Origin: Natrinema sp. HArc-T2
GTDB taxonomy: Archaea; Halobacteriota; Halobacteria; Halobacteriales; Natrialbaceae
Reading direction: 5' to 3'
Length of the DNA: 64,000 nucleotides
Assembly: GCF_041821085.1 (NCBI RefSeq)
Contig: NZ_JBGUAZ010000004.1
Coordinates: forward strand, 62,001 to 126,000
Of this stretch, positions 1-64,000 are shown piece by piece (position 1 is the stretch's first letter; each line of letters opens with the position of its first letter). Position numbers and translations under genes: made by a program. Below the pieces are notes generated by a model. It was not told where the DNA came from and ran no database searches. It saw nothing but the letters and a program-made list of their open reading frames with translations.

Positions 1-2
1 CT

Positions 3-572
3 ATGTCTGCCAATAACACTGCCGTCCCGGCTCTCGAAGCCGAGCTGGAGGGTGACGTTCGGGTCGACTGTTACGTTCGCTCGAGCGTGCCAGCTGCGGT
101 TTCCGAACGGCTCACCGCGCTGCTCGAGCGGCTGCAGACGCTCGCGGAAACCGACGCCATCGCCGACGTGCAGGTCTCCCAGTGGCCGGCTGAACATGCG
201 ATCGGCGAGACAGACCAGCCGACGCGGGAGGAACTCGTCGCCGAGTTCGACGAGTGGGCGACCGAGCACGGCTATTCGCTCGAGCCGGGCTTCTGTCGAC
301 AGCAGATCGACCTCTCACCGTTTGGGATCGATGACCCGAGCGAGACGATTCGGGTCCCGCTGGTGGCGCTTGCCTTCTACGATGCCGACGACGCTGGCAA
401 CGCTGACGAGACTGTACAAGGCGTCGTTCCATGCACGAAATCCGATCAAGACGACGGCAAGCGGACCTATACCGTCGACGGGTGGCTCACGACTGTCGAA
501 CGGCATGCGTCGGAGACATCCCCGAACGGGACTCAAACGGATCAGCGGGCCCTGCTGGAGGGATCACGATGA
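3..572 (+). CDS. Conserved haloarchaeal protein of the 'HTH-domain' family
   Basis: A 189-residue acidic soluble protein of unknown role. After a short N-terminus it has a stretch typical of a haloarchaeal family often labelled HTH-domain protein: a VDCYVRSSVP strand, then a helix rich in Leu and Arg (about residues 30-50), then a short strand VQVSQW. The second half carries GFCRQQIDLSPFG and a VVPC motif. I see no signal peptide or membrane segment. Its TGA stop overlaps the ATG of the ketoreductase downstream (shared ATGA), so the two genes are probably translated from one message. The start is only two bases from the window edge, so an upstream start or partner gene cannot be excluded. The family name is from memory; function is unknown. 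Confidence 0.7.
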   Translation: MSANNTAVPALEAELEGDVRVDCYVRSSVPAAVSERLTALLERLQTLAETDAIADVQVSQWPAEHAIGETDQPTREELVAEFDEWATEHGYSLEPGFCRQQIDLSPFGIDDPSETIRVPLVALAFYDADDAGNADETVQGVVPCTKSDQDDGKRTYTVDGWLTTVERHASETSPNGTQTDQRALLEGSR

Positions 573-1369
573 CGGCACAAATGCTCGAGCAGACGAGCGG
601 CTTGGAACTGCCGTCCCGGCAGCCACTTTCGGACCGTACGTGTCTGGTGACCGGCGCGTCGCGAGGAATCGGACGCAGCATCGCGTGCGAACTCGGGCGC
701 TACGGTGCGACCGTCGTCGTCAACTATCGCTCGTCGGACGCGGCCGCCCACGAGGTCGCCGAGACGATTTCTGCCACCGACGGCGACGGTGAGGGGTATC
801 CGGTTCAGGCCGACGTCACCGACCGTGACGATGTCGCCGTCATGCGTGAGGGTGTCCACGACGAACTCGGCGAGATCGACGTCCTCGTCAACAACGCCGG
901 GATTACGCAGGACCGGCTCTTTGCCGACATGACTCCCGAGGAGTGGCACCGCGCGATCGACGTCTCGCTCAACGGGGCGTTCAACTGTACGCACGCCTTC
1001 TACGACGACATTCAAACCGCTGATGACGGTCGTCTCATCGCCATCTCGAGTGTCGTCGGAAAGCAAGGGAACGTCGGACAGGCGAACTACGCGGCGGCGA
1101 AAAGCGGCCTCTTTGGCTTTATTCGCTCGCTTGCACTCGAGTTGGCACCGTCAGGGTCGACCGCCAACTGTATCGCCCCCGGCTTTACGCGGACCGAGAT
1201 GGTCGAGGCAATCCCGGACGACGTGCAAGCGGAGATCCGCGAGGATATCCCGCTGGACCGATTCGCCGACGCGAGCGATATCGCCGGGCTCGTCCGGTAT
1301 CTCGCCAGCGAAGAGGCAGGATACATCACCGGCGAAGTTATCGACGTCAACGGCGGCATCGACCTCTAA
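569..1369 (+). CDS. phaB: Short-chain dehydrogenase, acetoacetyl-CoA / 3-oxoacyl reductase type
   Basis: A 266-residue classical short-chain dehydrogenase. The NADP-binding motif TGASRGIGRS lies at residues 28-37, NNAG at 108-111, the catalytic Ser near 160, and the YxxxK pair at Tyr174/Lys178. The ending GYITGEVIDVNGGIDL is typical of FabG/PhaB proteins. In haloarchaea, which lack fatty acid synthase, such enzymes are usually the NADPH-dependent acetoacetyl-CoA reductase of polyhydroxyalkanoate synthesis, making (R)-3-hydroxybutyryl-CoA in the cytoplasm. The start chosen is the ATG that overlaps the preceding stop (ATGA), which removes an unlikely N-terminal extension. No PHA synthase gene is visible here, so the PHA assignment rests on family knowledge; another 3-oxoacyl reductase role is possible. 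Confidence 0.82.
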   Translation: MTAQMLEQTSGLELPSRQPLSDRTCLVTGASRGIGRSIACELGRYGATVVVNYRSSDAAAHEVAETISATDGDGEGYPVQADVTDRDDVAVMREGVHDELGEIDVLVNNAGITQDRLFADMTPEEWHRAIDVSLNGAFNCTHAFYDDIQTADDGRLIAISSVVGKQGNVGQANYAAAKSGLFGFIRSLALELAPSGSTANCIAPGFTRTEMVEAIPDDVQAEIREDIPLDRFADASDIAGLVRYLASEEAGYITGEVIDVNGGIDL

Positions 1370-1564
1370 TTCGTCCGATCGGACCGACCGAGACGCCGAC
1401 CCTGCGAGCGGCGACCGTTTGTTGCCAGAGTGTCTCTACCACGTAATCCGTCGCGTGTGAAACAGCCGGCCCGTTCGCCGTCGGCAAGTCAGGCGACTGC
1501 TCGGCCATCGGTCAACCTGACGCCGACAAGCATTTACTCGAGACTCCCGTACAGTTGTGTCCGA

Positions 1565-2200
1565 ATGGCCGCTGAACCGGACTATGACTTCTGGCTACTC
1601 GACCTCGATGGCACCCTCGTCGATGTCGAGTGGTCGTACACGCGGGAGGTGTTCGACCGGGTCGGCGACCGGCTGGGCCGTACGTTCACCGACCGAGAAG
1701 CCGACATCCTCTGGAACGGGTTGACCGGCTCCCGGGACCGCCAGCTCGAGGAGTGGGGCGTCGACTCCCGCGAGTTCTGGGACGCGTTCCACGAAGAGGA
1801 GGATCCGCTGGTGCGGGCCGAACAGACGTACCTCCACGACGACGCTGCGTTTGTCGCCGACCTCGACGCACCAGTGGGGCTGGTTACCCACTGTCAGGAA
1901 TTCCTCTGTGAACCCGTGTTGGATCACGTCGGAATCCGCGATTGGTTCGATGCGCAACTGTGCTGTACCGAGGAGACAGGCTGGAAACCCGATCCCGGTC
2001 CCGTCAAGCGCGTCATGACCGAACTTGGCGTTGCCCACAACGGCCATCAGGGCGTGCTCGCAGGCGACGGCGCAAACGACGTCGGCGCGGCCTGGAACGC
2101 CGGGCTCGACGCGATCCACGTCGAACGGGTCGGCCACGAGCGCCGTGGTCGGTGTGTCCTCGGCGACTATCGCGTCCAGTCGTTCGACGACCTTTACTGA
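1565..2200 (+). CDS. HAD-superfamily hydrolase
   Basis: A 211-residue protein of the haloacid dehalogenase superfamily. Motif I is DLDGT (Asp13 nucleophile, Asp15 acid/base). A four-helix cap fits residues about 20-95. Motif II is LVTHC, motif III the Lys of GWKPDPGPVK, and motif IV GDGANDVGAAWNAG near residue 167. This is the phosphoglycolate phosphatase/beta-phosphoglucomutase-like subgroup, so it is probably a small-molecule phosphatase; the substrate cannot be told. I chose ATG 1565 because the longer reading adds a low-complexity segment with no family match and lies over intergenic-looking sequence. It is separated from the ketoreductase by about 195 bases and is probably its own transcription unit. 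Confidence 0.85.
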   Translation: MAAEPDYDFWLLDLDGTLVDVEWSYTREVFDRVGDRLGRTFTDREADILWNGLTGSRDRQLEEWGVDSREFWDAFHEEEDPLVRAEQTYLHDDAAFVADLDAPVGLVTHCQEFLCEPVLDHVGIRDWFDAQLCCTEETGWKPDPGPVKRVMTELGVAHNGHQGVLAGDGANDVGAAWNAGLDAIHVERVGHERRGRCVLGDYRVQSFDDLY

Positions 2201-2452
2201 GACAGGCGACTGCGACTGTGTTCCGACGCAATCGCACAGTGGTCGGCAGTTGCGGTGAGAAAGACTCACAGCAATCGTCATGAGGACGGTCGGCGGTAAC
2301 CGTGTCCTGGCACACCCACGACCGTCTTGCGATTGTGCCGGAACTGCCGTTCACCCGCCCGTGACGCGTCATATAACGCGTGTTCGTATTCACGGATTGT
2401 TACCATTTTCTCGACAGGAAAGCTTATGATGAGATACCCGGGTTATCGGAGC

Positions 2453-2785
2453 ATGGCACGCGATACGCCGGTACAAAACGGAACTGACTCGAAATCAACC
2501 GACACGCAGCTGCCGAACCTCGTGACGATCGTCGGTCGTGGCGTCCCCTCGAACTACGAAGTCGCCGTCGACGGCGACCTCGAGATGCTAGCGACCGATC
2601 CGGTGGCCGAAGGAACCGTCGTTTCGGGCGGTGTCGCCGAGGGATCGATCGATGTCGGCGTCCAGCGCTTTCGCTTTTCCGGCGAGATGGCAAACGTCCG
2701 ACTCGTCGACTGGAACGGCGACCAGGCGCCCGACTCGGCGAGCGTCCCGACGGTTCACGTCGAATACGGCGCACCGCAGCGCTAA
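2453..2785 (+). CDS. Small conserved haloarchaeal protein
   Basis: A 110-residue acidic protein without signal peptide or membrane segment. The core reads as alternating beta strands: LVTIVGRGVPSNYEVAVDGDLEM, an AEGTVVSGGVAEGSIDVG turn region, then FRFSGEMANVRLVDWNG and VPTVHVEYG. This resembles a small all-beta domain; I do not recognise a named family. The start at 2453 is preferred over the upstream ATG at 2429 because an AT-rich element (CTTATGAT) sits about 27 bases ahead of it, the spacing expected for a leaderless haloarchaeal transcript. It runs convergently toward hemA. Function unknown. Confidence 0.65.
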   Translation: MARDTPVQNGTDSKSTDTQLPNLVTIVGRGVPSNYEVAVDGDLEMLATDPVAEGTVVSGGVAEGSIDVGVQRFRFSGEMANVRLVDWNGDQAPDSASVPTVHVEYGAPQR

Positions 2786-2910
2786 CGCGTCCCTGTTCGG
2801 CAGCCGAAAACGATGATATCGGCTGCCGAGTGACGCCGCGCTCTCGGTCAACTGGTCGAGAATTCGTCACAATACGTCTCGAGTGCGAGCAGCGCGGCCA
2901 CCGCGTCGAA

Positions 2911-4239
2911 TCAGTCGTCGTCGGTCGCGCCGATGCTCGCGTCGCTGTTTACCGTGGCTGTCATCGAAGGCGGTGCGATCGGTCCATCAGTCGCGCCGAA
3001 CTCCGGGTTAAAGAGCTGGAGTGCGGTGTGGATAGTACTCCAGTCGTCCTCTGCGGCTGCCTCGCGCAGGCTCTTGGTCGGCGGTGCGAGCAACTGGTTG
3101 ACCAGCGAGTCGGCCATCGCCTCGACGATCTCGCGTTGCTCTGCGGACACCTCGTCGCCTAACCGTGAGAGCGCCGTTTCGACCTCCTGTTCTTTGATCC
3201 GTTCGGCGGACTCGTACATCGCAGCGATGGCCTCGTCGGCGCGGGCGCGCTTGTACTGCTCGATGAGCAACTCGAACTCGTGGTCGATCATCGTCTCGAC
3301 CTCCTCGGCGGCGTCGGCTCGTTGATCGTGTGTCTCGGCGGTGATCGACTCGAGGTCGTCCAGATCGAACACCTGCACCGCAGGTAACGCGTCGGTCTCC
3401 GGCGCGACGTCGCGGGGCTGGCCGAGATCGACGATCACCTGTGAATCCTCCTTCCCCTCGAGATGGTGGGGTTCAACGACTGGCTCGTCGCTGCCGGTCG
3501 CCGCGACGACGACATCCGCGCGGGTTGCGACCCGCTCTAGGTCCTCGAGCGAGACGACCGTGGTGTCGGTTTCGTCGTCGACATCGCTGACGAGAGGGGT
3601 TGCGCGTGAGACGGTCCGGTTAGCGACGACGAGTTCGTCGATGCCAGCGGCCGTGAGACTCCGAGCGGCGAGCTGTCCCATCTCGCCAGCGCCGACGACC
3701 AGCGCAGTCGCCCCCTCGAGATCGATCTCGCGGGCGGCCCGTCGCGTCGCAGCCGAGCCAAGCGAGACGACGCCCTCGTTGATCGCGGTCTCGGTCCGGG
3801 CGCGTTCGCCGACGTGGATCGCCTTCGTGACGGCGGCCTCGAGCATCGAGCCGATCCCGCCGGCGTCGCGGGCGTCCTCGTAGGCGGTCCGAACCTGCCC
3901 GATAATCTGGTCTTCGCCGATGATTACCGACTCGAGGCCAGCGGCGACACGCAGGAGATGGCGTAAGCTCTCGTTGTGGTCGGTCGTGACGACGGCGTCG
4001 TCCTCGACGCCAGCGAAAAACTCAGAGAGAGCGGCTCGGCCGACGACGTGGTCCGGTCCGACGACGTATGCCTCGACGCGGTTACACGTCGACAGAACGT
4101 ACGCCTCTTCGATGTCGGGCACAGTCAACAACTCCGTCACAGCGGTCGTCTGACTCTCGGGGCTGGCAGCGGCGAGCTGGTCGACGGTCCCACACCGGTG
4201 TGTGACACGCGCTGCGGTGACGACGCCGGTCGAGATCAC
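2911..4239 (-). CDS. hemA: Glutamyl-tRNA reductase
   Basis: A 442-residue enzyme that reduces glutamyl-tRNA(Glu) to glutamate-1-semialdehyde with NADPH, the first committed step of tetrapyrrole synthesis. The nucleophilic Cys is Cys52 in VLSTCNRVEAYV. A glutamyl-tRNA reductase substrate segment (ESVIIGEDQIIGQV) follows, then a Rossmann motif VVGAGEMGQLAARSL and the C-terminal dimerisation helices. It has about 40 extra acidic residues at the C-terminus, common in haloarchaea. The start codon is GTG and shares GTGA with the stop of the precorrin-2 dehydrogenase gene upstream. It is the last gene of a three-gene minus-strand operon for early and siroheme-dependent heme synthesis. Confidence 0.95.
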   Translation of the reverse strand: MISTGVVTAARVTHRCGTVDQLAAASPESQTTAVTELLTVPDIEEAYVLSTCNRVEAYVVGPDHVVGRAALSEFFAGVEDDAVVTTDHNESLRHLLRVAAGLESVIIGEDQIIGQVRTAYEDARDAGGIGSMLEAAVTKAIHVGERARTETAINEGVVSLGSAATRRAAREIDLEGATALVVGAGEMGQLAARSLTAAGIDELVVANRTVSRATPLVSDVDDETDTTVVSLEDLERVATRADVVVAATGSDEPVVEPHHLEGKEDSQVIVDLGQPRDVAPETDALPAVQVFDLDDLESITAETHDQRADAAEEVETMIDHEFELLIEQYKRARADEAIAAMYESAERIKEQEVETALSRLGDEVSAEQREIVEAMADSLVNQLLAPPTKSLREAAAEDDWSTIHTALQLFNPEFGATDGPIAPPSMTATVNSDASIGATDDD

Positions 4240-4892
4240 GACCGATCACCCCCAGTAGACAGATTCTCGGCGAGCACGTCCTCGATCACTTGGGGACTGT
4301 TGGAAGTACCTGTACGTAAAGCTGTCCAAACATCTGGAGAATTAACGACGTCGGTGACGATCTGCTGCCGTCGGTCGACCGCCACGTCCCGGGATTTGAG
4401 TTCTTCGCGCACCTCCGCACAGACCTGCGCCATCTCGCCGGCTCCGGAAAGCGTTTCCTCGAGTTCCTGGCGGAGATACTTGCTCAGTGCGGGTGCTTGC
4501 CCGCCGGTCGCGACCGAGACGACGACGGGATCCTCGCGGACGGTCGCGGGAACGACGACGCTACCGGAGTCGCGCTCTCCCGACCGGTCCGCACGATTGA
4601 CGAGCGTGCCCCGTTCGCGGGCCGCGTCGGCGATGGCATCGTTGATCGTGTCGTCGTCCGTCGCGGCGACGACCAGTGCGGGAGTCGTCCGCTCGAGCCA
4701 ACCCGGAATCTCGTCCGGGTCGGGTGCGGCCCGCACGAGTTCGGCTCCGCCGAACTCCCGGTCGGCAAAGGTCGGACTGACGACGATCACGTGCGCTTCA
4801 CGGTCGAACCGCCGGGCTTTCCGTGCACCCACGTGGCCGCCGCCGAAGACGAGCACCGTCGTGTCGGTGAAGTCGTGTAAGAGTGGAATCAT
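4236..4892 (-). CDS. Precorrin-2 dehydrogenase / sirohydrochlorin ferrochelatase (Met8/CysG-N type)
   Basis: A 218-residue protein of the Met8/CysG N-terminal family, which oxidises precorrin-2 to sirohydrochlorin with NAD and may insert iron to give siroheme. The dinucleotide motif VLVFGGGHVGARKARRF is at residues 14-30. LVVAATDDDTINDAI and LVNRADR follow, and the family signature GGQAPALSKYLRQELE is near residue 140. The start at 4892 (MIPLLHDF) fits the family; longer readings add a basic, low-quality segment. It lies 26 bases after the siroheme decarboxylase gene and overlaps hemA by four bases, so siroheme and heme functions are co-transcribed. Whether it also chelates iron cannot be told from sequence. 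Confidence 0.9.
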   Translation of the reverse strand: MIPLLHDFTDTTVLVFGGGHVGARKARRFDREAHVIVVSPTFADREFGGAELVRAAPDPDEIPGWLERTTPALVVAATDDDTINDAIADAARERGTLVNRADRSGERDSGSVVVPATVREDPVVVSVATGGQAPALSKYLRQELEETLSGAGEMAQVCAEVREELKSRDVAVDRRQQIVTDVVNSPDVWTALRTGTSNSPQVIEDVLAENLSTGGDRS

Positions 4893-4918
4893 GGAGGAAA
4901 CGTTGCTACCGCAGGGCG

Positions 4919-6001
4919 TTACTGCGCTCTGGTGTTCGCGTCGGCGCGTTCGTCCAGTCGAATCCCGGTTTTCTTCAAGATCTGTGTCGAAAACAGGGAG
5001 TCCCAGTCGTCCTCGGAGACGTCCCAGTACTCGCTCATGGTCTCGCGGACCTGTTCGATACGCTGCTGGCTTTCGTCCTCGCTGCGGCCGTGGGTCATCG
5101 CGAAGAAGTTGTACGGCCAAACGCCCTCGTGACGCGGTCGCCGATAACAGTGCGTGACGAACGGCAGCGCAGCGACTTCGGGGCCGACCTCGGGGACGAC
5201 CTCGTCGGGGACGTTCCAGACCGTCATCCCGTTTTCCGTATAGCCCAGCGCGTAGTGGTTGGGCACGACGCCGATCCGGCGGATCTTGCCCTCACGCTCG
5301 AATCGTTTGATGGTCTCGAGCACCCAGTCGGCCTCCTGGCCGATCGCGTCAGCCACGTCCGCATACGGTGTTTCGGTCAGCGGGACGCCGCCTTGGATCT
5401 CGAGGACGAGGTCGCGTTCGGCTGGCGACAACGTCGCGTCGTCGGTCGGTTCGACGTCGGGGCCGCGCTCGGATAGGTCGATCCCGGCTGCCGCGATGTC
5501 CCCGTCGCCGTCGAGTGGGCCGTCGACGTAGAACTTGGCTTCGACGCGGAACTCGCGTTGTTTCGGCAGGTTGTACGTCTCCTGGCCCGTCTCAGCTTCG
5601 ATCTCGGCTAACACCTCCTCGACGCGGTCCTCGTCGGCGACGCTGACGACGAACCAGACGTTCAGGTGTGGATGCTCGCGCTCGTAGTTGTGAGCTACCT
5701 CGCGGTGGGCGTTGACGGCCTCGACGACCTCGTCGAAGTGGTCTTCGGGGGCGTGCATGGCGACCAGCGTCGCCGCGCCGCCGATCTCCTGGGCGTTGAC
5801 GAGCGGGCCGAACCGCGAGAGGACGCCGCGATCATCCAAGTCACGAATCGTCTCGAGCAGCCCCGCCGCGTCGATGTCGATCCCGTTCTCGCGCATGGCA
5901 GCCGCAGCAGGCTCGAACGGTCGTTCCACGACAGGAAAGCCGCCCTGAAAGGCGTTGACGACCGCCCGTTCGCGCTCCGTGAGATCGACGTCCGTGGTCA
6001 T
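4919..6001 (-). CDS. ahbB: Siroheme decarboxylase, fused AhbA-AhbB type
   Basis: A 360-residue protein made of two Lrp/AsnC-like halves, each with an N-terminal winged helix and a ferredoxin-like domain. The first half is about residues 8-150 (LTERERAVVNAFQGGFPVVERPF...). The second is about 185-340 (LSPAERDLVLEIQGGVPLTETPY...). The segment TENGMTVWNVPDE...PFVTHCYRRPRHEGVWPYNFFAMTHG matches AhbB proteins, which decarboxylate siroheme to 12,18-didecarboxysiroheme in the alternative heme pathway. In many organisms AhbA and AhbB are separate; here they form one chain. Despite the HTH folds it is an enzyme, not a regulator. It is the first gene of the operon with met8-like and hemA, which supports the assignment strongly. 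A TATA element lies 24-30 bases before the ATG. Confidence 0.9.
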   Translation of the reverse strand: MTTDVDLTERERAVVNAFQGGFPVVERPFEPAAAAMRENGIDIDAAGLLETIRDLDDRGVLSRFGPLVNAQEIGGAATLVAMHAPEDHFDEVVEAVNAHREVAHNYEREHPHLNVWFVVSVADEDRVEEVLAEIEAETGQETYNLPKQREFRVEAKFYVDGPLDGDGDIAAAGIDLSERGPDVEPTDDATLSPAERDLVLEIQGGVPLTETPYADVADAIGQEADWVLETIKRFEREGKIRRIGVVPNHYALGYTENGMTVWNVPDEVVPEVGPEVAALPFVTHCYRRPRHEGVWPYNFFAMTHGRSEDESQQRIEQVRETMSEYWDVSEDDWDSLFSTQILKKTGIRLDERADANTRAQ

Positions 6002-6023
6002 AGATGATACTCACGGCCCGCGG

Positions 6024-6032
6024 AGTATAAGC
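6024..6032 (-). promoter_or_regulatory. TATA box of the heme operon
   Basis: On the minus strand this reads GCTTATACT, about 25-30 bases before the ATG of the siroheme decarboxylase gene at 6001. That spacing is typical of leaderless haloarchaeal messages, so transcription should begin at or next to the start codon. Confidence 0.6.
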
Positions 6033-6160
6033 GGATTGGAACGGTGACAACGCGCTCACTCTGGCTGATTCGTTACCTGTCGTACCAGCGTCGACTCTAC
6101 TATCTCTACCCGTGCTATACGACACCTAACCTTTATTGTAAGAAAGTAAGAGTTTCTGGT

Positions 6161-6631
6161 ATGAAACGCCGTCAACTGGTCAGTGGGGCATCGCTGGCTG
6201 CGATCGCGACACTCGCAGGCTGTACTGGGGGATCAGGGACCACGGGAACCGAGTCGTCGAAGCCGCCGATCGACCAACTCGAGATTTCGATCTTCGACGT
6301 TCGACAGCCAGATCTCGGTGTCCAAAGCGCCACACTTCCCGTTATTCTCGAGTTCACAAACCCGGCGGACGTGGAAATTCCGTCCCCGTCGGGTGAATTC
6401 GATGTCGCGATTAACGGCTATTTGGTCGTCACAGCAGAGCCGACACTGAACACGCTCGAGCCGGGAGAAACGGCGAAGACGACGCTGGAGCTCATCATCG
6501 AATACGTCGATAGCAGATCGGCAGCGGTCGATGCACTGCGAAGCAAGAGTTTCCAGCTCACGATGGACGGCAAACTCCGGTCAGAAGACGCCACGGAAAC
6601 CGTCTCGTTGTCGTACGATTACGGACAGTGA
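6161..6631 (+). CDS. Secreted lipoprotein with LEA14-like (WHy) domain
   Basis: A 156-residue lipoprotein. The N-terminus MKRRQLVSGASLAAIATLAGC has a twin-arginine-like n-region, a hydrophobic core and a lipobox LAGC, so it should be exported and lipid-anchored outside the membrane. After a Gly/Thr/Ser-rich linker, residues about 40-155 form a beta-sandwich pattern typical of the LEA14/WHy family: LEISIFDVRQPDLG, ATLPVILEFTNPADVEIP, FDVAINGYLVV and TLEPGETAKTTLELIIEYVD. Such domains are linked to desiccation and stress tolerance in other organisms; the role here is unknown. ATG 6161 is supported by the signal peptide and an AT-rich element (CCTTTATTG) about 27 bases upstream. Its stop is followed after a few bases by repeat copy A. 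Confidence 0.75.
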   Translation: MKRRQLVSGASLAAIATLAGCTGGSGTTGTESSKPPIDQLEISIFDVRQPDLGVQSATLPVILEFTNPADVEIPSPSGEFDVAINGYLVVTAEPTLNTLEPGETAKTTLELIIEYVDSRSAAVDALRSKSFQLTMDGKLRSEDATETVSLSYDYGQ

Positions 6632-6643
6632 CGGGCACCCGTC

Positions 6644-6728
6644 TCAGACGGACTCCTGTCAGTCAGTGCCGGTGGGACCGCGACCGTCCTGCGGTCCCAC
6701 CGGTATATCGGGACAGCAGACCGTCTCA
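6644..6728. repeat. Stop-anchored hairpin repeat, copy A
   Basis: Best-formed member of the dispersed repeat family. The left end GACGGACTCCTGTC (from 6647) and the right end form an imperfect terminal inverted repeat (12 of 14 match). The inner hairpin has perfect 13-base arms, CCGGTGGGACCGC at 6669-6681 and its complement at 6691-6703, with a 9-base loop. The right end stops exactly at the TGA stop codon (6726-6728) of the minus-strand gene. Just left of it, CCCGTCTCA (6638-6646) looks like the right end of a second, lost copy. Confidence 0.85.
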
Positions 6729-7151
6729 GTCCGTCCGATCGCCTTCGACGCCGGTCACGTCGAAGCCCAGGTCACGGATGTCCTCGAGGATCGCCTCGTG
6801 GTCGGCGCTAGCCTCGTAGTAGATGACGATGTCGAAGCTACCCTCGCGCAGCAGTTGCTGACACTCCCAGACGAACTCCTCGTCTTCGAGGGTCAGTCCC
6901 TGATGCTGGTTCGAGGAGAAGTCGGTGTCGTCGTTGCCCGAGTAGACGTAGCAGTCTTTCGGGTCGTGGCCTGCGTGCTCGGCGATAATGTCGCCGACGT
7001 CGATCGTCGCCTGCATCATCTGGACGTCGTCTTGGCCGTCGTAGTCGGTGTGGACGATCGCGCCGTTGAGTTCGATCTCGCCGGGCTCGAGCAGCGCTTT
7101 GGTCCGCTGATAGAGATCCTCGTCGAGAACGTTGGAGTTCGAGTCTGCCAT
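6726..7151 (-). CDS. Conserved haloarchaeal protein (DUF5778-like)
   Basis: A 141-residue very acidic soluble protein. It resembles, from memory, the haloarchaeal family DUF5778. Conserved stretches are DLYQRTKALLEPGEIELNGAIVHTDYDG, MMQATIDVGDIIAEHAGHDPKDCYVYSGNDD and SSNQHQGLTLEDEEFVWECQQLL. The last strand and helix, FDIVIYYEAS...ILEDIRDLGFDVTGVEG, look like a ferredoxin-like fold. Function is unknown. It is divergent from the prenyltransferase gene at 7330, and its stop codon is the right boundary of repeat copy A. The DUF number should be verified by profile search. Confidence 0.75.
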   Translation of the reverse strand: MADSNSNVLDEDLYQRTKALLEPGEIELNGAIVHTDYDGQDDVQMMQATIDVGDIIAEHAGHDPKDCYVYSGNDDTDFSSNQHQGLTLEDEEFVWECQQLLREGSFDIVIYYEASADHEAILEDIRDLGFDVTGVEGDRTD

Positions 7152-7329
7152 TAGCTCACTCGAGCAGCGCCGGACTGATAGCCGTCACGGTTCCGATGGC
7201 AGTAAGAGCCGTTATTCGACGGGCGTTTTTCTGCCCCTCGACGCTCGAATCCGAGGGCGAATCGTGTCTGCTGGATTGACAACGAGCAACACACAAGACA
7301 CATAGGCACCGGTGACTTTTCCACGGATA

Positions 7330-8262
7330 ATGAAGCGGTGGCTCCGCGGACGCGTCGATGCGGCCTACGAACGGCTGCTTTCACGTGAGATATCCGGCGC
7401 GCCAACCCACGTTGCGGTGATCCAAGACGGCAATCGACGGTATGCCCGAAAGCGAGGCGGCGACGCCCACGAGGGCCACCGCGCCGGTGCGAAGACGACC
7501 GAACGCGTCCTCGAGTGGTGTCAGGATATCGGCGTCGAGGAGTTGACGCTGTATGCGTTCTCGACGGAGAACTTCGAGCGCCCGCCCGACGAGCGAGAGG
7601 CGTTGTTCGACCTCCTCGAATCGAAACTCCGCGAGTTCGCCGACGCCGACCGCGTCCACGACAACGACGTCCACATCCGCGCCCTCGGCGATGTCGACCG
7701 GCTCCCCAAGCGGGTTCGTGAGGCCGTCGCCTACGCCGAGGACCGAACCAACGACTACGACGAGTTCGTCCTCAACATCGCGCTGGCCTACGGCGGTCGT
7801 GCAGAGCTCCTCGAGGCCGTCCGCGGCGTCGCCGAAGCCGTCGATGCGGGCGAACTCTCGCCCGACGAGATCGACGTCGGGGACATCGAACAGCGACTCT
7901 ACGACCGCCCGGTGCGTGACGTCGACCTGATCATCCGAACCGGCGGCGACGAGCGCACGTCGAATTTTCTCCCCTGGCACGCCAACGGCAACGAGGCCGC
8001 GGTTTTCTTCTGTACGCCCTACTGGCCGGAGTTCTCGAAGACGGACTTCCTTCGGGGGATCCGAACCTATGAACACCGCCAGGAGTCCTGGCGGCGCACT
8101 CGTGCCCGGCGTGCGCTGGCCTTACTCGGGGCCGTCAGCGAACCAGAACTCGCCGAAGCGCGCGCGATCGTCGACCGGTTCCGCGACTCGCTGCCCTCGA
8201 GCGAACGGCCCGACGCCGGCGAGTTCGAGACTGGCGACTCGAGCAGCCAGATCGCAGACTAG
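7330..8262 (+). CDS. uppS: cis-Prenyltransferase, catalytic subunit (undecaprenyl diphosphate synthase family)
   Basis: A 310-residue cis-prenyltransferase that elongates an allylic diphosphate with isopentenyl diphosphate to make the long polyprenyl carrier (dolichol-type) used in protein glycosylation. Family motifs are intact: VAVIQDGNRRYARKRG with catalytic Asp33, FSTENF, and IRTGGDERTSNFLPWHANGNEAAVFFCTPYWPEF. After DFLRGIRTYEHRQ, however, where bacterial enzymes have RRFG (the RxG motif that reaches the partner's active site), this protein has ESWRRTR and then a long C-terminal extension. It faces a convergent second family member one base away that keeps RxG. I infer a heteromeric enzyme. 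ATG 7330 was chosen over an upstream start because it begins the conserved N-terminal helix. Confidence 0.9.
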   Translation: MKRWLRGRVDAAYERLLSREISGAPTHVAVIQDGNRRYARKRGGDAHEGHRAGAKTTERVLEWCQDIGVEELTLYAFSTENFERPPDEREALFDLLESKLREFADADRVHDNDVHIRALGDVDRLPKRVREAVAYAEDRTNDYDEFVLNIALAYGGRAELLEAVRGVAEAVDAGELSPDEIDVGDIEQRLYDRPVRDVDLIIRTGGDERTSNFLPWHANGNEAAVFFCTPYWPEFSKTDFLRGIRTYEHRQESWRRTRARRALALLGAVSEPELAEARAIVDRFRDSLPSSERPDAGEFETGDSSSQIAD

Positions 8263-8263
8263 A

Positions 8264-8869
8264 TCAGCGGCCGAACCGCCGCGACCGATTACAGTACTCG
8301 CGCACTGCCCGCAGGAAGTCCCGTTTGCGAAAGTCCCGCCAGTTGACGTCGGTAAAGTACAGCTCCGAATAGACCGACTGCCAGATCATAAAATCCGAGA
8401 GGCGCTCTGCGCCGGTTTTGATCACCAGATCCGGCTCGGAGGGAAAGACGAGATGGTCTTCGACATCCTCGTCATCGATCTCGTCGGGCTCGAGGCTGCC
8501 TGCGTCGACGCGCTCGGCGAGGGTTCGGACGGCGCTGGTGAACTCGTGTTTTCCGCCGAGGCCGATCCCGATCCGGATCGGCGCATCGGCGCGTGCCTTG
8601 TCGTCGGGTCCGCGGACGGCGACGGGCCGCGGTGCGTCGATCCGCTCGAGTTCACGTTGCAAAGCCGGCACCGCCGCCGCGTCGAGGACGCTGACGTAGA
8701 CGGTCACCTGCGAGGCGTATTCGACGGCCCACTCGAAGAAATCGGTGAGCGTCTCGTAGGCACCTCGCTCTAACAGATCGCGCTCGGTGATCACGAGCGC
8801 GATGTGATCCGGCGGGTCGCCGTCGTGGCGGCGGATTCGAAAGGCCAGATACCGTTCGTACAGTCCCAC
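8264..8869 (-). CDS. cis-Prenyltransferase homologue, non-catalytic NgBR-like subunit
   Basis: A 201-residue protein of the cis-prenyltransferase family lacking catalytic residues. In place of the DGNRR loop it has HIALVITERD (residues 22-31), and the FSTENF motif is absent. The later region is recognisable (IRIGIGLGG, EPDLVIKTGAERLSDFMIWQSVYSELYFTDVNWRDF), with Ser-Asp-Phe in place of the substrate-binding Arg-Thr-Ser-Asn. The C-terminus NRSRRFGR keeps the RxG motif (Arg198-Phe-Gly200) that the neighbouring catalytic protein lacks. This matches the division of labour between eukaryotic NgBR and DHDDS. It starts with GTG. Convergence with uppS, with stop codons one base apart, argues against co-transcription but supports conserved neighbourhood. 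Confidence 0.8.
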   Translation of the reverse strand: MGLYERYLAFRIRRHDGDPPDHIALVITERDLLERGAYETLTDFFEWAVEYASQVTVYVSVLDAAAVPALQRELERIDAPRPVAVRGPDDKARADAPIRIGIGLGGKHEFTSAVRTLAERVDAGSLEPDEIDDEDVEDHLVFPSEPDLVIKTGAERLSDFMIWQSVYSELYFTDVNWRDFRKRDFLRAVREYCNRSRRFGR

Positions 8870-9027
8870 ACCCGTGCTTTCGTTGCTGGTATCATACGGG
8901 TTACGGGTTTCGGCGGACAGCGAACCGACAGCTCTGATCTGGCGAAAGAGACGCTAAGGACGGCAAAAACCGATCCGGAGCAGGTTCACGAACCTTGAAG
9001 TAATCGCCACAGAAAGGGACCGATATC

Positions 9028-10353
9028 GTGACGGCACCCGTTCGGCAAGCTGGCGTGTTCGCAGCCCTCTGTACGCTGTCGCTTGTCGTTCCGCTCGCTA
9101 GCCCGCGCGTCGGAGCTGCGATCGCCGGCGCCGTCCTGTTGGGTGCCTACGTTATCACCGACGGCCCGCTGTTCGACCTACTTGCCTACCCGGGCGATTA
9201 CGAGGATTCGCGGCTCTACGGACTCATCACGTTCGTCCTCGCGGCAGTCGCGCTCGGACTCATGGCGACCGCCGCATCGATGCCGGTCGCCATCTTCGTC
9301 GGAACGATCCTGCTCGTCGGCTACGGCAACCTCGGCGAGCAACTCATCAGGCTGCGAACCGACAGCCCCGTCGTCCGCGTCGTCGGCTTCTGTCTGACGG
9401 CAGCCGCCGCAGCCGTCGCCGGCCAGGCCATCACTCGCTCGCTGGCGGGCGAGGCCGTCGTCTCGGCGCTGCCGCTCATGGTCTTTCTGGCGGCCAGCGG
9501 TGCGTTTCTCGCCGCGCTGTTGCGTGACGTTCTGTTGCGCTCCGACGACCCCATCGTCGTCCTCTCGGTCGGGCTCTTGCTGTGGCTGCTTGCGGAACTC
9601 GAGCCGACCATCGGCCCGACGGAACTCCTCATCGCGCTTGCAGTCACCGTCGTACTCGGCTATACGTCCTATGCCCTCGAGACCGCTTCCATTGCGGGGA
9701 TGCTCACCGGCGTCTTGCTCGTCTTGCTGACGACCGTCCTCGGCGGCTACGGCTGGTTTGCCGTCCTCGTCTCCTTTTTCGCCATCGGCGGCCTCTCGAC
9801 GAAGTTCCGCTACGAGGAAAAGACGGAACTCGGCGTCGCCGAGGACAACAACGGCGCCCGTGGAAGCGGCAACGTCCTCGGCAACGCCGCGGTCGCACTC
9901 GTCGCCGTCCTCGGCTATGCCGCCAGCGACGCCGGCTTGCTCCCCCACGAACCCGAGCTCTTCTTATTCGCCTTTACCGGCTCGATCGCCACCGCGATGA
10001 GCGACACTCTCTCGAGCGAGATCGGGAGCGTCTTCGACCGACCGCGACTGATCACGACCCTCCAGCCGGTCGCTCCCGGCACTGACGGCGGCGTCACCTG
10101 GCAGGGTGAACTCGCCGGTATCGCCGGCGCAGCCATCGTCGCCGCCATCGCTACCGGGCTGTTCCCCGAAGTGGGTGCCGCCGGCGCGGCGATCATCCTT
10201 GCCGCAGGGATCGCCGGAATGACCGTCGATAGCCTGCTCGGCGCGACGCTCGAGGGATCGGTACTCGGCAATCAGGGCGTGAATTTCCTCGCGACGCTGT
10301 CGGGTGCGCTCGTCAGTGCCCTGCTGGTGTTGACCGGTGCCGTCTTCGGCTGA
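9028..10353 (+). CDS. DUF92-family polytopic membrane protein
   Basis: A 441-residue membrane protein with about 12 hydrophobic segments spread along its length. The C-terminal half matches DUF92/TIGR00297 proteins: FRYEEKTELGVAEDNNGARGSGNVLGNA, a long hydrophobic run, FAFTGSIATAMSDTLSSEIGSVF and VTWQGELAGIAGA. Known relatives include the chloroplast phytyl-phosphate kinase VTE6, so a role in prenyl or phytyl phosphate metabolism is plausible. The N-terminal half (about residues 1-215) is extra relative to short DUF92 proteins and is itself membrane-spanning. Neighbouring cis-prenyltransferase genes fit a polyprenol or isoprenoid theme, but that is inference. The start codon is GTG at 9028. 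Confidence 0.78.
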   Translation: MTAPVRQAGVFAALCTLSLVVPLASPRVGAAIAGAVLLGAYVITDGPLFDLLAYPGDYEDSRLYGLITFVLAAVALGLMATAASMPVAIFVGTILLVGYGNLGEQLIRLRTDSPVVRVVGFCLTAAAAAVAGQAITRSLAGEAVVSALPLMVFLAASGAFLAALLRDVLLRSDDPIVVLSVGLLLWLLAELEPTIGPTELLIALAVTVVLGYTSYALETASIAGMLTGVLLVLLTTVLGGYGWFAVLVSFFAIGGLSTKFRYEEKTELGVAEDNNGARGSGNVLGNAAVALVAVLGYAASDAGLLPHEPELFLFAFTGSIATAMSDTLSSEIGSVFDRPRLITTLQPVAPGTDGGVTWQGELAGIAGAAIVAAIATGLFPEVGAAGAAIILAAGIAGMTVDSLLGATLEGSVLGNQGVNFLATLSGALVSALLVLTGAVFG

Positions 10354-10646
10354 CGGCGACATCGATCGCCCAGAGACGGAGACGCGACAGTATCGTTTCT
10401 GAGAGTCGGCGACCGGTATAACGGCCCCTCGTCAGCGACGGTGGCGCTGCGTCTGGACGGAGCAAAACATAGGAGAGTCCAGCAGGGCGGCTGTGATCGA
10501 CTCTCGTCTCAGCGCGTATCACACATGGTGCTGGATGCGCCGGGACAGTGACAACAGCCCGTTTCATACGGACTCCTGTCAGTCAGTGCCGGTGAGACCG
10601 CAGGACTGGCGGCGGATGCACCGGGAAGTCGTGACAGCAGCCCGTC
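10354..10646. other. Intergenic region with nested repeat remnants
   Basis: This stretch between the DUF92 gene and the small membrane protein holds no convincing gene. Its right half carries a right-end fragment of the stop-anchored repeat followed directly by a full copy (copy B). The first 140 bases show no feature I can name. Confidence 0.6.
10532..10566. repeat. Stop-anchored hairpin repeat, right-end fragment B-prime
   Basis: The sequence from GATGCGCCGGGACAG to CAACAGCCCGTTTCA closely parallels the right third of copy B, 83 bases downstream. It ends at TCA (10564-10566), which is also the first base triplet of copy B, so a truncated copy and a full copy lie head to tail sharing the junction. 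Confidence 0.6.
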
Positions 10647-10649
10647 TCA
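10564..10649. repeat. Stop-anchored hairpin repeat, copy B
   Basis: The left end TACGGACTCCTGTCAGTCAG and the right end ACAGCAGCCCGTCTCA are conserved. The inner stem is degenerate (GGTGAGACCGC against GGATGCACCGG). The right end coincides with the stop codon (10647-10649) of the small minus-strand membrane-protein gene. Confidence 0.8.
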
Positions 10650-10832
10650 GTCGTCTGCAGTGTGGAACGTAGTCTCCGAGGGTGTCGTCTCGGAGGAGCC
10701 GAATCGATCGTCGACAGGATCGACCCGAGTTGCGGACTGTGAGTCCGGCGTGTTGTCGGTTGTTGTCGCCCAGAACATCATCCAGACCCAGGCGCCGAGG
10801 AGTGCGACTGCGACATATGCTGGGGGCGTCAT
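10647..10832 (-). CDS. Small single-pass membrane protein
   Basis: A predicted 61-residue protein: a hydrophobic N-terminal segment (residues 4-23, AYVAVALLGAWVWMMFWATT) followed by an acidic, Ser/Thr-rich hydrophilic tail ending TADD. The topology is probably N-out or N-in single-pass, with a haloarchaeal acidic tail. No family is recognised. It lies 63 bases downstream of dnaG on the same strand, so it could be read from the dnaG message. Its stop codon is the boundary of repeat copy B, as seen for the larger genes next to the other copies, which supports it being a real gene. Confidence is limited by its length. Confidence 0.5.
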   Translation of the reverse strand: MTPPAYVAVALLGAWVWMMFWATTTDNTPDSQSATRVDPVDDRFGSSETTPSETTFHTADD

Positions 10833-10895
10833 AGTCGTCGCTCAGGACCGACAGCATATGAACGGCTCGGACCAGGCGAACGGTGAACCCTGCTG

Positions 10896-12290
10896 TCATT
10901 CCCCGTCCGGGCGCTGCTCGGCGACATCGTCGATCGCGTGGACCCGAACGTCGGTCGGTCGTTTCGTGAACTGTCCGAGCGAGCGTGCGATGATCCGGTC
11001 GACGCCACGGTCGGCTGCCAGATCGAGCAGGCGCTGATCGAGGATTTCGTCGAGGACGATCGTCGTCGGCACCGCCTCGAGCGCGTCGAGTGCCTCGTAG
11101 GCGTCGCTCGCGTCGGCTTCGTCGATCGGCGTGGCGTCGGCGTCGAGAAACCGAACACGATCGGAGTTCGCCCGTACGATCTCGGTCGCGTGTCCGTAGA
11201 TCGTTTCAGGGCCGCGGTCAGCGTCTGATTCGGCAGCGGTCGCGTCGTCGGACTGTGCCGGTTCCGAACCGGCCACCACGTCGGCGGTGTCCGGCTGTGG
11301 CTGACTCGCCGCTGTCGCCCTGGCCTCGTCACGTGCGTCGGTGGCTGCGTCCGGCTCTGTGGCTGAGTCGTGGGTATCTGTCCGGTCGGACTCCGTCGTC
11401 GGTGGCGCGGTCGTGTCGCCGGTCGGTGGCGGTGCCGGCGTCGTGCTGCCGTCGGTGGCGGCGACGGCTTCTCGAGGCTCGTTTAACTCCGCAACTGTCT
11501 CGTAGGGGACCTTGTTCCGGAGGGCAGCGAACACTTCGTGATGGTCGAGTTCCTCGACGGAGCTGTCGGCGGGAGCGAACGCGACGTAATCGATGTCACC
11601 GACCTGGGCGAGCTCCTCGAGGATGAGGTCGCCGCCGCGGTCGCCGTCGAGGAAGGCCGTAACCGTACGATGACGGGTGAGTTCGGCCACGGCGTCGGGG
11701 ACGCTCGTCCCTTCGACCGCGATGGCGTTTTTGATGCCGTACTTGAGTAGGGTGAGGACGTCGGCTCGGCCTTCGACGACGATGATGGCGTCACTGTCGG
11801 TGACCCGTGGGCCGGCGGGCAGGCCCTCGTACTCGGTGATATCCTCGACGCGGACGTGCTGGCGGACCTCCGCTAAGATCTCGTCGGAGGACATAATCGA
11901 GTCGTCGAAGCCCGTTCGGAGGAGTTCCTTCGCGCGATCGACCACTTCCTTGCGTTTCGCAGCGCGCACGTCCTCGATCTTGCGGACCTCGAGATCGGCT
12001 CGGCAGGGACCGACGCGCGTGATCGTCTCGAGCGAGGCCGCAAGCGTGGCGGTTTCGACCTTATCGAGGCCCGTCGCGATAGTGACTTGACCGTGGGACT
12101 GACCGCCAGTGCTCGAGATTTCGACATCGATACGACCGACTTTGCCAGACTGCCGGAGGTCGCGGAGGTCGAGTTCGTCGCCGAGCAGCCCTTCGGTCTG
12201 CCCGAAGATTGCGCCGACGACGTCGCTCCGCTCGACGACCCCGTCAGCCGTAACGTCCGCGTGAATGAGGTATTTCGACGTATCTTCCAT
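10896..12290 (-). CDS. dnaG: Archaeal DnaG primase-like protein
   Basis: A 464-residue archaeal DnaG. The N-terminal domain (about 1-165) contains [40 protein letters not shown]-like sequence. The TOPRIM domain (about 165-250) has [15 protein letters not shown] with Glu173 and FLDGDRGGD with Asp215/Asp217, the metal-binding acidic residues. A Pro/Thr/Asp-rich linker (about 290-370) is followed by a short C-terminal domain (about 380-464). Archaeal DnaG has primase activity in vitro and is also found with the exosome as an RNA-binding cap subunit, so the main cellular role may be RNA processing. A strong TATA element lies about 60 bases upstream, leaving a leader of roughly 30 bases. Confidence 0.93.
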   Translation of the reverse strand: [464 protein letters not shown]

Positions 12291-12632
12291 TGGAGATCTG
12301 TCCCCGGGAGGGGCGCGGTGACGCGGGAATCGCGTCCAGAGACCGGTTTATATATGATTTGGTTCGTGGGGGGCAAATAGCTGTTGACCTCTGGATACCG
12401 TGTGCGGGCGAGTGGACTGTCATCAGTTCGGTGTTACTGATGGCCACCAGTCATGGAGCGCGACACGGTATCTTCCTCTCGCCGACGCTGCCGGCCAGTT
12501 GGAGACGGTCGGTGAATCGGGTCTGTCGGAGGATGTGTGGCGCCATTCGCTCATACGGTCTCTTGTACCGATGTCCCGGTGGGACCGCGACCGTCCTGCG
12601 GTCCCACCGGCACTGACTGACAGGAGTCCGTA
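12291..12632. other. Intergenic region: dnaG promoter and repeat copy C
   Basis: About 340 bases without a credible gene. It contains the dnaG TATA box at its left side and repeat copy C at its right end. The central part (about 12370-12545) has nothing I can support; short reading frames across it show no haloarchaeal acidic bias. Confidence 0.6.
12346..12356 (-). promoter_or_regulatory. TATA box of dnaG
   Basis: The minus strand reads ATATATAAACC, one of the strongest TATA-like elements in the window, about 57-66 bases before the dnaG ATG. Transcription should start near 12320, giving a short leader rather than a leaderless message. Confidence 0.6.
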
Positions 12633-12635
12633 TCA
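12551..12635. repeat. Stop-anchored hairpin repeat, copy C (inverted)
   Basis: An intact copy in the opposite orientation to copy A. The inner arms (12576-12588 and 12598-12610) are the same 13 bases as in copy A, but the 9-base loop is inverted relative to the outer ends. The side reading CAGGAGTCCGTATCA ends exactly at the stop codon (12633-12635) of the minus-strand HTH membrane protein. Confidence 0.85.
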
Positions 12636-13421
12636 GTACGCCGGTCGATACCAGTACCAGTACAGCACGACCGCGAGCAACACGACGAGCCCGCCGAGGA
12701 AGAAGAGGAGGCCAGGCGGGACAGTTGCAAACACCGCCTCCGCCACCGCGTCCCCGCCGTCGCTCGCGTTTTTCGCCGCTTCGCTGCCGGCGTCCAGTGC
12801 CGAATCCGACGCGCTCGCCGCATCCGAACTCGCCCCGTTACTGGATCCGTCGCTTCCGTTCACGTCGGTAATTCCGATGTCGCCGCCATCGGTCGAGGTG
12901 CTCGTATCGTGGTCCGAGCCTGTCGACTGGCCCCCGCCATCCGGGTCACCCGATTGTGACTCGCCGGTCGCTCCAGTCGGCGCGAGCCAGCGTGTCAGTG
13001 TGTACTGCACCAGCAAACTCCCCCCTGCGAGCGCGCCGATCCCGCCGAGAAACCGCGAGAGTGCCGCTTTGAGTTTCGCTGCCCGCGACTCGTCGCTGGT
13101 GACGATCAGCGGCCCGTCCGTCGTCGCATAGACGCTCATCTCGTTGCCCCGCGAGGAGTACCAGGTGTCGACGACCGCGACGAGCCCGGCGTCCTCGAGG
13201 TTTTCTAAGTGATACCGGACGTTCTGGATGGAGGAATCGATCGCGTCGGCGATGTCACTCGGCGTTCCGGGTTCCTCGTCGAGGCGTGCGTAGATTTGCC
13301 GAGCCGTCGTCGAGGAGAGGGCGCTGAAGACCGCATCGGCGTCCTCACCCTCGAGATCGACGACGCGAGGCTGGCCCTCCTCGGTCGTCGTCTCGGAGCG
13401 AAAGGGGAACAGCCGGGCCAT
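12633..13421 (-). CDS. Membrane-anchored winged-helix protein (ArsR-like)
   Basis: A 262-residue protein with an N-terminal winged helix (about 25-110): ADAVFSALSSTTARQIYARLDEEPGTPSDIADAIDSSIQNVRYHLENLEDAGLVAVVDTWYSSRGNEMSVYATTDGPLIV. A weakly hydrophobic segment near 133-150 is followed by a Gly/Ser/Asp-rich stretch. A clear C-terminal transmembrane helix (about 238-258, LLFFLGGLVVLLAVVLYWYWY) closes the chain. Haloarchaea have many such 'HTH with C-terminal membrane segment' proteins; DNA binding is on the cytoplasmic side and the signal may be sensed at the membrane. Targets are unknown. The stop codon is the boundary of repeat copy C. Confidence 0.8.
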   Translation of the reverse strand: MARLFPFRSETTTEEGQPRVVDLEGEDADAVFSALSSTTARQIYARLDEEPGTPSDIADAIDSSIQNVRYHLENLEDAGLVAVVDTWYSSRGNEMSVYATTDGPLIVTSDESRAAKLKAALSRFLGGIGALAGGSLLVQYTLTRWLAPTGATGESQSGDPDGGGQSTGSDHDTSTSTDGGDIGITDVNGSDGSSNGASSDAASASDSALDAGSEAAKNASDGGDAVAEAVFATVPPGLLFFLGGLVVLLAVVLYWYWYRPAY

Positions 13422-13707
13422 ACAATCGATTCGTACTCACTGGCAGACCCATATACGTTTTTTCCTCGATGAAATATCGATTGTAGCTATCGTCGCAACT
13501 GATCGTCACGGTCCCTGATCATACGACTGGAGCGTGGGTCGGAGCGAGCACCGTGAGCGAGAGCCGCAAACTGTGCGATCAGTGTGACTCGTTTCGATCA
13601 CCGATTTCTCGAATCGGCGAGCCGACGACGGCGTATCGATGAACAAATCTCTTCGATAGCGGAGTTCGAACAGAAAGAACTACCCATATCGAGCGGGACG
13701 ATCACAT

Positions 13708-13989
13708 ATGCACCGGAACGAACTGGGATTCTGGATCGCGGTCGCGGTCGTCCTCGCCGGACTCACGGTGCCGTGGTTCCTGTGGGGATCGGCGACCGTC
13801 GTCGCCGGGCTGCCAGTGTGGCTCTGGTGGCACGTCGGCTGGATGGGCGTGGCGTCGATCATCTTCTGGCTCTTCGCCCAGCGTGCCTGGGGGATCGGCA
13901 TCGAATCGGCGGGCGACGATGACGGTGGCGAGCGACTGGGCGGTCCCGGTCGGGCTCGAGAGCCACGAACCGGCGGTGAGTCGCCATGA
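13708..13989 (+). CDS. DUF3311 small membrane protein, symporter partner
   Basis: A 93-residue protein with two transmembrane segments (about 8-30 and 36-56: FWIAVAVVLAGLTVPWFLWG and LPVWLWWHVGWMGVASIIFWLFAQRAWG) and a hydrophilic tail. The spacing and the PxFLW and LWWHxGW motifs fit DUF3311. Such genes commonly precede sodium:solute symporter genes and are thought to be small accessory subunits. It overlaps the symporter start by four bases (ATGA), so the two are translationally coupled. Members of this family are seen with pantothenate- or monocarboxylate-type symporters; the substrate here is unknown. Confidence 0.8.
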   Translation: MHRNELGFWIAVAVVLAGLTVPWFLWGSATVVAGLPVWLWWHVGWMGVASIIFWLFAQRAWGIGIESAGDDDGGERLGGPGRAREPRTGGESP

Positions 13990-15464
13990 GGGCGGTCACA
14001 CTACAATTGGCGATCATCGTCGGCTACCTCCTGCTTGCGCTCGCGGTCGGGCTGGTCGCCTATCGCCTGACCGACCGCACCGCCGAGGACTTCTATCTCG
14101 CGAGTCGCACGCTCGGCACAGTCGTGTTGCTGTTTACGACGTTCGCGACGCTGCTGTCGGCGTTTACCTTCTTCGCCGGCCCGAACATCGCCTACGCACA
14201 GGGGCCCGAGTGGATCCTCGTCATGGGGCTGATGGACGGCATCATCTTCGCCATCCTCTGGTACGTGATCGGCTACAAGCAGTGGTTGCTCGGCCAGCAG
14301 TACGGCTACGTCACCCTCGGCGAGATGCTCGGCGACCGCTTCGGATCACGGTGGCTCCGCGGGCTCGTCGCCGGCGTCAGCCTGCTCTGGCTGTTCCCCT
14401 ACGTCATGCTCCAGCAGGTCGGCGCTGGTACGGCACTCGAGGCGCTCACCGACGGCGTAGTGTCCTACGAACTGGGTGCGGGCCTGATCACGGTGTTCAT
14501 GATCCTCTACGTCGTCGCCGCCGGCATGCGCGGGGTCGCCTGGACCGACACGCTCCAGGGTGCGTTCATGCTCGTGACCACCTGGGTCGCGCTGCTGTGG
14601 GTGCTCGCAGCCGTCGGCGGCCCCGGCGCAGCGACCGCAGCACTCGCGTCAACGCCCGACACCGCCGGCTACCTCTCGCTTGGCAGCGGATACTACACGC
14701 CCCAGTGGATTCTCTCGACAGCGATCACGATCGGCTTCGGCGTCGCGATGTTCCCGCAGGTCAACCAGCGCTTCTTCGCCGCGGGCTCGAAGGCCGTGCT
14801 CAAGCGCTCCTTTGCCCTCTGGCCGATCCTCTGTGTGCTGCTGTTCGTCCCCTCGTTCATGCTCGGGGCGTGGGCCGCCGGCCTCGAGGTCTCGATTCCC
14901 GAGGGAGCGAACGTCCTGCCACTGATCCTCGATGCGTACACCCCGACCTGGTTCGCCGCGCTGGTCATCGCCGGGGCGATGGCCGCGATGATGTCCTCCT
15001 CGGACTCGATGTTGCTATCGGGGTCGTCGTATTTCACGCGGGATCTCTATCGACCGTTCGTCGACCGAACTCTCTCCGACAGCCGAGAAGGGCTGCTGGC
15101 CCGCGGCGGCGTCGTGGTCTTTGCGACTGCCGCCTTCTTCGCCAGTCTGTTTCAGCCGGCGACGCTGTTCGACCTCGGCAACGCCGCCTTCAGCGGCTTC
15201 GCCCAGCTCGCACTACCGGTGTTGCTTGCCCTCTACTGGCGCAAGGTTACGCGCGCCGGGATCACCGCCGGCATCCTCGCGAGCCAGGGCTTTTACATGG
15301 CGAGTCTCTTCGTCGCCGCTGTGCCGGGGTCCTACGCGGGCTGGTCGGCCGGCCTCGTCGGGATGGGGCTTGGCCTCCTCATCACCATCGCCGTCTCGCT
15401 GGTCACCTCGCCGGCAGCCGACGAACAACGCGCGATCTACTTCGACGGCCTCGGTGCCGACTGA
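13986..15464 (+). CDS. Sodium:solute symporter family protein
   Basis: A 492-residue membrane protein with about 13 transmembrane segments, typical of the sodium:solute symporter (SSS) family. Matching regions are DFYLASRTLGTVVLLFTTFATLLSAFTFFAGPNIAYAQG (first helices and sodium-site region), the charged loop VNQRFFAAGSKAVLKRS and MAAMMSSSDSMLLSGSSYFTRDLYR. It imports an organic solute with sodium across the cytoplasmic membrane; family members carry acetate, pyruvate, proline or pantothenate, and the substrate cannot be read from sequence. It is the second gene of a pair with the DUF3311 protein. The TGA stop is directly followed by repeat copy D. Confidence 0.88.
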   Translation: MRAVTLQLAIIVGYLLLALAVGLVAYRLTDRTAEDFYLASRTLGTVVLLFTTFATLLSAFTFFAGPNIAYAQGPEWILVMGLMDGIIFAILWYVIGYKQWLLGQQYGYVTLGEMLGDRFGSRWLRGLVAGVSLLWLFPYVMLQQVGAGTALEALTDGVVSYELGAGLITVFMILYVVAAGMRGVAWTDTLQGAFMLVTTWVALLWVLAAVGGPGAATAALASTPDTAGYLSLGSGYYTPQWILSTAITIGFGVAMFPQVNQRFFAAGSKAVLKRSFALWPILCVLLFVPSFMLGAWAAGLEVSIPEGANVLPLILDAYTPTWFAALVIAGAMAAMMSSSDSMLLSGSSYFTRDLYRPFVDRTLSDSREGLLARGGVVVFATAAFFASLFQPATLFDLGNAAFSGFAQLALPVLLALYWRKVTRAGITAGILASQGFYMASLFVAAVPGSYAGWSAGLVGMGLGLLITIAVSLVTSPAADEQRAIYFDGLGAD

Positions 15465-15547
15465 TACGGTCTGCTATCACTGGTTACCGGCGCACCCGCA
15501 GGACGGGTCGCGGGTGCGCCGGCACTGACTGAGAGGAGTCCGTATGA
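15462..15547. repeat. Stop-anchored hairpin repeat, copy D (variant stem)
   Basis: An inverted copy that begins at the TGA stop of the symporter gene (TGATACGGTCTGC). The inner arms are CCGGCGCACCCGC (15487-15499) and the perfect complement at 15510-15522, a stem sequence different from copies A, C and G yet fully paired. The loop keeps the AGGACGG core. The far end reads GAGTCCGTATGA. Confidence 0.85.
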
Positions 15548-15600
15548 CCGAGTCGAATCGCCACCCTGAACGGTCCCGATTGCATAGCCGGCGACCATGA
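15544..15600 (+). CDS. Possible 18-codon upstream ORF coupled to next gene
   Basis: An ATG generated at the end of repeat copy D opens an 18-codon frame (MTESNRHPERSRLHSRRP) whose TGA overlaps the ATG of the next gene as ATGA. It may be a translated leader that couples initiation of the downstream gene, or chance. It is too short to judge by composition. Confidence 0.25.
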   Translation: MTESNRHPERSRLHSRRP

Positions 15601-16232
15601 CGATCGATCTCCCACCTGCGGTCGCCGACGACTGGCGCCAACTCGGCACGCAGACCGAGAACCGACGGCTCGCGCTCATGACGATCACCGCCGAGACGAC
15701 CGTCTTCGAACACCAGCCGACCGCCGACGCACTCGAGCAACTCCACACAGATGGGTCCATTCCGGCCCGATCGCTGTTTCTCATCGAACTGGAACTCGAC
15801 CCACCGCTGTCGACGATGGGACTCTCTCCGAGCGATGCGCTCGGAATGGCCGCCCCGAAAGCACGCAACGGGTTCGTCGAGACGATCGAAGACGACGGGA
15901 TCCTCGTCGGCGACGAACGCGCAAGCGAACATATCGACCGCCCGGACGGCACCGTCGGCCATCTCACCGTTTTCGAGGCTGCCTATCCGATCGACGACGC
16001 GGCAGCTGACAACGACGACGGCGACGATGAGGCTGCAACGATCGACGCCGAAGCCCACGTCGCTATCTGGCCTGCCGCCGACACGTACGTCATGGCCGGC
16101 GGGCTGGTGCCCCTCGAGGCGCCCGACGAACCAGCCACTCTCGAGGCCGCCCTCGATATCAATCCGGCCCGCGACCGGGAGGCGATCGTCGACCTGTTTC
16201 GGGGCCTCAAACTCGAGGCGACGGAGGACTGA
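15597..16232 (+). CDS. Conserved haloarchaeal protein of unknown function
   Basis: A 211-residue acidic protein without signal peptide or transmembrane helix. It has an alpha-beta layout: an N-terminal helix (DDWRQLGTQTENRRLALMTITAETTVFEHQPTADALEQL), a strand SLFLIELELDPP, and a later part with HVAIWPAADTYVMAGGLVPLEAP. The end, AREAI-like PARDREAIVDLFRGLKL, is a helix. I do not recognise a family. It lies about 130 bases downstream of the symporter, beyond repeat copy D, and is preceded by a small overlapping upstream frame. It may be co-transcribed with the 75-residue membrane protein downstream. Function unknown. Confidence 0.65.
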   Translation: MTIDLPPAVADDWRQLGTQTENRRLALMTITAETTVFEHQPTADALEQLHTDGSIPARSLFLIELELDPPLSTMGLSPSDALGMAAPKARNGFVETIEDDGILVGDERASEHIDRPDGTVGHLTVFEAAYPIDDAAADNDDGDDEAATIDAEAHVAIWPAADTYVMAGGLVPLEAPDEPATLEAALDINPARDREAIVDLFRGLKLEATED

Positions 16233-16280
16233 CCGCGCTGCTGTCGAAACGATTAGGTGGCCGACCATCGATGCGTCGCT

Positions 16281-16508
16281 ATGGCACACTATAGCGGCCA
16301 CGACTACCCGGAGCTGGCAAAGACCGGCTTCCTCCTCGGGCTCGCCCTGTTCGTCGTCGGGACGGGCAGCGAGCTCGTCGGCCACGCGATGTTCGGATCG
16401 CTTCCCCAGTGGGAGAACACGCTGTTTTTCGCGCTGACGATCATCGGCTTCGCGATCGGCTTCGCCTCGCCGTTCGTGTTCGGTATCGTCATGCCGCTCA
16501 TCGAGTAG
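16281..16508 (+). CDS. Small two-helix membrane protein, conserved in haloarchaea
   Basis: A 75-residue protein starting MAHYSGHDYPELAKTGFLLGLALFVVG. It has two transmembrane helices (about 16-36 and 47-72) joined by a short loop GHAMFGSLPQWENTLF. It resembles a family of tiny haloarchaeal membrane proteins I know only as a DUF; no function is known. ATG 16281 is preferred to the one at 16257 because it begins the conserved-looking soluble N-terminus. It lies 48 bases after the preceding gene and is probably in the same transcript. Confidence 0.65.
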   Translation: MAHYSGHDYPELAKTGFLLGLALFVVGTGSELVGHAMFGSLPQWENTLFFALTIIGFAIGFASPFVFGIVMPLIE

Positions 16509-16530
16509 CGCGGCAACGACGATTCCTCAC

Positions 16531-18174
16531 TTACTCGTCCGTTTCGTCCCTGGGTGCTCGACGACGAAGCCACTCGAGACCGAGCGTACCGCCGACGACG
16601 CTCGCACCACCGGTGAAGCCGGGAACGTCATCGGCGTTGGCATCACTGTTGACATCACTCTCGTTTGTTTCGTTGACGTCGTCCTGACTGGGCTGAGCGT
16701 CGCCAACGCTTTCGGTGTCGGTTGAACCGGTATCCGGCTCAGTTTCTATGCTGGGTTCGTTCTGGTCCGAATCGTCGCCAGTGCGTTCCCGATCGTCCGT
16801 CTCGGTCTCGCCGTCTTCTGTGTCACCGCTCGATTCGCCGTCGCGGGACTCGTGGGTGGTCTCATCTTGGGACGAACGAATGGCGAACAGTCCATCGCTG
16901 GTGGTGAGATAGAGTGCATCGTCACTGACGACGTAGGGGGGCTCGTAGCTATTTCGGTGGACGCTGACGTCTCCAGCGCCTTCGTACGGGATCACCCACT
17001 TCTTTGATCCGTCCGTCAGATCGAGCCCGAGAATCGCTGGTTCACTCCCGAACTCCTCGAAGAACTTCTTCGCCTCGTCGGTTTCGGCCGCCGAGGGTGG
17101 ATGGTAGGAGACGATGGCCGTCTCTCCAGCGATAACCGGGGCGCGGAAGGCGAAGATCCCCGAGAACACATCGTATTTCCAGCGGTACTCGCCGCGTTCG
17201 TAGTCCCAGGCACCGAGCGGCTCGCTTATCCGTGGGCGGGAGAGCCGCACCTCGTTCGACGTTGCGAACGGGGCGTCCCCAGTCGTTCGTGTCGGCACCT
17301 CGCCGTCGTGACCGAGGAGTCGTTCGGCATCACCTTCGTACTCGGTCACGGAGACCGTCACACGGTGTCCTATTTCGAGATTCTTCACATAGATCGTCTC
17401 CTCCGTCGCAACGATCGGTTCTCCACCCCCACCTTTGGGAAAATCTGCGGTCCAGAGCTTGATTCCTGTCGTTGCCTCGAGTGCGACGAGCGCCTCCGGT
17501 GAGGTATGGGCGTATACGGTTTCGTTTGCGACGGCGGCGGATATCGAATCGAACGACCGTTCTTCTAGTTCCGAGTCCATTGCCATTCCCTGGTAAGCAG
17601 CTATTTCGATTGAATCGTACTTCCAGTTCACCGACCCATCGTGTGCGTCGATCGCGTAGAGCGATCCATTGGCAACGACATAAACCGTCTCGTGTGCGAC
17701 TGTCGGCTGCGTCACCGACTCGCTACTGTCGAACTCGACTTCCCAGACCACCTCGCCGGCTGTGCCGTCGAGCGCGACCAACCGCTCTCCGGTGACGTAG
17801 ACCGTCTCGTTGGCAACCGCGGGCGTTCCGTCGACGTTGAGATCCTCCCGTTTCCACTCGAGGTCCCCCGTTCCTGCATCGAGGGCGTGCACTGCTCCGT
17901 CGTCAGTTCTCAGGTACGCCCTTCCGTTGGCGGCAGCGAGGTCACCGGTTTCCTCGTACTTCCAGGCGAACGTGTCTAGTTCCGAGCTCGCAGCCGTCTC
18001 GACGGATGCCGTGTTCGCTGCGTTCCCTCGATACGACGACCAGCCCGTTGAATCGGTGACCGGATTCGACGGCTCGGCATCCCGTTCTTCTCCACTCGCT
18101 GAAGTGGCGAAAATCCCACCGGCCGCGAGCGCTGCACTACTAGCGAGGAATGACCGTCGCTGCCAATCGTTCAT
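16531..18174 (-). CDS. Secreted PQQ-like beta-propeller protein with PGF-CTERM-like tail
   Basis: A 547-residue exported protein. The N-terminus carries a Tat-type signal (QRRSFLASSAALAAGGIFATSASG). Residues about 45-450 form repeated WD/PQQ-like blades, recognisable by VHALDAGTGDLEWKRE, LVALDGTAGEVVWEVEFDS, LYAIDAHDGSVNWKYDS and LDLTDGSKKWVIPYEG. A long acidic Ser/Thr/Asp linker (about 455-520) leads to PGFTGGASVVGGTLGLEWLRRR, which resembles the PGF-CTERM signal processed by archaeosortase A for lipid anchoring at the cell surface. Function is unknown; related proteins are binding scaffolds or dehydrogenase-like. The promoter region contains an inverted repeat over the TATA box. Confidence 0.8.
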   Translation of the reverse strand: MNDWQRRSFLASSAALAAGGIFATSASGEERDAEPSNPVTDSTGWSSYRGNAANTASVETAASSELDTFAWKYEETGDLAAANGRAYLRTDDGAVHALDAGTGDLEWKREDLNVDGTPAVANETVYVTGERLVALDGTAGEVVWEVEFDSSESVTQPTVAHETVYVVANGSLYAIDAHDGSVNWKYDSIEIAAYQGMAMDSELEERSFDSISAAVANETVYAHTSPEALVALEATTGIKLWTADFPKGGGGEPIVATEETIYVKNLEIGHRVTVSVTEYEGDAERLLGHDGEVPTRTTGDAPFATSNEVRLSRPRISEPLGAWDYERGEYRWKYDVFSGIFAFRAPVIAGETAIVSYHPPSAAETDEAKKFFEEFGSEPAILGLDLTDGSKKWVIPYEGAGDVSVHRNSYEPPYVVSDDALYLTTSDGLFAIRSSQDETTHESRDGESSGDTEDGETETDDRERTGDDSDQNEPSIETEPDTGSTDTESVGDAQPSQDDVNETNESDVNSDANADDVPGFTGGASVVGGTLGLEWLRRRAPRDETDE

Positions 18175-18194
18175 ACTCGAAGCGGTGTGGCTGA

Positions 18195-18210
18195 CCCTAT
18201 CGCTATAGGG
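18195..18210. promoter_or_regulatory. Inverted repeat over the TATA box of the propeller gene
   Basis: CCCTAT-CGCT-ATAGGG is a perfect 6-base inverted repeat centred about 28 bases before the ATG at 18174. That is exactly where the TATA box of this minus-strand gene should be. A repressor bound here would block TBP; the cognate regulator is not known. Confidence 0.4.
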
Positions 18211-18334
18211 TTGTTAGGGACAATTTCATCGCAACCCATAGCCTCAGAGAGGGAATCAGAGTCGAAGGTCTCGACTGTCAGTATCAGTAATTCCAGTACT
18301 GTTGTGTTTGAAACGGGTGATGGGAGTGATATAA

Positions 18335-18352
18335 TAGCCGAATAATCGGCTA
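18335..18352. promoter_or_regulatory. Perfect inverted repeat in divergent promoter region
   Basis: TAGCCGA-ATAA-TCGGCTA is a perfect 7-base inverted repeat in an AT-rich stretch between the divergent propeller and CARF-like regulator genes, about 100 bases upstream of the latter. It is a candidate operator, possibly for the regulator itself. Confidence 0.35.
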
Positions 18353-18416
18353 ATTCACATTCAGACTGCGTCCAACCAGTGACCCTGACGATGAGACATC
18401 GAACGGCGTAGATTCT

Positions 18417-18434
18417 GGTGGTTTTTATAACCAC
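18417..18434 (+). promoter_or_regulatory. TATA box of the CARF-like regulator gene
   Basis: GGTGGTTTTTATAACCAC places TTTTTATA about 25-30 bases before the ATG at 18453, fitting a leaderless transcript. The flanking GTGG and CCAC make the element palindromic, which could allow regulator binding. Confidence 0.5.
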
Positions 18435-18452
18435 AGCCCCTCCGTACCGCAT

Positions 18453-19352
18453 ATGCAAACCCACATCGTCCCGGTCGGGTTCGACTACGACCGGCTGATC
18501 GCGCCGCTCGTGCGCGATCAGATCGACGTCGACAGCGTCATTTTGCTCGAGGGGGCCGTCGGCAGCGAGGCCAACGTCGAATACTCTCGACACCTCTCGA
18601 AGAAACTCGAGACGGACTTTCGGAACCTGCTGGGAGCCGAAACCGAGCGGTTCGTCTTAGAGGACGTCTACGACTACGACGAGGCCTTCGAGCAGGCCTA
18701 CGAACTCATTACAGCGGAACTCGATGCCGGCAACGAGGTCTGGGTCAACGTCGCTGCGATGCCCCGGACCGTCAGCTTTGCCTTCGCCAACGCTGCCCAC
18801 TCGCTGATGGTCGAACGCGAGGAAGACCGCGAAGGGATTCATACCTACTATACCGCCCCCGAGAAGTACTTAGAGACCGAACTCGCCGAGGAACTGCGCG
18901 AACAGATCGCCTTACTCGAGGACCTCCGCGAGGACGGCGACGGGATCGAAGACGATCGGATCGCGGACCGCCTCGAGAGCGCGCGCGATCTATTGGCCGA
19001 GTTCGACGAGCGGGGGACGACTATCGGCGCAAAGGAAATCGACGGCAAGCACATCGTCGAGTTGCCGGTCGCCTCCTTCTCGAACGTCAAGCCCTTCGAG
19101 GAACTGATCCTGTACAAACTCGGCGAAGGCGGCGAGTTCGACTCCGTCTCGGAGCTCGCCGAATCGCTGGCGCGCGAGCTCAACGAGGAGTACACCGACA
19201 GCTTCCGGTCGAAAGTCATCTACAACGTCGATCGGCTGGGTCCCGGCGGCAAAGGATACATCGAACGCGAGGAACACGGCAAGTCCTATCGGACCAGACT
19301 CTCCCGGATCGGCGAACTGTGGGTACGAGCCCACTCCGACTCTGACGCCTGA
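18453..19352 (+). CDS. CARF-like/winged-helix regulator (DUF6293 / HFX_2341-type)
   Basis: A 299-residue protein. Residues 1-130 look like a CARF-type Rossmann domain: THIVPVGFDYDRLIAPLV, SVILLEGAVG and the signature VWVNVAAMPRTVSFAFANAAHSLMVE, where other CARF proteins bind a nucleotide second messenger. A charged helical linker (about 145-190) leads to a C-terminal winged helix (about 205-290: FEELILYKLGEGGEFDSVSELAESLA...IYNVDRLGPGGKGYIEREEHGKSYRTRLSRIGELWV). This architecture matches haloarchaeal DUF6293 proteins and the Csa3 family of CRISPR regulators, but there is no CRISPR locus here. It is probably a ligand-responsive transcription factor of unknown target. The TATA box is well placed for this start. 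Confidence 0.75.
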   Translation: MQTHIVPVGFDYDRLIAPLVRDQIDVDSVILLEGAVGSEANVEYSRHLSKKLETDFRNLLGAETERFVLEDVYDYDEAFEQAYELITAELDAGNEVWVNVAAMPRTVSFAFANAAHSLMVEREEDREGIHTYYTAPEKYLETELAEELREQIALLEDLREDGDGIEDDRIADRLESARDLLAEFDERGTTIGAKEIDGKHIVELPVASFSNVKPFEELILYKLGEGGEFDSVSELAESLARELNEEYTDSFRSKVIYNVDRLGPGGKGYIEREEHGKSYRTRLSRIGELWVRAHSDSDA

Positions 19353-19391
19353 CGGGTGTTTACACCGGTGTCGTGTCGCAAACCGACTACG

Positions 19392-19637
19392 CTATTCGCT
19401 TGTGGGCTCGTCCCAGTCGGTAAAACAATCCTCGGGCCGGACATCGCGGATCGCCTCCTCCCCCTCTGCCGGGATGTGCTGAAAGCAGCGCGGTTCGTTC
19501 TCCGACGTGGCGATCCACGCCGCCTCGTTCCCGCAGACGGCACAGTTCGGCGCACTGCCGACGCGCAGCGCGTACCACCAGCGCCAGTCATCGAACCGGG
19601 AACGAACGCGCGCCCGCAGCCGTGACAGGAAACTCAC
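19392..19637 (-). CDS. Small Cys-containing haloarchaeal protein
   Basis: A protein of about 81 residues with a basic Arg-rich N-terminus (SFLSRLRARVRSRFDDWRWWYALRVGS) and a possible half zinc finger (NCAVCGNEAAWIATSENEPRCFQHIPAEGEEAI: Cys-x2-Cys, then Cys and His). It may bind one zinc ion. The start is uncertain: GTG 19637 begins a good helix, while GTG 19694 in the same frame would add 19 residues. A 14-codon frame starting at two ATGs (near 19672-19677) ends in a TGA that overlaps GTG 19637, so translational coupling is possible. No function is known. It is convergent with the regulator gene on its left. Confidence 0.55.
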   Translation of the reverse strand: MSFLSRLRARVRSRFDDWRWWYALRVGSAPNCAVCGNEAAWIATSENEPRCFQHIPAEGEEAIRDVRPEDCFTDWDEPTSE

Positions 19638-19776
19638 AGTCGATCGGCCCCCTCGAGTCGGTCGCCGTCGGTCATCATACTCGAACCTAGCCACTCACGC
19701 TACTTCGGCGCTTCTGATTCCGAAGTCATCCCCGGAGTGAGGAGCGCCCGCCGCGACGGTCACGGGGATGGTCGGC

Positions 19777-22380
19777 TCAAGCGACTCGCTCGAGCAGTCG
19801 TTCCCGAAGCACGAGCAGGCAGGGCAAGACAGTGAGACAGGCGACGAACGCGAAGATGATACTTAGACCCGTGACCAGCCCGAACCGCTGGAGGGGTGGC
19901 GCAAGCGCCAGCGCGAGGACACCGAAGCCAGCCGCTGTCGTCGCCGCACTGCCGAGTAAGGCGCCGCCGGTGCCGGTGATCGTCGCTGCAAGGGCCTCAT
20001 CGAGTGAATCCCGCTCGTTGCGTTCGGCAACGAACCGCTCCCCGACGTGGATGCTGTAGTCGACCCCCAGACCGATCGCGAGGCTCGTGATGACCGCCGT
20101 CTCGCTGTTAAAGGGCAAGCCGAGGGCCGCCATCGCACCGAGCAGCCACGCGAGCGCGGCAACGACGGGTGCGAGCGTGACCGTCCCGAGCGTGAGCGTT
20201 CCGTGACGAGCCCAGTAGAGCAGCGTCAGGAAGCCGAAAATGACCACCAGCGTGACGGCGAACGCTTGAACCAGCGTCTCGAGCAGCGCATCCTGGATCA
20301 CCGCGGTCGTGACAGGTCCGCCCGTCGCGATCGTACTCGCGGGGCCGTTCGCTTCGATGGCGGTCGCCAGCGCTCGCGTGCCGTCAGCGACGGGCTGGGC
20401 GGCGGCGTCACCCTGAACGGTCACGAGCAGGCGGGCCGACTCGTACTCTCCGCTGTCGGTTCGGTAGAGGACCTCCCCAGCACGCTCCGGCGCGACATCG
20501 AAGAGCACGTCGTAGAAGCCGGCGACGTCCTCGTCGGGCAGCCCGTCGCCGTCAGTATCTCGCTGCTCGAGGGCGGCTGCGACGGTTTCGTTAGTAGCTG
20601 CTAGCTCGTGGATGACCGACGGCGGGCCCTCGATTGCGGCCCGTCCGTCCGCTCGGACGACGATCGTGCCCTCGTCGTCGACCGCAGTGCTCGCGCGCTC
20701 GATCGCTGCGAGCGTCTCCGGATCGGTCACGGCTCCGCGTATCAGTACCTGCGTTTGGCTGCCCTCGCCGCGTCCAGCGAAGTGCTCGCCGAGGTAGGCC
20801 GCCTCGTCACTGATCGTGTACGTGTCCGGAGCGAGGGGGCCAGGCAGCGATTTCGCCCACTCCGGCGCGTCTTCGGGGAGGAAATCGGCCCGGTTGAACT
20901 CCGTATCGATGTCGGTCGCGCCGTAGGCCCCGCCAGCGGCGAGGACGAGGGCGACGAGGACGACCACGGTCGGTGCCCGCTGGACCAGCCCGACAAGCCC
21001 CGACAGCACGCGGTTGACGACCCCGGTCCCCATCCCGAACGGCGGGAGCGCTCGGTCACGACCGAAGCGGCCCTCGAGAACGTCGTCGAGTTCGACCTTG
21101 AGCGCCGGGACGAGTGCTGCGAAGGCGACGAACGTTGCGACGATGCCGCCGGCGCTCAACACGGCGAAGTCCTGAATCGCCGGCAGCGGGCTGATGACAT
21201 TTGAAAGGAAGCCGACGGCGGTCGACACCGTCGCCGCAGCGAGCGCGAGGACGACGCTCGCGAGTCCGACACGCATCCCGCCGCGTGGCCCGTACGAGCC
21301 GCCGTTTGCGCGCTGGGGTACGTCTTCGGTCGCCGCGTGCTCGTTGGAACCCGCTCTCGCCTCCCGATAGCGCATGACGACGTGCAGCGAGTAGTCGATC
21401 CCCAGTCCGATCAGCAGGAAGGGAACGGCGATGAGGAGTTGACTCGTCGGTATCTCGAGCCAGCCGAGAATGCCGGCGACCCACGCCATCACGACGGCGA
21501 TCCCGACGAACCCGAGCACGACGTCGACGACGTCGCGATAGGTAACGCCGAGAACGACGAGGATGAGGACGAGCGCGACGGGGGTGATGATCGCGAAGCT
21601 ATCGCCGACGGCGTTCGCCGACGCCTCGTCAGTGACGCCCTGCCCGAAGAGGAACGCGTCGGCGAACCGATCATCGACGCGCTCGTCGATTTCGACCTGT
21701 GCATCGTAGGCAGCCTGTGGGTCCTCGTTTGGGCCGCTCTCGTCGACCTGGAACAGGAACGTAATGCGCGCGTCGGCATCGGTCGCGCCCGGTTCGTAGT
21801 CGCTCGGGAGGAACTCGTAGGGGTCAGCACCCTGCTCCTGTGGACCCTGCCCGCCTCGGTCGGCGTCGGGGTCGAGCACGTCGGCCAGCAGCGCCTCGAC
21901 CTCCGCGTCCGAGCGCGATTCGAGGGCTGCAATCTGTTCGTCGAGCGTGGGTGCACTGGTATCCGGCGGCCCGTCGGCAGCAGCCGCCCGGTCTTCGTAG
22001 ACGGCAGCCGTCGCGACGACGTTCTCGAGGCCGACGAATCCACGCTCCCCGAGCGTCGCGTTCAGATCGGCGTCGTCGCGGACGTCCCGTTGGAGATACA
22101 GGCCCTCGAGCAACGAGTCACGCGTGAGCACGTCGCCGCCCTCGTCGCGGACGACGAGCTGTGAGACGATCGCGTCGTCAGTACCGTAGGTCGCTTCGAT
22201 CTCCTCGAGTGCGGCAGTCTCTGCGGAGTCAGTCTCGAACTGGCCGATTTCCCCTGCTTCGGGCGACCCCATCGCCGCGCCGGCTGCAACGACGCCGGTG
22301 AGAAGCACGACGAGGACGATCACGAGGCGACTATGTGCCGTGATCGTCTCCGCGTATCGGGTCGCGATAGAACCGCTCAT
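19777..22380 (-). CDS. RND-superfamily (MMPL-type) exporter
   Basis: An 867-residue membrane protein with the RND layout: one N-terminal transmembrane helix (about 20-40), a large extracellular domain (about 45-245), five or six helices (about 250-415), then a second half with the same order (helix near 475, external domain about 500-690, helices about 700-860). Family motifs include IGLGIDYSLHVVMRYREAR in the first half and IGLGVDYSIHVGERFVAERNE in the second, both with the conserved Asp of helix 4 used in proton-coupled transport. Haloarchaeal relatives are called MMPL family transporters and may export lipids or toxic compounds; the cargo is unknown. It stands alone with its own promoter, divergent from the 22474 gene. 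Confidence 0.88.
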   Translation of the reverse strand: MSGSIATRYAETITAHSRLVIVLVVLLTGVVAAGAAMGSPEAGEIGQFETDSAETAALEEIEATYGTDDAIVSQLVVRDEGGDVLTRDSLLEGLYLQRDVRDDADLNATLGERGFVGLENVVATAAVYEDRAAAADGPPDTSAPTLDEQIAALESRSDAEVEALLADVLDPDADRGGQGPQEQGADPYEFLPSDYEPGATDADARITFLFQVDESGPNEDPQAAYDAQVEIDERVDDRFADAFLFGQGVTDEASANAVGDSFAIITPVALVLILVVLGVTYRDVVDVVLGFVGIAVVMAWVAGILGWLEIPTSQLLIAVPFLLIGLGIDYSLHVVMRYREARAGSNEHAATEDVPQRANGGSYGPRGGMRVGLASVVLALAAATVSTAVGFLSNVISPLPAIQDFAVLSAGGIVATFVAFAALVPALKVELDDVLEGRFGRDRALPPFGMGTGVVNRVLSGLVGLVQRAPTVVVLVALVLAAGGAYGATDIDTEFNRADFLPEDAPEWAKSLPGPLAPDTYTISDEAAYLGEHFAGRGEGSQTQVLIRGAVTDPETLAAIERASTAVDDEGTIVVRADGRAAIEGPPSVIHELAATNETVAAALEQRDTDGDGLPDEDVAGFYDVLFDVAPERAGEVLYRTDSGEYESARLLVTVQGDAAAQPVADGTRALATAIEANGPASTIATGGPVTTAVIQDALLETLVQAFAVTLVVIFGFLTLLYWARHGTLTLGTVTLAPVVAALAWLLGAMAALGLPFNSETAVITSLAIGLGVDYSIHVGERFVAERNERDSLDEALAATITGTGGALLGSAATTAAGFGVLALALAPPLQRFGLVTGLSIIFAFVACLTVLPCLLVLRERLLERVA

Positions 22381-22473
22381 GTGTCACTCACGCTCGATCA
22401 CTAGTCGCCTCTCGGATCGGGGCCTTCATAGCGTTTCGGATGGAAACCGATACGCTATAATCGATTTCCGATT

Positions 22474-23172
22474 ATGAACACCGATATCGATCGTGAACGC
22501 GGCGTGCTCACTCCCGCAGACCGCGCTTACTTGCTCGGCGAACGCGAGATGAGCCACGAACAGTCGAAACGAAACGCGGAGGCACGAATCCGTCAACGGA
22601 TCCACGCAGCGGCACTCGATTTCGATCTGCTGTTGCATACGCTTCCGGAGAAAGACCGCCGGCAGGTGTTCGAGCGGACGGCGACCGACGAGAAGTTCCT
22701 CGACGGACTTCGGGCGATGATCGCCTTCACCTATCTCGGCCTCGAGACCCACGGCGTCGGCTTCGAGGACGTTCTCGAGCCCGCTGTCCGAAGCTCCGAG
22801 GAGTACCTCGCGGCGACCGATCACGACGTGAGCGTCTCGGTCGATCTCACGTTCGACGTCGAGACGACGGTCGAGTCCTCACTGTCGGGTGTCGTCTCGC
22901 GACTCGAGGCCGGCGAGCCGGTCACCCCGCGGGAACTGTTTTCGGTCGTCATGCAAGGCGACTACGACGCGACCGGCCTCGACCGAATCACGGTCGTTGG
23001 CGCGGACGCCGACCAGCTCACGGACGGCTTTCTCGAGCGGCTGGCAGCGTATCTCGAAGGTGAATTGCGGCACGTGACCGACTCGAGAGCGGAGCTCGTC
23101 CTCGAGGCGGACGCTGACGAGCACCCGACCGCCTGCCAGTCGGAGCCTGATGCGAACGCGGACGGCACCTGA
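22474..23172 (+). CDS. Conserved haloarchaeal protein of unknown function
   Basis: A 232-residue acidic soluble protein. The N-terminus RERGVLTPADRAYLLGEREMSHEQSKRNAEARIRQRI is a pattern seen in several haloarchaeal proteins of unknown function and looks like two helices that could bind nucleic acid or partners. The following part is mainly helical (LLLHTLPEKDRRQVFERTATDEKFLDGLRAMIAFTYLGLETHGVGFEDVLE), then beta-rich (VSVSVDLTFDVETTV). No catalytic motif is visible. A TATA element (CTATAATC) lies about 20-28 bases before the ATG. It is divergent from the RND exporter gene. Function unknown. Confidence 0.65.
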   Translation: MNTDIDRERGVLTPADRAYLLGEREMSHEQSKRNAEARIRQRIHAAALDFDLLLHTLPEKDRRQVFERTATDEKFLDGLRAMIAFTYLGLETHGVGFEDVLEPAVRSSEEYLAATDHDVSVSVDLTFDVETTVESSLSGVVSRLEAGEPVTPRELFSVVMQGDYDATGLDRITVVGADADQLTDGFLERLAAYLEGELRHVTDSRAELVLEADADEHPTACQSEPDANADGT

Positions 23173-23233
23173 TAGCGATGGCCGAACCCGGGCGACGAAA
23201 CACCTAACACCGTTGACGGGGCAAGAGGCACGT

Positions 23234-23308
23234 ATGAACCAGTGCATCGCGGCACCCGTCCGCCCGTTCGACGGCCCGCGTGGCACCGTTTTCGTAGGGG
23301 CTCCATAG
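23234..23308 (+). CDS. Possible 24-codon leader ORF upstream of valS
   Basis: ATG 23234 opens MNQCIAAPVRPFDGPRGTVFVGAP and ends in TAG. The end overlaps a hairpin GGGGCT-CCAT-AGCCCC (23297-23312). It sits about 135 bases before the valS start and could be a leader peptide or a short independent gene. The evidence is only position, a proper start and stop, and the hairpin. Confidence 0.25.
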   Translation: MNQCIAAPVRPFDGPRGTVFVGAP

Positions 23309-23312
23309 CCCC
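23297..23312 (+). promoter_or_regulatory. Hairpin in the valS upstream region
   Basis: GGGGCT-CCAT-AGCCCC can fold as a 6-base-pair stem with a 4-base loop and coincides with the stop codon of a small upstream frame. It might act as an attenuator or a processing site; there is no run of T after it, so it is not a typical archaeal terminator. Confidence 0.3.
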
Positions 23313-23442
23313 GCATTCCCCACCCCGTTTCGACGGATGTATTGTCGCCGATCAGCATTCACCGAGCAACGACTCATATGGACGAGCGCCAACCACAGTT
23401 TCCGACGACGCACCGACGACGCCCACGGCGGGCGGTGAGAGC

Positions 23443-26103
23443 ATGAGCATGGACACGGCCGAACAGGACGAGCCGAGCCTCGAGGGTGGCTACGACCCCG
23501 AAGCCGTCGAATCGCGCTGGCAACAGCGCTGGGTCGACGCGGATGTCTACGCCTACGATGGCGACGAAAAGCAGGACCCGAACACGGTGTATGCGATCGA
23601 TACGCCACCACCGACGGTCTCGGGCAGCCTGCACATGGGCCACCTCTATGGCTCGACGCTCCAGGACTTCGCCGCCCGGTTTCAGCGGATGGCAGACGGC
23701 GACGTGCTTTTTCCCTTTGGCTACGACGACAACGGGATCGCAAGCGAACGGCTGACCGAAAAGGAACTGGACATTCGCCACCAGGACTACGAGCGCCGCG
23801 AGTTCCAGAATCTCTGTCGGGAGGTCTGTCAGGACTACGAGGCCGAGTTCACCGAGAAGATGCAGGCACTCGGCACCTCGATCGACTGGAACAACACCTA
23901 CAAGACGATCGAGCCGCGCGTCCAGCGCATCTCGCAGCTTTCGTTCCTCGATCTCTACGAGAAAGGGCGAGAGTACCGCAAGAAAGCGCCCGCGATCTGG
24001 TGTCCCGACTGTGAGACAGCCATCTCGCAAGTCGAGATGGAGGACATGGAGAAGGGGTCACACTTCAACGACATCGCATTCGAACTCGTCGGCGAGGACG
24101 CTCCCCGCGATGAGTTCGTCATCTCGACGACCCGTCCGGAACTCCTGCCGGCATGTGTCTCGGTGTTCGTCCACCCCGACGACGAGGAGAATCAGGATCT
24201 CGTCGACGAAACCGCTCGCATTCCGATCTTCGGCCACGAAGTGCCGATCATCGAAGACGAGCGCGTCGACATGGAGAAAGGCAGCGGCGTCGTGATGTGC
24301 TGTACCTTCGGTGACCAGAACGACATCGAGTGGTACCAGGCCCACGACCTGCCGCTGCGCGTGGCCATCGACGAGTCCGCGACGATGACCGACCTCGCCG
24401 GCGACTACGAGGGCATGTCCACCGAGGAAGCCCGCGAGGCCATCGTCGAGGACCTAGACGACGAAGGCTCCCTACGCGACCGCTGGGCGATCACCCACGC
24501 CGTGCAGGTCCACGAACGCTGTGACACGCCCGTCGAGTTCCGCGTCTCCAAGCAGTGGTACGTCGAAATCTTAGATCACAAAGACGAGTATCTCGAGGCC
24601 GGCCAGGAGATGGATTGGTACCCCGAGAAGATGTTCACTCGCTACCAGCACTGGATCGAGGGCCTCGAGTGGGACTGGCTGATCTCCCGCCAGCGCGACT
24701 CGGGCATCCCGTTCCCGGTCTGGTACTGTGAAGACTGCGACCACCCAATCATGGCCGAGCGCGAGGACCTGCCGGTCGATCCGCTCTCGGACGAGCCGCC
24801 GGTCGACGCGTGTCCGGAGTGTGGCCACGACGCGTTCGAGCCCGAAGAGGACGTCTTCGACACGTGGGCGACCTCCTCGCTGACCCCGCTGATCAACGCC
24901 GGCTGGGACTGGGATGCAGAGGCAGAGGAGTTCACGATGGACAACCCGGAACTCTACCCGTTCGACCTGCGTCCGCAGGGCCACGACATCATCTCGTTCT
25001 GGCTGTTCCACACCATCGTCAAGTGCTACGAGCACACTGGCGAGGTGCCCTTCGACGCGACGATGATCAACGGCCACGTTCTGGACGAGAACCGCGAGAA
25101 GATGTCCAAGTCGCGTGGCAACGTCGTCGAACCCGACGCGGTGCTCGCGGAGTACCCCGTCGACGCCGTCCGGTTCTGGGCCGCCAGCGCCGCCGTCGGC
25201 GACGACTTCCCGTATCAGGAGAAGGATCTGACGGCGGGCGAAAAACTCCTGCGCAAGCTCTGGAACGCCTCGAAGCTCGTCGACACGCTCGCGCCCGCTG
25301 ATCCCGACGAGCCCGCCGACCTCGAGGCCATCGACCGCTGGCTGCTCGCAGAACTCGACGATGCCATCGAGGATCTGACGGCCCATCTCGAGGCTTACGA
25401 GTTCGCGAAAGCCCGCGACCGCCTGCGGACGTTCTTCTGGAACACCTTCTGTGACGACTACCTCGAGATCGCCAAGACCCGCGAGGACAACCCCTCGACG
25501 CAGTACGCGCTGCGAACCGCACACCGAACCTTCCTCGAGCTGTGGGCGCCGTTCCTGCCCCACGTGACCGAGGAGATCTGGCAGGCGATCTACGTTGCCG
25601 ACGACGCGGCCCTCGAGACGAGCAGCATCCATGTCCGCGACTGGCCCGAACCGCAGGGCCACGAGGCCGACTTAGAGGCCGGCGAGACCGCCATGGAGGT
25701 CATCTCCGCGCTGCGTCGCTACAAGAGCGAGAACCAGTTGCCGCTGAACGCCGACCTCGAGTCGGTGTCGGTCTACGGCCCCGTCGAGGGCTTCGAGGAT
25801 GCCATCCAGAACGTGATGCACGTCCAGAAGCTCACCGTGCTCGAAGAGCAACCGGAGATCACGACCGAGGTCGCCAAAATCGATCTCGATTACTCGACGC
25901 TCGGGCCGAAGTTCGGCTCGAAGGTCGGCGAGATCGACGCCGGCATCGAGAGCGGCGACTACGAGATCGACGACGACGAAAACGTCCTGCGCGTCGCCGG
26001 CGAAGAACTCGAGGACGACTTATTCGAGGTCGAACTCGAGCGCACCTACTCCGGCGAGGGCGAGATGATCGAGACCGAATCGGCGGTCGTCATCCTCGAG
26101 TAA
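23443..26103 (+). CDS. valS: Valyl-tRNA synthetase
   Basis: An 886-residue class I aminoacyl-tRNA synthetase that charges tRNA(Val). The HIGH-type motif is HMGHLYGS near residue 64, preceded by PPTVSGSL. The KMSKS motif is REKMSKSRGN near residue 551. Between them lie the CP1 editing domain (about 190-380, with ISTTRPELLPACVSVFVHPDDE) and the zinc-binding cysteines (IWCPDCETAIS and YCEDCDHP...CPECGHDAF). The anticodon-binding region WLLAELDDAIEDLTAHLEAYEFAKARDRLRTFFW is at about 620-660. Length fits archaeal ValRS. ATG 23443 is preferred because upstream in-frame sequence is not conserved-looking; the leader region may contain regulation. Confidence 0.95.
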   Translation: MSMDTAEQDEPSLEGGYDPEAVESRWQQRWVDADVYAYDGDEKQDPNTVYAIDTPPPTVSGSLHMGHLYGSTLQDFAARFQRMADGDVLFPFGYDDNGIASERLTEKELDIRHQDYERREFQNLCREVCQDYEAEFTEKMQALGTSIDWNNTYKTIEPRVQRISQLSFLDLYEKGREYRKKAPAIWCPDCETAISQVEMEDMEKGSHFNDIAFELVGEDAPRDEFVISTTRPELLPACVSVFVHPDDEENQDLVDETARIPIFGHEVPIIEDERVDMEKGSGVVMCCTFGDQNDIEWYQAHDLPLRVAIDESATMTDLAGDYEGMSTEEAREAIVEDLDDEGSLRDRWAITHAVQVHERCDTPVEFRVSKQWYVEILDHKDEYLEAGQEMDWYPEKMFTRYQHWIEGLEWDWLISRQRDSGIPFPVWYCEDCDHPIMAEREDLPVDPLSDEPPVDACPECGHDAFEPEEDVFDTWATSSLTPLINAGWDWDAEAEEFTMDNPELYPFDLRPQGHDIISFWLFHTIVKCYEHTGEVPFDATMINGHVLDENREKMSKSRGNVVEPDAVLAEYPVDAVRFWAASAAVGDDFPYQEKDLTAGEKLLRKLWNASKLVDTLAPADPDEPADLEAIDRWLLAELDDAIEDLTAHLEAYEFAKARDRLRTFFWNTFCDDYLEIAKTREDNPSTQYALRTAHRTFLELWAPFLPHVTEEIWQAIYVADDAALETSSIHVRDWPEPQGHEADLEAGETAMEVISALRRYKSENQLPLNADLESVSVYGPVEGFEDAIQNVMHVQKLTVLEEQPEITTEVAKIDLDYSTLGPKFGSKVGEIDAGIESGDYEIDDDENVLRVAGEELEDDLFEVELERTYSGEGEMIETESAVVILE

Positions 26104-26306
26104 GTCGGTCGCCACCACTGGCAGACGAATCCGGTCCGCATCGTGGTCGCTTTCTGAACGGTCGTTTACTGTATCTCGTTGGTGTCTGAATTCCGTCCCA
26201 CCAGCAGAAAGGCTATAACTATCTCGGGCAATCTCGAGTCGTGCTCTGCTGAAGTCGAGACGAGCCGACGGGTTGGCCGCGCCGCGTAAGCCGAGTACAG
26301 AGCACC

Positions 26307-26672
26307 ATGAAGACAGATACATCGAACGCGACCCGCACGGACACTGACGACCGCCTCTCTCCGACCGTCATCTTCGAGCTGTTATGCGAGGACCATCGAC
26401 GGTACGCGCTGTCCTACCTCTCGCAGAAAGTTGGAGCGGTCAGTCTCGAGGAACTCATCGACTGGCTCGCCCACCGTGGCGGCGAGCAGGCGCCCGAACG
26501 GATCGACCGGCTCACCGTCGAGTTCCACCACAACCACCTCCGGGAACTCCTCGATGCGGGAGTCCTCCGATACGACGCCGAGGACGGGACAGTCGAGCGG
26601 CAGGCTGTGGCCCGCTCGCTGGATCCGTACCTCGAGCTTGCGACCGACGACGACCTGTCGCTGGCGGAGTGA
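26307..26672 (+). CDS. Small winged-helix protein (DUF7344-like)
   Basis: A 121-residue protein with one winged-helix domain (about 17-110): LSPTVIFELLCEDHRRYALSYLSQKVGAVSLEELIDWLAH...RLTVEFHHNHLRELLDAGVLRYDAEDGTVERQ. The pattern 'DHRRYALSYLSQ...HHNHLRELLDAGVLRYD' is typical of a very numerous haloarchaeal regulator family (DUF7344, name from memory). It is probably a DNA-binding regulator, autonomous and without a sensor domain. Its stop is 10 bases from the stop of the convergent DUF1405 gene. Target genes are unknown. Confidence 0.75.
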   Translation: MKTDTSNATRTDTDDRLSPTVIFELLCEDHRRYALSYLSQKVGAVSLEELIDWLAHRGGEQAPERIDRLTVEFHHNHLRELLDAGVLRYDAEDGTVERQAVARSLDPYLELATDDDLSLAE

Positions 26673-26681
26673 CCCAAGCGG

Positions 26682-27395
26682 TTAGGGCCGATTCCGGACC
26701 GCCTCGCACTTTTTCACCCGGATCGTGAGCGCGAGAAACAGCGCGAGCAGCACGAGCGAAACCTCGCCAGCAGCGATGACACCCAGCGCGTCGGCCTCGA
26801 GGAACATGCCCGCGTCACGCGCGACCGGGATGATCGTGTGGTGGGGTTCGCCGACGACAGGGACGAAGTAGTCGACGATCAGGTTACTCCAGTACCAGCC
26901 GGCGGCGACGGCGACGGCCCAGACAGGAAAATCACTGATCCGGTAGAGGACCAGCGCCTGCACGACCATCCCGAGGTGGCTCCAGAACAGGAAGTTGTAC
27001 ATCAGCGGGGAGAGATACGTGTAGGACTCGGCGAACGCAAGCAGCGTGTAGGGCGTCCACAGGCCGAGGACGATGTTCCCGAAAAAGGCGAGTGCAGTGA
27101 GCCATGGCTGTTCGCGGCCCAGCTTCCAGCAAGCGATCGCCAGCGCGATAAACAGCGTCGCGAGCGGGCTGTCGGGCACCCACGGCCACAGCACTGCCGT
27201 CGTTTCGGCGAACTGCCCCGAGTAGTACCAGAAGCCAAAGGCCGTCCCCACGAGGTTGATCGCCACGATAAGCCACGCGAACCGCAGTCCCAGGTCCTCG
27301 AGCGTCGTCGGTACCGGCGTGAGATACGACGGGAGCGACTCGCCGTCGTCGCGCTCGCGGTCGGATAGCTGACCACTCGAGGTCGGCACAGTCAT
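26682..27395 (-). CDS. DUF1405 membrane protein
   Basis: A 237-residue protein with about six or seven transmembrane helices (from residue 38 to 228). Recognisable segments are LVGTAFGFWYYSGQFAETTAVLWPWVPDSPLATLFIALAIACWKLG, FGNIVLGLWTPYTLLAF and LMYNFLFWSHLGMVVQALVLY, which fit the DUF1405 (YpjA-type) family found in Bacillus and haloarchaea. The motif WYWSNLIVDYFVPVVGEPHHTIIP near residue 165 is also conserved there. No function is established. It is divergent from the acetoacetate-decarboxylase-like gene, with about 100 bases between the starts. Confidence 0.8.
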   Translation of the reverse strand: MTVPTSSGQLSDRERDDGESLPSYLTPVPTTLEDLGLRFAWLIVAINLVGTAFGFWYYSGQFAETTAVLWPWVPDSPLATLFIALAIACWKLGREQPWLTALAFFGNIVLGLWTPYTLLAFAESYTYLSPLMYNFLFWSHLGMVVQALVLYRISDFPVWAVAVAAGWYWSNLIVDYFVPVVGEPHHTIIPVARDAGMFLEADALGVIAAGEVSLVLLALFLALTIRVKKCEAVRNRP

Positions 27396-27494
27396 TGTCC
27401 AGCGCGACGGACGGGACCTGCAAAACAGTAGCGGTTATCGCTGCCTGCAGTCGTGACCCCTATCACTACGACCGCCCCGCTCGTACCGTCGGCT

Positions 27495-28256
27495 ATGACC
27501 ACTGCCGAACAACGGTCTCGAACACGGCTGTCGACCGGCCACGCGGTTACCCTCCCACTCGAGCTATCGCTCGCGATGGGTGGCGTCGTCGTTCCCGCCC
27601 GCCGGAGTCGCCTCGAGGCGATCCTGCCGGACGGACTCTCGTCGCTTGCGATCGCCCCCGGAATCGGCTGTGTCGCACTCGTCGGGATTCAGTATCACCG
27701 AGTGGGTCGCAGCGAGCGAGACGCGACGGGGCTCGAGCCCTACGACGAGTTCGCAGTCATCATCCCGGCGGTCTACGGAAGCCGAACGAACGTTCCACTC
27801 GCACAGCTCGCAGATGGCGAGATCGGCGGCTACGTCCACTGGCTGCCGGTGACGACCGAGCCCGCGGTCGCGCTTGGCCGCGAGCTCTGGGGGTACCCCA
27901 AGGAACGAACCGCCGTGACGGTGACTGACGGACCGAACGGGGTCCGTGCCGTCGTCTCCGGTGGGCGGTACGGTAACCGTGAGACCGTCCGGCTTGAGGT
28001 TTCTCGCCCGCAAGCCAGCGTGCGAGACCGCGACTGGACGCTGGCGAGCTACACGACGAAAGCGGGGACGCTTCTGCGGACGCCGGTCCAGATTCAGGGC
28101 GACGCGGCGATCGGAATCGGCCCGTCCGTCGGCACGACCCTCGAGGTTCCACCGGACCTGACACGGGAACTGGGACTGTGGCGACGACCGCTCGCTCGGC
28201 TGTACGGCTCGCGCGTTCGGGCGCGCCTACTCGAGGGTGAGAGGATGACCGAGTGA
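27495..28256 (+). CDS. Acetoacetate decarboxylase family protein
   Basis: A 253-residue protein of the acetoacetate decarboxylase fold. Typical segments are LPLELSLAMGGVVVPARRSRLEAILPDGL, YDEFAVIIPAVY, and GGYVHWLPVTTEPAVALGRELWGYPKERTAVTV, where GRE(x)2GYPK contains the lysine equivalent to the Schiff-base lysine region. The C-terminal part (LRTPVQIQGDAAIGIGPSVGTTLEVPPDL) completes the beta cone. Many family members are not true decarboxylases but aldolase- or cyclase-like enzymes, so the reaction is unknown. ATG 27495 was preferred over one 14 codons upstream since it begins the conserved-looking region. Confidence 0.75.
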   Translation: MTTAEQRSRTRLSTGHAVTLPLELSLAMGGVVVPARRSRLEAILPDGLSSLAIAPGIGCVALVGIQYHRVGRSERDATGLEPYDEFAVIIPAVYGSRTNVPLAQLADGEIGGYVHWLPVTTEPAVALGRELWGYPKERTAVTVTDGPNGVRAVVSGGRYGNRETVRLEVSRPQASVRDRDWTLASYTTKAGTLLRTPVQIQGDAAIGIGPSVGTTLEVPPDLTRELGLWRRPLARLYGSRVRARLLEGERMTE

Positions 28257-28380
28257 TACTACTTGATGAATCACGAGGGCGATACTGGCTCCTGCGGGCA
28301 TCTCGTAGCCGATTTCGGACGCTGCGGCCAGACAGGCACCAAAGAACACGCGTAAGTGCGGTGGCTCCTAACCGCGCAGT

Positions 28381-29289
28381 ATGGCCGAGAACACTGATCT
28401 CGAGGAACTGCGACGCGGAACCGATCTCGTCAAGCGCGGTTTCGCACGGATGCAGAAAGGCGGCGTCATCATGGACGTCGTCGACCCCGAACAGGCCCGT
28501 ATCGCCGAAGAAGCCGGCGCAGTCGCCGTGATGGCGCTGGAAGCCGTCCCCGCGGACATTCGCAAACGCGGCGGCGTCGCCCGGATGGCAGACCCCGCAG
28601 ACGTCGAGGAGATCGTCAACTCCGTTTCGATCCCCGTCATGGGCAAATCCCGGATCGGCCACACGAAGGAGGCCCAGATCCTGGAAGCCGTCGGCGTGGA
28701 CATGATCGACGAAAGCGAGGTCCTCACGCCCGCGGACGACGCCTATCACATCGACAAGCGCGACTTTACCGCGCCCTTTGTCTGTGGCGCGCGCAACCTC
28801 GGCGAAGCCCTGCGCCGGATCGACGAGGGCGCGGCGATGATCCGTACCAAAGGCGAGGCCGGCACCGGCGACGTCAACCAGGCCGTCCACCACCAGCGGA
28901 CGATCAAAGGCGCAATCCGCAAACTCGAGGGCATGAGCCACGAGGAACGCGAGGCCTACGCTCGCGAGATCGAGGCACCCGCAGACCTGGTCCACGAGAC
29001 TGCCGAGATGGGCCGGCTGCCGGTCGTGAACTTCGCTGCAGGTGGCATCGCGACGCCAGCCGACGCCGCGCTGATGATGCACCACGAGTGTGACGGCATC
29101 TTCGTGGGCAGCGGGATCTTCGGCGCGGAGAACCCGCCGGAGATGGCCGAAGCGATCGTCGAGGCAACGAACAACTGGGACGACCCCGAGGCGCTCGCGG
29201 AGATCTCGAAGAACCTCGGCAAGAGCATGAAAGGCGACGCGAACGTCGACCTGCCCGAGGAAGAGAAACTGCAGGGTCGCGGCGTCTAA
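28381..29289 (+). CDS. pdxS: Pyridoxal 5'-phosphate synthase subunit PdxS
   Basis: A 302-residue (beta/alpha)8 enzyme that makes pyridoxal 5'-phosphate from ribose 5-phosphate, glyceraldehyde 3-phosphate and ammonia supplied by PdxT. Family landmarks are all present: [36 protein letters not shown], the catalytic Lys region [65 protein letters not shown] and the phosphate site [17 protein letters not shown]...FVGSGIF. Length is normal. The glutaminase PdxT is not in the window, as is usual when the two are unlinked in haloarchaea. A TATA-like GCGTAAGTG lies about 30 bases before the start. Confidence 0.96.
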
Positions 29290-29382
29290 CTCGGCGTCCG
29301 AGAACGACGGATCGTTCGAACGCGACGTCTTACCGCTGTTTTCGCTTGCATGCCGTGAGGCAACAGCGTGGCACCAACGACC

Positions 29383-30906
29383 TTAGTCGCCGAGTTCGGC
29401 CTCGTATGCGGTGACCGTCGCGTACGGAACGCGTGGTCCAGCGCCGGGGATGTACTCGAGGGTCGTGAGACTGCCATCACCCTGAATCTCGACGGCGGCG
29501 CTCCCGAGTTTGACCTCGTCGCCAACGACGGTTCCGACGATCGTCGGATTTCCGTTGAGCGTCACGGTCGACTCCGGTGCGTAGAGTAGCGCGTTGATCT
29601 CCGGCGTTCCGCTTGCCGTCTGCACGGCAGAGTCTGAGGAGAAGACCAGTCGTGTCTGCGAGGCGTTGGAGGGGTTTCCAATCACGGCGTTTCCCTGAAC
29701 GTCGAAGCCAGTGTCGGCGTAGATCGTGAGGTCGTTACTGCCCGTAACACTGAGGTTGCCGTTTCCGGACGGCGGATCGAACGAATCCCGGACCACGATG
29801 TCTATATCTCCAGTAGACGTATCGAAGTGGTGACTGTTGTTAATTTCCTTGACGCAGTGTACCCCGGACCGGGTTACAGTTTCGTTTAATGTCCCGAACT
29901 CGTCGCATGCCTCGAGCGCACGATCGACTTCTTCGTCTGCCGACGGGTAGTCGTAGTTTTCGTGAGAGATCGTACCGTTGACCATCGAGTCGTCGATGGT
30001 GATGGTGCCGGCTCTTACGTCCCCGTCGATGAGGTGTTTCTCCGAGTTTCCGCTGGGGTTGGCCGTGACTGTTTCGCCGATAACGGCACCGCCGAGGCTT
30101 CTGCCGTTCTCCGGAGTGAGCAGCTGGATTTGAACGCGCTGTGGCTTGCCCTCTTCACAACTCTCAGTCACGCTCCCCTCGAGCGAGTCTGTGAGTTCCC
30201 GTTCCCACGCATTGCAGTACGCGCTCTCGATGGCAATCCGAACCGCGACGCCCGCCCGTGTTCGGTTCGACCGACCGTCGAGATCAACCTGCTCCGGGGT
30301 AGCCGCTCGTCGGACGGTTCCATCGACGGCATTCCCCCTGACCCGACTGCCGTCGAGGCGCACGATTGGGAACGTAAGCGTTCCGTTCCGATACTCGATC
30401 CCGGGTTCGGAGACCGTCGTGGACCCAACACCGTCAGTTCGCCAGACACCACCGCCCTGATAGGCGACTTCTGTGTCACCGTTGACGTACGCCAGCGTTC
30501 CGAGCGATTCGTTGTACAACACTTCAGTCCCTCCTGAGTCGGTGTCGCGGGTAATAGTGACACGACCAGCCTCGTCCCGCATGGCGACGTGACCGCGATC
30601 GAACGGGCCGAGCGACACGTCCGACGGACTACGTCCAGTGGCAACAGTCGTCTTGGTATCGTGGGTGAACTCGAGCAACGAGTGTTCGGCGTGTTCGATC
30701 TCGGCAGCAGACTCGTAGGCCTCGAGGCCGCTCGCGCCGAACAGTAACACGACGGCAATTCCTGCGACAACGATCCCGACGAGCAATACGACGCCGAGAA
30801 GGTGTGTCTGTGCCCGCTGACGATCCGTCGGTGGGCGCGCCGACCGGTCCGCTGATTCGTCTCCCTGCTGTTCCCCGGCCCGTAGCGCGTCAAGCACCCA
30901 CCGCAT
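29383..30906 (-). CDS. Type IV pilin-like surface protein (DUF7289-type)
   Basis: A 507-residue protein with an N-terminal pilin-like or Flp-like signal: RQRAQTHLLGVVLLVGIVVAGIAVVLLFGASGLEAYESA (about 28-66). A charged segment is followed by one long hydrophobic helix, as in archaeal type IV pilin-like proteins of the DUF7289 family (name from memory). The large external part is beta-rich, with Asn-X-Ser/Thr sequons (YNESLG, RNGTL, SNRT, VNGTISHENY, LNETV) suited to N-glycosylation. The C-terminal third contains repeats such as LTIYADTGFDVQGNAVIGNPSN and LLYAPESTVTLNGNPTIVGTVVGDEVKLG, a polymer-forming-like right-handed beta pattern. Probably a cell-surface protein; function unknown. Confidence 0.75.
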   Translation of the reverse strand: MRWVLDALRAGEQQGDESADRSARPPTDRQRAQTHLLGVVLLVGIVVAGIAVVLLFGASGLEAYESAAEIEHAEHSLLEFTHDTKTTVATGRSPSDVSLGPFDRGHVAMRDEAGRVTITRDTDSGGTEVLYNESLGTLAYVNGDTEVAYQGGGVWRTDGVGSTTVSEPGIEYRNGTLTFPIVRLDGSRVRGNAVDGTVRRAATPEQVDLDGRSNRTRAGVAVRIAIESAYCNAWERELTDSLEGSVTESCEEGKPQRVQIQLLTPENGRSLGGAVIGETVTANPSGNSEKHLIDGDVRAGTITIDDSMVNGTISHENYDYPSADEEVDRALEACDEFGTLNETVTRSGVHCVKEINNSHHFDTSTGDIDIVVRDSFDPPSGNGNLSVTGSNDLTIYADTGFDVQGNAVIGNPSNASQTRLVFSSDSAVQTASGTPEINALLYAPESTVTLNGNPTIVGTVVGDEVKLGSAAVEIQGDGSLTTLEYIPGAGPRVPYATVTAYEAELGD

Positions 30907-31022
30907 ACGGGCACCGATTCCTGACTATCACGGATAGTTATCAATCGAGATACGCAGCGTAACAGCCGACCTAACGGGGAGTAGGGGCTTGTTACGGCGG
31001 ATAGCCGGGTCGTCGACGGGGG

Positions 31023-31361
31023 TTAGGATCGAGCGATCACCGTGAGAGCGATCGAAAGAACCAGCAGGTACGTCACCAGCGCACCGATCCCCGCCGAGAG
31101 CAGCCGCGACGGTGCGACGGCAATGCCGACACCGACGATCACGAACGCGCCCACGAGCGTTCCGACCTGGACGGTCGGTCGCTCCCAATACTGACGGACG
31201 AGTTCACTGTGGCGGAACGCGATCGCCTCGAACAAGAGCGTTCCCAGACCACCGAGCGCAACCGAGGGGACCGACAGCGGCGCGCCCGCGGCGAGGAGGC
31301 CGCCGCCGAACGTCGCCAGTGCAATCACTGCAAGGACGCCATCGGTTACTACTCGATCCAT
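31023..31361 (-). CDS. Small four-helix membrane protein
   Basis: A 112-residue protein that is nearly all hydrophobic: helices at about 5-22 (VLAVIALATFGGGLLAAG), 25-45 (SVALGGLGTLLFEAIAF), 62-82 (VGTLVGAFVIVGVGIAVAP) and 87-110 (AGIGALVTYLLVLSIALTVIA), with one hydrophilic loop RHSELVRQYWERP between the second and third. No family is recognised with certainty. It is 77 bases downstream of thrB in the same direction and could share its transcript. ATG 31361 begins just before the first helix. Function unknown. Confidence 0.65.
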   Translation of the reverse strand: MDRVVTDGVLAVIALATFGGGLLAAGAPLSVPSVALGGLGTLLFEAIAFRHSELVRQYWERPTVQVGTLVGAFVIVGVGIAVAPSRLLSAGIGALVTYLLVLSIALTVIARS

Positions 31362-31438
31362 ATCGTCGGTTGAATCACATTGACGGCGCAATCACGAACG
31401 GATTGCGGTTGCGACGGAAAACAGGGACGACCGACAGG

Positions 31439-32317
31439 TCAGCGATATAGCTGTGCGCCGTCGCCGACGGTCGTCTGGTAGGCCCGGCTTTCGACGCCGA
31501 CCGCGTCGAAGGCGTCGACCATTGCCGCGGCAATCGCCCGCTGGTCACGACGGTGACAAACTGCCAGCACGCCCGGCCCAGCACCGCTTACGGTCACGCC
31601 GGTCGCACCTGCCTCGAGGGCGGCCTCGCGAACCCGGTCGTAGCCATCGATGAGTTTGGTGCGCTCGGGCGTGACGATGGCGTCGTTCATCCCCCGCCCG
31701 ACGAGGTCGGGATCGTCTCGGGTCATTCCAACAGTGAGCGTGGCGGCGTTGCCGACGGTGTCGACGACCTTCGAAAGTGGGGCCGAGTCGGGGACGACGC
31801 CGCGCGCGTCGCGCGTCGACACGGATATTTCGGGGAGGCACGCGACGACGGGGACGGAAGCGTCGACCTGCGTGACGCCATCGTCGGTGACGACGGTAAA
31901 CCCGCCGAGTAGCGCAGGCGCGACGTTGTCGGCGTGTGCCTCGCCGGAGACGAGCGCTTCGCCCTCGGCGGCGATGGGGACGAGTTCCTCCCGCGAGCGA
32001 CCGCGATCGTAGAGGGCGTTGAGCGCAACGGCGGCGGCAGCCGCGCTCGCGGCCGACGAGCCAAGCCCCGAAGAGGGCCGGACGCCTTTGTCGATCCGGA
32101 TTTGTGCCGGGGCGTCCAGCGCCTCGGCGACCGCGCCAACGGTGTTCTTGGCTGGGTCTTCCGGGATATACTCGCTGCCGGCTCCCGTAACCGTAATCGT
32201 CGTTTCCGGGGCGCGCTCGACCCGAATCACGTCGGCGGGCGTCCCGAGAGCAACGCCGAAGACGTCGAAGCCACTCCCGAGGTTCGCACTCGTCGCCGGT
32301 GCCCGCACGGTGAGCAT
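31439..32317 (-). CDS. thrB: Homoserine kinase
   Basis: A 292-residue GHMP kinase that phosphorylates homoserine to O-phosphohomoserine for threonine synthesis. The N-terminus MLTVRAPATSANLGSGFDVFGVAL and the ATP-binding motif RPSSGLGSSAASAAAAAVALNALY are diagnostic for ThrB. The segment SGEAHADNVAPALLGGFTVV and the C-terminal motif GATGVTVSGAGPGVLAVC match the GHMP family. Length is normal. The start at 32317 fits the conserved N-terminus. It is followed, 77 bases on, by a small membrane-protein gene and preceded by the Htr gene in the opposite order (same strand, upstream). Confidence 0.93.
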   Translation of the reverse strand: MLTVRAPATSANLGSGFDVFGVALGTPADVIRVERAPETTITVTGAGSEYIPEDPAKNTVGAVAEALDAPAQIRIDKGVRPSSGLGSSAASAAAAAVALNALYDRGRSREELVPIAAEGEALVSGEAHADNVAPALLGGFTVVTDDGVTQVDASVPVVACLPEISVSTRDARGVVPDSAPLSKVVDTVGNAATLTVGMTRDDPDLVGRGMNDAIVTPERTKLIDGYDRVREAALEAGATGVTVSGAGPGVLAVCHRRDQRAIAAAMVDAFDAVGVESRAYQTTVGDGAQLYR

Positions 32318-32440
32318 GCCGATTCCTTTCAAGACGGCAGTCAAAAAGGTAGCGAACGAAGACGGCGCGAGGCGCAGATCGACGGCACCACGAGGCCGCG
32401 CCGTGTGTCGACGGCGGTCAGCTACCGGTGCTCGAGCCGA

Positions 32441-35400
32441 TCACTCGTCGTCGTCGGTCGTCCCAAACGTGAACACGTCGTCGCTCTCGCTCGTGTCGTC
32501 TTCGCCCTCGTCGTTGGTCGACACGTCGTCGCCGTCGGGGCTGTCGTCTGTCGCGTCCTCACCGTCGAGGTCATCGTCGATAGGCTCGAGCGGTTGTGCA
32601 GCCGTCTCGTCAGCAGTCGCGTCGCCCTCACCGAGCTCGTCGTCAACTGGTCCAAGCGGCTGTGCAGCCGTCTCGTCAGTAGTCTCGTTGTCCTCACCGA
32701 GCTCGTCGTCAACTGGTCCAAGCGGCTGGGCGGCTGCGTCGTCAGTGTCGGTACTCGAGTCAGCCGTCGATTCGAACTCGTCGGCTGCGTCGTCGGTGCC
32801 AGCCTGCGTGTCAGCGTCGTCCGCGAGCGGATCGGCAGCGTCGGTCGACTCGAGGGTATCGCCGTCACGGTCGGCGGACTCGTCAGCGTCAAGTCCGAGG
32901 ATCTCTTCGGCACCGATCTCGTCAGCGTCGGCGCCTGGGGACGCAGTGTCGAGGACGTCCTCGGATGGGGCGGTCTCGAGAGCGTCGCCATCCGAGCTCC
33001 CCTCGAGTGGCTCCGCAGGTGACTGCTCGGACGCGGCTGTGTCGTCGGTCGATTCGAGCGTGGTATCCGTCTCGTCACCGAACGCGAGCGCGTCCGACGC
33101 ATCCTCGGTGGATTCGAGCTCCGACTCGAGCGTGATGCCGCCGGATTGGTCGTCGGGTCCGGCGCTCTCGTCGATGTCGAACGACGTGTCGGACACCGAC
33201 AGCTCCGCGTCGACGTCGAACGTCGACTCGAGGGCTTCCTCGTCGTGGTCGACGTCGGTATCGAACCGGTCGAGTGCTTCGGAGAGCTGTGCGGCCTGCT
33301 CCGAGAGGCTCGAGGCGGAGTTGGTGACTTCCGTGAGTGCGGTGGTCTGCTGTTCGGCTGCGGCGGCGACGTTCTCGGCTTCCGCGGTGGTCTCCTCGGA
33401 GATCGTCGCCGCGTTGTCGACCATTGCAACGACCTCCTGGGTCGAGGCAGCCTGCTCTTCGGTGGCTGCGGAGATCTCCTGGACGCCGATATTGGTCTCC
33501 TGGGCGAGATCGGCGATCTCCTCGAGCGCTTCGACGGCGTCCTGGACCTGTTCGGTCGCGTCTTCGATGTCCGCGCTCGTGTCCTCGACTTCGGCGGCGG
33601 ACTGTTCGGTGCGTTCCCGAATCGCCTCGAGTCGGTCCTCCGCCTCGTCGGCCGCTTGCGCAACGTCTTCGGAGAGGGCCTTGACCTCCTTTGCGACGAC
33701 GGAGAACCCTTCGTCGTCGCTGCCGCTTGCAGAGCGAGAGGCCTCGATGTTGGCGTTCAGCGCCAGCATGTTGGTCTGGCGAGCGATCTCCGAGATCGTG
33801 TTGATCAGCTCGTCGATCTGCTGGACCTCTTCCTCGAGGCGGCGCATCTCGTCGACGGCGTCGCCGGCCTCGGTTTCGATCTCATCCATGGCGGAGATCG
33901 CCGTCTGGGCGGCTTCCTGCCCTTCCTGGCCAGTGTTGACGGTCCGTTCGGCGATATCGGCCACCTCGTTCGAGGAGGCGGCGATCTCCTCGGTCGTCGT
34001 CGAGAGGCCGCCCATCTCCTGGTTGACCGACTGCAGCGACTCGTTCTGACGGTCCGCACCGTCCGAAATCTCCTGGACCGAGCCGGTCACCTGTTGCGAG
34101 GCGGAGCGGACCTCCTCGCTCGAGGCGGTCACCTGCTCGGAGGCGGTCGCGACGTCGGTCGCGAACCGGTTGAGCTCGGCGATGGTCCCCTCGATCTCGT
34201 CGAGCATCTCGTTGAAGTCCTCCCCGATCTGTTGCATCTGCTCGTTGTCGCTTTCAGCCGTCGCGCGGGCGGTGAGGTCTCCATCGGCGGCCTTGCCCAT
34301 GACCGCACAGTACTCGGCGGCTTTGTCCTCGAGGTGGGTGTTGATCTCCTCGGCTCGTTTGCGCTCGCGTTCGGCCTCCTCACGTGCGGTTTCGGCTTCC
34401 ATGATCTGCTCGCGCAGTGCGTCGCGCATCGAATCGAAGCCGTCGTAGAGGCGACCGATGTTGTCGATCCGTTTGGTCTCGAGATCGACGTCGAGGTTCC
34501 CTTCCTCCATCTGGCCGGCTTTGTCGGTGAGTCGGTCGATCGAGACAGCCGTGTTGCGACCGAGGACGGCACCGACCATGCCGATCATGAGGACGCCGAG
34601 GATCGTCGCGTAGATCCCGTACTGGTTGATCGTCGTGACGAACCCGAGGGCCTGATCGGCTGGTTCGTGGGTCACGACGACCCAGTCGGTACCGAGGACA
34701 CGCGCAGAGCTGGTGACGTATTCGTCGGAACCGTCAGTCCCGAAACTGTAGGCATCGGTTCCGAAGTTCAAAGACGAACTCTCGATTCGTCGGGTGGTTG
34801 CTCCACCGGTTCGTGCGCGGTCGATTAGTTCGGTGTCAGCCCCGTATTCGAGTCCGAGTGTTTCGTGACCCTCGCCGTATGCTTTGTTATCGAGCATCAC
34901 CTCATTGTCGCCGTTGAGGAGCATCGTCGTAATCTCGTCACCGCCTCGAAGCTTGGCCGAATAGGCCTCGAGATCGACGGTATACACGATCGCACGATTC
35001 TCGTTTTCCGCGGAGAGTTGGACGTAAGTGATGACGGCGGTTTCTCGGTCGTATTCATCCTCAGTGAGGTAGGCGTCCGAGACCCAGGGAACGGTCTGGG
35101 TGGCGTTCGAGTACGCAGCAGCGGGGACATTATCGATCTCGCCCGCTGGCGCGTCGCGAAGCGCCCTGTTGGTGCTTGCAGTTACCGTCCCGGTACTGGT
35201 ATCGACGTACGAGATATCGAACGTATCAGCGTCGAGATGTTCCTCCCAGCTGAGGAACTGTTGTTCGATCGCGTCCGGATCGTCGCTGGCAACGACGTCA
35301 GACCGGGTGATCATCTCGACCGTATGTTCGTTCTGTTGGTCCCACAGCTGCAGGTTCTGGGCCTCCTGTGCGGCAGCGGAGGCGTGGTCGGTCTCGACCC

Positions 35401-35545
35401 GATCTTCCATCTGGTTGGTGATCCCCGCAGTTGCGACGTAGCCGATCAATCCGACAGACAATCCGAGTATCAGTAGCGCGATCCCGAACTTGACCGCGTA
35501 CCTCCGTCGGATAGCCGCCGGCACTAGCCGTCGAGCGAAATCCAT
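32441..35545 (-). CDS. Htr-type methyl-accepting chemotaxis transducer with long acidic repeat tail
   Basis: A 1034-residue transducer. TM1 is about residues 20-40 (FGIALLILGLSVGLIGYVATAG), an extracellular dCache-like sensor about 45-300, TM2 about 302-325 (YGIYATILGVLMIGMVGAVLG), and HAMP about 326-380. A long cytoplasmic coiled coil follows, with the signalling tip RQTNMLALNANIEASRSASGSDDEGFSVVAKEVKALSEDVA near residues 590-630. This should control flagellar rotation through CheA/CheW. Beyond about residue 765 is an acidic, Ser/Thr-rich tail, unusual in length, containing three 22-residue repeats (AAQPLGPVDDELGE). It is divergent from the solute-binding lipoprotein gene, which suggests a Bas- or Cos-type receptor pair in which the lipoprotein binds the attractant. 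Confidence 0.9.
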   Translation of the reverse strand: MDFARRLVPAAIRRRYAVKFGIALLILGLSVGLIGYVATAGITNQMEDRVETDHASAAAQEAQNLQLWDQQNEHTVEMITRSDVVASDDPDAIEQQFLSWEEHLDADTFDISYVDTSTGTVTASTNRALRDAPAGEIDNVPAAAYSNATQTVPWVSDAYLTEDEYDRETAVITYVQLSAENENRAIVYTVDLEAYSAKLRGGDEITTMLLNGDNEVMLDNKAYGEGHETLGLEYGADTELIDRARTGGATTRRIESSSLNFGTDAYSFGTDGSDEYVTSSARVLGTDWVVVTHEPADQALGFVTTINQYGIYATILGVLMIGMVGAVLGRNTAVSIDRLTDKAGQMEEGNLDVDLETKRIDNIGRLYDGFDSMRDALREQIMEAETAREEAERERKRAEEINTHLEDKAAEYCAVMGKAADGDLTARATAESDNEQMQQIGEDFNEMLDEIEGTIAELNRFATDVATASEQVTASSEEVRSASQQVTGSVQEISDGADRQNESLQSVNQEMGGLSTTTEEIAASSNEVADIAERTVNTGQEGQEAAQTAISAMDEIETEAGDAVDEMRRLEEEVQQIDELINTISEIARQTNMLALNANIEASRSASGSDDEGFSVVAKEVKALSEDVAQAADEAEDRLEAIRERTEQSAAEVEDTSADIEDATEQVQDAVEALEEIADLAQETNIGVQEISAATEEQAASTQEVVAMVDNAATISEETTAEAENVAAAAEQQTTALTEVTNSASSLSEQAAQLSEALDRFDTDVDHDEEALESTFDVDAELSVSDTSFDIDESAGPDDQSGGITLESELESTEDASDALAFGDETDTTLESTDDTAASEQSPAEPLEGSSDGDALETAPSEDVLDTASPGADADEIGAEEILGLDADESADRDGDTLESTDAADPLADDADTQAGTDDAADEFESTADSSTDTDDAAAQPLGPVDDELGEDNETTDETAAQPLGPVDDELGEGDATADETAAQPLEPIDDDLDGEDATDDSPDGDDVSTNDEGEDDTSESDDVFTFGTTDDDE
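32565..32760 (-). repeat. In-frame 66-bp tandem repeat in the Htr tail
   Basis: Three units of 66 bases encode 22-residue repeats based on AAQPLGPVDDELGE. The phrase CGTCAACTGG recurs at 32641 and 32707, exactly 66 bases apart, and the third unit (about 32571) is diverged. This is a tandem duplication within the acidic C-terminal tail. Confidence 0.75.
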
Positions 35546-35886
35546 AGATAAGAGATGCGTTATTTCGTCGGTACATAAATTATAATCCGCTGTTATCGGA
35601 GGTGATAATCGGACCGGTGAGAGACGAATATGTCGAACGGCGCAGTTTAGGGCTTCAATTTTCAGAAAATTACAATAATATGTCGAAGGTGTCGCTATTG
35701 TACGCACTTCCGATCTAAAATCTAAATAGAGACAGAGGTCGGGAAACTCCCCACGACGACGCACGTCGGTCGAGGCATCCGATCGAACACGCCACCGAGA
35801 GCTAACTGGTATGCCAGATTAAATGTTATGTTTGTATGACATTCTCCACAAGCATTAAGAAATGGAGGTCGAAATGGTCGTTCAAT
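35546..35886. other. AT-rich divergent promoter region
   Basis: About 340 bases between the Htr gene and the solute-binding protein gene, clearly richer in A and T than its surroundings. It holds the promoters of both genes; the minus-strand TATA-like element TTATAATTTA is near 35577-35587. I see no other gene. Low-GC composition may reflect a regulatory or curved-DNA function. Confidence 0.55.
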
Positions 35887-37209
35887 ATGGGCGACTCTAG
35901 TCGCGAACAAGAAACCACAGGGGACGCCAGCAGTGCCGGGCGACGACGTGGGCTCGATCGTCGGCAGATTCTCAAGACGACGGCGGGTGGGGCTGCCGGC
36001 CTCTCGCTTGCAGGCTGTCTCGACACTTACGGCTCGATCGTCGGGAGCGACGAGGCGGAGCCGGTCACCATCGGCGTTCTCGCACCCGGCCCGAACAGCG
36101 ATACCACCGGTCGTTCGAACCTCCGGGGTGCACAGATCGCAGTCGACGAACTCAACGAGGGCGGAGGCATCCTCGGTCGTGATGTCGAACTGGCCGTCGG
36201 CGACACGAACAGAAGCGAACCCGAGGGCCGTCGGCAGTACCAGCGCCTCGTCCTCGACGAGGGAGCCGACGTCACCGTCGGCGTCGCCACGAGTGAGGTA
36301 CTCGAGGGAATCCTCGATGACGTCGCCGAACAGGAGACGATCCATCTGACCGCTGGGTCCGTAACGATGACGCCCAGCGAACTGATCAGCCAGCAGTACG
36401 AGAAGTACAAGTATCACTTCCGGGTCGGCCCGCTCAACGGCCACGACCTCGCAACGCACCAGATCGACTTCCTCGACGCCATGGGCGGCGAGTTGGGCTG
36501 GGAGTCGTTTGCCGTCCTCGTCGAGGACTACATCTGGACCGAATCGCTGTGGGACGTCTATCAGGACGAACTCGACGGCGACGTGACGTTCTGGGAACAG
36601 TACCCACCCGAAACGGACGACTTCTCCGATACCTACGACGAAATCGCGTCGACGGATGCCGACGCGGTACTCGAGGCAGTCGCCCACACCGGCGCCACGT
36701 CGCTGGTCGACTGGAACCGCACCCAGCAGCCGTTCGGGTTCGGCGGCGTTCACATGCCGATGCAGTCGCCGGCGTACTACGAACAGGTCGACGGGAACTG
36801 CGAGTACGCCGTTGGCTACACGAACGTGACGCCGACGGCCGAGTATGAGCCGGCTAAGTCGTTCATCGAGGAATATCAGAACCGCCACAACGGAAACAGT
36901 CCGATCTACACTGGCTACAGCAGCTACGACGCGGTTCACGTGTTCGCCAAGGCGGCAGAAGAGGCCGGCACGCTCGATTCCGACGAACTCGTCGGCACGC
37001 TCGAGAACATCTCCGTGAGTGGCACCACCGGCACGATCGAGTTCTACGGAGCAGATCACGAGTTCGCCCACGACGTGAGATACGGCGAAGACTACGTCCA
37101 CCCGGTGTACTTCCAGTGGGTCGAAGACGAAAACGGAGAGGGCGTCCAGAACGTCATCTGGCCCGACGACCAGGCGGAAGGCGACTACGTCGAGCCGGAC
37201 TGGCTCTAA
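35887..37209 (+). CDS. Tat lipoprotein, solute-binding protein (Peripla_BP_6 type)
   Basis: A 440-residue exported lipoprotein. A long hydrophilic n-region ends in the Tat motif DRRQILKTTAGGAAGLSLAGC, with lipobox LAGC. The mature protein is a type I periplasmic-binding fold: VTIGVLAPGPNSDTTGRSNLRGAQIAVDELNEGGGILGRDVELAVGDT, FRVGPLNGHDLATHQIDFL, and YTGYSSYDAVHVFAKAAEEAG match binding proteins for branched-chain amino acids or urea. No ABC permease or ATPase gene is adjacent. Instead it stands divergent from an Htr transducer, so it may serve chemotaxis, as BasB does with BasT in Halobacterium. An upstream ATG at 35836 is also possible. Confidence 0.82.
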   Translation: MGDSSREQETTGDASSAGRRRGLDRRQILKTTAGGAAGLSLAGCLDTYGSIVGSDEAEPVTIGVLAPGPNSDTTGRSNLRGAQIAVDELNEGGGILGRDVELAVGDTNRSEPEGRRQYQRLVLDEGADVTVGVATSEVLEGILDDVAEQETIHLTAGSVTMTPSELISQQYEKYKYHFRVGPLNGHDLATHQIDFLDAMGGELGWESFAVLVEDYIWTESLWDVYQDELDGDVTFWEQYPPETDDFSDTYDEIASTDADAVLEAVAHTGATSLVDWNRTQQPFGFGGVHMPMQSPAYYEQVDGNCEYAVGYTNVTPTAEYEPAKSFIEEYQNRHNGNSPIYTGYSSYDAVHVFAKAAEEAGTLDSDELVGTLENISVSGTTGTIEFYGADHEFAHDVRYGEDYVHPVYFQWVEDENGEGVQNVIWPDDQAEGDYVEPDWL

Positions 37210-37249
37210 ACAGCGCGTCTCTCCTGTTTTGCTGTCAGCGTTCGTTTCG

Positions 37250-37273
37250 ACATCGTTACAGCAGCCCGTCTCA
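37250..37273. repeat. Stop-anchored hairpin repeat, partial copy E
   Basis: Only the right third is recognisable: ACATCGTTACAGCAGCCC then GTCTCA, ending at the TGA stop codon (37271-37273) of the minus-strand MFS gene. The left portion is not conserved, so this is a decayed copy. Confidence 0.6.
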
Positions 37274-38548
37274 GTCGTCAGCGTTCGCCTCGAGCGACCC
37301 GCTCGCAGCCACGAACCGATCACCGCCGACCAGCAGTGCGCCCGCGAGCAGCCCGCCGAGCGCGGCGAACCCGGCGATCACTGCGAAAAACGCGGTCTGT
37401 GAGAACTGGCCGAGGACGAAGCCACCGAGCGCGATGCTCACCGACCCGAAGCCGAACTCGGCGAGGTAGGTGTAGCCATACGAGAGTCCGCGGGCGTCCG
37501 GCGGCGTATAGAGCGCGACGGCGTTCTGGTAGAACGGCTGGATCGCAAACAGGAAAAAGCCCAGCACGCCACAGAGGACGACGATCGGGGCGAGTCCGGT
37601 CTCGATCGCGGTCACTGGCACGAACGCGAGTGCGAGAACCGTGAGGACGACGAAGATCCCTGCGAGCCCGCGCGCCGGGGCCACGCGACCGGTCAGTTTG
37701 CCGCCGGCGTACTGGCCCGCCATACCGACGACCAGCAAGCCGACGTAGATGTAGTCGGCGGGTTCGATTCCCTCGAGGCCAGCCGGCAGCGCGAGCGCGT
37801 CCATCGCCGCCAACCCGTGGAGGATTTCGGGCAGGTACGTCAGCGTGCCACGGTAGTACAGCCCTTCGAAGGTGACGAGGACGAAGACGACGGCGAAAGC
37901 ACTCGCAAACAGCGTGCGCGTATTGCCGACGACCTCCGACAGCGACAGCGCCTCGTCGGGACCCGCGTCGGCGTCGTCCCCAACCGCTGCGGTCGGATCG
38001 AACTCCGCACTGAGACCGTAGCCGACCGCGAGCAGGCCCGGGACGGTCAGAATTGCGGCGACGACGGACCACTCGAGGAAGATCAACAGCGTCGCAGCGA
38101 CAAAGGGGCCGAGTGCGATGCCGGCGTTGCCGGCGATCCCGTGCCAGGCGAAGACGGTCCCGCGATCCTCGACGCCGGTACTGATGAGCGCGAGGCCAGC
38201 AGGGTGATAGACGCTGGCGGCGACACCCCACAGAATCAGGCCGACTGCGATGGCGTAGATCGAATTCGCGGCGGCGAGGACGAGAAACGACAGGCTCATG
38301 CCGGCGAGACAGACCAAGACGAGTCGCTTGGTGCCGTAGCGGTCGGCGAGAATTCCGCCGGGGAGCGCACCCAGCCCGAACGGTGCGTAGCCGAGCGCGA
38401 CGACGATCCCGAACAGCGCGACGCCGACGTCGAACTCGGCCAGCCAAACGACCAGGAAAATCGGGATCGAGGTCTCGAACCAGTGGACCAGCGCGTGGCC
38501 CGCCATGGTAAAGCCCGCGATCGCCCGGTCGTTCGCGTTCAGGGCCAT
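37271..38548 (-). CDS. MFS transporter
   Basis: A 425-residue major facilitator protein with 12 transmembrane helices. It has the MFS motif A region GGILADRYGTKRLVLV (about residues 66-81) and helix-4 and -5 patterns SVYHPAGLALISTGVEDRGTVFAWHGIAGNAGIALGPFVAATLL. The loop between helices 6 and 7 is acidic (EFDPTAAVGDDADAGPDEA). The second half begins VVGNTRTLFASAFAVVFVLVTFEG. The fold resembles fosmidomycin-resistance or sugar-phosphate-type MFS exporters, with no substrate signature. The start at ATG 38548 is preferred over GTG 38581 because the extension is hydrophilic and not conserved-looking. The stop is the boundary of partial repeat copy E. Confidence 0.85.
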   Translation of the reverse strand: MALNANDRAIAGFTMAGHALVHWFETSIPIFLVVWLAEFDVGVALFGIVVALGYAPFGLGALPGGILADRYGTKRLVLVCLAGMSLSFLVLAAANSIYAIAVGLILWGVAASVYHPAGLALISTGVEDRGTVFAWHGIAGNAGIALGPFVAATLLIFLEWSVVAAILTVPGLLAVGYGLSAEFDPTAAVGDDADAGPDEALSLSEVVGNTRTLFASAFAVVFVLVTFEGLYYRGTLTYLPEILHGLAAMDALALPAGLEGIEPADYIYVGLLVVGMAGQYAGGKLTGRVAPARGLAGIFVVLTVLALAFVPVTAIETGLAPIVVLCGVLGFFLFAIQPFYQNAVALYTPPDARGLSYGYTYLAEFGFGSVSIALGGFVLGQFSQTAFFAVIAGFAALGGLLAGALLVGGDRFVAASGSLEANADD

Positions 38549-38624
38549 ACGAATCTTGCTCGAACTCGAGTTGCCGTCCACTTAGCGGCTTGGAAATCGG
38601 CGTGGCTCGTTTGTGCGATCGCCA

Positions 38625-39863
38625 CTACTGTAGCAACTCGCGCTCGAGGTCCGTGGGCAGGATGATATCGATCTCACCGGCACTCTCGTACTCGTGGATT
38701 ACCTCGACGATCGTCTCGAAAGAGGCGAGGCGCTTGCCCTCGAGCCGATGGAAAAACAGCGAGGTGATCCCCCGCATCGAGGCCGTGCGTTCGATCGCCG
38801 TTCGTGCCTGCTCAGTGCTTGGCTCGCCGATCCGCGGCGCGAGTTGCGGATTGGAGACGTAGCCGTGGGCCGGTGCACCGCCGCCAAAGGCGAGGTCGTG
38901 GTTGGCTGCCACGAGTTCGAGCGTTGTCGCATTGTATCCGCCGAACGGATAGGAAAAGTAGTGAGAGCCTCTCTCGAATCCCCGTTCGCGTAGCCACTGC
39001 TGCCCGTCACGGATCTCGGCGGCCTGCTCGGCGGCGCTGAGCGTCGGCAGGTCCGGATGAGTGACAGTATGGTTGGCGATACACCAGCCGGCATCGTGGA
39101 GTTCGCGAGCCTGCTTTGTCGACAGGCGTGGATCGCCGCCGACCTCGCCGCCGTCGACGTAGCCGGTCGGGACGAACGAGACTGCGGGGTAGCCGTAGTC
39201 CTCGAGGATCGGCAGCGCCTCGGTGTAGTCAGTGACGTGGGCATCATCGAACTGGATCATCACCTTGCCCCGCTCCGGTCGCGGGACGAAATGGAGGTCG
39301 TCGAACCAGACCGTTTCCGACACCCCCTCTCCCGTCCAGACGAGAAGGTGTACTGTCTCGACTGCGGTCGGATCGAACCCATCGGCACGCTCCGTCACGC
39401 CGAAGTTGTATCGGGCGAGCGGCAACCCGCCTTTGATCCCTCGCCGAAAATCGGCTGCGTTGCCGTTGACGTCGATCAGTCGCAACCAGGGGACGACGAG
39501 CGATGTCGACGCGACGGCAAGACCAGGTGCGACGGTCGTACAGTCGAGCGGCGTCGAAAACGACCGCACGAGTCTGGCGCTCGGTTCGTCCGCCGGGATT
39601 TCGAGTCGGGCGCTCTGTGACCCGACGACGGCCCGGTCGGGTGCCGCCGTGAGCGTCCCTCCGTCTGGCTCCCAGGCTGATAGGTCCTCGAAATCGTCGA
39701 CAGTGCCGACCAACTCCGATGTCTGGGTTGACCGCTCGTTCGTTGCGTCCGCGTTGGGGTCGTTTTCGGGGCCGCTCCCCGAACCGGTCGAACTCGATTC
39801 CGACCACGTACAGCCTGCTAGTGGGGCCGTCGCGGCTGCCACAAGGTATGTACGTCGCTGCAT
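38625..39863 (-). CDS. Polysaccharide deacetylase lipoprotein (NodB-type)
   Basis: A 412-residue lipoprotein: MQRRTYLVAAATAPLAGC has a twin-arginine-like region and lipobox. A Ser/Gly/Asn-rich linker leads to a beta-sandwich carbohydrate-binding-like domain (about 50-190, ending ETVWFDDLHFVPRPE). A NodB homology domain (about 195-400) follows, beginning VMIQFDDAHVTDYTEALPILEDYGYPAVSFVPTGY. Catalytic motifs are FDDAHV (usually TFDDG), HTVTHPDL with the metal-binding His pair, and FSYPFGGYN. It probably deacetylates a cell-surface or extracellular polysaccharide N-acetyl group. Adjacent MFS transporter and deacetylase genes have the same direction, but a link is not established. Confidence 0.85.
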   Translation of the reverse strand: MQRRTYLVAAATAPLAGCTWSESSSTGSGSGPENDPNADATNERSTQTSELVGTVDDFEDLSAWEPDGGTLTAAPDRAVVGSQSARLEIPADEPSARLVRSFSTPLDCTTVAPGLAVASTSLVVPWLRLIDVNGNAADFRRGIKGGLPLARYNFGVTERADGFDPTAVETVHLLVWTGEGVSETVWFDDLHFVPRPERGKVMIQFDDAHVTDYTEALPILEDYGYPAVSFVPTGYVDGGEVGGDPRLSTKQARELHDAGWCIANHTVTHPDLPTLSAAEQAAEIRDGQQWLRERGFERGSHYFSYPFGGYNATTLELVAANHDLAFGGGAPAHGYVSNPQLAPRIGEPSTEQARTAIERTASMRGITSLFFHRLEGKRLASFETIVEVIHEYESAGEIDIILPTDLERELLQ

Positions 39864-40066
39864 TCAGCGAGAAGCGATGACAACGGAGAACGTTGTTACG
39901 TCGGTAGTACAGTCACGATCGAGAGCGTAAGCAGTCCGTACACTCACAGAAGACAGTCAAACTGAACCGCACGGATCCGCGTCTCCAACCTGCGGTCGAC
40001 TCGAAGAACGGCCACGGTTCGACCGTCCATACCGTGGCCAGTTACTCGTCGTGCGCTCGAGAGTTA

Positions 40067-40148
40067 TCAGGACTCCTGTCAGTGGGTTTCAGCAGGTCCA
40101 CGACTCGCCATGCGGGTCTGCCGGGACTCAGCGAAGCAGCCCGTCTCA
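40067..40148. repeat. Stop-anchored hairpin repeat, copy F
   Basis: The left end TCAGGACTCCTGTCAGTG and the right end AGCAGCCCGTCTCA are conserved. The middle is diverged, with a weak stem (CAGCAGGTCC against GGGTCTGCCGG). The right end is the stop codon (40146-40148) of the minus-strand DUF6149-like gene. Confidence 0.75.
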
Positions 40149-40727
40149 GTCGTCTTCGCGATCGACGACCTGCGAGACGTCGACGTCTTCTGGTTCGTCC
40201 TGTCCGCCGACGACGAGGTCGCCATCAGCAGTTTCGACGTAAACGTCGTCAGCGAAGCCACCTTCGGCGTGTGGATGCTCGGGGTCCTCGAGTCGCTCGG
40301 GCGTCGAGGGTGCCTCGGGCACGCCTTCGGGCGGGGCGAACTGGCCGAGGGGCTCGTCGATCGTGATGTCCCACCGCTCGAAGAACTCCCGATAGCGGTC
40401 GTAGTGGGCCTCGAGTTCGTCGGCGGGGAACTCCATCATCTCGGTCCAGCCGTGGTTGTAGAAGTCGAAGTTGGCCTGAATGTGCGTAATCTCGCGGGCC
40501 TCGGCCTCGGAGTAGCCGTCCTGCAGCGCGCGCAGATAGGTGTCCATCGTCGCGTCGAAGAAGCCGTCGAGGTGTTCGCGGCGGTCCTCGGCGTGGGCGG
40601 GGTCGGCTTTCCCGGTGAAGATCTTGGTGTGGAGTTTAACCAGCCCCGCGTTGGCGACCGAGCGGACGCCCGGCGTCTCGAGGGCCTTCTGGTAGGCGAA
40701 GTGTTTCGCGTTCTGGCGGAGCTTCAT
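40146..40727 (-). CDS. Conserved haloarchaeal protein (DUF6149-like)
   Basis: A 193-residue acidic soluble protein, mostly helical in the first 130 residues: MKLRQNAKHFAYQKALETPGVRSVANAGLVKLHTKIFTGKADPAHAEDRREHLDGFFDATMDTYLRAL. The motif HTKIFTGKADPAHAEDRREHL...FDFYNHGWTEMMEFPADELEAHYDRYREFFERWDI fits a haloarchaeal family I know as DUF6149 (name from memory). The C-terminal 60 residues are Glu/Asp/Pro-rich. Function is unknown. The start is supported by a TATA-like CTTTAGGCGC about 27 bases upstream. The stop codon is the boundary of repeat copy F. Confidence 0.75.
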   Translation of the reverse strand: MKLRQNAKHFAYQKALETPGVRSVANAGLVKLHTKIFTGKADPAHAEDRREHLDGFFDATMDTYLRALQDGYSEAEAREITHIQANFDFYNHGWTEMMEFPADELEAHYDRYREFFERWDITIDEPLGQFAPPEGVPEAPSTPERLEDPEHPHAEGGFADDVYVETADGDLVVGGQDEPEDVDVSQVVDREDD

Positions 40728-41024
40728 GTTCTCGCCTTTGGAACAGCGCCTAAAGAACAGTTCGGACAACACTGTTAGGGTGTGGGTGTTCGAGTGGCGT
40801 GTCACGATCGCGTGAGTGCCACGTTCATCTCTACTGGGACGAGCAAAGAACGGAGGCGACACCGATCTCTCCCTCTTTCGAGGAATGTTGCCTGAAAGTT
40901 GATGGTAGATACATACTGTCAACAATTACGCGATTATGTTTACTATCGTTGTGTCTTCAATGCGAGTCCGGCAAAATAGACGAGATAGCAATCCACTTTA
41001 ACCCGGGTTACGAACGGTCTGGAT
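40728..41024. other. AT-rich divergent promoter region
   Basis: Just under 300 bases between the divergent DUF6149-like and FAD-oxidoreductase genes. The right half (about 40880-41010) is low in GC and contains the oxidoreductase TATA-like CTTTAACC near 40996. Nothing else is evident. Confidence 0.5.
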
Positions 41025-42263
41025 ATGACTCAGTACGTCATCATCGGTGACGGGATCTCGGGTAGTTCGGCTGCCGAGACCCTCCGGGAGGAAGACCCGG
41101 ACTCGGAGATTACCGTCATTACCGATGAGGGGGAGCCACTGTATAACCGGATTCTCATCAAGGAACACGCGAAAGGCAAGCTCCCTGAAGCGCCCATCTC
41201 GATCCACGATGAGGAGTGGTACGACGAACGCGACATCGACCTCTCGTTGAACACCTTCGTTACGAGCGTCGACACCGACGCGAAGGTCGTCAACACCCAC
41301 GACAGCGGCGAGATTCCCTACGACAAACTCCTCGTGGCAACCGGCGGAACGCCGACACAACTCCCCGTCGATAACAGCGACGCCGACGGGATCCACCACT
41401 TCTGGACGTTCCAGGATGCACGTGGGATCCGCGAGCACGCCGAACAAGCCGACAACGGCGTCATCGTCGGTGCCGGCCTGCTTGGAATCGACTTCGCGGC
41501 CGTCTGTGGCGCACAGGGAATCGAGGCCGACTACCTCATGCGTGGCGACCGCTGGTGGCGCTACGCGCTCTCGGGAGAGGGTGCCGAGATCATGCACGAA
41601 GGCATGCGCGAGGTCGGCGTCGAACCCGTCTTCGACAGCGGCGTCGATCACTTCGAGACTGACGACGACGGTCGCGTCACCGCTGCCGTCGATCCCAACG
41701 GCGACCGCTACGAGTGTGACTTCGTCGGCGCTGCGATCGGCCTGAACTTCAATACCGAGTTCCTCGATGGCGCTGGCCTCGAGGAGGACAACGGCATCAT
41801 CGTCGACGAGTACATGCAGACGAACGTCGACGACATCTACGCGGCTGGCGACATCACCCGCTTCTACGACGTCCTGCTGGGCGAGCAGGCCCAGAACGGC
41901 TCGTGGGGCTCGGCCAAAGAGCAGGGCCGGGTCGCCGCGGTCAACATGGCTGCCGACGAGGAAGCCGAGGAGTTCGAGTGGGTCTCTTCCTACTCCATTA
42001 CGCACTTCGACTTCCCGTTCCTCTCCTTTGGCCATCCGACGCTCGGCGACGAATACGCCGAACGCAAATACAGCGACACCGAGTGGCGACGCATCGCCTT
42101 CAAGGACGGCAAGGTCGTCGGCGGCGTCCTCATCGGCGACCTCTCGCCCCAGAGCCAGCTCAAACAGCTGATGCGCGAACAGCGCGATGTCGCCGACCAG
42201 GCCGAGGTCTTGCTCGAGCAATCCGTCGACCTGGACGAGCTCGCAGCGCCACAGGAACAGTAA
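41025..42263 (+). CDS. FAD-dependent pyridine nucleotide oxidoreductase
   Basis: A 412-residue flavoprotein. The N-terminal FAD motif is YVIIGDGISGSSAAETLREEDPDSEITVITDE. A second Rossmann motif, GVIVGAGLLGIDFAAVCGAQGIEADYLMRG (about 145-175), binds NAD(P)H. The FAD-binding GD box is DDIYAAGDITRF. It resembles nitrite-reductase large-subunit-type and rubredoxin-NAD reductase-like oxidoreductases, with a YNRILI active-site-like stretch that usually makes contact with flavin. No redox-active CxxC pair is present. The electron acceptor is unknown. The gene has its own TATA-like element and is divergent from the DUF6149-like gene. It is followed by two inverted repeats before the next gene. Confidence 0.85.
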   Translation: MTQYVIIGDGISGSSAAETLREEDPDSEITVITDEGEPLYNRILIKEHAKGKLPEAPISIHDEEWYDERDIDLSLNTFVTSVDTDAKVVNTHDSGEIPYDKLLVATGGTPTQLPVDNSDADGIHHFWTFQDARGIREHAEQADNGVIVGAGLLGIDFAAVCGAQGIEADYLMRGDRWWRYALSGEGAEIMHEGMREVGVEPVFDSGVDHFETDDDGRVTAAVDPNGDRYECDFVGAAIGLNFNTEFLDGAGLEEDNGIIVDEYMQTNVDDIYAAGDITRFYDVLLGEQAQNGSWGSAKEQGRVAAVNMAADEEAEEFEWVSSYSITHFDFPFLSFGHPTLGDEYAERKYSDTEWRRIAFKDGKVVGGVLIGDLSPQSQLKQLMREQRDVADQAEVLLEQSVDLDELAAPQEQ

Positions 42264-42368
42264 CCCACGCTGCTGCGGTCGGTCGCGGCGACTCGTTTTT
42301 TGCTGTCCCTACTCGAGCGTCACCGCTCTCAGCCCACTCCAGTAACAACTGAAACGATTTAACACACA

Positions 42369-42391
42369 GATCGCACAGCTGTCGTGCGATC
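42369..42391. promoter_or_regulatory. Perfect 8-base inverted repeat downstream of the oxidoreductase gene
   Basis: GATCGCAC-AGCTGTC-GTGCGATC is a perfect hairpin. A second one, CACTGA-CTG-TCAGTG, follows at 42399-42413. They sit about 105 bases past the oxidoreductase stop and about 105-150 bases before the next start. They may be a terminator pair or a regulator site. Confidence 0.35.
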
Positions 42392-42518
42392 AGGTGTGCA
42401 CTGACTGTCAGTGGCTACTGTAGAACCGACACCGACCAGCGACAACTCCGAGCCGCAGTGACTCGCTCACGACCCCTTGAGCCGGAACTATTAAGTCAAA
42501 CCGACACATTTGGTAACA

Positions 42519-42767
42519 ATGAACATGGCTGCCAGTGAACCCCGTCGCCGATCAGTACAACTCGAACGTGACGACATCCGGCTCGAGCGTGTCGAATCGG
42601 TCGCCCCGGATGCAACCGTTCGCCACGTCGACCAACTCGATTCGGACACGCTGGAGGCCGTGTACACGGCTGCGTCGACTGATCGGTCCGTTTCAGCCGC
42701 GGGGACTGGACTCGAGCCCGGCGAGGTGATCGTCTTCACGGATTACTTCCGCGTCGAGCGCGCCTGA
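42519..42767 (+). CDS. Small conserved haloarchaeal protein
   Basis: An 82-residue acidic/basic mixed protein: SVQLERDDIRLERVESVAPDATVRHVDQLDSDTLEAVYTAASTDRSVSAAGTGLEPGEVIVFTDYFRVERA. The spacing suggests a small alpha-beta domain. No catalytic motif is visible and no family is recognised. ATG 42519 is supported by a TATA-like TATTAAGTC about 25-30 bases upstream; a longer frame starting with TTG 42510 is less likely. Function unknown. Confidence 0.6.
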   Translation: MNMAASEPRRRSVQLERDDIRLERVESVAPDATVRHVDQLDSDTLEAVYTAASTDRSVSAAGTGLEPGEVIVFTDYFRVERA

Positions 42768-42867
42768 ACGGCGCTCGCGGACTGTTCTGTGCGATGAGAG
42801 CGCCAGCGAGTCGTCGTGAGTGTGCAGTATCGAAGTCGTTTTCCCACGTGCGCGCGTTCGATGGCAC

Positions 42868-43278
42868 ATGAACGGCGATAGCGACATGACGCTGGCGTTC
42901 GAACTCGAGGCGCTGAAGGCACTCGCCTCGCCCGAGCGCGTGTTCGAAGACGCCAGAGGCTGGACCGAGTACATCGGCGTCGTCTCGGAGAAGCCGACCT
43001 ACGTCGTGACGAACTTCACGCGGAAGAACCGTGTCCGACAGGACTTCTTCTCCGGCCCCCGCGGGAAAGAAGAGAGCCTCGAGGGCGTCAAAGACCAGTT
43101 CGACACCGACCGCTACGTCTACATCGGTGCCAGCGAGGAAGACGAGGCACTCGCCGAGGCGGTCGACTGGGAGTACCTCGCTGTCGAGGACGCTGCCGAG
43201 GCAGCCGACTGGATCCTCGCGACCCACGCCGACGAGGAGGGCGACGAGGACGAACAGGTTCGCGACGACTGGCCCTGA
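42868..43278 (+). CDS. Conserved haloarchaeal protein (DUF7124-like)
   Basis: A 136-residue acidic protein: MNGDSDMTLAFELEALKALASPERVFEDARGWTEYIGVVSEKPTYVVTNFTRKNRVRQDFFSGPRGKEESLEGVKDQFDTDRYVYIGASEEDEALAEAVDWEYLAVEDAAEAADWIL. It looks like a single alpha/beta domain of about 115 residues with an acidic tail. It resembles a haloarchaeal family that I recall as DUF7124. No function is known. ATG 42868 is chosen over the upstream in-frame region because it starts the compact domain. The TGA stop is directly followed by repeat copy G. Confidence 0.7.
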   Translation: MNGDSDMTLAFELEALKALASPERVFEDARGWTEYIGVVSEKPTYVVTNFTRKNRVRQDFFSGPRGKEESLEGVKDQFDTDRYVYIGASEEDEALAEAVDWEYLAVEDAAEAADWILATHADEEGDEDEQVRDDWP

Positions 43279-43353
43279 GACGGACTCCTGTCAGTGCCAG
43301 TGGGACCGCGACCCTCTGCGGTCCCACCGGGACGTCGGGACAGCAGACTATGA
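43276..43353. repeat. Stop-anchored hairpin repeat, copy G
   Basis: It begins at the TGA stop of the plus-strand DUF7124-like gene (TGAGACGGACTCCTGTC). The inner arms CCAGTGGGACCGC (43297-43309) and GCGGTCCCACCGG (43318-43330) pair with one mismatch around an 8-base loop. The right end is ACAGCAGACTATGA, slightly diverged. Confidence 0.85.
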
Positions 43354-43451
43354 GTACGCGGGCGAGCCACACTGGATCGACCATCGATCGCGGGGTGGGC
43401 CGCGATTTCGCGGAGTAATCTCTTTCGTCACCGCAACGGACCGTTCCAGCT

Positions 43452-44342
43452 ATGACCGCCGAAGACGAGACACGCATCGATCAGAACGTCATTGACGCGA
43501 TCGGCGCACTCGGCAACCGAACGCGCCTCGAGATCCTGCTCGCGCTGGCGACAGCGAAACGGGATCAACAGGAACAGTGGCTGACACTCTCCTTTACTGA
43601 TCTGTACGACGCGGTCGACATCGACAGTACGTCTCGGTTCTCGTACCACCTCGACCAACTCGTCGGCCCCTTCATCGCGGAGACGTCGGACGGCTACCGG
43701 CTGACCTACGGCGGCGACAAGATCGTTCGGACGGTCCTCTCCGGCGTGTACGAGAGCGCCCACTCGTTCGATGCCGTCGAGCTGGACGGCGTCTGTGTGT
43801 TCTGCGAGGAGCCCTCGCTCGTCGCAGCGGTCGACAAAGAACGGTTCGTCGTCCAGTGTCGCTCGTGTGAGTCGACGCTGCTGACCGACCTCTTCTCACG
43901 GAGTCAAACGCGAAACCGGTCGCCGCTCGAAATCGTCGACAGCGTCAGCCATCGGATCTGGAGTACGTCTCGCTTGGTCCGGGGCGGTGTCTGCCCGGAG
44001 TGTCACGGCCCTGTCGACACCGTTGCCGATACCTACCATCACGACGAGGACGCGGACCCGTTGTATGCACTTGAGCACACCTGTCTCGAGTGCTGGTTTA
44101 CCGTCTCCATCCCGCTCGAGGTGTCGGCAGCGTTTCATCCCGCGGCCATCGGCTTCTTCTGGGAGCATGGAATTTCGCTGCTCGATACGCCGCTCTGGGA
44201 GTTCTTCGAGTTCGTTGTCACGGAGACGATCACGACCGATGTCACGAGCGTCGACCCACTCGCAGCGTCGTTCGAACTCACACTCGACGGCGAGACGATG
44301 CACCTTCAGATGGACGACTCGTTTGCGGTCACTGTTGACTGA
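43452..44342 (+). CDS. ArsR-like winged-helix regulator with zinc-ribbon-like C-terminal region
   Basis: A 296-residue protein with an N-terminal winged helix (about 10-105): IDAIGALGNRTRLEILLALATAKRDQQEQWLTLSFTDLYDAVDIDSTSRFSYHLDQLVGPFIAETSDGYRLTYGGDKIVRTVL. The remaining 190 residues contain paired cysteines CVFCEEP...CRSCEST and CPECHGP...CLECWF, which could form two zinc ribbons, and a C-terminal beta-rich part. This is a haloarchaeal regulator layout (DUF7347/DUF7351-like, names from memory). It is 175 bases upstream of a two-gene ABC exporter, in the same direction, and probably regulates it; a palindrome overlaps that promoter. Confidence 0.78.
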   Translation: MTAEDETRIDQNVIDAIGALGNRTRLEILLALATAKRDQQEQWLTLSFTDLYDAVDIDSTSRFSYHLDQLVGPFIAETSDGYRLTYGGDKIVRTVLSGVYESAHSFDAVELDGVCVFCEEPSLVAAVDKERFVVQCRSCESTLLTDLFSRSQTRNRSPLEIVDSVSHRIWSTSRLVRGGVCPECHGPVDTVADTYHHDEDADPLYALEHTCLECWFTVSIPLEVSAAFHPAAIGFFWEHGISLLDTPLWEFFEFVVTETITTDVTSVDPLAASFELTLDGETMHLQMDDSFAVTVD

Positions 44343-44419
44343 CGTGGCGGCGAGTCGGTTCGGACCTGCTGATCGGTCGTCTCAAACGTATTTGAGTAGG
44401 GGCGTCGTCAATATGTAAT

Positions 44420-44446
44420 GCAGACGATAATACTTATGCCGTCTGC
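44420..44446. promoter_or_regulatory. Palindromic operator over the ABC exporter promoter
   Basis: GCAGACG at 44420-44426 and CGTCTGC at 44440-44446 form a perfect 7-base inverted repeat with a 13-base spacer (ATAATACTTATGC) that contains the TATA-like sequence. Another GCAGAC lies at 44464. A dimeric regulator bound here would occlude the TATA box; the winged-helix protein encoded just upstream is the obvious candidate. Confidence 0.5.
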
Positions 44447-44516
44447 GGAGTATGAGCGAATATGCAGACCGTCTCATCGACAGTGTGTGACGCAACGCCG
44501 ACTCGGAGGGTCGAGC

Positions 44517-45434
44517 ATGGCGGCGATTGAACTCGAGGGACTGACCAAACGGTTCGGTGACGTTGTCGCTGTCGACGGGCTCGATCTCACCGTCGAAGAG
44601 GGAGAGATCTTTGGCTTTCTGGGACCGAACGGCGCGGGGAAGTCGACGACGATCGACATCCTGCTCGATTTTATCCGGCCGACCGGCGGGACTGCGACCG
44701 TCCTCGGCTATGACGCCCAGTCGGAGGGGCTGGCCGTCCGCCGCCGGATCGGCGTGCTTCCGGATGCCTACCACGTCTACGACCGACTGACTGGCCGCCA
44801 ACACGTCGAGTTCGCCATCGAGATGAAAGGCGTCGACGAGGATCCCGACGCACTCTTAGAACGGGTCCGGGTCGCCGACGCCGCCGATCGGAAAGCCGGC
44901 GGTTACTCGAAGGGGATGCGCCAGCGGCTGATACTCGCCATGGCGCTGGTCGGCGACCCCGACCTGCTCGTCTTGGACGAGCCCTCGACCGGCCTCGATC
45001 CCAACGGGGCCCGCGAAATGCGCGAGATCATCCGCGCGGAGAACGACCGCGGCACCACCGTCTTCTTCTCGAGTCACATCATGGAGCAAGTCGAGGCGGT
45101 CTGCGATCGTGTTGCGATCATCGACGACGGCCAGCTCGTCGCCGTCGACACGATCGACGGGCTCCGCGATGCGACGGAGGTCGGCGAGACGCTGTACGTC
45201 TACGTGTCGTCACTCGACGACGGCGTCCTCGAGCGCGTTCGCACCCTCGAGGGCGTCGGAACGGTGGCGATCGATGACGGTCGCCTGCGAGTGACCGTCG
45301 ACGGTGTCTCGAAATTTGCGGTCTTACACGCCATCGATGAGGTGACCGCCGTTCAGGACTTTTCCGTGGTCGAATCGTCGCTCGAGGACCTGTTCGTCCG
45401 CTATACGAACGACAGACCGGAGATCGAGTCATGA
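44517..45434 (+). CDS. ABC transporter ATP-binding protein (ABC-2 exporter)
   Basis: A 305-residue ABC ATPase. Walker A is GPNGAGKST, the Q-loop is in the usual place, the signature is YSKGMRQRL (a variant of LSGGQ typical of ABC-2/CcmA-type exporters), Walker B is LLVLDEPSTG, and the His switch is FFSSHIMEQV. The C-terminal 80 residues form the accessory domain seen in ABC-2 ATPases (TEVGETLYVYVSSLDDGVLERVRTLEGVG). The start at ATG 44517 gives a normal N-terminus MAAIELEGLTKRFGDVVAVDGLDLTVEEGEIFGFLGP. It overlaps the permease gene by four bases (ATGA), so the two form one transporter. Confidence 0.92.
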   Translation: MAAIELEGLTKRFGDVVAVDGLDLTVEEGEIFGFLGPNGAGKSTTIDILLDFIRPTGGTATVLGYDAQSEGLAVRRRIGVLPDAYHVYDRLTGRQHVEFAIEMKGVDEDPDALLERVRVADAADRKAGGYSKGMRQRLILAMALVGDPDLLVLDEPSTGLDPNGAREMREIIRAENDRGTTVFFSSHIMEQVEAVCDRVAIIDDGQLVAVDTIDGLRDATEVGETLYVYVSSLDDGVLERVRTLEGVGTVAIDDGRLRVTVDGVSKFAVLHAIDEVTAVQDFSVVESSLEDLFVRYTNDRPEIES

Positions 45435-46303
45435 CCTGGGCTACCGTCGCGAAGAAGGATTTCCGTGACGCCGTCCAGTCGCGGGCACTGTGGGCACTCG
45501 TCGCCGTCTTCGTGACCCTCTCGGTCGTCTCCACGTACGCGTACGTCGAGGCTCCCGCGCTGTTGGGATCGGCGACGGAGGCGACCTTCGGCGGCCTACT
45601 CTTCTTCACGATCGGGCTCGTCGGGCTGTTCGTCCCGCTGTCGGCGATCGTCGTCTGCTACAAATCCCTCGCGGGCGAGCGCGAACTCGGGAGCATCAAG
45701 CTGTTGCTCTCCCTGCCGACCACGCGCGGACAGGTCTTCGCGGGCAAGGTCGTCGGGCGGGCCGCCGTCCTCGCCTTTGGCCTCGGCGCCGGGCTCGTCG
45801 TCGGCCTCGGCGTCGGTGCCGCGTTGCTCGGCGATCTCGAGGCCGTCGCGCTCGTCGTCTTCGTCCTCGTCACGCTGGCGTTCGTGGCTGTCTACGCGAC
45901 GATCGTCGTCGGTATCTCGGCAACGACGAGATCGACATCGCGCGCGACGACGCTCGCGCTCGGTTTCTTCGTCGTCTTCGAACTGCTCTGGGACGTGATT
46001 CCGATGGGGGTCCTCTACGTCCTCGAGGGGTTTACGATCCCGTCGGCGATGCCCGACTGGCTGTACCCTCTGTTGCAGTTGTCGCCCTCCGCGGCGTATT
46101 TCTCGTCGGTCGTCGCGCTGTTGCCCGACCTTGCGGACACGGCGAACGCCGAACCGGCCCAGTCAGGAGCCGGTGCGCAGGCGGCAGCCGACGCGGCTGA
46201 CCCCTTCTATACGAATCCCGAGATCGGCATCGCCATCTTACTCCTGTGGCTGCTCGTGCCACTGGCTGTCGGTTACTACCGATTCGACGCGTCCGATCTT
46301 TGA
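45431..46303 (+). CDS. ABC-2 type transporter permease
   Basis: A 290-residue membrane protein with six hydrophobic segments: one near the N-terminus (ALWALVAVFVTLSVVSTYAYV), then LFFTIGLVGLFVPLSAIVVCY, VLAFGLGAGLVVGLGVGAALL, LVVFVLVTLAFVAVYATIVVGIS, TTLALGFFVVFELLWDVIPMGVLYVL, and a C-terminal helix. The SYN-like motif SLAGERELGSIKLLLSLPTTRGQVFAGKVVGRA is typical of NosY-like ABC-2 permeases. The Pro/Ala-rich external loop AEPAQSGAGAQAAADAADPFYT is a haloarchaeal feature. It overlaps the ATPase gene by four bases. The substrate is unknown; a drug, lipid or copper-linked export is possible. Confidence 0.85.
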   Translation: MTWATVAKKDFRDAVQSRALWALVAVFVTLSVVSTYAYVEAPALLGSATEATFGGLLFFTIGLVGLFVPLSAIVVCYKSLAGERELGSIKLLLSLPTTRGQVFAGKVVGRAAVLAFGLGAGLVVGLGVGAALLGDLEAVALVVFVLVTLAFVAVYATIVVGISATTRSTSRATTLALGFFVVFELLWDVIPMGVLYVLEGFTIPSAMPDWLYPLLQLSPSAAYFSSVVALLPDLADTANAEPAQSGAGAQAAADAADPFYTNPEIGIAILLLWLLVPLAVGYYRFDASDL

Positions 46304-46404
46304 ACTGGGCTGCGATCCCGATGTCCCGGCGCACACCGCCGATACTGCGTCGTTCGACGTCTCGAGTCGTCGCCCTTATCCCCTATCCATCCGAAAACCG
46401 GGCA

Positions 46405-46941
46405 ATGACACCACCCCGCGGTCCAGATTCTGACGGCAGCGACAACCTCGAGTTGCCCTGCGGGGAGACCGTCGACCCCCACGAGATCGATCTGGGCATG
46501 CGCGAGTATCGTTGTGCCTGCGGTGACGTCCATGCCGTCGTAACCGACGTGCATCCGCCCTCGCGGTTTTTCCCGGAGTCGCTCGTGGCCATCTTACAGG
46601 AGACGATCGACACCGACGACGAGTTCGAGGAATTCGGCACCCCCCACCTGATGGGCGTCGTTTTGGAGGAGTTCCCCGAAGATATCGCGGTTCACGACGC
46701 AGCAGACGACGGGGCCGTTGGCTACACCCTGCTGTGGGTCGCCGACTTCGATTCGCGGCGGCTCCACGAGATCGTCGTCGAACTCGTCGTCGAACTCATG
46801 GAACACGCGATCAGCCACGCCGACGACGACGCTGCAGTCACCGACTTCGAGTCGCAGATGCTCGAGTTCGACGTCTCCGAGTTCGTCGATCAGTATCGAA
46901 AGCAGCGCGAGTTCGAGAGCGAGTACGACCAGCCGATCTGA
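46405..46941 (+). CDS. Conserved haloarchaeal protein (DUF5815-like)
   Basis: A 178-residue acidic protein with a possible metal-binding motif: ELPCGETVDPHEIDLGMREYRCACGDVHAVVTDVHPP contains Cys and Cys-x-Cys, plus His, near the N-terminus. The middle is alpha-beta (FFPESLVAILQETIDTDDEFEEFGTPHLMGVVLEEFPEDIAVHDAADDGAVGYTLLWVADFDSRRLHEIVVELVVELMEHAI). It resembles a haloarchaeal family recalled as DUF5815. Function is unknown. The ATG at 46405 is preferred; the longer frame upstream reads through the permease end. It may be a stand-alone gene, with carB 250 bases further on. Confidence 0.7.
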   Translation: MTPPRGPDSDGSDNLELPCGETVDPHEIDLGMREYRCACGDVHAVVTDVHPPSRFFPESLVAILQETIDTDDEFEEFGTPHLMGVVLEEFPEDIAVHDAADDGAVGYTLLWVADFDSRRLHEIVVELVVELMEHAISHADDDAAVTDFESQMLEFDVSEFVDQYRKQREFESEYDQPI

Positions 46942-47156
46942 TCGGCTCGGAGCCGCGACGCGACGAGCGAGACGGGATTGTGTGTCGCCGCTGTTTCTCC
47001 GTGACGAGCCTCGATCGCCGCCCGACTACGTGCGTGTGGTTCACACCCGATCGACAGAACCGGTCGCTGGTCGGACACTCGGTGCGTTTCGGAACTGAAG
47101 TTCCCTCGAGTTCGAATTTCGAAAAGCCGTTTCGAGATTCGTACTGTATCGTGGGG

Positions 47157-47163
47157 CTTATTA
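47157..47163 (+). promoter_or_regulatory. TATA-like element of carB
   Basis: CTTATTA lies about 31-37 bases before the carB ATG at 47194, giving a short leader. Just upstream, an imperfect inverted repeat TTCGAATTTCGAA (47111-47123) could bind a regulator. The whole 250-base gap before carB holds no other gene I can see. Confidence 0.4.
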
Positions 47164-47193
47164 CGATGTGCGAACTTCGATTCGACAAGACAA

Positions 47194-50100
47194 ATGAGTA
47201 CGGACACCGCCGTAGACGGCGAGACGGGAGACGGACGCACGATCCTGTTGATCGGGAGCGGCCCGATCCAGATTGGGCAGGCAGCCGAGTTCGACTACTC
47301 CGGTGCACAGGCCTGCCGGGCGCTTCAGGAGGAGGGTGCTCGCGTCGTGCTCGTCAATTCGAACCCCGCGACGATCATGACTGACCCGGAAATGGCAGAC
47401 CGGGTCTACATCGAACCGATCACGACCGACGCCATCGCGGAGATCATCCGCAAGGAGAACCCCGACGGCGTCATCGCCGGGCTGGGCGGCCAGACCGGGC
47501 TCAACGTCACCGCCGAGCTCGCCGAGGAAGGCGTCTTGGAGGAACACGACGTCGAGATCATGGGGACTCCCCTGGACACGATCTACGCGACGGAAGACCG
47601 CGACCTCTTCCGCCAGCGCATGGAGAAAATCGGCCAGCCAGTTCCCAAGTCGACCACCATCTCCCTCGACGAGGACGAGGAGGTTTCGGAGCTGACCGAG
47701 GAGGACCTCGAGGAGCGCGTTCAGGACGCCGTCGACGAGGTCGGCGGCCTGCCGGTCATTTCCCGCACCACGTACACGCTGGGCGGCTCCGGCTCGGGCG
47801 TCGTCCACGAGTTCGACGAACTCCTCCGCCGCGTCCGCAAGGGGCTGCGCCTCTCGCGCAACAGCGAGGTGCTCATCACCGAGTCGATCTCCGGCTGGGT
47901 CGAGTACGAGTACGAGGTCATGCGCGACGCCGACGACTCGTGTATCATCATCTGCAACATGGAGAACATCGACCCGATGGGCATCCACACCGGCGAGTCG
48001 ACGGTCGTCACGCCGTCTCAGATCGTCCCCGACGAGGGTCACCAGGAGATGCGCACCGCGGCGCTCGATGTCATCCGTGAACTCGGCATTCAGGGTGGCT
48101 GTAACATTCAGTTCGCCTGGCACGACGACGGCACTCCGGGAGGAGAGTATAGGGTCGTCGAGGTCAACCCCCGCGTCTCGCGCTCGTCGGCGCTGGCCTC
48201 CAAGGCGACCGGGTATCCGATCGCCCGCGTGACCGCGAAGGTCGCACTTGGCAAGCGCCTCCACGAAATCGAAAACGAGATCACCGGCGAGACGACCGCG
48301 GCGTTCGAGCCCGCGATCGACTACGTCGTCACCAAGGTCCCACGCTGGCCCAAAGACAAGTTCGACGACGTCGACTTCGAGCTGACGACGGCGATGAAGT
48401 CGACCGGCGAGGCGATGGCCATCGGCCGCACCTTCGAGGAGAGCCTCCTCAAGGCGCTTCGCTCGAGCGAGTACGAACCCGACGTCGACTGGGACGACGT
48501 CAGCGACGAGGAACTCGAGGAACACTATCTCGAGCGTCCGTCGCCGGATCGTCCGTACGCGATGTTCGAGGCGTTCGACCGCGGCTACACGGTCGACGAG
48601 GTCGTCGACCTGACCGGGATTTTCGAGTGGTACACCGAACGCTACGCGAACATCGCCGACTCGACGGTCGCCGCCCAGGAAGGCGACTTCACCGAAGCCG
48701 CGATCACCGGCCACACCAACGCCAGCATCGCCGCGGCAGCCGGCTCGGATGTCGAAACCGTCGAGACCGAAGTCCCCGGCCGCACCTACAAGCAGGTCGA
48801 CACCTGTGCGGGTGAGTTCAAAGCCGAGACGCCGTACTACTACTCCTCGCGCAAAAACGAGTTCGAGAAGGGCCCGCTCGTGGGTGAGGCAGCCTCGGGC
48901 GAACTCGAGGTCGACCGCGACATCGAGAGCGTGATCGTCGTCGGCGGTGGCCCGATCCGCATCGGACAGGGTGTCGAGTTCGACTACTGTTCGGTCCACG
49001 CGGTTCGCGCACTGCGCGAACTCGGCATCGACGCCTACGTCGTCAACAACAACCCCGAGACCGTTTCGACGGACTACGACACCTCCGACGGCCTGTTCTT
49101 CGAGCCAATTACCGCAGAGGAGGTCGCCGATGTAGCCGAAGCCACGGGCGCCGACGGCGTGATGGTCCAGTTCGGCGGCCAGACGTCGGTCAACATCGGC
49201 GAACCGCTCGAGGATGAACTGGAGCGCCGCGGCCTCGACTGTGAGGTCATGGGGACCTCGGTCGAAGCGATGGACCTCGCCGAGGACCGCGACCGCTTCA
49301 ACCTCCTGATGGAGGAGATGGGCATCGCCCAGCCCGACGGTGGCACCGCCTTCTCGAAGGAAGAGGCCCTCGAGCTGGCCCACGACATTGGCTACCCCGT
49401 CCTCGTCCGCCCCTCCTACGTGCTGGGTGGCCGCGCGATGGATGTCGTCTACAACGACGACGAACTCGAGACCTACATCGAGGAAGCCGTCCGCGTCAGC
49501 CCCGAGAAACCGATCCTCGTCGACGACTTCCTCGAGGACGCGGTCGAACTCGACGTGGACGCGGTCTCGGACGGTCGCAACATCATCATCGGCGGCATCA
49601 TGGAACACGTCGAGACCGCCGGCGTCCACTCCGGCGACTCCGCGTGTATGATCCCGCCGCGCTCGCTCGATGAGGACACCTTAGAGCGCGTCCGCGAGGT
49701 CACCGAGGACATCGCCGAAGCGCTCAAAACGAAGGGGCTGCTGAACGTTCAGCTGGCCGTTCGCGACGGCGAGGTCTACGTCTTGGAGGCCAACCCGCGT
49801 TCCTCGCGTACCGTCCCGTTCGTCTCGAAGGCGACCGGCGTCCCGATCGCCAAACTCGCCGCGAAGGTCATGGCCGGCGAGACCCTCGAGACACTCGAGA
49901 CGGACGAGCAGATCCCCGAGCACACCTCGATCAAGGAGGTCGTCCTGCCGTTCGACCGCCTGCCGGGCTCGGACCCGCGTCTCGGCCCGGAGATGAAGTC
50001 CACCGGCGAGGTCATGGGTACAGCGAGCGACTTCGGCACGGCCTTCTGGAAGGCCCAGCAGGCCGCCGACAACGCCGTCAGCGAAGGCACCGCCGTGGTC

Positions 50101-50370
50101 GATCTCGACGTTGACGGGTTCGAACAGTTCTTCGACGTCGAGGAGTTCGACGACGTGCCAGCGGCGATTCGCGAGAACGAGGTCGACTTCATCGTCAGCC
50201 GCGACCGCGACTCGCTGGAGATGGCCGTCGAAGAGGAGATTCCCTACCTGTCGACGGTGGCGAGTGCCGAGGCCTACGTCGAAGCCCTCGAGAGCTTCGA
50301 CGGCGACCTTGAGGTCGCTGCCGTAACCGACCGTCCGAAGGACGTCGCCGAGTGGGGCAGCTCGGAGTAA
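47194..50370 (+). CDS. carB: Carbamoyl-phosphate synthase large subunit
   Basis: A 1058-residue enzyme that makes carbamoyl phosphate for pyrimidine and arginine synthesis with the small subunit CarA. The two homologous halves each begin with an ATP-grasp pattern: [32 protein letters not shown] near the N-terminus and [32 protein letters not shown] near residue 580. Motifs [17 protein letters not shown] and [16 protein letters not shown] are the ATP-binding loops, and [45 protein letters not shown] and [25 protein letters not shown] the substrate loops. The allosteric C-terminal domain (about 930-1058) is present. CarA is not adjacent in the window. Confidence 0.96.
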   Translation: [1058 protein letters not shown]

Positions 50371-50442
50371 GCGCGTCGGTCGCTCGAGCGCCTGTTTTTC
50401 GACGCCGGTGGGCGTTTGTGACGGAACTCGTTCTGGAGTCTG

Positions 50443-52089
50443 CTACTCGAAGTCGTACCACTCGAAGCGCTCGACGGCGTAGAAATAGGAGACGACTGGG
50501 GCGAGCAGGCCGCCGATCAGGGCGGCCCAGGCACCGATCGTGATCGCGCGGGCGGAAACCGAGACCGACGGCAGCGGCGTCCACGCCGACACCGACGCGA
50601 TCAGTCCGGCGATCAACTCGGGGGCCTCGAGATACAACACGACAGCGGAGCCGGCAGGCAGCGCGATCGCAAACGTATAGACGGCAAACGCCGTCTTGCT
50701 CGGCATCACTGCCTCGCGGTTGTTAGTCACGTTGACGCTGCCAAAGCGGGGAAACGCCGAGCCGATCCCGGCTGCAAGCGCCGGCGTCGCGATCGCGCCG
50801 GCGACCGTCGCGATAGTCAGGGCGGCGGTCCGCTCGAGTCCGAGGGGGCTTGCGACGCCGAACGCAAGCGAGACGACGAACGCGAGCGGAACACCGACGA
50901 GTGCGCCGGCAAGCATGCGACCGCGAATCGCCTGCCAGCCAGTGAGCGTCGACGTGATGACGGCGGGCAGGGCTGGTCCGAGGTCACCCAGCGGGTTGAG
51001 CGTAAAGAGGACGCCGGCTGCCCAGATAGCGTACAGACAGAAGAGGACAGTCAAAAACGACGGGACCGTGCCGAGTTCGATGATTTGCTGGAAGAAGCCG
51101 AGCGCGCCGAGCAGTGGATAGCCGGCGTACGCCAGCCGGATCGGTGCGCGTTTCGTGCGACGGATCGCCGTTATCGCGACGGTTCGAACCGGTCGCGAGA
51201 CGGTCCCCGAGAGGAGCCCCTCGAGTCGATCGGACGCCGGTTCCTCGTCGACTGTCTCGTCGTCGGTACGGGCCGGATCCGCGACCCAGTGGCGCTGTGC
51301 GGAGGGAACGGCGGCGGCCAGCGCGACGCCCACGAGGAAGACGGCGCCGACGACAGCGCCGGCGATTGCCCGCGTCGACGGGTTGAATCCGGGGATCCCG
51401 ATCAGTAGCACGTGACCGGGCCATCCCAGTGGGCTCGCCTGCAACGCCGTGAACAACGTTCCCATGACGTCGTTCAGCCCACCAGTCGCGATCGCCCCGA
51501 AGTAGGCGAGCCAGAAGGCAGCGAACAACAGCGTTCGATAGCGGGCGATCGGTTCGTAGACGGTGATCAGGTGCCGGACCCAGACCCCGACGACGAACCC
51601 GACGGGAACGGCAGAGCCCATGACGATGGCGACTGCCAGCGTTGCGCTGACGATTGGAAGAGGCGTTCCCGCGCCGAACGCGAACGCACCGGCAAAGAGC
51701 GCCGTCAGCGGCAGGAGGACGCTTGCATAGAGTGTGACTTCGGCAGTGACGATACCGACGACAGTGTTTCGAACTGCCGTCGACAACAGAAGGAACGCTG
51801 GCTCGTCGATAGCTGCGACTGCCGTGACGGTTCGCATGACCGATATCACGACCAGAAACACCCAGAGGACTGCGATACCGCCGGTCACGTACTCGGTTAC
51901 CGTCGTGGCGGTCTCTGCCGAAATCGGGGCGGTAACGGCCTGATCACCAAGTCTCGGTAAAATGCTCACTCCGAGGGCCGTGATCGGGCCGAGTGCGAAC
52001 ACCGCAATCGCGATCGTCAAGAGGAGTTTCGTCCGGTTTCCAACGACCGCGCGAACAGTCCGTCGGAGCTCGAGATCCGCGACACTCAT
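50443..52089 (-). CDS. ABC-2-type permease-like membrane protein
   Basis: A 548-residue protein with about 12 transmembrane helices in two groups of roughly six, separated by a hydrophilic loop around residues 270-300 (ADPARTDDETVDEEPASDRLEGLLSG). The layout resembles a doubled ABC-2 permease. Conserved-looking loops are LELRRTVRAVVGNRTKLL at the N-terminus and RRTKRAPIRLAYAGYPLLGALGFFQQII. It is divergent from the ABC ATPase gene at 52265, which suggests the two form one transporter despite opposite orientation. ATG 52089 is chosen; an ATG 18 bases upstream is possible. The substrate is unknown. Confidence 0.75.
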   Translation of the reverse strand: MSVADLELRRTVRAVVGNRTKLLLTIAIAVFALGPITALGVSILPRLGDQAVTAPISAETATTVTEYVTGGIAVLWVFLVVISVMRTVTAVAAIDEPAFLLLSTAVRNTVVGIVTAEVTLYASVLLPLTALFAGAFAFGAGTPLPIVSATLAVAIVMGSAVPVGFVVGVWVRHLITVYEPIARYRTLLFAAFWLAYFGAIATGGLNDVMGTLFTALQASPLGWPGHVLLIGIPGFNPSTRAIAGAVVGAVFLVGVALAAAVPSAQRHWVADPARTDDETVDEEPASDRLEGLLSGTVSRPVRTVAITAIRRTKRAPIRLAYAGYPLLGALGFFQQIIELGTVPSFLTVLFCLYAIWAAGVLFTLNPLGDLGPALPAVITSTLTGWQAIRGRMLAGALVGVPLAFVVSLAFGVASPLGLERTAALTIATVAGAIATPALAAGIGSAFPRFGSVNVTNNREAVMPSKTAFAVYTFAIALPAGSAVVLYLEAPELIAGLIASVSAWTPLPSVSVSARAITIGAWAALIGGLLAPVVSYFYAVERFEWYDFE

Positions 52090-52264
52090 GGCAGCGCGTG
52101 CCATCACGGACCACCTCGAGTCGATCGAGAGGAGGGGAACAATTCCGGGCTCATAGTCGTGGTCGGGGTGCGCTGGCAGTAAACCCTTTGGATATCTGTC
52201 ATTCAGTCGTGGCGACCGCCCAAATATGACACACTTTTAATGAGATACCGACAAACGAACGCGT

Positions 52265-53047
52265 ATGCGCCCTGCCGACGGCCCCGCCATCGAAACTGAC
52301 GGACTGACGAAGCGCTACGGCGAGACGACCGCCGTCTCGGAGCTGACGATGACCGTCGACCGCGGCACTGTGTACGGGTTTCTCGGCCCCAACGGCGCGG
52401 GGAAGACGACCACGATGCGGATACTGACGACGCTGACGAGACCGACCGCGGGGACGGCCCGCGTCGCCGGCCACTCGATCACCGACCGCGAGTCCGTCAC
52501 GCCACATATCGGCTACCTGCCCGAGGAGCCGCCGGTCTACGACGAACTCACCGGTCGCGAACAACTCGAGTACGCTGCCGGTCTCCGTGACATCCCCGAG
52601 ACCGAGGCAAGCGAGCGCATCGACGCGTTGCTCGAGCGCTTCGACCTGCGCGCGGATGCCCACAAGCGCATCGAGGACTACTCGAAAGGGATGCGCCAGA
52701 AGGTCGGCGTCATCCAGGCAGTGTTGCACGAACCGGACGTGGCCTTTCTCGACGAACCGACCAGCGGGCTCGACCCCCGCGCGGCCCGGACGATGCGTGA
52801 GACGATCGCCGACCTCGCCGACCACGAGATGACGATCTTCCTCTCGACGCACATCCTCTCGGTCGTCGACGAACTGGCCGACGAGATCGGCGTCCTCCAC
52901 AACGGGACACTCGTCGCCGAAGACGATCCCGAACGGCTCAAGACGCGCGCCGAAACCGGCGATGCTCGCAGTCTCGAGGACGCCTTCCTCGAGATTACCC
53001 GCGAGCCGACCGACGACGGCGTTCCAGCGCACCGATCCGCGGAATGA
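52265..53047 (+). CDS. ABC transporter ATP-binding protein
   Basis: A 260-residue ABC ATPase. Walker A is GPNGAGKTTTMRILTTLTRPTAG, the signature is YSKGMRQKVGVIQAVLHEPDVAFLDEPTSGLDPRAARTMRETI, with Walker B VAFLDEPTSG, and the switch region is IFLSTHILSVV. It is of the CcmA/ABC-2 exporter type. The N-terminus MRPADGPAIETDGLTKRYGETTAVSELTMTVDRG is typical. It is likely to energise the divergent 548-residue permease. Directly downstream is a small membrane protein gene that may be co-transcribed. Confidence 0.9.
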   Translation: MRPADGPAIETDGLTKRYGETTAVSELTMTVDRGTVYGFLGPNGAGKTTTMRILTTLTRPTAGTARVAGHSITDRESVTPHIGYLPEEPPVYDELTGREQLEYAAGLRDIPETEASERIDALLERFDLRADAHKRIEDYSKGMRQKVGVIQAVLHEPDVAFLDEPTSGLDPRAARTMRETIADLADHEMTIFLSTHILSVVDELADEIGVLHNGTLVAEDDPERLKTRAETGDARSLEDAFLEITREPTDDGVPAHRSAE

Positions 53048-53162
53048 GCGAGGCCGATAACGGCGAGAGATAGCTGTAGCTGTTCTAAAGAGAGTTCTAT
53101 GGGCGTTTCCCCAGCAGCTTTTAGTAGCACGCTGTTGTACACTCAGGTGGAGGTGAAAATCG

Positions 53163-53408
53163 ATGGTGAACAGAGACATCGCTACTCTCGTTGCTGACGT
53201 TCGAATCGCCGATCGAGGTCCAACGATCGACCGATACGATCTCTTGCTGGGGCTGATCCCGGCGGCGTTTCTCGTCGTGTTTCTCGCCAGCCGACTCCTT
53301 GCGCTGCCACCCGAAGCGACCGCTCTCGGTGGCAGCGTGATTGCAGCGCTCGCGCTGCTCGATGGCCTGTTCGTCCGGCCACCGATGGGGCCGGCAGGGC
53401 ACCGCTAG
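53163..53408 (+). CDS. Small two-helix membrane protein
   Basis: An 81-residue protein with two transmembrane helices (about 26-46, LLLGLIPAAFLVVFLASRLLALP, and 51-68, ATALGGSVIAALALLDGLFV) and short charged ends. The N-terminus MVNRDIATLVADVRIADRGPTIDRYD is soluble. No family is recognised. It lies 115 bases after the ABC ATPase gene with an AT-rich gap, so it may have its own promoter. Function unknown. Confidence 0.6.
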   Translation: MVNRDIATLVADVRIADRGPTIDRYDLLLGLIPAAFLVVFLASRLLALPPEATALGGSVIAALALLDGLFVRPPMGPAGHR

Positions 53409-53583
53409 TCGCCGCTAACTGGTCCCGTCCGCTCGCTCGTACGACGGCTGTGAAATCGGTGTACGAGACCGTTCTGTCGTGACGACCTGTAATTGCAGGC
53501 CGAGTCCCGGTCTCACGTGGCCGAGCGCTGCGACGACGGTCTCCGAACAGAATACTCAAAAACGACCGGGCACTCGTCACTGT

Positions 53584-56127
53584 ATGGAGTATTACGAGGC
53601 GGCGGATTTCTTATTCGATCTCCGGCGGTTCCGCCCGAAGCCGGGAACCGAGTCGACGGCCCGGTTGCTGTCTCACCTCGAGCACCCCCATGCCGACGTC
53701 GATTTCGTACAGATCGCCGGCTCCAACGGGAAAGGGAGCACGGCCCGCATGCTCGAGCGAACCCTGCGGGAGGCCGGCTACTCCGTCGGGCTCTACACCT
53801 CGCCACATCTCGAGGATCTCCGCGAGCGGGTCCGCGTCGACGGTCGAAAGATCCCTCGCTCGGCCGTCTGCGAGTACGTTGGCGCGATCCGCGAGTACGT
53901 CACTGAGCAGGCCGCCGACGGCGAGTCCCCGACCTTCTTCGAGGCGATGACTGCGATGGCGCTGTGGCAGTTCGGTCGCGAGGACGTCGATATTGCCGTC
54001 CTCGAGGTCGGTATCGGCGGTAAGTACGACGCGACGAGCGTCGTTGACCCCGTCGCCAGTGCGGTCACGAGCGTCACCCGAGAGCACACGGGCATCCTCG
54101 GCGACACCGAAGCGGAGATCGCTCACGACAAGGCCCACGTCGCGCCCGATGATGCACCGCTGGTCACGGGCGTAACCGGCGAGCCACTCGAGACGGTTCG
54201 TGACGTTGCCGGCGACGTGGTGACCGTCGGGACGGACACGGAAGCCGACACACAGCCCGACATCTGCGTCACCTACGAAGGGCGGGCAAACCATATCGAA
54301 GCGACCGTCTCGATCGACGGCGACGACTGGGACCTCGAGACACGGATCCCGCTGCTGGGCGAACATCAGGCGGTCAACGCCGGAATCGCCACAGTTCTCG
54401 CTCGGCAGTTTGCCGACGTCTCAGCGTCAGCCCTCGCCCGCGGGCTGCGAAGCGCTCACTGGCCGGGCCGGTTCGAAGTGATCGACACCGAGCCGCTGAC
54501 CGTCCTCGATGGCGCACACAACCCCGGTGCCTGCGAGCGCCTCGGCGAGACGCTCGCGACCTACGACTACGACGACCTCCACGTCGTCTTCGGCGCGATG
54601 CACGAGAAAGAACACCGTGCGATGGCCGCCGCGTTGCCGACGCCCGAGAGCGTCGTGACGACCGAGCCGACGCTCGACCGCGCCGAGGATCCTGCCGTCC
54701 TCGCCGAGGCGTTCGCCGACGCTGGTGTCGACACGGTCCGTTCCGAACCCGCCGTTCACGATGCGCTTGCACGCGCGCTCGAGGCAGCCGACGGCGACGA
54801 CTGCGTGCTCGTCACCGGCTCGCTGTTCGTCGTCGCCGAGGCGCGTTCGCGCTGGACCCGAACTGACGTTCCAAAGCGCGTCCGCGACCTCGCCGATGCC
54901 CGCGACGCACTCGAGGGAGCAAACGTCGCCACGGACGACATCGAGCGGCTGGACGGCGACGCCGTCCACCGGGTCGTCAGGACGACACTGCGGGACCGAC
55001 AGGCGACCGTCCTGAAAGAAGAGTTGCTCCGAGTGGGCGGCGAGTGTGCCTTATCGAATATCGACCGCGACGACGAGGCCGTCGACGCCGTGTTGATGGG
55101 CACGCTCACTCAGTTCGAGGCGCTCGTCGAGGCCCTCGAGAGCCGATCGCGCCCCCACGGAGTAGCCGATGTCGCACGGGAACTGCGGGATACCCTCGCA
55201 CTCGAGGCCGGAGCCGACGCCGAGGGTCGACCGACGCCGGCGGTTGGCCACACCGCGGGACGGTCCCGGTCGGCGTCCCGCTCTGGGGGCGAGGCGATCG
55301 AATCAGACACCCCCTGGGATGATCGGACAGCCGTCATGGGCATCCTGAACGTCACGCCCGATAGCTTCCACGACGGCGGCCAGTACGACGCACTCGAGGA
55401 CGCCGTGGCCCGCGCCGAGGCGATGGTCGACGCCGGCGTCGACGTGATCGATATCGGTGGCGAGTCCACCCGACCGGGCTCCGATCCCGTCTCGGTCGAC
55501 GAAGAACTGGATCGGGTCCTCCCAGTGATCGAGGAAATCGCCGATCTCGACGCCATGCTCTCGGTCGATACCCGCCGGGCCGCCGTCGCCGACGCGACTC
55601 TCGAAGCTGGCGCGGACATCATCAACGACGTCTCGGGGCTCGAGGACCCAGAGATGCGCTTTGTCGCCGCCGACCACGACGCGAGGCTGGTCGTGATGCA
55701 CAGCATCGACGCGCCGGTCGTCCCCGACCGCGACGTCGAGTACGACGACGTGGTTGCGGACGTCCTCGATCACCTCTCCGAACGCGTGTTACTGGCCGAG
55801 AAAGCGGGCCTCGACCGCGAGCAGATCATCGTCGACCCCGGGATCGGCTTCGGTAAGTCCACAGCGGAGAACTTCGAACTCCTCGATCGAATCGACGAGT
55901 TCCACGCACTCGGCTGCCCCATCCTGTTCGGCCACTCCCACAAGACGATGTTCGAACACATCGGTCGCGAGCCCGGCGACCGGCTCGAGGCGACCGTCGC
56001 CGCGACGGCCCTCGCTGCCGACCGCGGGGCCGACATCGTGCGTATCCACGACGTCGCGGAGAACGTCGCCGCGGTTCGGACGGCGCTTGCAGCGCGCGAT
56101 CCGGCGCGTTTCGAGTGGGAGTCATAA
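53584..56127 (+). CDS. folP: FolC-FolP fusion: folylpolyglutamate synthase / dihydropteroate synthase
   Basis: An 847-residue fusion. The N-terminal domain (about 1-420) is a Mur-ligase-type FolC: AGSNGKGSTARMLERTLREAGYSVGLYTSPHL near residue 43, EVGIGGKYDATSVVDPVASAVTSV, and DGAHNPGACERLGETLATYDYDDLHVVFGAMHEKE. The C-terminal domain (about 580-847) is a dihydropteroate synthase: MGILNVTPDSFHDGGQY near residue 581, DVIDIGGESTRPGS, and VDPGIGFGKSTAENFELL. About 150 residues between them (roughly 425-560) match neither fold clearly. The fusion makes dihydropteroate and then adds glutamate, so it covers two steps of folate synthesis. Such fusions are known in haloarchaea. ATG 53584 starts the FolC domain. 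Confidence 0.92.
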   Translation: MEYYEAADFLFDLRRFRPKPGTESTARLLSHLEHPHADVDFVQIAGSNGKGSTARMLERTLREAGYSVGLYTSPHLEDLRERVRVDGRKIPRSAVCEYVGAIREYVTEQAADGESPTFFEAMTAMALWQFGREDVDIAVLEVGIGGKYDATSVVDPVASAVTSVTREHTGILGDTEAEIAHDKAHVAPDDAPLVTGVTGEPLETVRDVAGDVVTVGTDTEADTQPDICVTYEGRANHIEATVSIDGDDWDLETRIPLLGEHQAVNAGIATVLARQFADVSASALARGLRSAHWPGRFEVIDTEPLTVLDGAHNPGACERLGETLATYDYDDLHVVFGAMHEKEHRAMAAALPTPESVVTTEPTLDRAEDPAVLAEAFADAGVDTVRSEPAVHDALARALEAADGDDCVLVTGSLFVVAEARSRWTRTDVPKRVRDLADARDALEGANVATDDIERLDGDAVHRVVRTTLRDRQATVLKEELLRVGGECALSNIDRDDEAVDAVLMGTLTQFEALVEALESRSRPHGVADVARELRDTLALEAGADAEGRPTPAVGHTAGRSRSASRSGGEAIESDTPWDDRTAVMGILNVTPDSFHDGGQYDALEDAVARAEAMVDAGVDVIDIGGESTRPGSDPVSVDEELDRVLPVIEEIADLDAMLSVDTRRAAVADATLEAGADIINDVSGLEDPEMRFVAADHDARLVVMHSIDAPVVPDRDVEYDDVVADVLDHLSERVLLAEKAGLDREQIIVDPGIGFGKSTAENFELLDRIDEFHALGCPILFGHSHKTMFEHIGREPGDRLEATVAATALAADRGADIVRIHDVAENVAAVRTALAARDPARFEWES

Positions 56128-56283
56128 CCCGCTCGCAACTGGCTTGCATATCGGCCCGGAAGCTGTCCGAATCAGCCGCCTCTCGGACGGGTGACCCGAT
56201 CATTTCTATCAGTAATGCCCGCGGCGCATACGTGTTGGTTATCGTATGTATTTAGTGCCTTTCCAGTCTATCACTGCACAAGA

Positions 56284-56427
56284 ATGTCAGAACTGACTGA
56301 CAACTGCAGGGAACATCTCGAGCAAGCGTTACAACACGACGATCCCAGCGAGAAGGATTTCCACATTCGGCAGGTGATCCAGGCGTGTGGTGTCGATGAT
56401 CTTCCTGACGAGTCCGACACCGAATAG
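56284..56427 (+). CDS. Very small acidic haloarchaeal protein
   Basis: A 47-residue helical protein: MSELTDNCREHLEQALQHDDPSEKDFHIRQVIQACGVDDLPDESDTE. Two short helices separated by an acidic turn are likely. No known motif. A TATA-like TATTTAG lies about 30 bases upstream, and composition is typical haloarchaeal. It is too small for most gene finders but has a proper start and stop and a promoter. Function unknown. Confidence 0.5.
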   Translation: MSELTDNCREHLEQALQHDDPSEKDFHIRQVIQACGVDDLPDESDTE

Positions 56428-56486
56428 CGTTCTGTCCGTACTGTATCGCGACAGTGACGCTCATCCAAGCGCTCGTCTGCAGGCGG

Positions 56487-59400
56487 CTACTCGTCCGGCC
56501 CGCAGCCAAGCGACCGGTGTGGACAGTGCCAGCAGTGCTCGCCCGGTGTCGTCTCGTGAAACGACGGCTCGTCGACTGCCGCGAGCGTCTCGCGGACCGC
56601 GTCCCACGACGGGAGCGCGTCGCGTTCGAACAGGTCGACACGAGGGCCGTCGACGTCACCGACGTAGACGTAGCCGGCAGCCGAGATCGGGGCGTCGAAC
56701 CGGTCTGCACAGGCACGCACGTAGAGTGCGAGCTGGACGGCATCGTCGGGCACGATTCGTTCTGTGGTGGCCTTGTAGTCGAGGACCGCTAGCCCGCCAT
56801 CGGGCAACCGCCGAATCGAGTCGACATAGCCGACCACGTCTCCGGTGACGCCGGCGACATCCTCGAGCGCGAAGGGCAACTCTGCAGCCACTGGCTCCCA
56901 CTCGGCGACCGGCTGGTCGATGGCGGATGCGCTCGCCTCGAAGTAGCGGTCGATACAGTCGAGCACGGCCTCGCGGTGGGTGAGCAAATCGCGCGCGGTG
57001 AGCTGTCGAACCGCAGCCTCGCGCCACGCCTCGCGGGTGTGATACTCGCGATGGAAGGCCTCTTCGGCGACGTCGTGGAAGACGGTGCCGACGATTCGTG
57101 ACGCCAGATCGTCGCTCGCGACGACTGTCCCGCCGTTCGTCTCGGTCGCTTCGCCGCCGCCGGCCGATGCGGGATGTGGATCGTCGATCGCCCGAACGAC
57201 GTGATCCAGGTAGTGTTTCCGCGGACAGGTCTCGTGAGTGTCCATCGCGGAGTAGCTGTGACGCATCGCGACCGGGAGCTCCGTCGTGGACGCGAGCGTC
57301 TCGATCGGGAACCGGACGGTCTCGGTCGTCAACGCAGAGAGCTGGCGGCTACCGGGGATCCGTATGGCCGATCCCGAACCGCCCTCGTCGTCGCTCCCGG
57401 CCCCGTTCCAACCGTGGCTTGCCGCGTCAGCTGCCGGCAACAGCCTGCCATCTCGGAGCAATCGTCCCAGCCGGTGGACCGTCTCGATCGCCTCGCGCGT
57501 CTCAAGCGGTTCGACGTGTCGATCACCGTAGTCGGCGTAGTAGGTGATCGTCCCCGGACTCTCGTCGGTCGAGGCGGCGATTTCGTCGGTTCGATCGACG
57601 ACTGTCTCGGGGTAGATTTCCCGCACGCGCTCGAAGCTTGCGGTCAGTGACGCCCACAGATCCATCCGCCGGCCAGCGACCGACCACTCGATGTCATCGG
57701 CCAGACAGGCGTCGGCAGTCGACACCGCGAGTTCGGTCTCGTCGCCGTCGTAGGCGTACGCCGAGCCGAACAGGAACAAGTGGTTCTCGGCGCGCGTGAG
57801 CGCGACGTGAAGCACCCGCCACTCCTCGCCGACCGTCTCGGCGGCCAGATCCGTACAGAGCGGAGAGTCCACGTCGTCATCGAGCGCGGCGGCCAGCAGC
57901 CGGTGGCGGGCTCGCTCGACATAGTCGCCGTCGACACACCACTCCTCGTCCGAGAGGTACGGAACCAAGACCGTATCGAACTCGAGCCCCTTGGCCTGAT
58001 GGACCGTCATCACGTCGACGCTGTCGGCGGATCGCGTTCCACGGGTTCGATCGCTGCCGCCGCCCCGAAGCGTCTCAGCAAGCGCGTCGACGAACTCGGT
58101 CGACAGCGACTGGACGACCCCGTCAGTGTCGTAGGCCTCGACGAACCGCTCGATGCGATCGAACTCGGCTCGCTCCTCGCTCGTACAGAACCACTCGATC
58201 CGTGTCAGCTCGCGGAACCGGCGCAGAAAGCCAGACAGCGGGTAGACGTCACGGAATCGCTCGAGTCGCTCGAGGTGGTCGCGAGCCCGCTCGAGCCGGT
58301 CAGGCTGTGTGAGCCGGTCACGATCGATCGTCAGGACGGCATCACGCAACGTTCCCGCCTGTCTGTGCAGCGTTGCGAGGTCGCTTTCCGTCAGCCGGTA
58401 GCGGGCGAGCAACACGCGCCGGAGATGGGCATCGGCATCCGGTTCGACGAGGACCCGGAGATACGACAGCACCGTTTGCAGTCCGGGCGAAACCTCGCCA
58501 CGGGGCGAGCCGGAGATTTCGTAGGGGATCTGTTGGTCCCGGAGGGCGTCCGCGATCGCCTGTGCGTGGCGATTCGTCCGGACGATAATCGCGAGATCGC
58601 CCAGCGAGCGCTGGGGGACGTTCGCTGCTGCGCCGTTTAACAGCCGCGAAACCGTCGTTGCGACCCCCTCAGCCGTCGATCCTGGGATCGCGTCGCTTTC
58701 GACTTTGACGACGCGGTCCGGCGGGTCGGCTTCGTCGTAGGTGCCTCGCGTCCGGCCATCCTCGCGCAGCGTCTTCGAGGACTGCGGCCCGTAGTCACAG
58801 GCGTTCGTCAGATCGAGTATCTCCTGTCGCGAGCGAAAGTTACGCTCGAGTTCGATCGCTTCGTGGTCGTCGTAAGCGTCGGCCAGCCGGTCGAGCCCCT
58901 CGCGGTCGGTGCCACGCCAGCCGTAGATCGCCTGGTCTTTGTCGCCGATTGCGAGCAGGTCCGGCCGGTCGGGACCGTCCGTGAGTGCAGTGAGCAGCGA
59001 GAACTGCGTTTCGTCGGTGTCCTGAAACTCGTCGCAGTAGACCTGCGTCCATTGGCTCGTGATTTCGTCTGTGATCGCATCATCATCGAGCAGGCAGGTT
59101 GCCGTCCGAACGAGTTCGTCGAAGTCGAGCGCTCCCTCTGTGTCGAGAGCGTCGTGGTAGTCCGCATAGACATCGGCGTAGTGACGCGCCAGCCGAAGGA
59201 ACTCGACGTAGTGTTTCAGGCGACCGAACGGGGTCTGTTCGATCCGGCTCGTCGCCGTTCCCCAGATTTGGTTGCCGAACAGCGCCCGCGGCAGGTGTTT
59301 CGTGGTTGGATCGTCTAACGAGAGCGTCTCGATCGTGTTCGTCACGGAGCGCTGGAGCACCCGGAGGTACTGATCGATGTCACGAACCAGCTCGTCCTCG

Positions 59401-60158
59401 CGGAAGGCCGCCGGCGCTTCGGCGATCTGCTCTCGGCAGTACGAGACGAGTTTTCCGTAGTCGATCAGCGACTCGCGGGCCTGCTCGAGGTGTTCCTCCC
59501 GGTTGAAATAGCGCAAGGCTTCGTTGTCGAACGACAGCGTGTCGTCGGCTCGTTGCTCGAGCCAGAGGACGAACTCGTGACAGAGCTCGAGGGTCCGCAC
59601 CGACGGCAGCCCCGCCTGCAGCTCGTCGGGCGTGACGTTCTCTTGGCTCATCGCACCGATAAACTGGTCGACCGCAGCTGTGAGGTCGGCTGGCGAGCCG
59701 TCGTGTTTCGATGCGGCTGCGAAGCCGTAGTCGGTATCGGCGAGCAGGCGACCGACGAGCCGTTGGCGTTTGCGCTCGGTGACGACCTCGAACTCGGGCG
59801 AGTAGCCGAGATAGTAGGCGTACTCGCGAACGAGCCGGTAACAAAAGGAGTGGTAGGTGTAGACGTCGATCGCCGCCGTGGCATCGGGATCGAGCCGTTC
59901 GGCGACTGCCGCGCGGATGCTCGCAGCGGCTTCGTTCGCGAAGGTCAACACGAGCACGTCGTCGGGCTCGACGTCCCCTCGCTCGATGGCGCGCTCGAGT
60001 CGAACGAGCATCGTCGTCGTCTTCCCGGTGCCGGCACCGGCGTCGACGGAAGTACAGGCCGTGCGGCTCTCGATGACCGCCGTCTGGTTGCCTTTCGGCT
60101 CGATCTCGTCGACCGATGTGGGTGTATCGTGGTCGGGTCGGCGGGACTCATCAGCCAT
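56487..60158 (-). CDS. UvrD/RecB-type helicase with C-terminal iron-sulfur nuclease (AddA-like)
   Basis: A 1223-residue superfamily 1A helicase fused to a PD-(D/E)XK nuclease. Walker A is AGAGTGKTTT (residues 40-49), motif Ia LTFANEAAASIRAAV, Walker B QVYCDEFQDTD (about 373), motif IV NFRSRQEIL, and motif V MTVHQAKGLEFDTV. The C-terminal nuclease has HSYSAMDTHETCPRKHYL (Cys near 975), GDVVGYVDS (about 1110), VLDYKA (about 1124) and GEHCWHCPHRSLGC (Cys1209, 1212, 1219), the four-cysteine pattern of AddB/Cas4-type 4Fe-4S nucleases. It unwinds and probably degrades DNA ends. It overlaps the preceding gene by 8 bases. Equivalent to AddA, but carrying the iron-sulfur nuclease usually seen in AddB. 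Confidence 0.88.
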   Translation of the reverse strand: MADESRRPDHDTPTSVDEIEPKGNQTAVIESRTACTSVDAGAGTGKTTTMLVRLERAIERGDVEPDDVLVLTFANEAAASIRAAVAERLDPDATAAIDVYTYHSFCYRLVREYAYYLGYSPEFEVVTERKRQRLVGRLLADTDYGFAAASKHDGSPADLTAAVDQFIGAMSQENVTPDELQAGLPSVRTLELCHEFVLWLEQRADDTLSFDNEALRYFNREEHLEQARESLIDYGKLVSYCREQIAEAPAAFREDELVRDIDQYLRVLQRSVTNTIETLSLDDPTTKHLPRALFGNQIWGTATSRIEQTPFGRLKHYVEFLRLARHYADVYADYHDALDTEGALDFDELVRTATCLLDDDAITDEITSQWTQVYCDEFQDTDETQFSLLTALTDGPDRPDLLAIGDKDQAIYGWRGTDREGLDRLADAYDDHEAIELERNFRSRQEILDLTNACDYGPQSSKTLREDGRTRGTYDEADPPDRVVKVESDAIPGSTAEGVATTVSRLLNGAAANVPQRSLGDLAIIVRTNRHAQAIADALRDQQIPYEISGSPRGEVSPGLQTVLSYLRVLVEPDADAHLRRVLLARYRLTESDLATLHRQAGTLRDAVLTIDRDRLTQPDRLERARDHLERLERFRDVYPLSGFLRRFRELTRIEWFCTSEERAEFDRIERFVEAYDTDGVVQSLSTEFVDALAETLRGGGSDRTRGTRSADSVDVMTVHQAKGLEFDTVLVPYLSDEEWCVDGDYVERARHRLLAAALDDDVDSPLCTDLAAETVGEEWRVLHVALTRAENHLFLFGSAYAYDGDETELAVSTADACLADDIEWSVAGRRMDLWASLTASFERVREIYPETVVDRTDEIAASTDESPGTITYYADYGDRHVEPLETREAIETVHRLGRLLRDGRLLPAADAASHGWNGAGSDDEGGSGSAIRIPGSRQLSALTTETVRFPIETLASTTELPVAMRHSYSAMDTHETCPRKHYLDHVVRAIDDPHPASAGGGEATETNGGTVVASDDLASRIVGTVFHDVAEEAFHREYHTREAWREAAVRQLTARDLLTHREAVLDCIDRYFEASASAIDQPVAEWEPVAAELPFALEDVAGVTGDVVGYVDSIRRLPDGGLAVLDYKATTERIVPDDAVQLALYVRACADRFDAPISAAGYVYVGDVDGPRVDLFERDALPSWDAVRETLAAVDEPSFHETTPGEHCWHCPHRSLGCGPDE

Positions 60159-61188
60159 CGAACCGCACCTCTTCTGAGATGTACTCCTGACAGCAGACGG
60201 TGTAGTCGCAGTCTGGACAGGCGTTTGTCGTGATCCGGTTCCAGCGGTCGGCGGGGTCAAACGCTCCCGAACGCAGGTCCGCAACGACCGCCGCCAGCCG
60301 ACTATCGACTGTCTCGTTTCGGTGCTCGTGAGTCATGCCGAACGTATGGTGGTCGACGTAAACGTCGGTCAGATCAGCGACCTCGAGGCTCGTCTCGACC
60401 GCATCCCGGACCCAGTTGACCGTCAGCCCCGACCGGTCGGCAAGCGGAATTTGGAGGTAGCGACAGGTCTGGTCCCCGAGTTGGAGCCGATCGCGGAGCG
60501 TTCGGAGTCCGTCGAGGACGACGGCAGTCTCGAGCAGCGCGCTGACGGGATCGGGCTCGAACACGTCCGACTCGTCGTCGAAGTGGTCGGTAAAGAGAGT
60601 CGCGACGTCGCCCTCCCAGTCCGACCGGTAGCGCAGGGGACCAAGTGGTGCGAGCGTCGGAACGAACCGGACGCCGACGAGTGACGAGCCGTCGCCGTAG
60701 ACGTAGTCGACCGTCGCATCGATCGTCACCACGTCCGCGTCGCCTGCGGCGTTCGGTTCCGGGAGCGAAACCGTACTCGAAAGCGCCAGTCCCGGTCCGA
60801 TCAGTTCGCCGCGGGCTGCGCCGGCGTCCAGCCGTTCGATCCCCGCGGCGTGGTCCGTTCCAACCTGTGTGACGTAGGCAGCGAGCGTCGCCTCGAGGGC
60901 CTGCCGTTCGTGGCGACGCTGAGCGTGGGAGTGAAAGCGCTCGTCGTAGTCGGACCAGCGCGTTCCAAGCCGATCACGGGCGGCTTCCTCGAGTGGGTCT
61001 CGGTTGGTCTCACCGCTTCGGAGCCCATCACAGATCGCGGCCCGAAGGAGGGCGATCCGGTCGTCGACGGTGTCGTCGTCGCTTCCCTCGAGCCCGTGGA
61101 CGTGGGCGAGTTCGTACCGACGGGGACAGTGGAGATACGTTCGGAGGCCGTCGACAGTGAGCGAATCGCCTCGCGTCGCATCAGTCAT
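60151..61188 (-). CDS. Cas4/RecB-like iron-sulfur protein with degenerate nuclease site
   Basis: A 345-residue protein of the PD-(D/E)XK nuclease fold. It begins DSLTVDGLRTYLHCPRRYELAHVHG (Cys21) and ends NACPDCDYTVCCQEYI (Cys324, Cys327, Cys332/333), the four-cysteine arrangement of Cas4, AddB and DNA2-type 4Fe-4S nucleases. The central strands VVTIDATVDYVYGDGSSLVGVRFVPTL contain an Asp, but the usual (D/E)-x-K is replaced by VRF, so catalysis is doubtful. It may be a structural or DNA-end-binding subunit. It overlaps both neighbours by 8 bases in the three-gene operon. Confidence 0.75.
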   Translation of the reverse strand: MTDATRGDSLTVDGLRTYLHCPRRYELAHVHGLEGSDDDTVDDRIALLRAAICDGLRSGETNRDPLEEAARDRLGTRWSDYDERFHSHAQRRHERQALEATLAAYVTQVGTDHAAGIERLDAGAARGELIGPGLALSSTVSLPEPNAAGDADVVTIDATVDYVYGDGSSLVGVRFVPTLAPLGPLRYRSDWEGDVATLFTDHFDDESDVFEPDPVSALLETAVVLDGLRTLRDRLQLGDQTCRYLQIPLADRSGLTVNWVRDAVETSLEVADLTDVYVDHHTFGMTHEHRNETVDSRLAAVVADLRSGAFDPADRWNRITTNACPDCDYTVCCQEYISEEVRFDG

Positions 61189-63406
61189 CACGGACCACCT
61201 CACCCGCGGCGAACTCGAACTGCGACCGGACCGCATCAGCGAGGTCGGCGTCGACATCGCCCTCCTCGAGGACGACCGCGATCTCCTCGAACAAGGCTTC
61301 TGTCTCACCGAGGTCGGCCTCGCCGCCGGTACTGGCCTCACGGAGTACCCGCTCGAGTTCGCCCCGGGGCTGGGCGAGTAGCGCCTCGATGGCGTTCGTC
61401 TCGCCGTGGATCGTCGCGTCGGCGTGGGTATCGACATCTTCGAGTGTGAGTCCTGGTGTCGCATCGATCAGTTGCAGATAGCGCGACTCGTCGTAGCTCC
61501 GGCGCAAGCCACCGGCACCGCGTTCGTAGGAACAACAGTAGAGGAGACGATCGGCGGCGCGGGCACCGAGTGCGAACCGCCGCCGGGAACGGTGGGCGTG
61601 ATAGGTTTCGAAGGGGTCGCCCACGTCGGCGGCATCGGCTGTCACGAAGGTGTCGGTGATCGCCTCGAGAGACGGATCGGTGACAGCCGGATAGGCAGCC
61701 ATCTGCCGGAGCCACGCCTGCGGGAACAACTGGGTGAGAAACTGCTCACCGGGATACGTTTCGTCGATCAGATCGAGCAGGAAGACTGCCGTTCGCGAGT
61801 CGTATTTCAGGTCGTCGATAGCACAGACGGTGACGCCGCCGGTGGGCGGTCGCGTCTCGACCGCGTGGACGTAGGGTGCGTCGTATCGGATCGTCCGCCG
61901 GAGCATCCGGCGCAGTCCCTGCCAGTCCGGCCCGACGAGGTCGGTCTCCTCGACGAAGTCGGCGATCTCTAAGACCCGACGGATGCCCTCGTACTGCTCC
62001 CGGGCGTCGACCCATTCCTCCTCGCGGGCGATCCGGCCTTTCAGGTCGGTCCGGCGAATCCATCGCTCGAGCGAGTGCCGAACGCTCGAGCCGGCGGTGT
62101 CAGCGAGTAGTTCGGGCGAGAAATCGGGGACGCGAGCCCGAAGGCGGTCGAGTGAGACGGCTCTCGAATCGCCCGCACCCTGCGTCGCCGCGTCCTCGCG
62201 TCGCTCGAGGGCGTCGCCGTCGCGTTCCCGTTCGCACTGGCACGTGACGACGGCGTAGAGTTCATTCACCGCCGGGTCCTCGGCCAGCGACGGGGTCCCG
62301 ATCGTGGCGGTCGGGACGCCTGCGTCGCGGAGCCGCCGTCTGGTCTCGGGGACTCGTTCGATCCGCGGGACGGCAACGGCAAACTCGTCGTAGGACCAGC
62401 CGTGGCGGTCGCGCAGCGACTGGATCTCGGTGGCGACCGCCCGGGCTTGCTCGCGGGCGGTTCCGGTTCGGATGCGTCGTGCGCGTCCCATCGAATCGGC
62501 GTCTGCGGGCTTTTCCGGGGACTCGCCGGTCGCCAGAAACCGCGCGATCGGCTGATGTGGCGATGTGGCGTCCGTTGCACGCACTGTCTCGGGCTCGAGC
62601 GGTTCGACCGCGAGCCCTGCGTCGGCTGCGATCTCGTCGACGGAGCCGGATTCGACGCGCGTCCGTTCGACGCTGGCGTGGCGCTCGCCGAGACAGACCA
62701 ACTCGGCGTCGCGCGTGAGCGCGGCGAGATACCGGCGGTCAAGTCGGCGGTACTCCTCGAACTCGACGGCGAGGACGGCGTCGAACGAGGCAGTAACGCG
62801 CGTCCGAAGGCCGTCGGCGTCGGCCTCGAGCAAGTCGACCGCCCGCGGGACCACGTCGGCCCGCTCGACGTAGCCCCGCTCGTCGAGTTCTGCGTGGAAC
62901 CGGTCGTTCATCGCGTACAGAAAGGCCAGACAGTCGTGGGGGTCCTCGAGGTCGTCGAGCCGAATCCGCTGGCGAGTCGCCGCGAGCAGCAGTTGCCCCA
63001 CGTCGCGTGTGAAACTCTCGTGAGCCGCCGCCCGCTCGAGGTAGTCCGGAACGTCGCGGCTGGCCCCGTCGATCACCAGCGAGATGAGTTCGATCCGTTC
63101 CTCGTACTCGAGGCGGTCCAGTGTCGGATCGTGCTCCTCGATGGTCTTCGAGGCGTGTTCGGGAAGCGACTCGATACGGGGCGAGCGGGGACCGCTGTCG
63201 GCCCGCTCGCGGTCAGCGTCGGCCAGTGCCTCGGTCAGCGAGTCGAGACCCGCTGGGTGTCGTTTCAGGACCAGCACGTTCCGGGGGCCGTACTCGTCGG
63301 CGAGCGCGGCGTACTCCGCGGCAACAGTCGCGAAGACGTCGCTCCCGGGTGCAGGCGCGGGGAGGAGCTTGCAGGTCCCCTCGAGGGTGGGCGGCGATGG
63401 AGCCAT
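61181..63406 (-). CDS. AddB-like inactive-helicase subunit
   Basis: A 741-residue protein that looks like a superfamily 1 helicase relative without catalytic motifs. The N-terminus TCKLLPAPAPGSDVFATVAAEYAALADEYGPRNVLVLKRHPAGL replaces a Walker A with PAPAPGSD. Further on, RIRTGTAREQARAVATEIQSLRDRHGWSYDEFAVAVPRIERVPETRRRLRDAGVPTATIG and VTVCAIDDLKYDSRTAVFLLDLIDETYPGEQFLTQLFP resemble the helicase 2A/2B region of AddB proteins, with a degenerate motif V. It is the first gene of the operon with the Cas4-like and UvrD-nuclease genes. AddB proteins are similarly non-helicase, and this suggests a Chi- or end-recognition scaffold. ATG 63406 is preferred. Confidence 0.7.
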   Translation of the reverse strand: MAPSPPTLEGTCKLLPAPAPGSDVFATVAAEYAALADEYGPRNVLVLKRHPAGLDSLTEALADADRERADSGPRSPRIESLPEHASKTIEEHDPTLDRLEYEERIELISLVIDGASRDVPDYLERAAAHESFTRDVGQLLLAATRQRIRLDDLEDPHDCLAFLYAMNDRFHAELDERGYVERADVVPRAVDLLEADADGLRTRVTASFDAVLAVEFEEYRRLDRRYLAALTRDAELVCLGERHASVERTRVESGSVDEIAADAGLAVEPLEPETVRATDATSPHQPIARFLATGESPEKPADADSMGRARRIRTGTAREQARAVATEIQSLRDRHGWSYDEFAVAVPRIERVPETRRRLRDAGVPTATIGTPSLAEDPAVNELYAVVTCQCERERDGDALERREDAATQGAGDSRAVSLDRLRARVPDFSPELLADTAGSSVRHSLERWIRRTDLKGRIAREEEWVDAREQYEGIRRVLEIADFVEETDLVGPDWQGLRRMLRRTIRYDAPYVHAVETRPPTGGVTVCAIDDLKYDSRTAVFLLDLIDETYPGEQFLTQLFPQAWLRQMAAYPAVTDPSLEAITDTFVTADAADVGDPFETYHAHRSRRRFALGARAADRLLYCCSYERGAGGLRRSYDESRYLQLIDATPGLTLEDVDTHADATIHGETNAIEALLAQPRGELERVLREASTGGEADLGETEALFEEIAVVLEEGDVDADLADAVRSQFEFAAGEVVRDD

Positions 63407-63470
63407 CGATCGTACGTCAGCGAGTATGCTCGATTTCCTATTTAAATGTAGGCACACTCGCGTACCGGTA

Positions 63471-64000
63471 CTACTCGCGCATCCAGTCGCTTGCTTGTGG
63501 CTCGCGGGGGTCCGTCGGAACTGCGAGCACCACCGGTTCGTCGGCGTCGATCGCGGCTGCGAGACGCGACTGGATCTCGGCTGGCGTCGCCGCGCGCTCG
63601 GCGCGCAATCCGAGGCTTTCGGCGAGGCCCACGAAGTCGATCGGTGCGTCCGCCCAGCCGTACGTGCCTGCTTCGAGGTCGTAGTTTCGGTCGGCGTCGT
63701 CGCTGATGATCGCGTAGTCCTCGTTGACGAAGACGACGACCGTCAGCGGTAGTTCCTCGGCGACAGCTGTGTGCAGTTCGTGGACACACATCAGGAGTCC
63801 GCCGTCGCCGGTGAGGACGACCACGTCGTCGGCAGGGTTAGCGAACTGTGCGCCGATGCCCGACGGCAGGCCGGTTCCCATCGTGGCCCACGAGCCCGGG
63901 TTGACGTACGAGCGCGGGCCCGCCGCCTCGAAGGCGTTCAACCCCCAGACGCGAAAGCCGCCGGCGTCGACCGTGACGATCGCCTCCCTCGGAATCGCCT
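63471..64000 (-). CDS. Thiamine-diphosphate-dependent enzyme, C-terminal part (cut by window edge)
   Basis: The C-terminal portion of a ThDP enzyme of the acetolactate synthase/benzoylformate decarboxylase family. Reading in the open frame from the edge: AIPREAIVTVDAGGFRVWGLNAFEAAGPRSYVNPGSWATMGTGLPSGIGAQFANPADDVVVLTGDGGLLMCVHELHTAVAEELPLTVVVFVNEDYAII. The motif GDGGLLMCVHELHTAVAEELPLTVVVFVNEDYAII is the Mg/ThDP-binding GDG...N site. The rest of the protein, including the N-terminal pyrimidine-binding domain, lies beyond 64000. The reaction cannot be told from this part. The start lies outside the window. Confidence 0.85.
   Translation of the reverse strand, partial: AIPREAIVTVDAGGFRVWGLNAFEAAGPRSYVNPGSWATMGTGLPSGIGAQFANPADDVVVLTGDGGLLMCVHELHTAVAEELPLTVVVFVNEDYAIISDDADRNYDLEAGTYGWADAPIDFVGLAESLGLRAERAATPAEIQSRLAAAIDADEPVVLAVPTDPREPQASDWMRE

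Follow-up and report, generated by a model that had tools for sequence, protein, structure and literature searches.

Convergent genes of a Natrinema strain probably encode the catalytic and accessory subunits of a heteromeric archaeal cis-prenyltransferase

The window, a stretch of 64,000 nucleotides from Natrinema sp. HArc-T2, contains two convergent genes, here called L and S, that very probably encode the catalytic and the accessory subunit of one heteromeric cis-prenyltransferase, which presumably makes the precursor of the dolichyl carrier. Both open reading frames were confirmed. L lies on the forward strand (7330..8262, 310 aa) and S on the reverse strand (8264..8869, 201 aa, GTG start), and a single base (8263) separates their stop codons. 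L begins with ATG at 7330, and an alternative GTG is located at 7312. An archaeal heteromeric cis-prenyltransferase has already been published, so the idea of a heteromer is not new; the L/S pair represents this known enzyme in haloarchaea and is no new system. Our additions are the near-absolute character of the split, its presence across the whole phylum and its independence of gene order, and a root possibly shared with the eukaryotic enzyme. A two-subunit cis-prenyltransferase is indicated as the standard enzyme of a whole archaeal phylum, haloarchaea included.

The L protein is DHDDS-like and matches PF01255 with 234.6 bits (E 1e-69, Pfam cut-off 27). It contains the motif DGNRR for diphosphate and Mg binding (D33-R37, 7426..7440), the catalytic motif FSTENF (F77-F82, 7558..7575) and the IPP-binding motif RTGGDERTSNF (R203-F213, 7936..7968), all on the forward strand, and its DGNRR(Y/F) form is that of human DHDDS. 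At the place where homodimeric enzymes have the Arg-x-Gly (RxG) motif, L has ESWRRTR (8083..8103, forward strand), with QESWRRTR aligned opposite RERRFG of E. coli UppS, and a C-terminal helical extension follows (about residues 237-287 in the predicted model). The top fold match of this model (pLDDT 80) was human DHDDS, with a large rmsd; the two aligned over 299 columns, whereas bacterial enzymes aligned over about 230. In the profile comparison, DHDDS was also the best solved relative by sequence, with 219 bits narrowly above the 217 bits of E. coli UppS, and its alignment entered the C-terminal extension, to profile position 295. We do not claim that the extension corresponds to the DHDDS tetramerisation domain, since its length varies between 0 and 70 residues and many L proteins from outside the haloarchaea have little or none of it.

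S is the putative non-catalytic, RxG-supplying and NgBR-like subunit. The protein starts directly with the cis-prenyltransferase core, with a charged or amphipathic stretch in the first 20 positions; judged from the sequence by eye, the N-terminal membrane anchor of NgBR-type accessory subunits appears to be absent. HVAIIMDGN is replaced by HIALVITERD, in which TERD (T28-D31, 8777..8788, reverse strand) is what remains, in degenerate form, of the DGN site. The catalytic segment of about 11 residues after TERD is deleted, and the DGN and FSxEN sites are both gone. The C-terminal end reads RRFGR, with the RxG motif (R198-F199-G200, 8270..8278, reverse strand) one residue before the stop. S matches PF01255 with 93 bits (E 3e-26, cut-off 27), and the HMMER match covers only its C-terminal half. 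For S, an AlphaFold model (55-sequence alignment, pLDDT 85) gave cis-prenyltransferases throughout as fold matches, and an NgBR chain was not among the best 50. The sequence-only reading had described L as having the full catalytic set without RxG, and S as lacking DGNRR but ending in RRFGR; the open reading frames, Pfam and the alignment across the phylum confirm this.

For that alignment, 102 distinct L and 138 distinct S proteins of the phylum were compared with E. coli UppS (sequence from PDB alignments), which served as numbering reference. D26, N28, R30, F70, S71, E73, N74 and R77 were retained in 99-101 of the 102 L proteins (the catalytic Asp26 in 99). Among the 138 S proteins, the same positions were retained in 19 (D26), 2 (N28), 0 (R30), 0 (F70), 4 (S71), 13 (E73), 1 (N74) and 2 (R77). 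R242 of the RxG motif occurred in 136/138 S versus 2/102 L and G244 in 138/138 S versus 3/102 L, and in every S protein (138/138) exactly one residue follows the RxG glycine. The IPP-site residues Trp207 and Glu213 were likewise kept in all 138 S. The split of motifs between L and S is therefore near-absolute across the phylum and beyond chance. No L among the 102 carries a substitute RxG at this position, in line with the absence of RxG noted for window L from its sequence. Relocation of the motif elsewhere in L was considered and rejected, as only a chance RLG was found, far downstream, in two L proteins. Each of the six bacterial UppS controls unites the catalytic motifs with RxG in a single chain; in human DHDDS and NgBR the motifs are divided as in L and S.

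Experimental precedent comes from Methanosarcina mazei, in which MM_0618 and MM_1083 are reported to form a heteromeric cis-prenyltransferase with C45-50 products (Emi et al. 2019, cited in PMC8131916) that is likely responsible for the carrier lipid (PMC8131916). MM_0014 of the same organism lacks RxG, is active without a partner and has been crystallised (PMC8131916). Genome G310 encodes a protein that is 100% identical to the MM_0014 PDB chain over 211 residues, and exactly two further cis-prenyltransferases, which by elimination would be MM_0618 and MM_1083. In a tree that sampled haloarchaea along with many further families of the phylum, all L proteins formed a single clade and so did all S proteins (100/100 for either), and each clade contains one of the two M. 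mazei proteins (100/100). A larger quick tree agrees with both clades (L support 87). The best matches among the M. mazei proteins have 45.5% identity over 268 aa for window L and 38.6% over 215 aa for window S. This apparent orthology of both subunits to a pair reported as heteromeric supports the DHDDS/NgBR-type heteromer that had been proposed for the window. L itself as an RxG-less enzyme of the MM_0014 type was ruled out by the tree and by the C-terminus.

In the proposed mechanism, L would bind the allylic diphosphate through DGNRR together with Mg2+ and IPP and would build the cis-polyprenyl chain. S would keep the cis-prenyltransferase fold without activity and reach over the dimer interface with its C-terminal tail, placing its Arg-x-Gly so as to complete the IPP/Mg2+ site of L. 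NgBR plays this part for DHDDS: in the human enzyme its RxG-bearing tail extends into the active site of DHDDS (PMC7573591). That L condenses and S donates RxG is suggested by orthology and motif logic, and we infer for the haloarchaeon the contact between L and S, the dependence of L on S, the chain length and the downstream use of the product.

It seems improbable that L is instead a self-sufficient homodimer freed of RxG, with S as a separate regulatory or scaffolding protein. By motif the catalytic chain of L is complete, MM_0014 is active without RxG and DHDDS alone has weak activity (PMC8131916, PMC7573591), so absence of RxG does not prove that a partner is needed. By orthology the heteromer is the probable form, but the word obligate, used in the sequence-only reading, goes too far, because RxG-less enzymes such as MM_0014 and, weakly, DHDDS act alone. 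The motif cannot be all that matters, since yeast Nus1 does without the canonical RxG (PMC7573591). A self-sufficient L nevertheless leaves unexplained why S retains exactly the RxG that L has lost, together with Trp207 and Glu213, each in 138/138 proteins, and why both proteins are orthologous to a pair reported as heteromeric. Still less probable is it that L and S are two independent enzymes with different products, each forming its own dimer. MM_0014, as a third M. mazei paralogue with different products, illustrates that paralogues can diverge (PMC8131916), but S lacks the catalytic Asp in 119/138 proteins, Arg30 in 138/138 and the FSxEN segment, and the deletion through its DGN-GH region makes catalysis by S alone implausible.

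Distribution of the two genes is in line with a catalytic and an accessory subunit. In a sample of 145 haloarchaeal genomes from 58 genera, S was present in 145/145 and L in 144/145, the exception (G072) being a draft in about 120 contigs. The earlier reading had staked its case on the small protein being conserved with L across haloarchaea, and it is. L and S were linked (within 10 kb) in 113 of these genomes, convergently in 113/113, and both were present but unlinked in another 31, which rules out adjacency as the reason for the pairing. The suggestion that two adjacent genes had undergone reciprocal loss was consequently dropped in favour of an ancient duplication, apparently older than the phylum, whose outcome persists where the genes are unlinked. 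Across the phylum, PF01255 proteins occurred in 195/197 genomes, nearly always two per genome; the S profile also matched in 195/197, but as it detects L weakly, the 197-genome tallies by themselves do not separate L from S outside haloarchaea. Taken together, both subunits seem to be encoded in nearly all Halobacteriota. A single scan of genome contigs yielded 80 loci, all from Halobacteriota as far as named, and the convergent order was also found in Methanoperedens and Methanomicrobiales. That S is a functionless, decaying duplicate is hardly conceivable: its catalytic motifs are lost and the HMMER match is confined to the C-terminal half, but it is present in every haloarchaeal genome of the sample and across the phylum, its mean column identity among 11 haloarchaea is 79% with a near-invariant C-terminal end, and just one in-frame TAG occurred among the matches listed.

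This TAG was found in a Methanosarcinaceae genome (G287, L262:465-1112, reverse strand) at codon 82 of the S gene, followed by an intact RRFGK end; it could encode pyrrolysine or have arisen by mutation. Several other genomes deviate from the common pattern. Two assemblies of one genus (G151 and G159, family code f17) contain no PF01255 protein, neither L nor S, in keeping with the co-occurrence of the two genes; both are in many contigs and about 91% complete. A few haloarchaea (L117, L120, L122, L152) have a second paralogue of the L type that is not linked to S, and the three that were checked all lack RxG. In one genus (code g20; L128, L141, L142), S has a mid insertion of variable length near residue 80-95 that splits BLAST matches. 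Lastly, the haloarchaeon G002 encodes a third, very divergent cis-prenyltransferase-like protein (L116:611-1315, reverse strand) with IPDGHRRYA and SEENLRR and without RxG.

The polyprenyl diphosphate formed by L and S would become the dolichyl carrier of N-glycosylation. The genome of the strain encodes only two PF01255 proteins, L and S, and no third cis-prenyltransferase; as the sole cis-prenyltransferase of the cell, the pair would have to make this carrier. An AglB-type archaeal oligosaccharyltransferase is also encoded (880 bits), which fits a dolichyl carrier for N-glycosylation. From these two observations we infer the function that had been proposed for the window. In Haloferax, HVO_2318 is UppS (PMC5898192) and is listed among the N-glycosylation pathway proteins (PMC9263693). 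The label 'UppS' for both haloarchaeal genes is misleading, as one of them is probably no enzyme by itself.

A gene for a DUF92 (PF01940) membrane protein (9028..10353, forward strand) is the divergent neighbour of S. DUF92 lies divergently upstream of S at nearly all haloarchaeal loci examined, and it has the same place in most Archaeoglobi and about half of the Methanomicrobia (loci L167-L246). A link between DUF92 and uppS has been reported and a kinase-like step in isoprenoid metabolism suggested (PMC5898192); the tie observed here is to the S subunit. The protein is possibly an isoprenoid kinase-like enzyme outside the heteromer. Siroheme-type genes are located upstream of the locus (4236-6001, reverse strand), with a NAD-binding siroheme synthase domain and an AsnC/NirDL-like protein.

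A deeper tree combined L and S with human DHDDS, human NgBR (sequence confirmed identical to PDB chain 6w2l_B) and six bacterial UppS. In this tree DHDDS joined L (95/81) and NgBR joined S (95/89). After removal of the catalytic and RxG columns, support for NgBR with S was 100/99 and that for the DHDDS-L branch dropped to 81/39. The S-NgBR profile match was near full-length (E 2e-11). In the alignment, the deletion after the former DGN site, through the DGN-GH segment, is common to S and NgBR, and NgBR and window S also have the LVITE stretch in common. The AU test did not reject DHDDS and NgBR as one clade (p 0.149), nor NgBR together with L and DHDDS (p 0.102), and the NgBR branch is very long. 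The grouping of DHDDS with L and NgBR with S is therefore suggestive, and long-branch attraction may contribute to it. Whether one split took place in archaea before Halobacteriota diversified, from which eukaryotes inherited DHDDS on the L side and NgBR on the S side, is in our judgement nearly balanced, leaning slightly towards doubt. If the split is common to eukaryotes, the human DHDDS/NgBR complex could be studied in haloarchaea as a simple model, and the dolichol machinery of eukaryotes would have one more archaeal root. Haloarchaea have easy genetics and their N-glycosylation is well studied. In the open literature searched, no previous study of a haloarchaeal heteromer or of Asgard cis-prenyltransferases was found.

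A similar enzyme is known from Archaeoglobus fulgidus. With MM_0618/MM_1083 of M. mazei, which belongs to the same phylum, the pair shares apparently orthologous subunits, the same division of catalytic motifs and RxG, and a presumed role in making the carrier lipid. The L- and S-type genes of M. mazei are unlinked, whereas those in the window are tail-to-tail neighbours, and M. mazei has MM_0014, which is absent from the genome of the window. Enzymes of the MM_0014/MA1831 type (7caq, 7vq9) resemble L in being archaeal PF01255 proteins without RxG; unlike L they are homomeric, end in TLGG and form a separate clade. The bacterial homodimeric UppS (E. coli, 1jp3) has the common fold, with catalytic residues as in L and RxG as in S, but combines both motifs in a single chain, whereas here they are divided between two genes. 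Closest in organisation outside the archaea is the human DHDDS/NgBR enzyme (PDB 6w2l, 6z1n). DHDDS and L both have the DGNRRYA motif and no RxG, and NgBR (NUS1) and S both lack a catalytic site and have RxG one residue from the C-terminus. The products differ, being C45-50 in M. mazei (PMC8131916) and C85-100 in human (PMC7573591).
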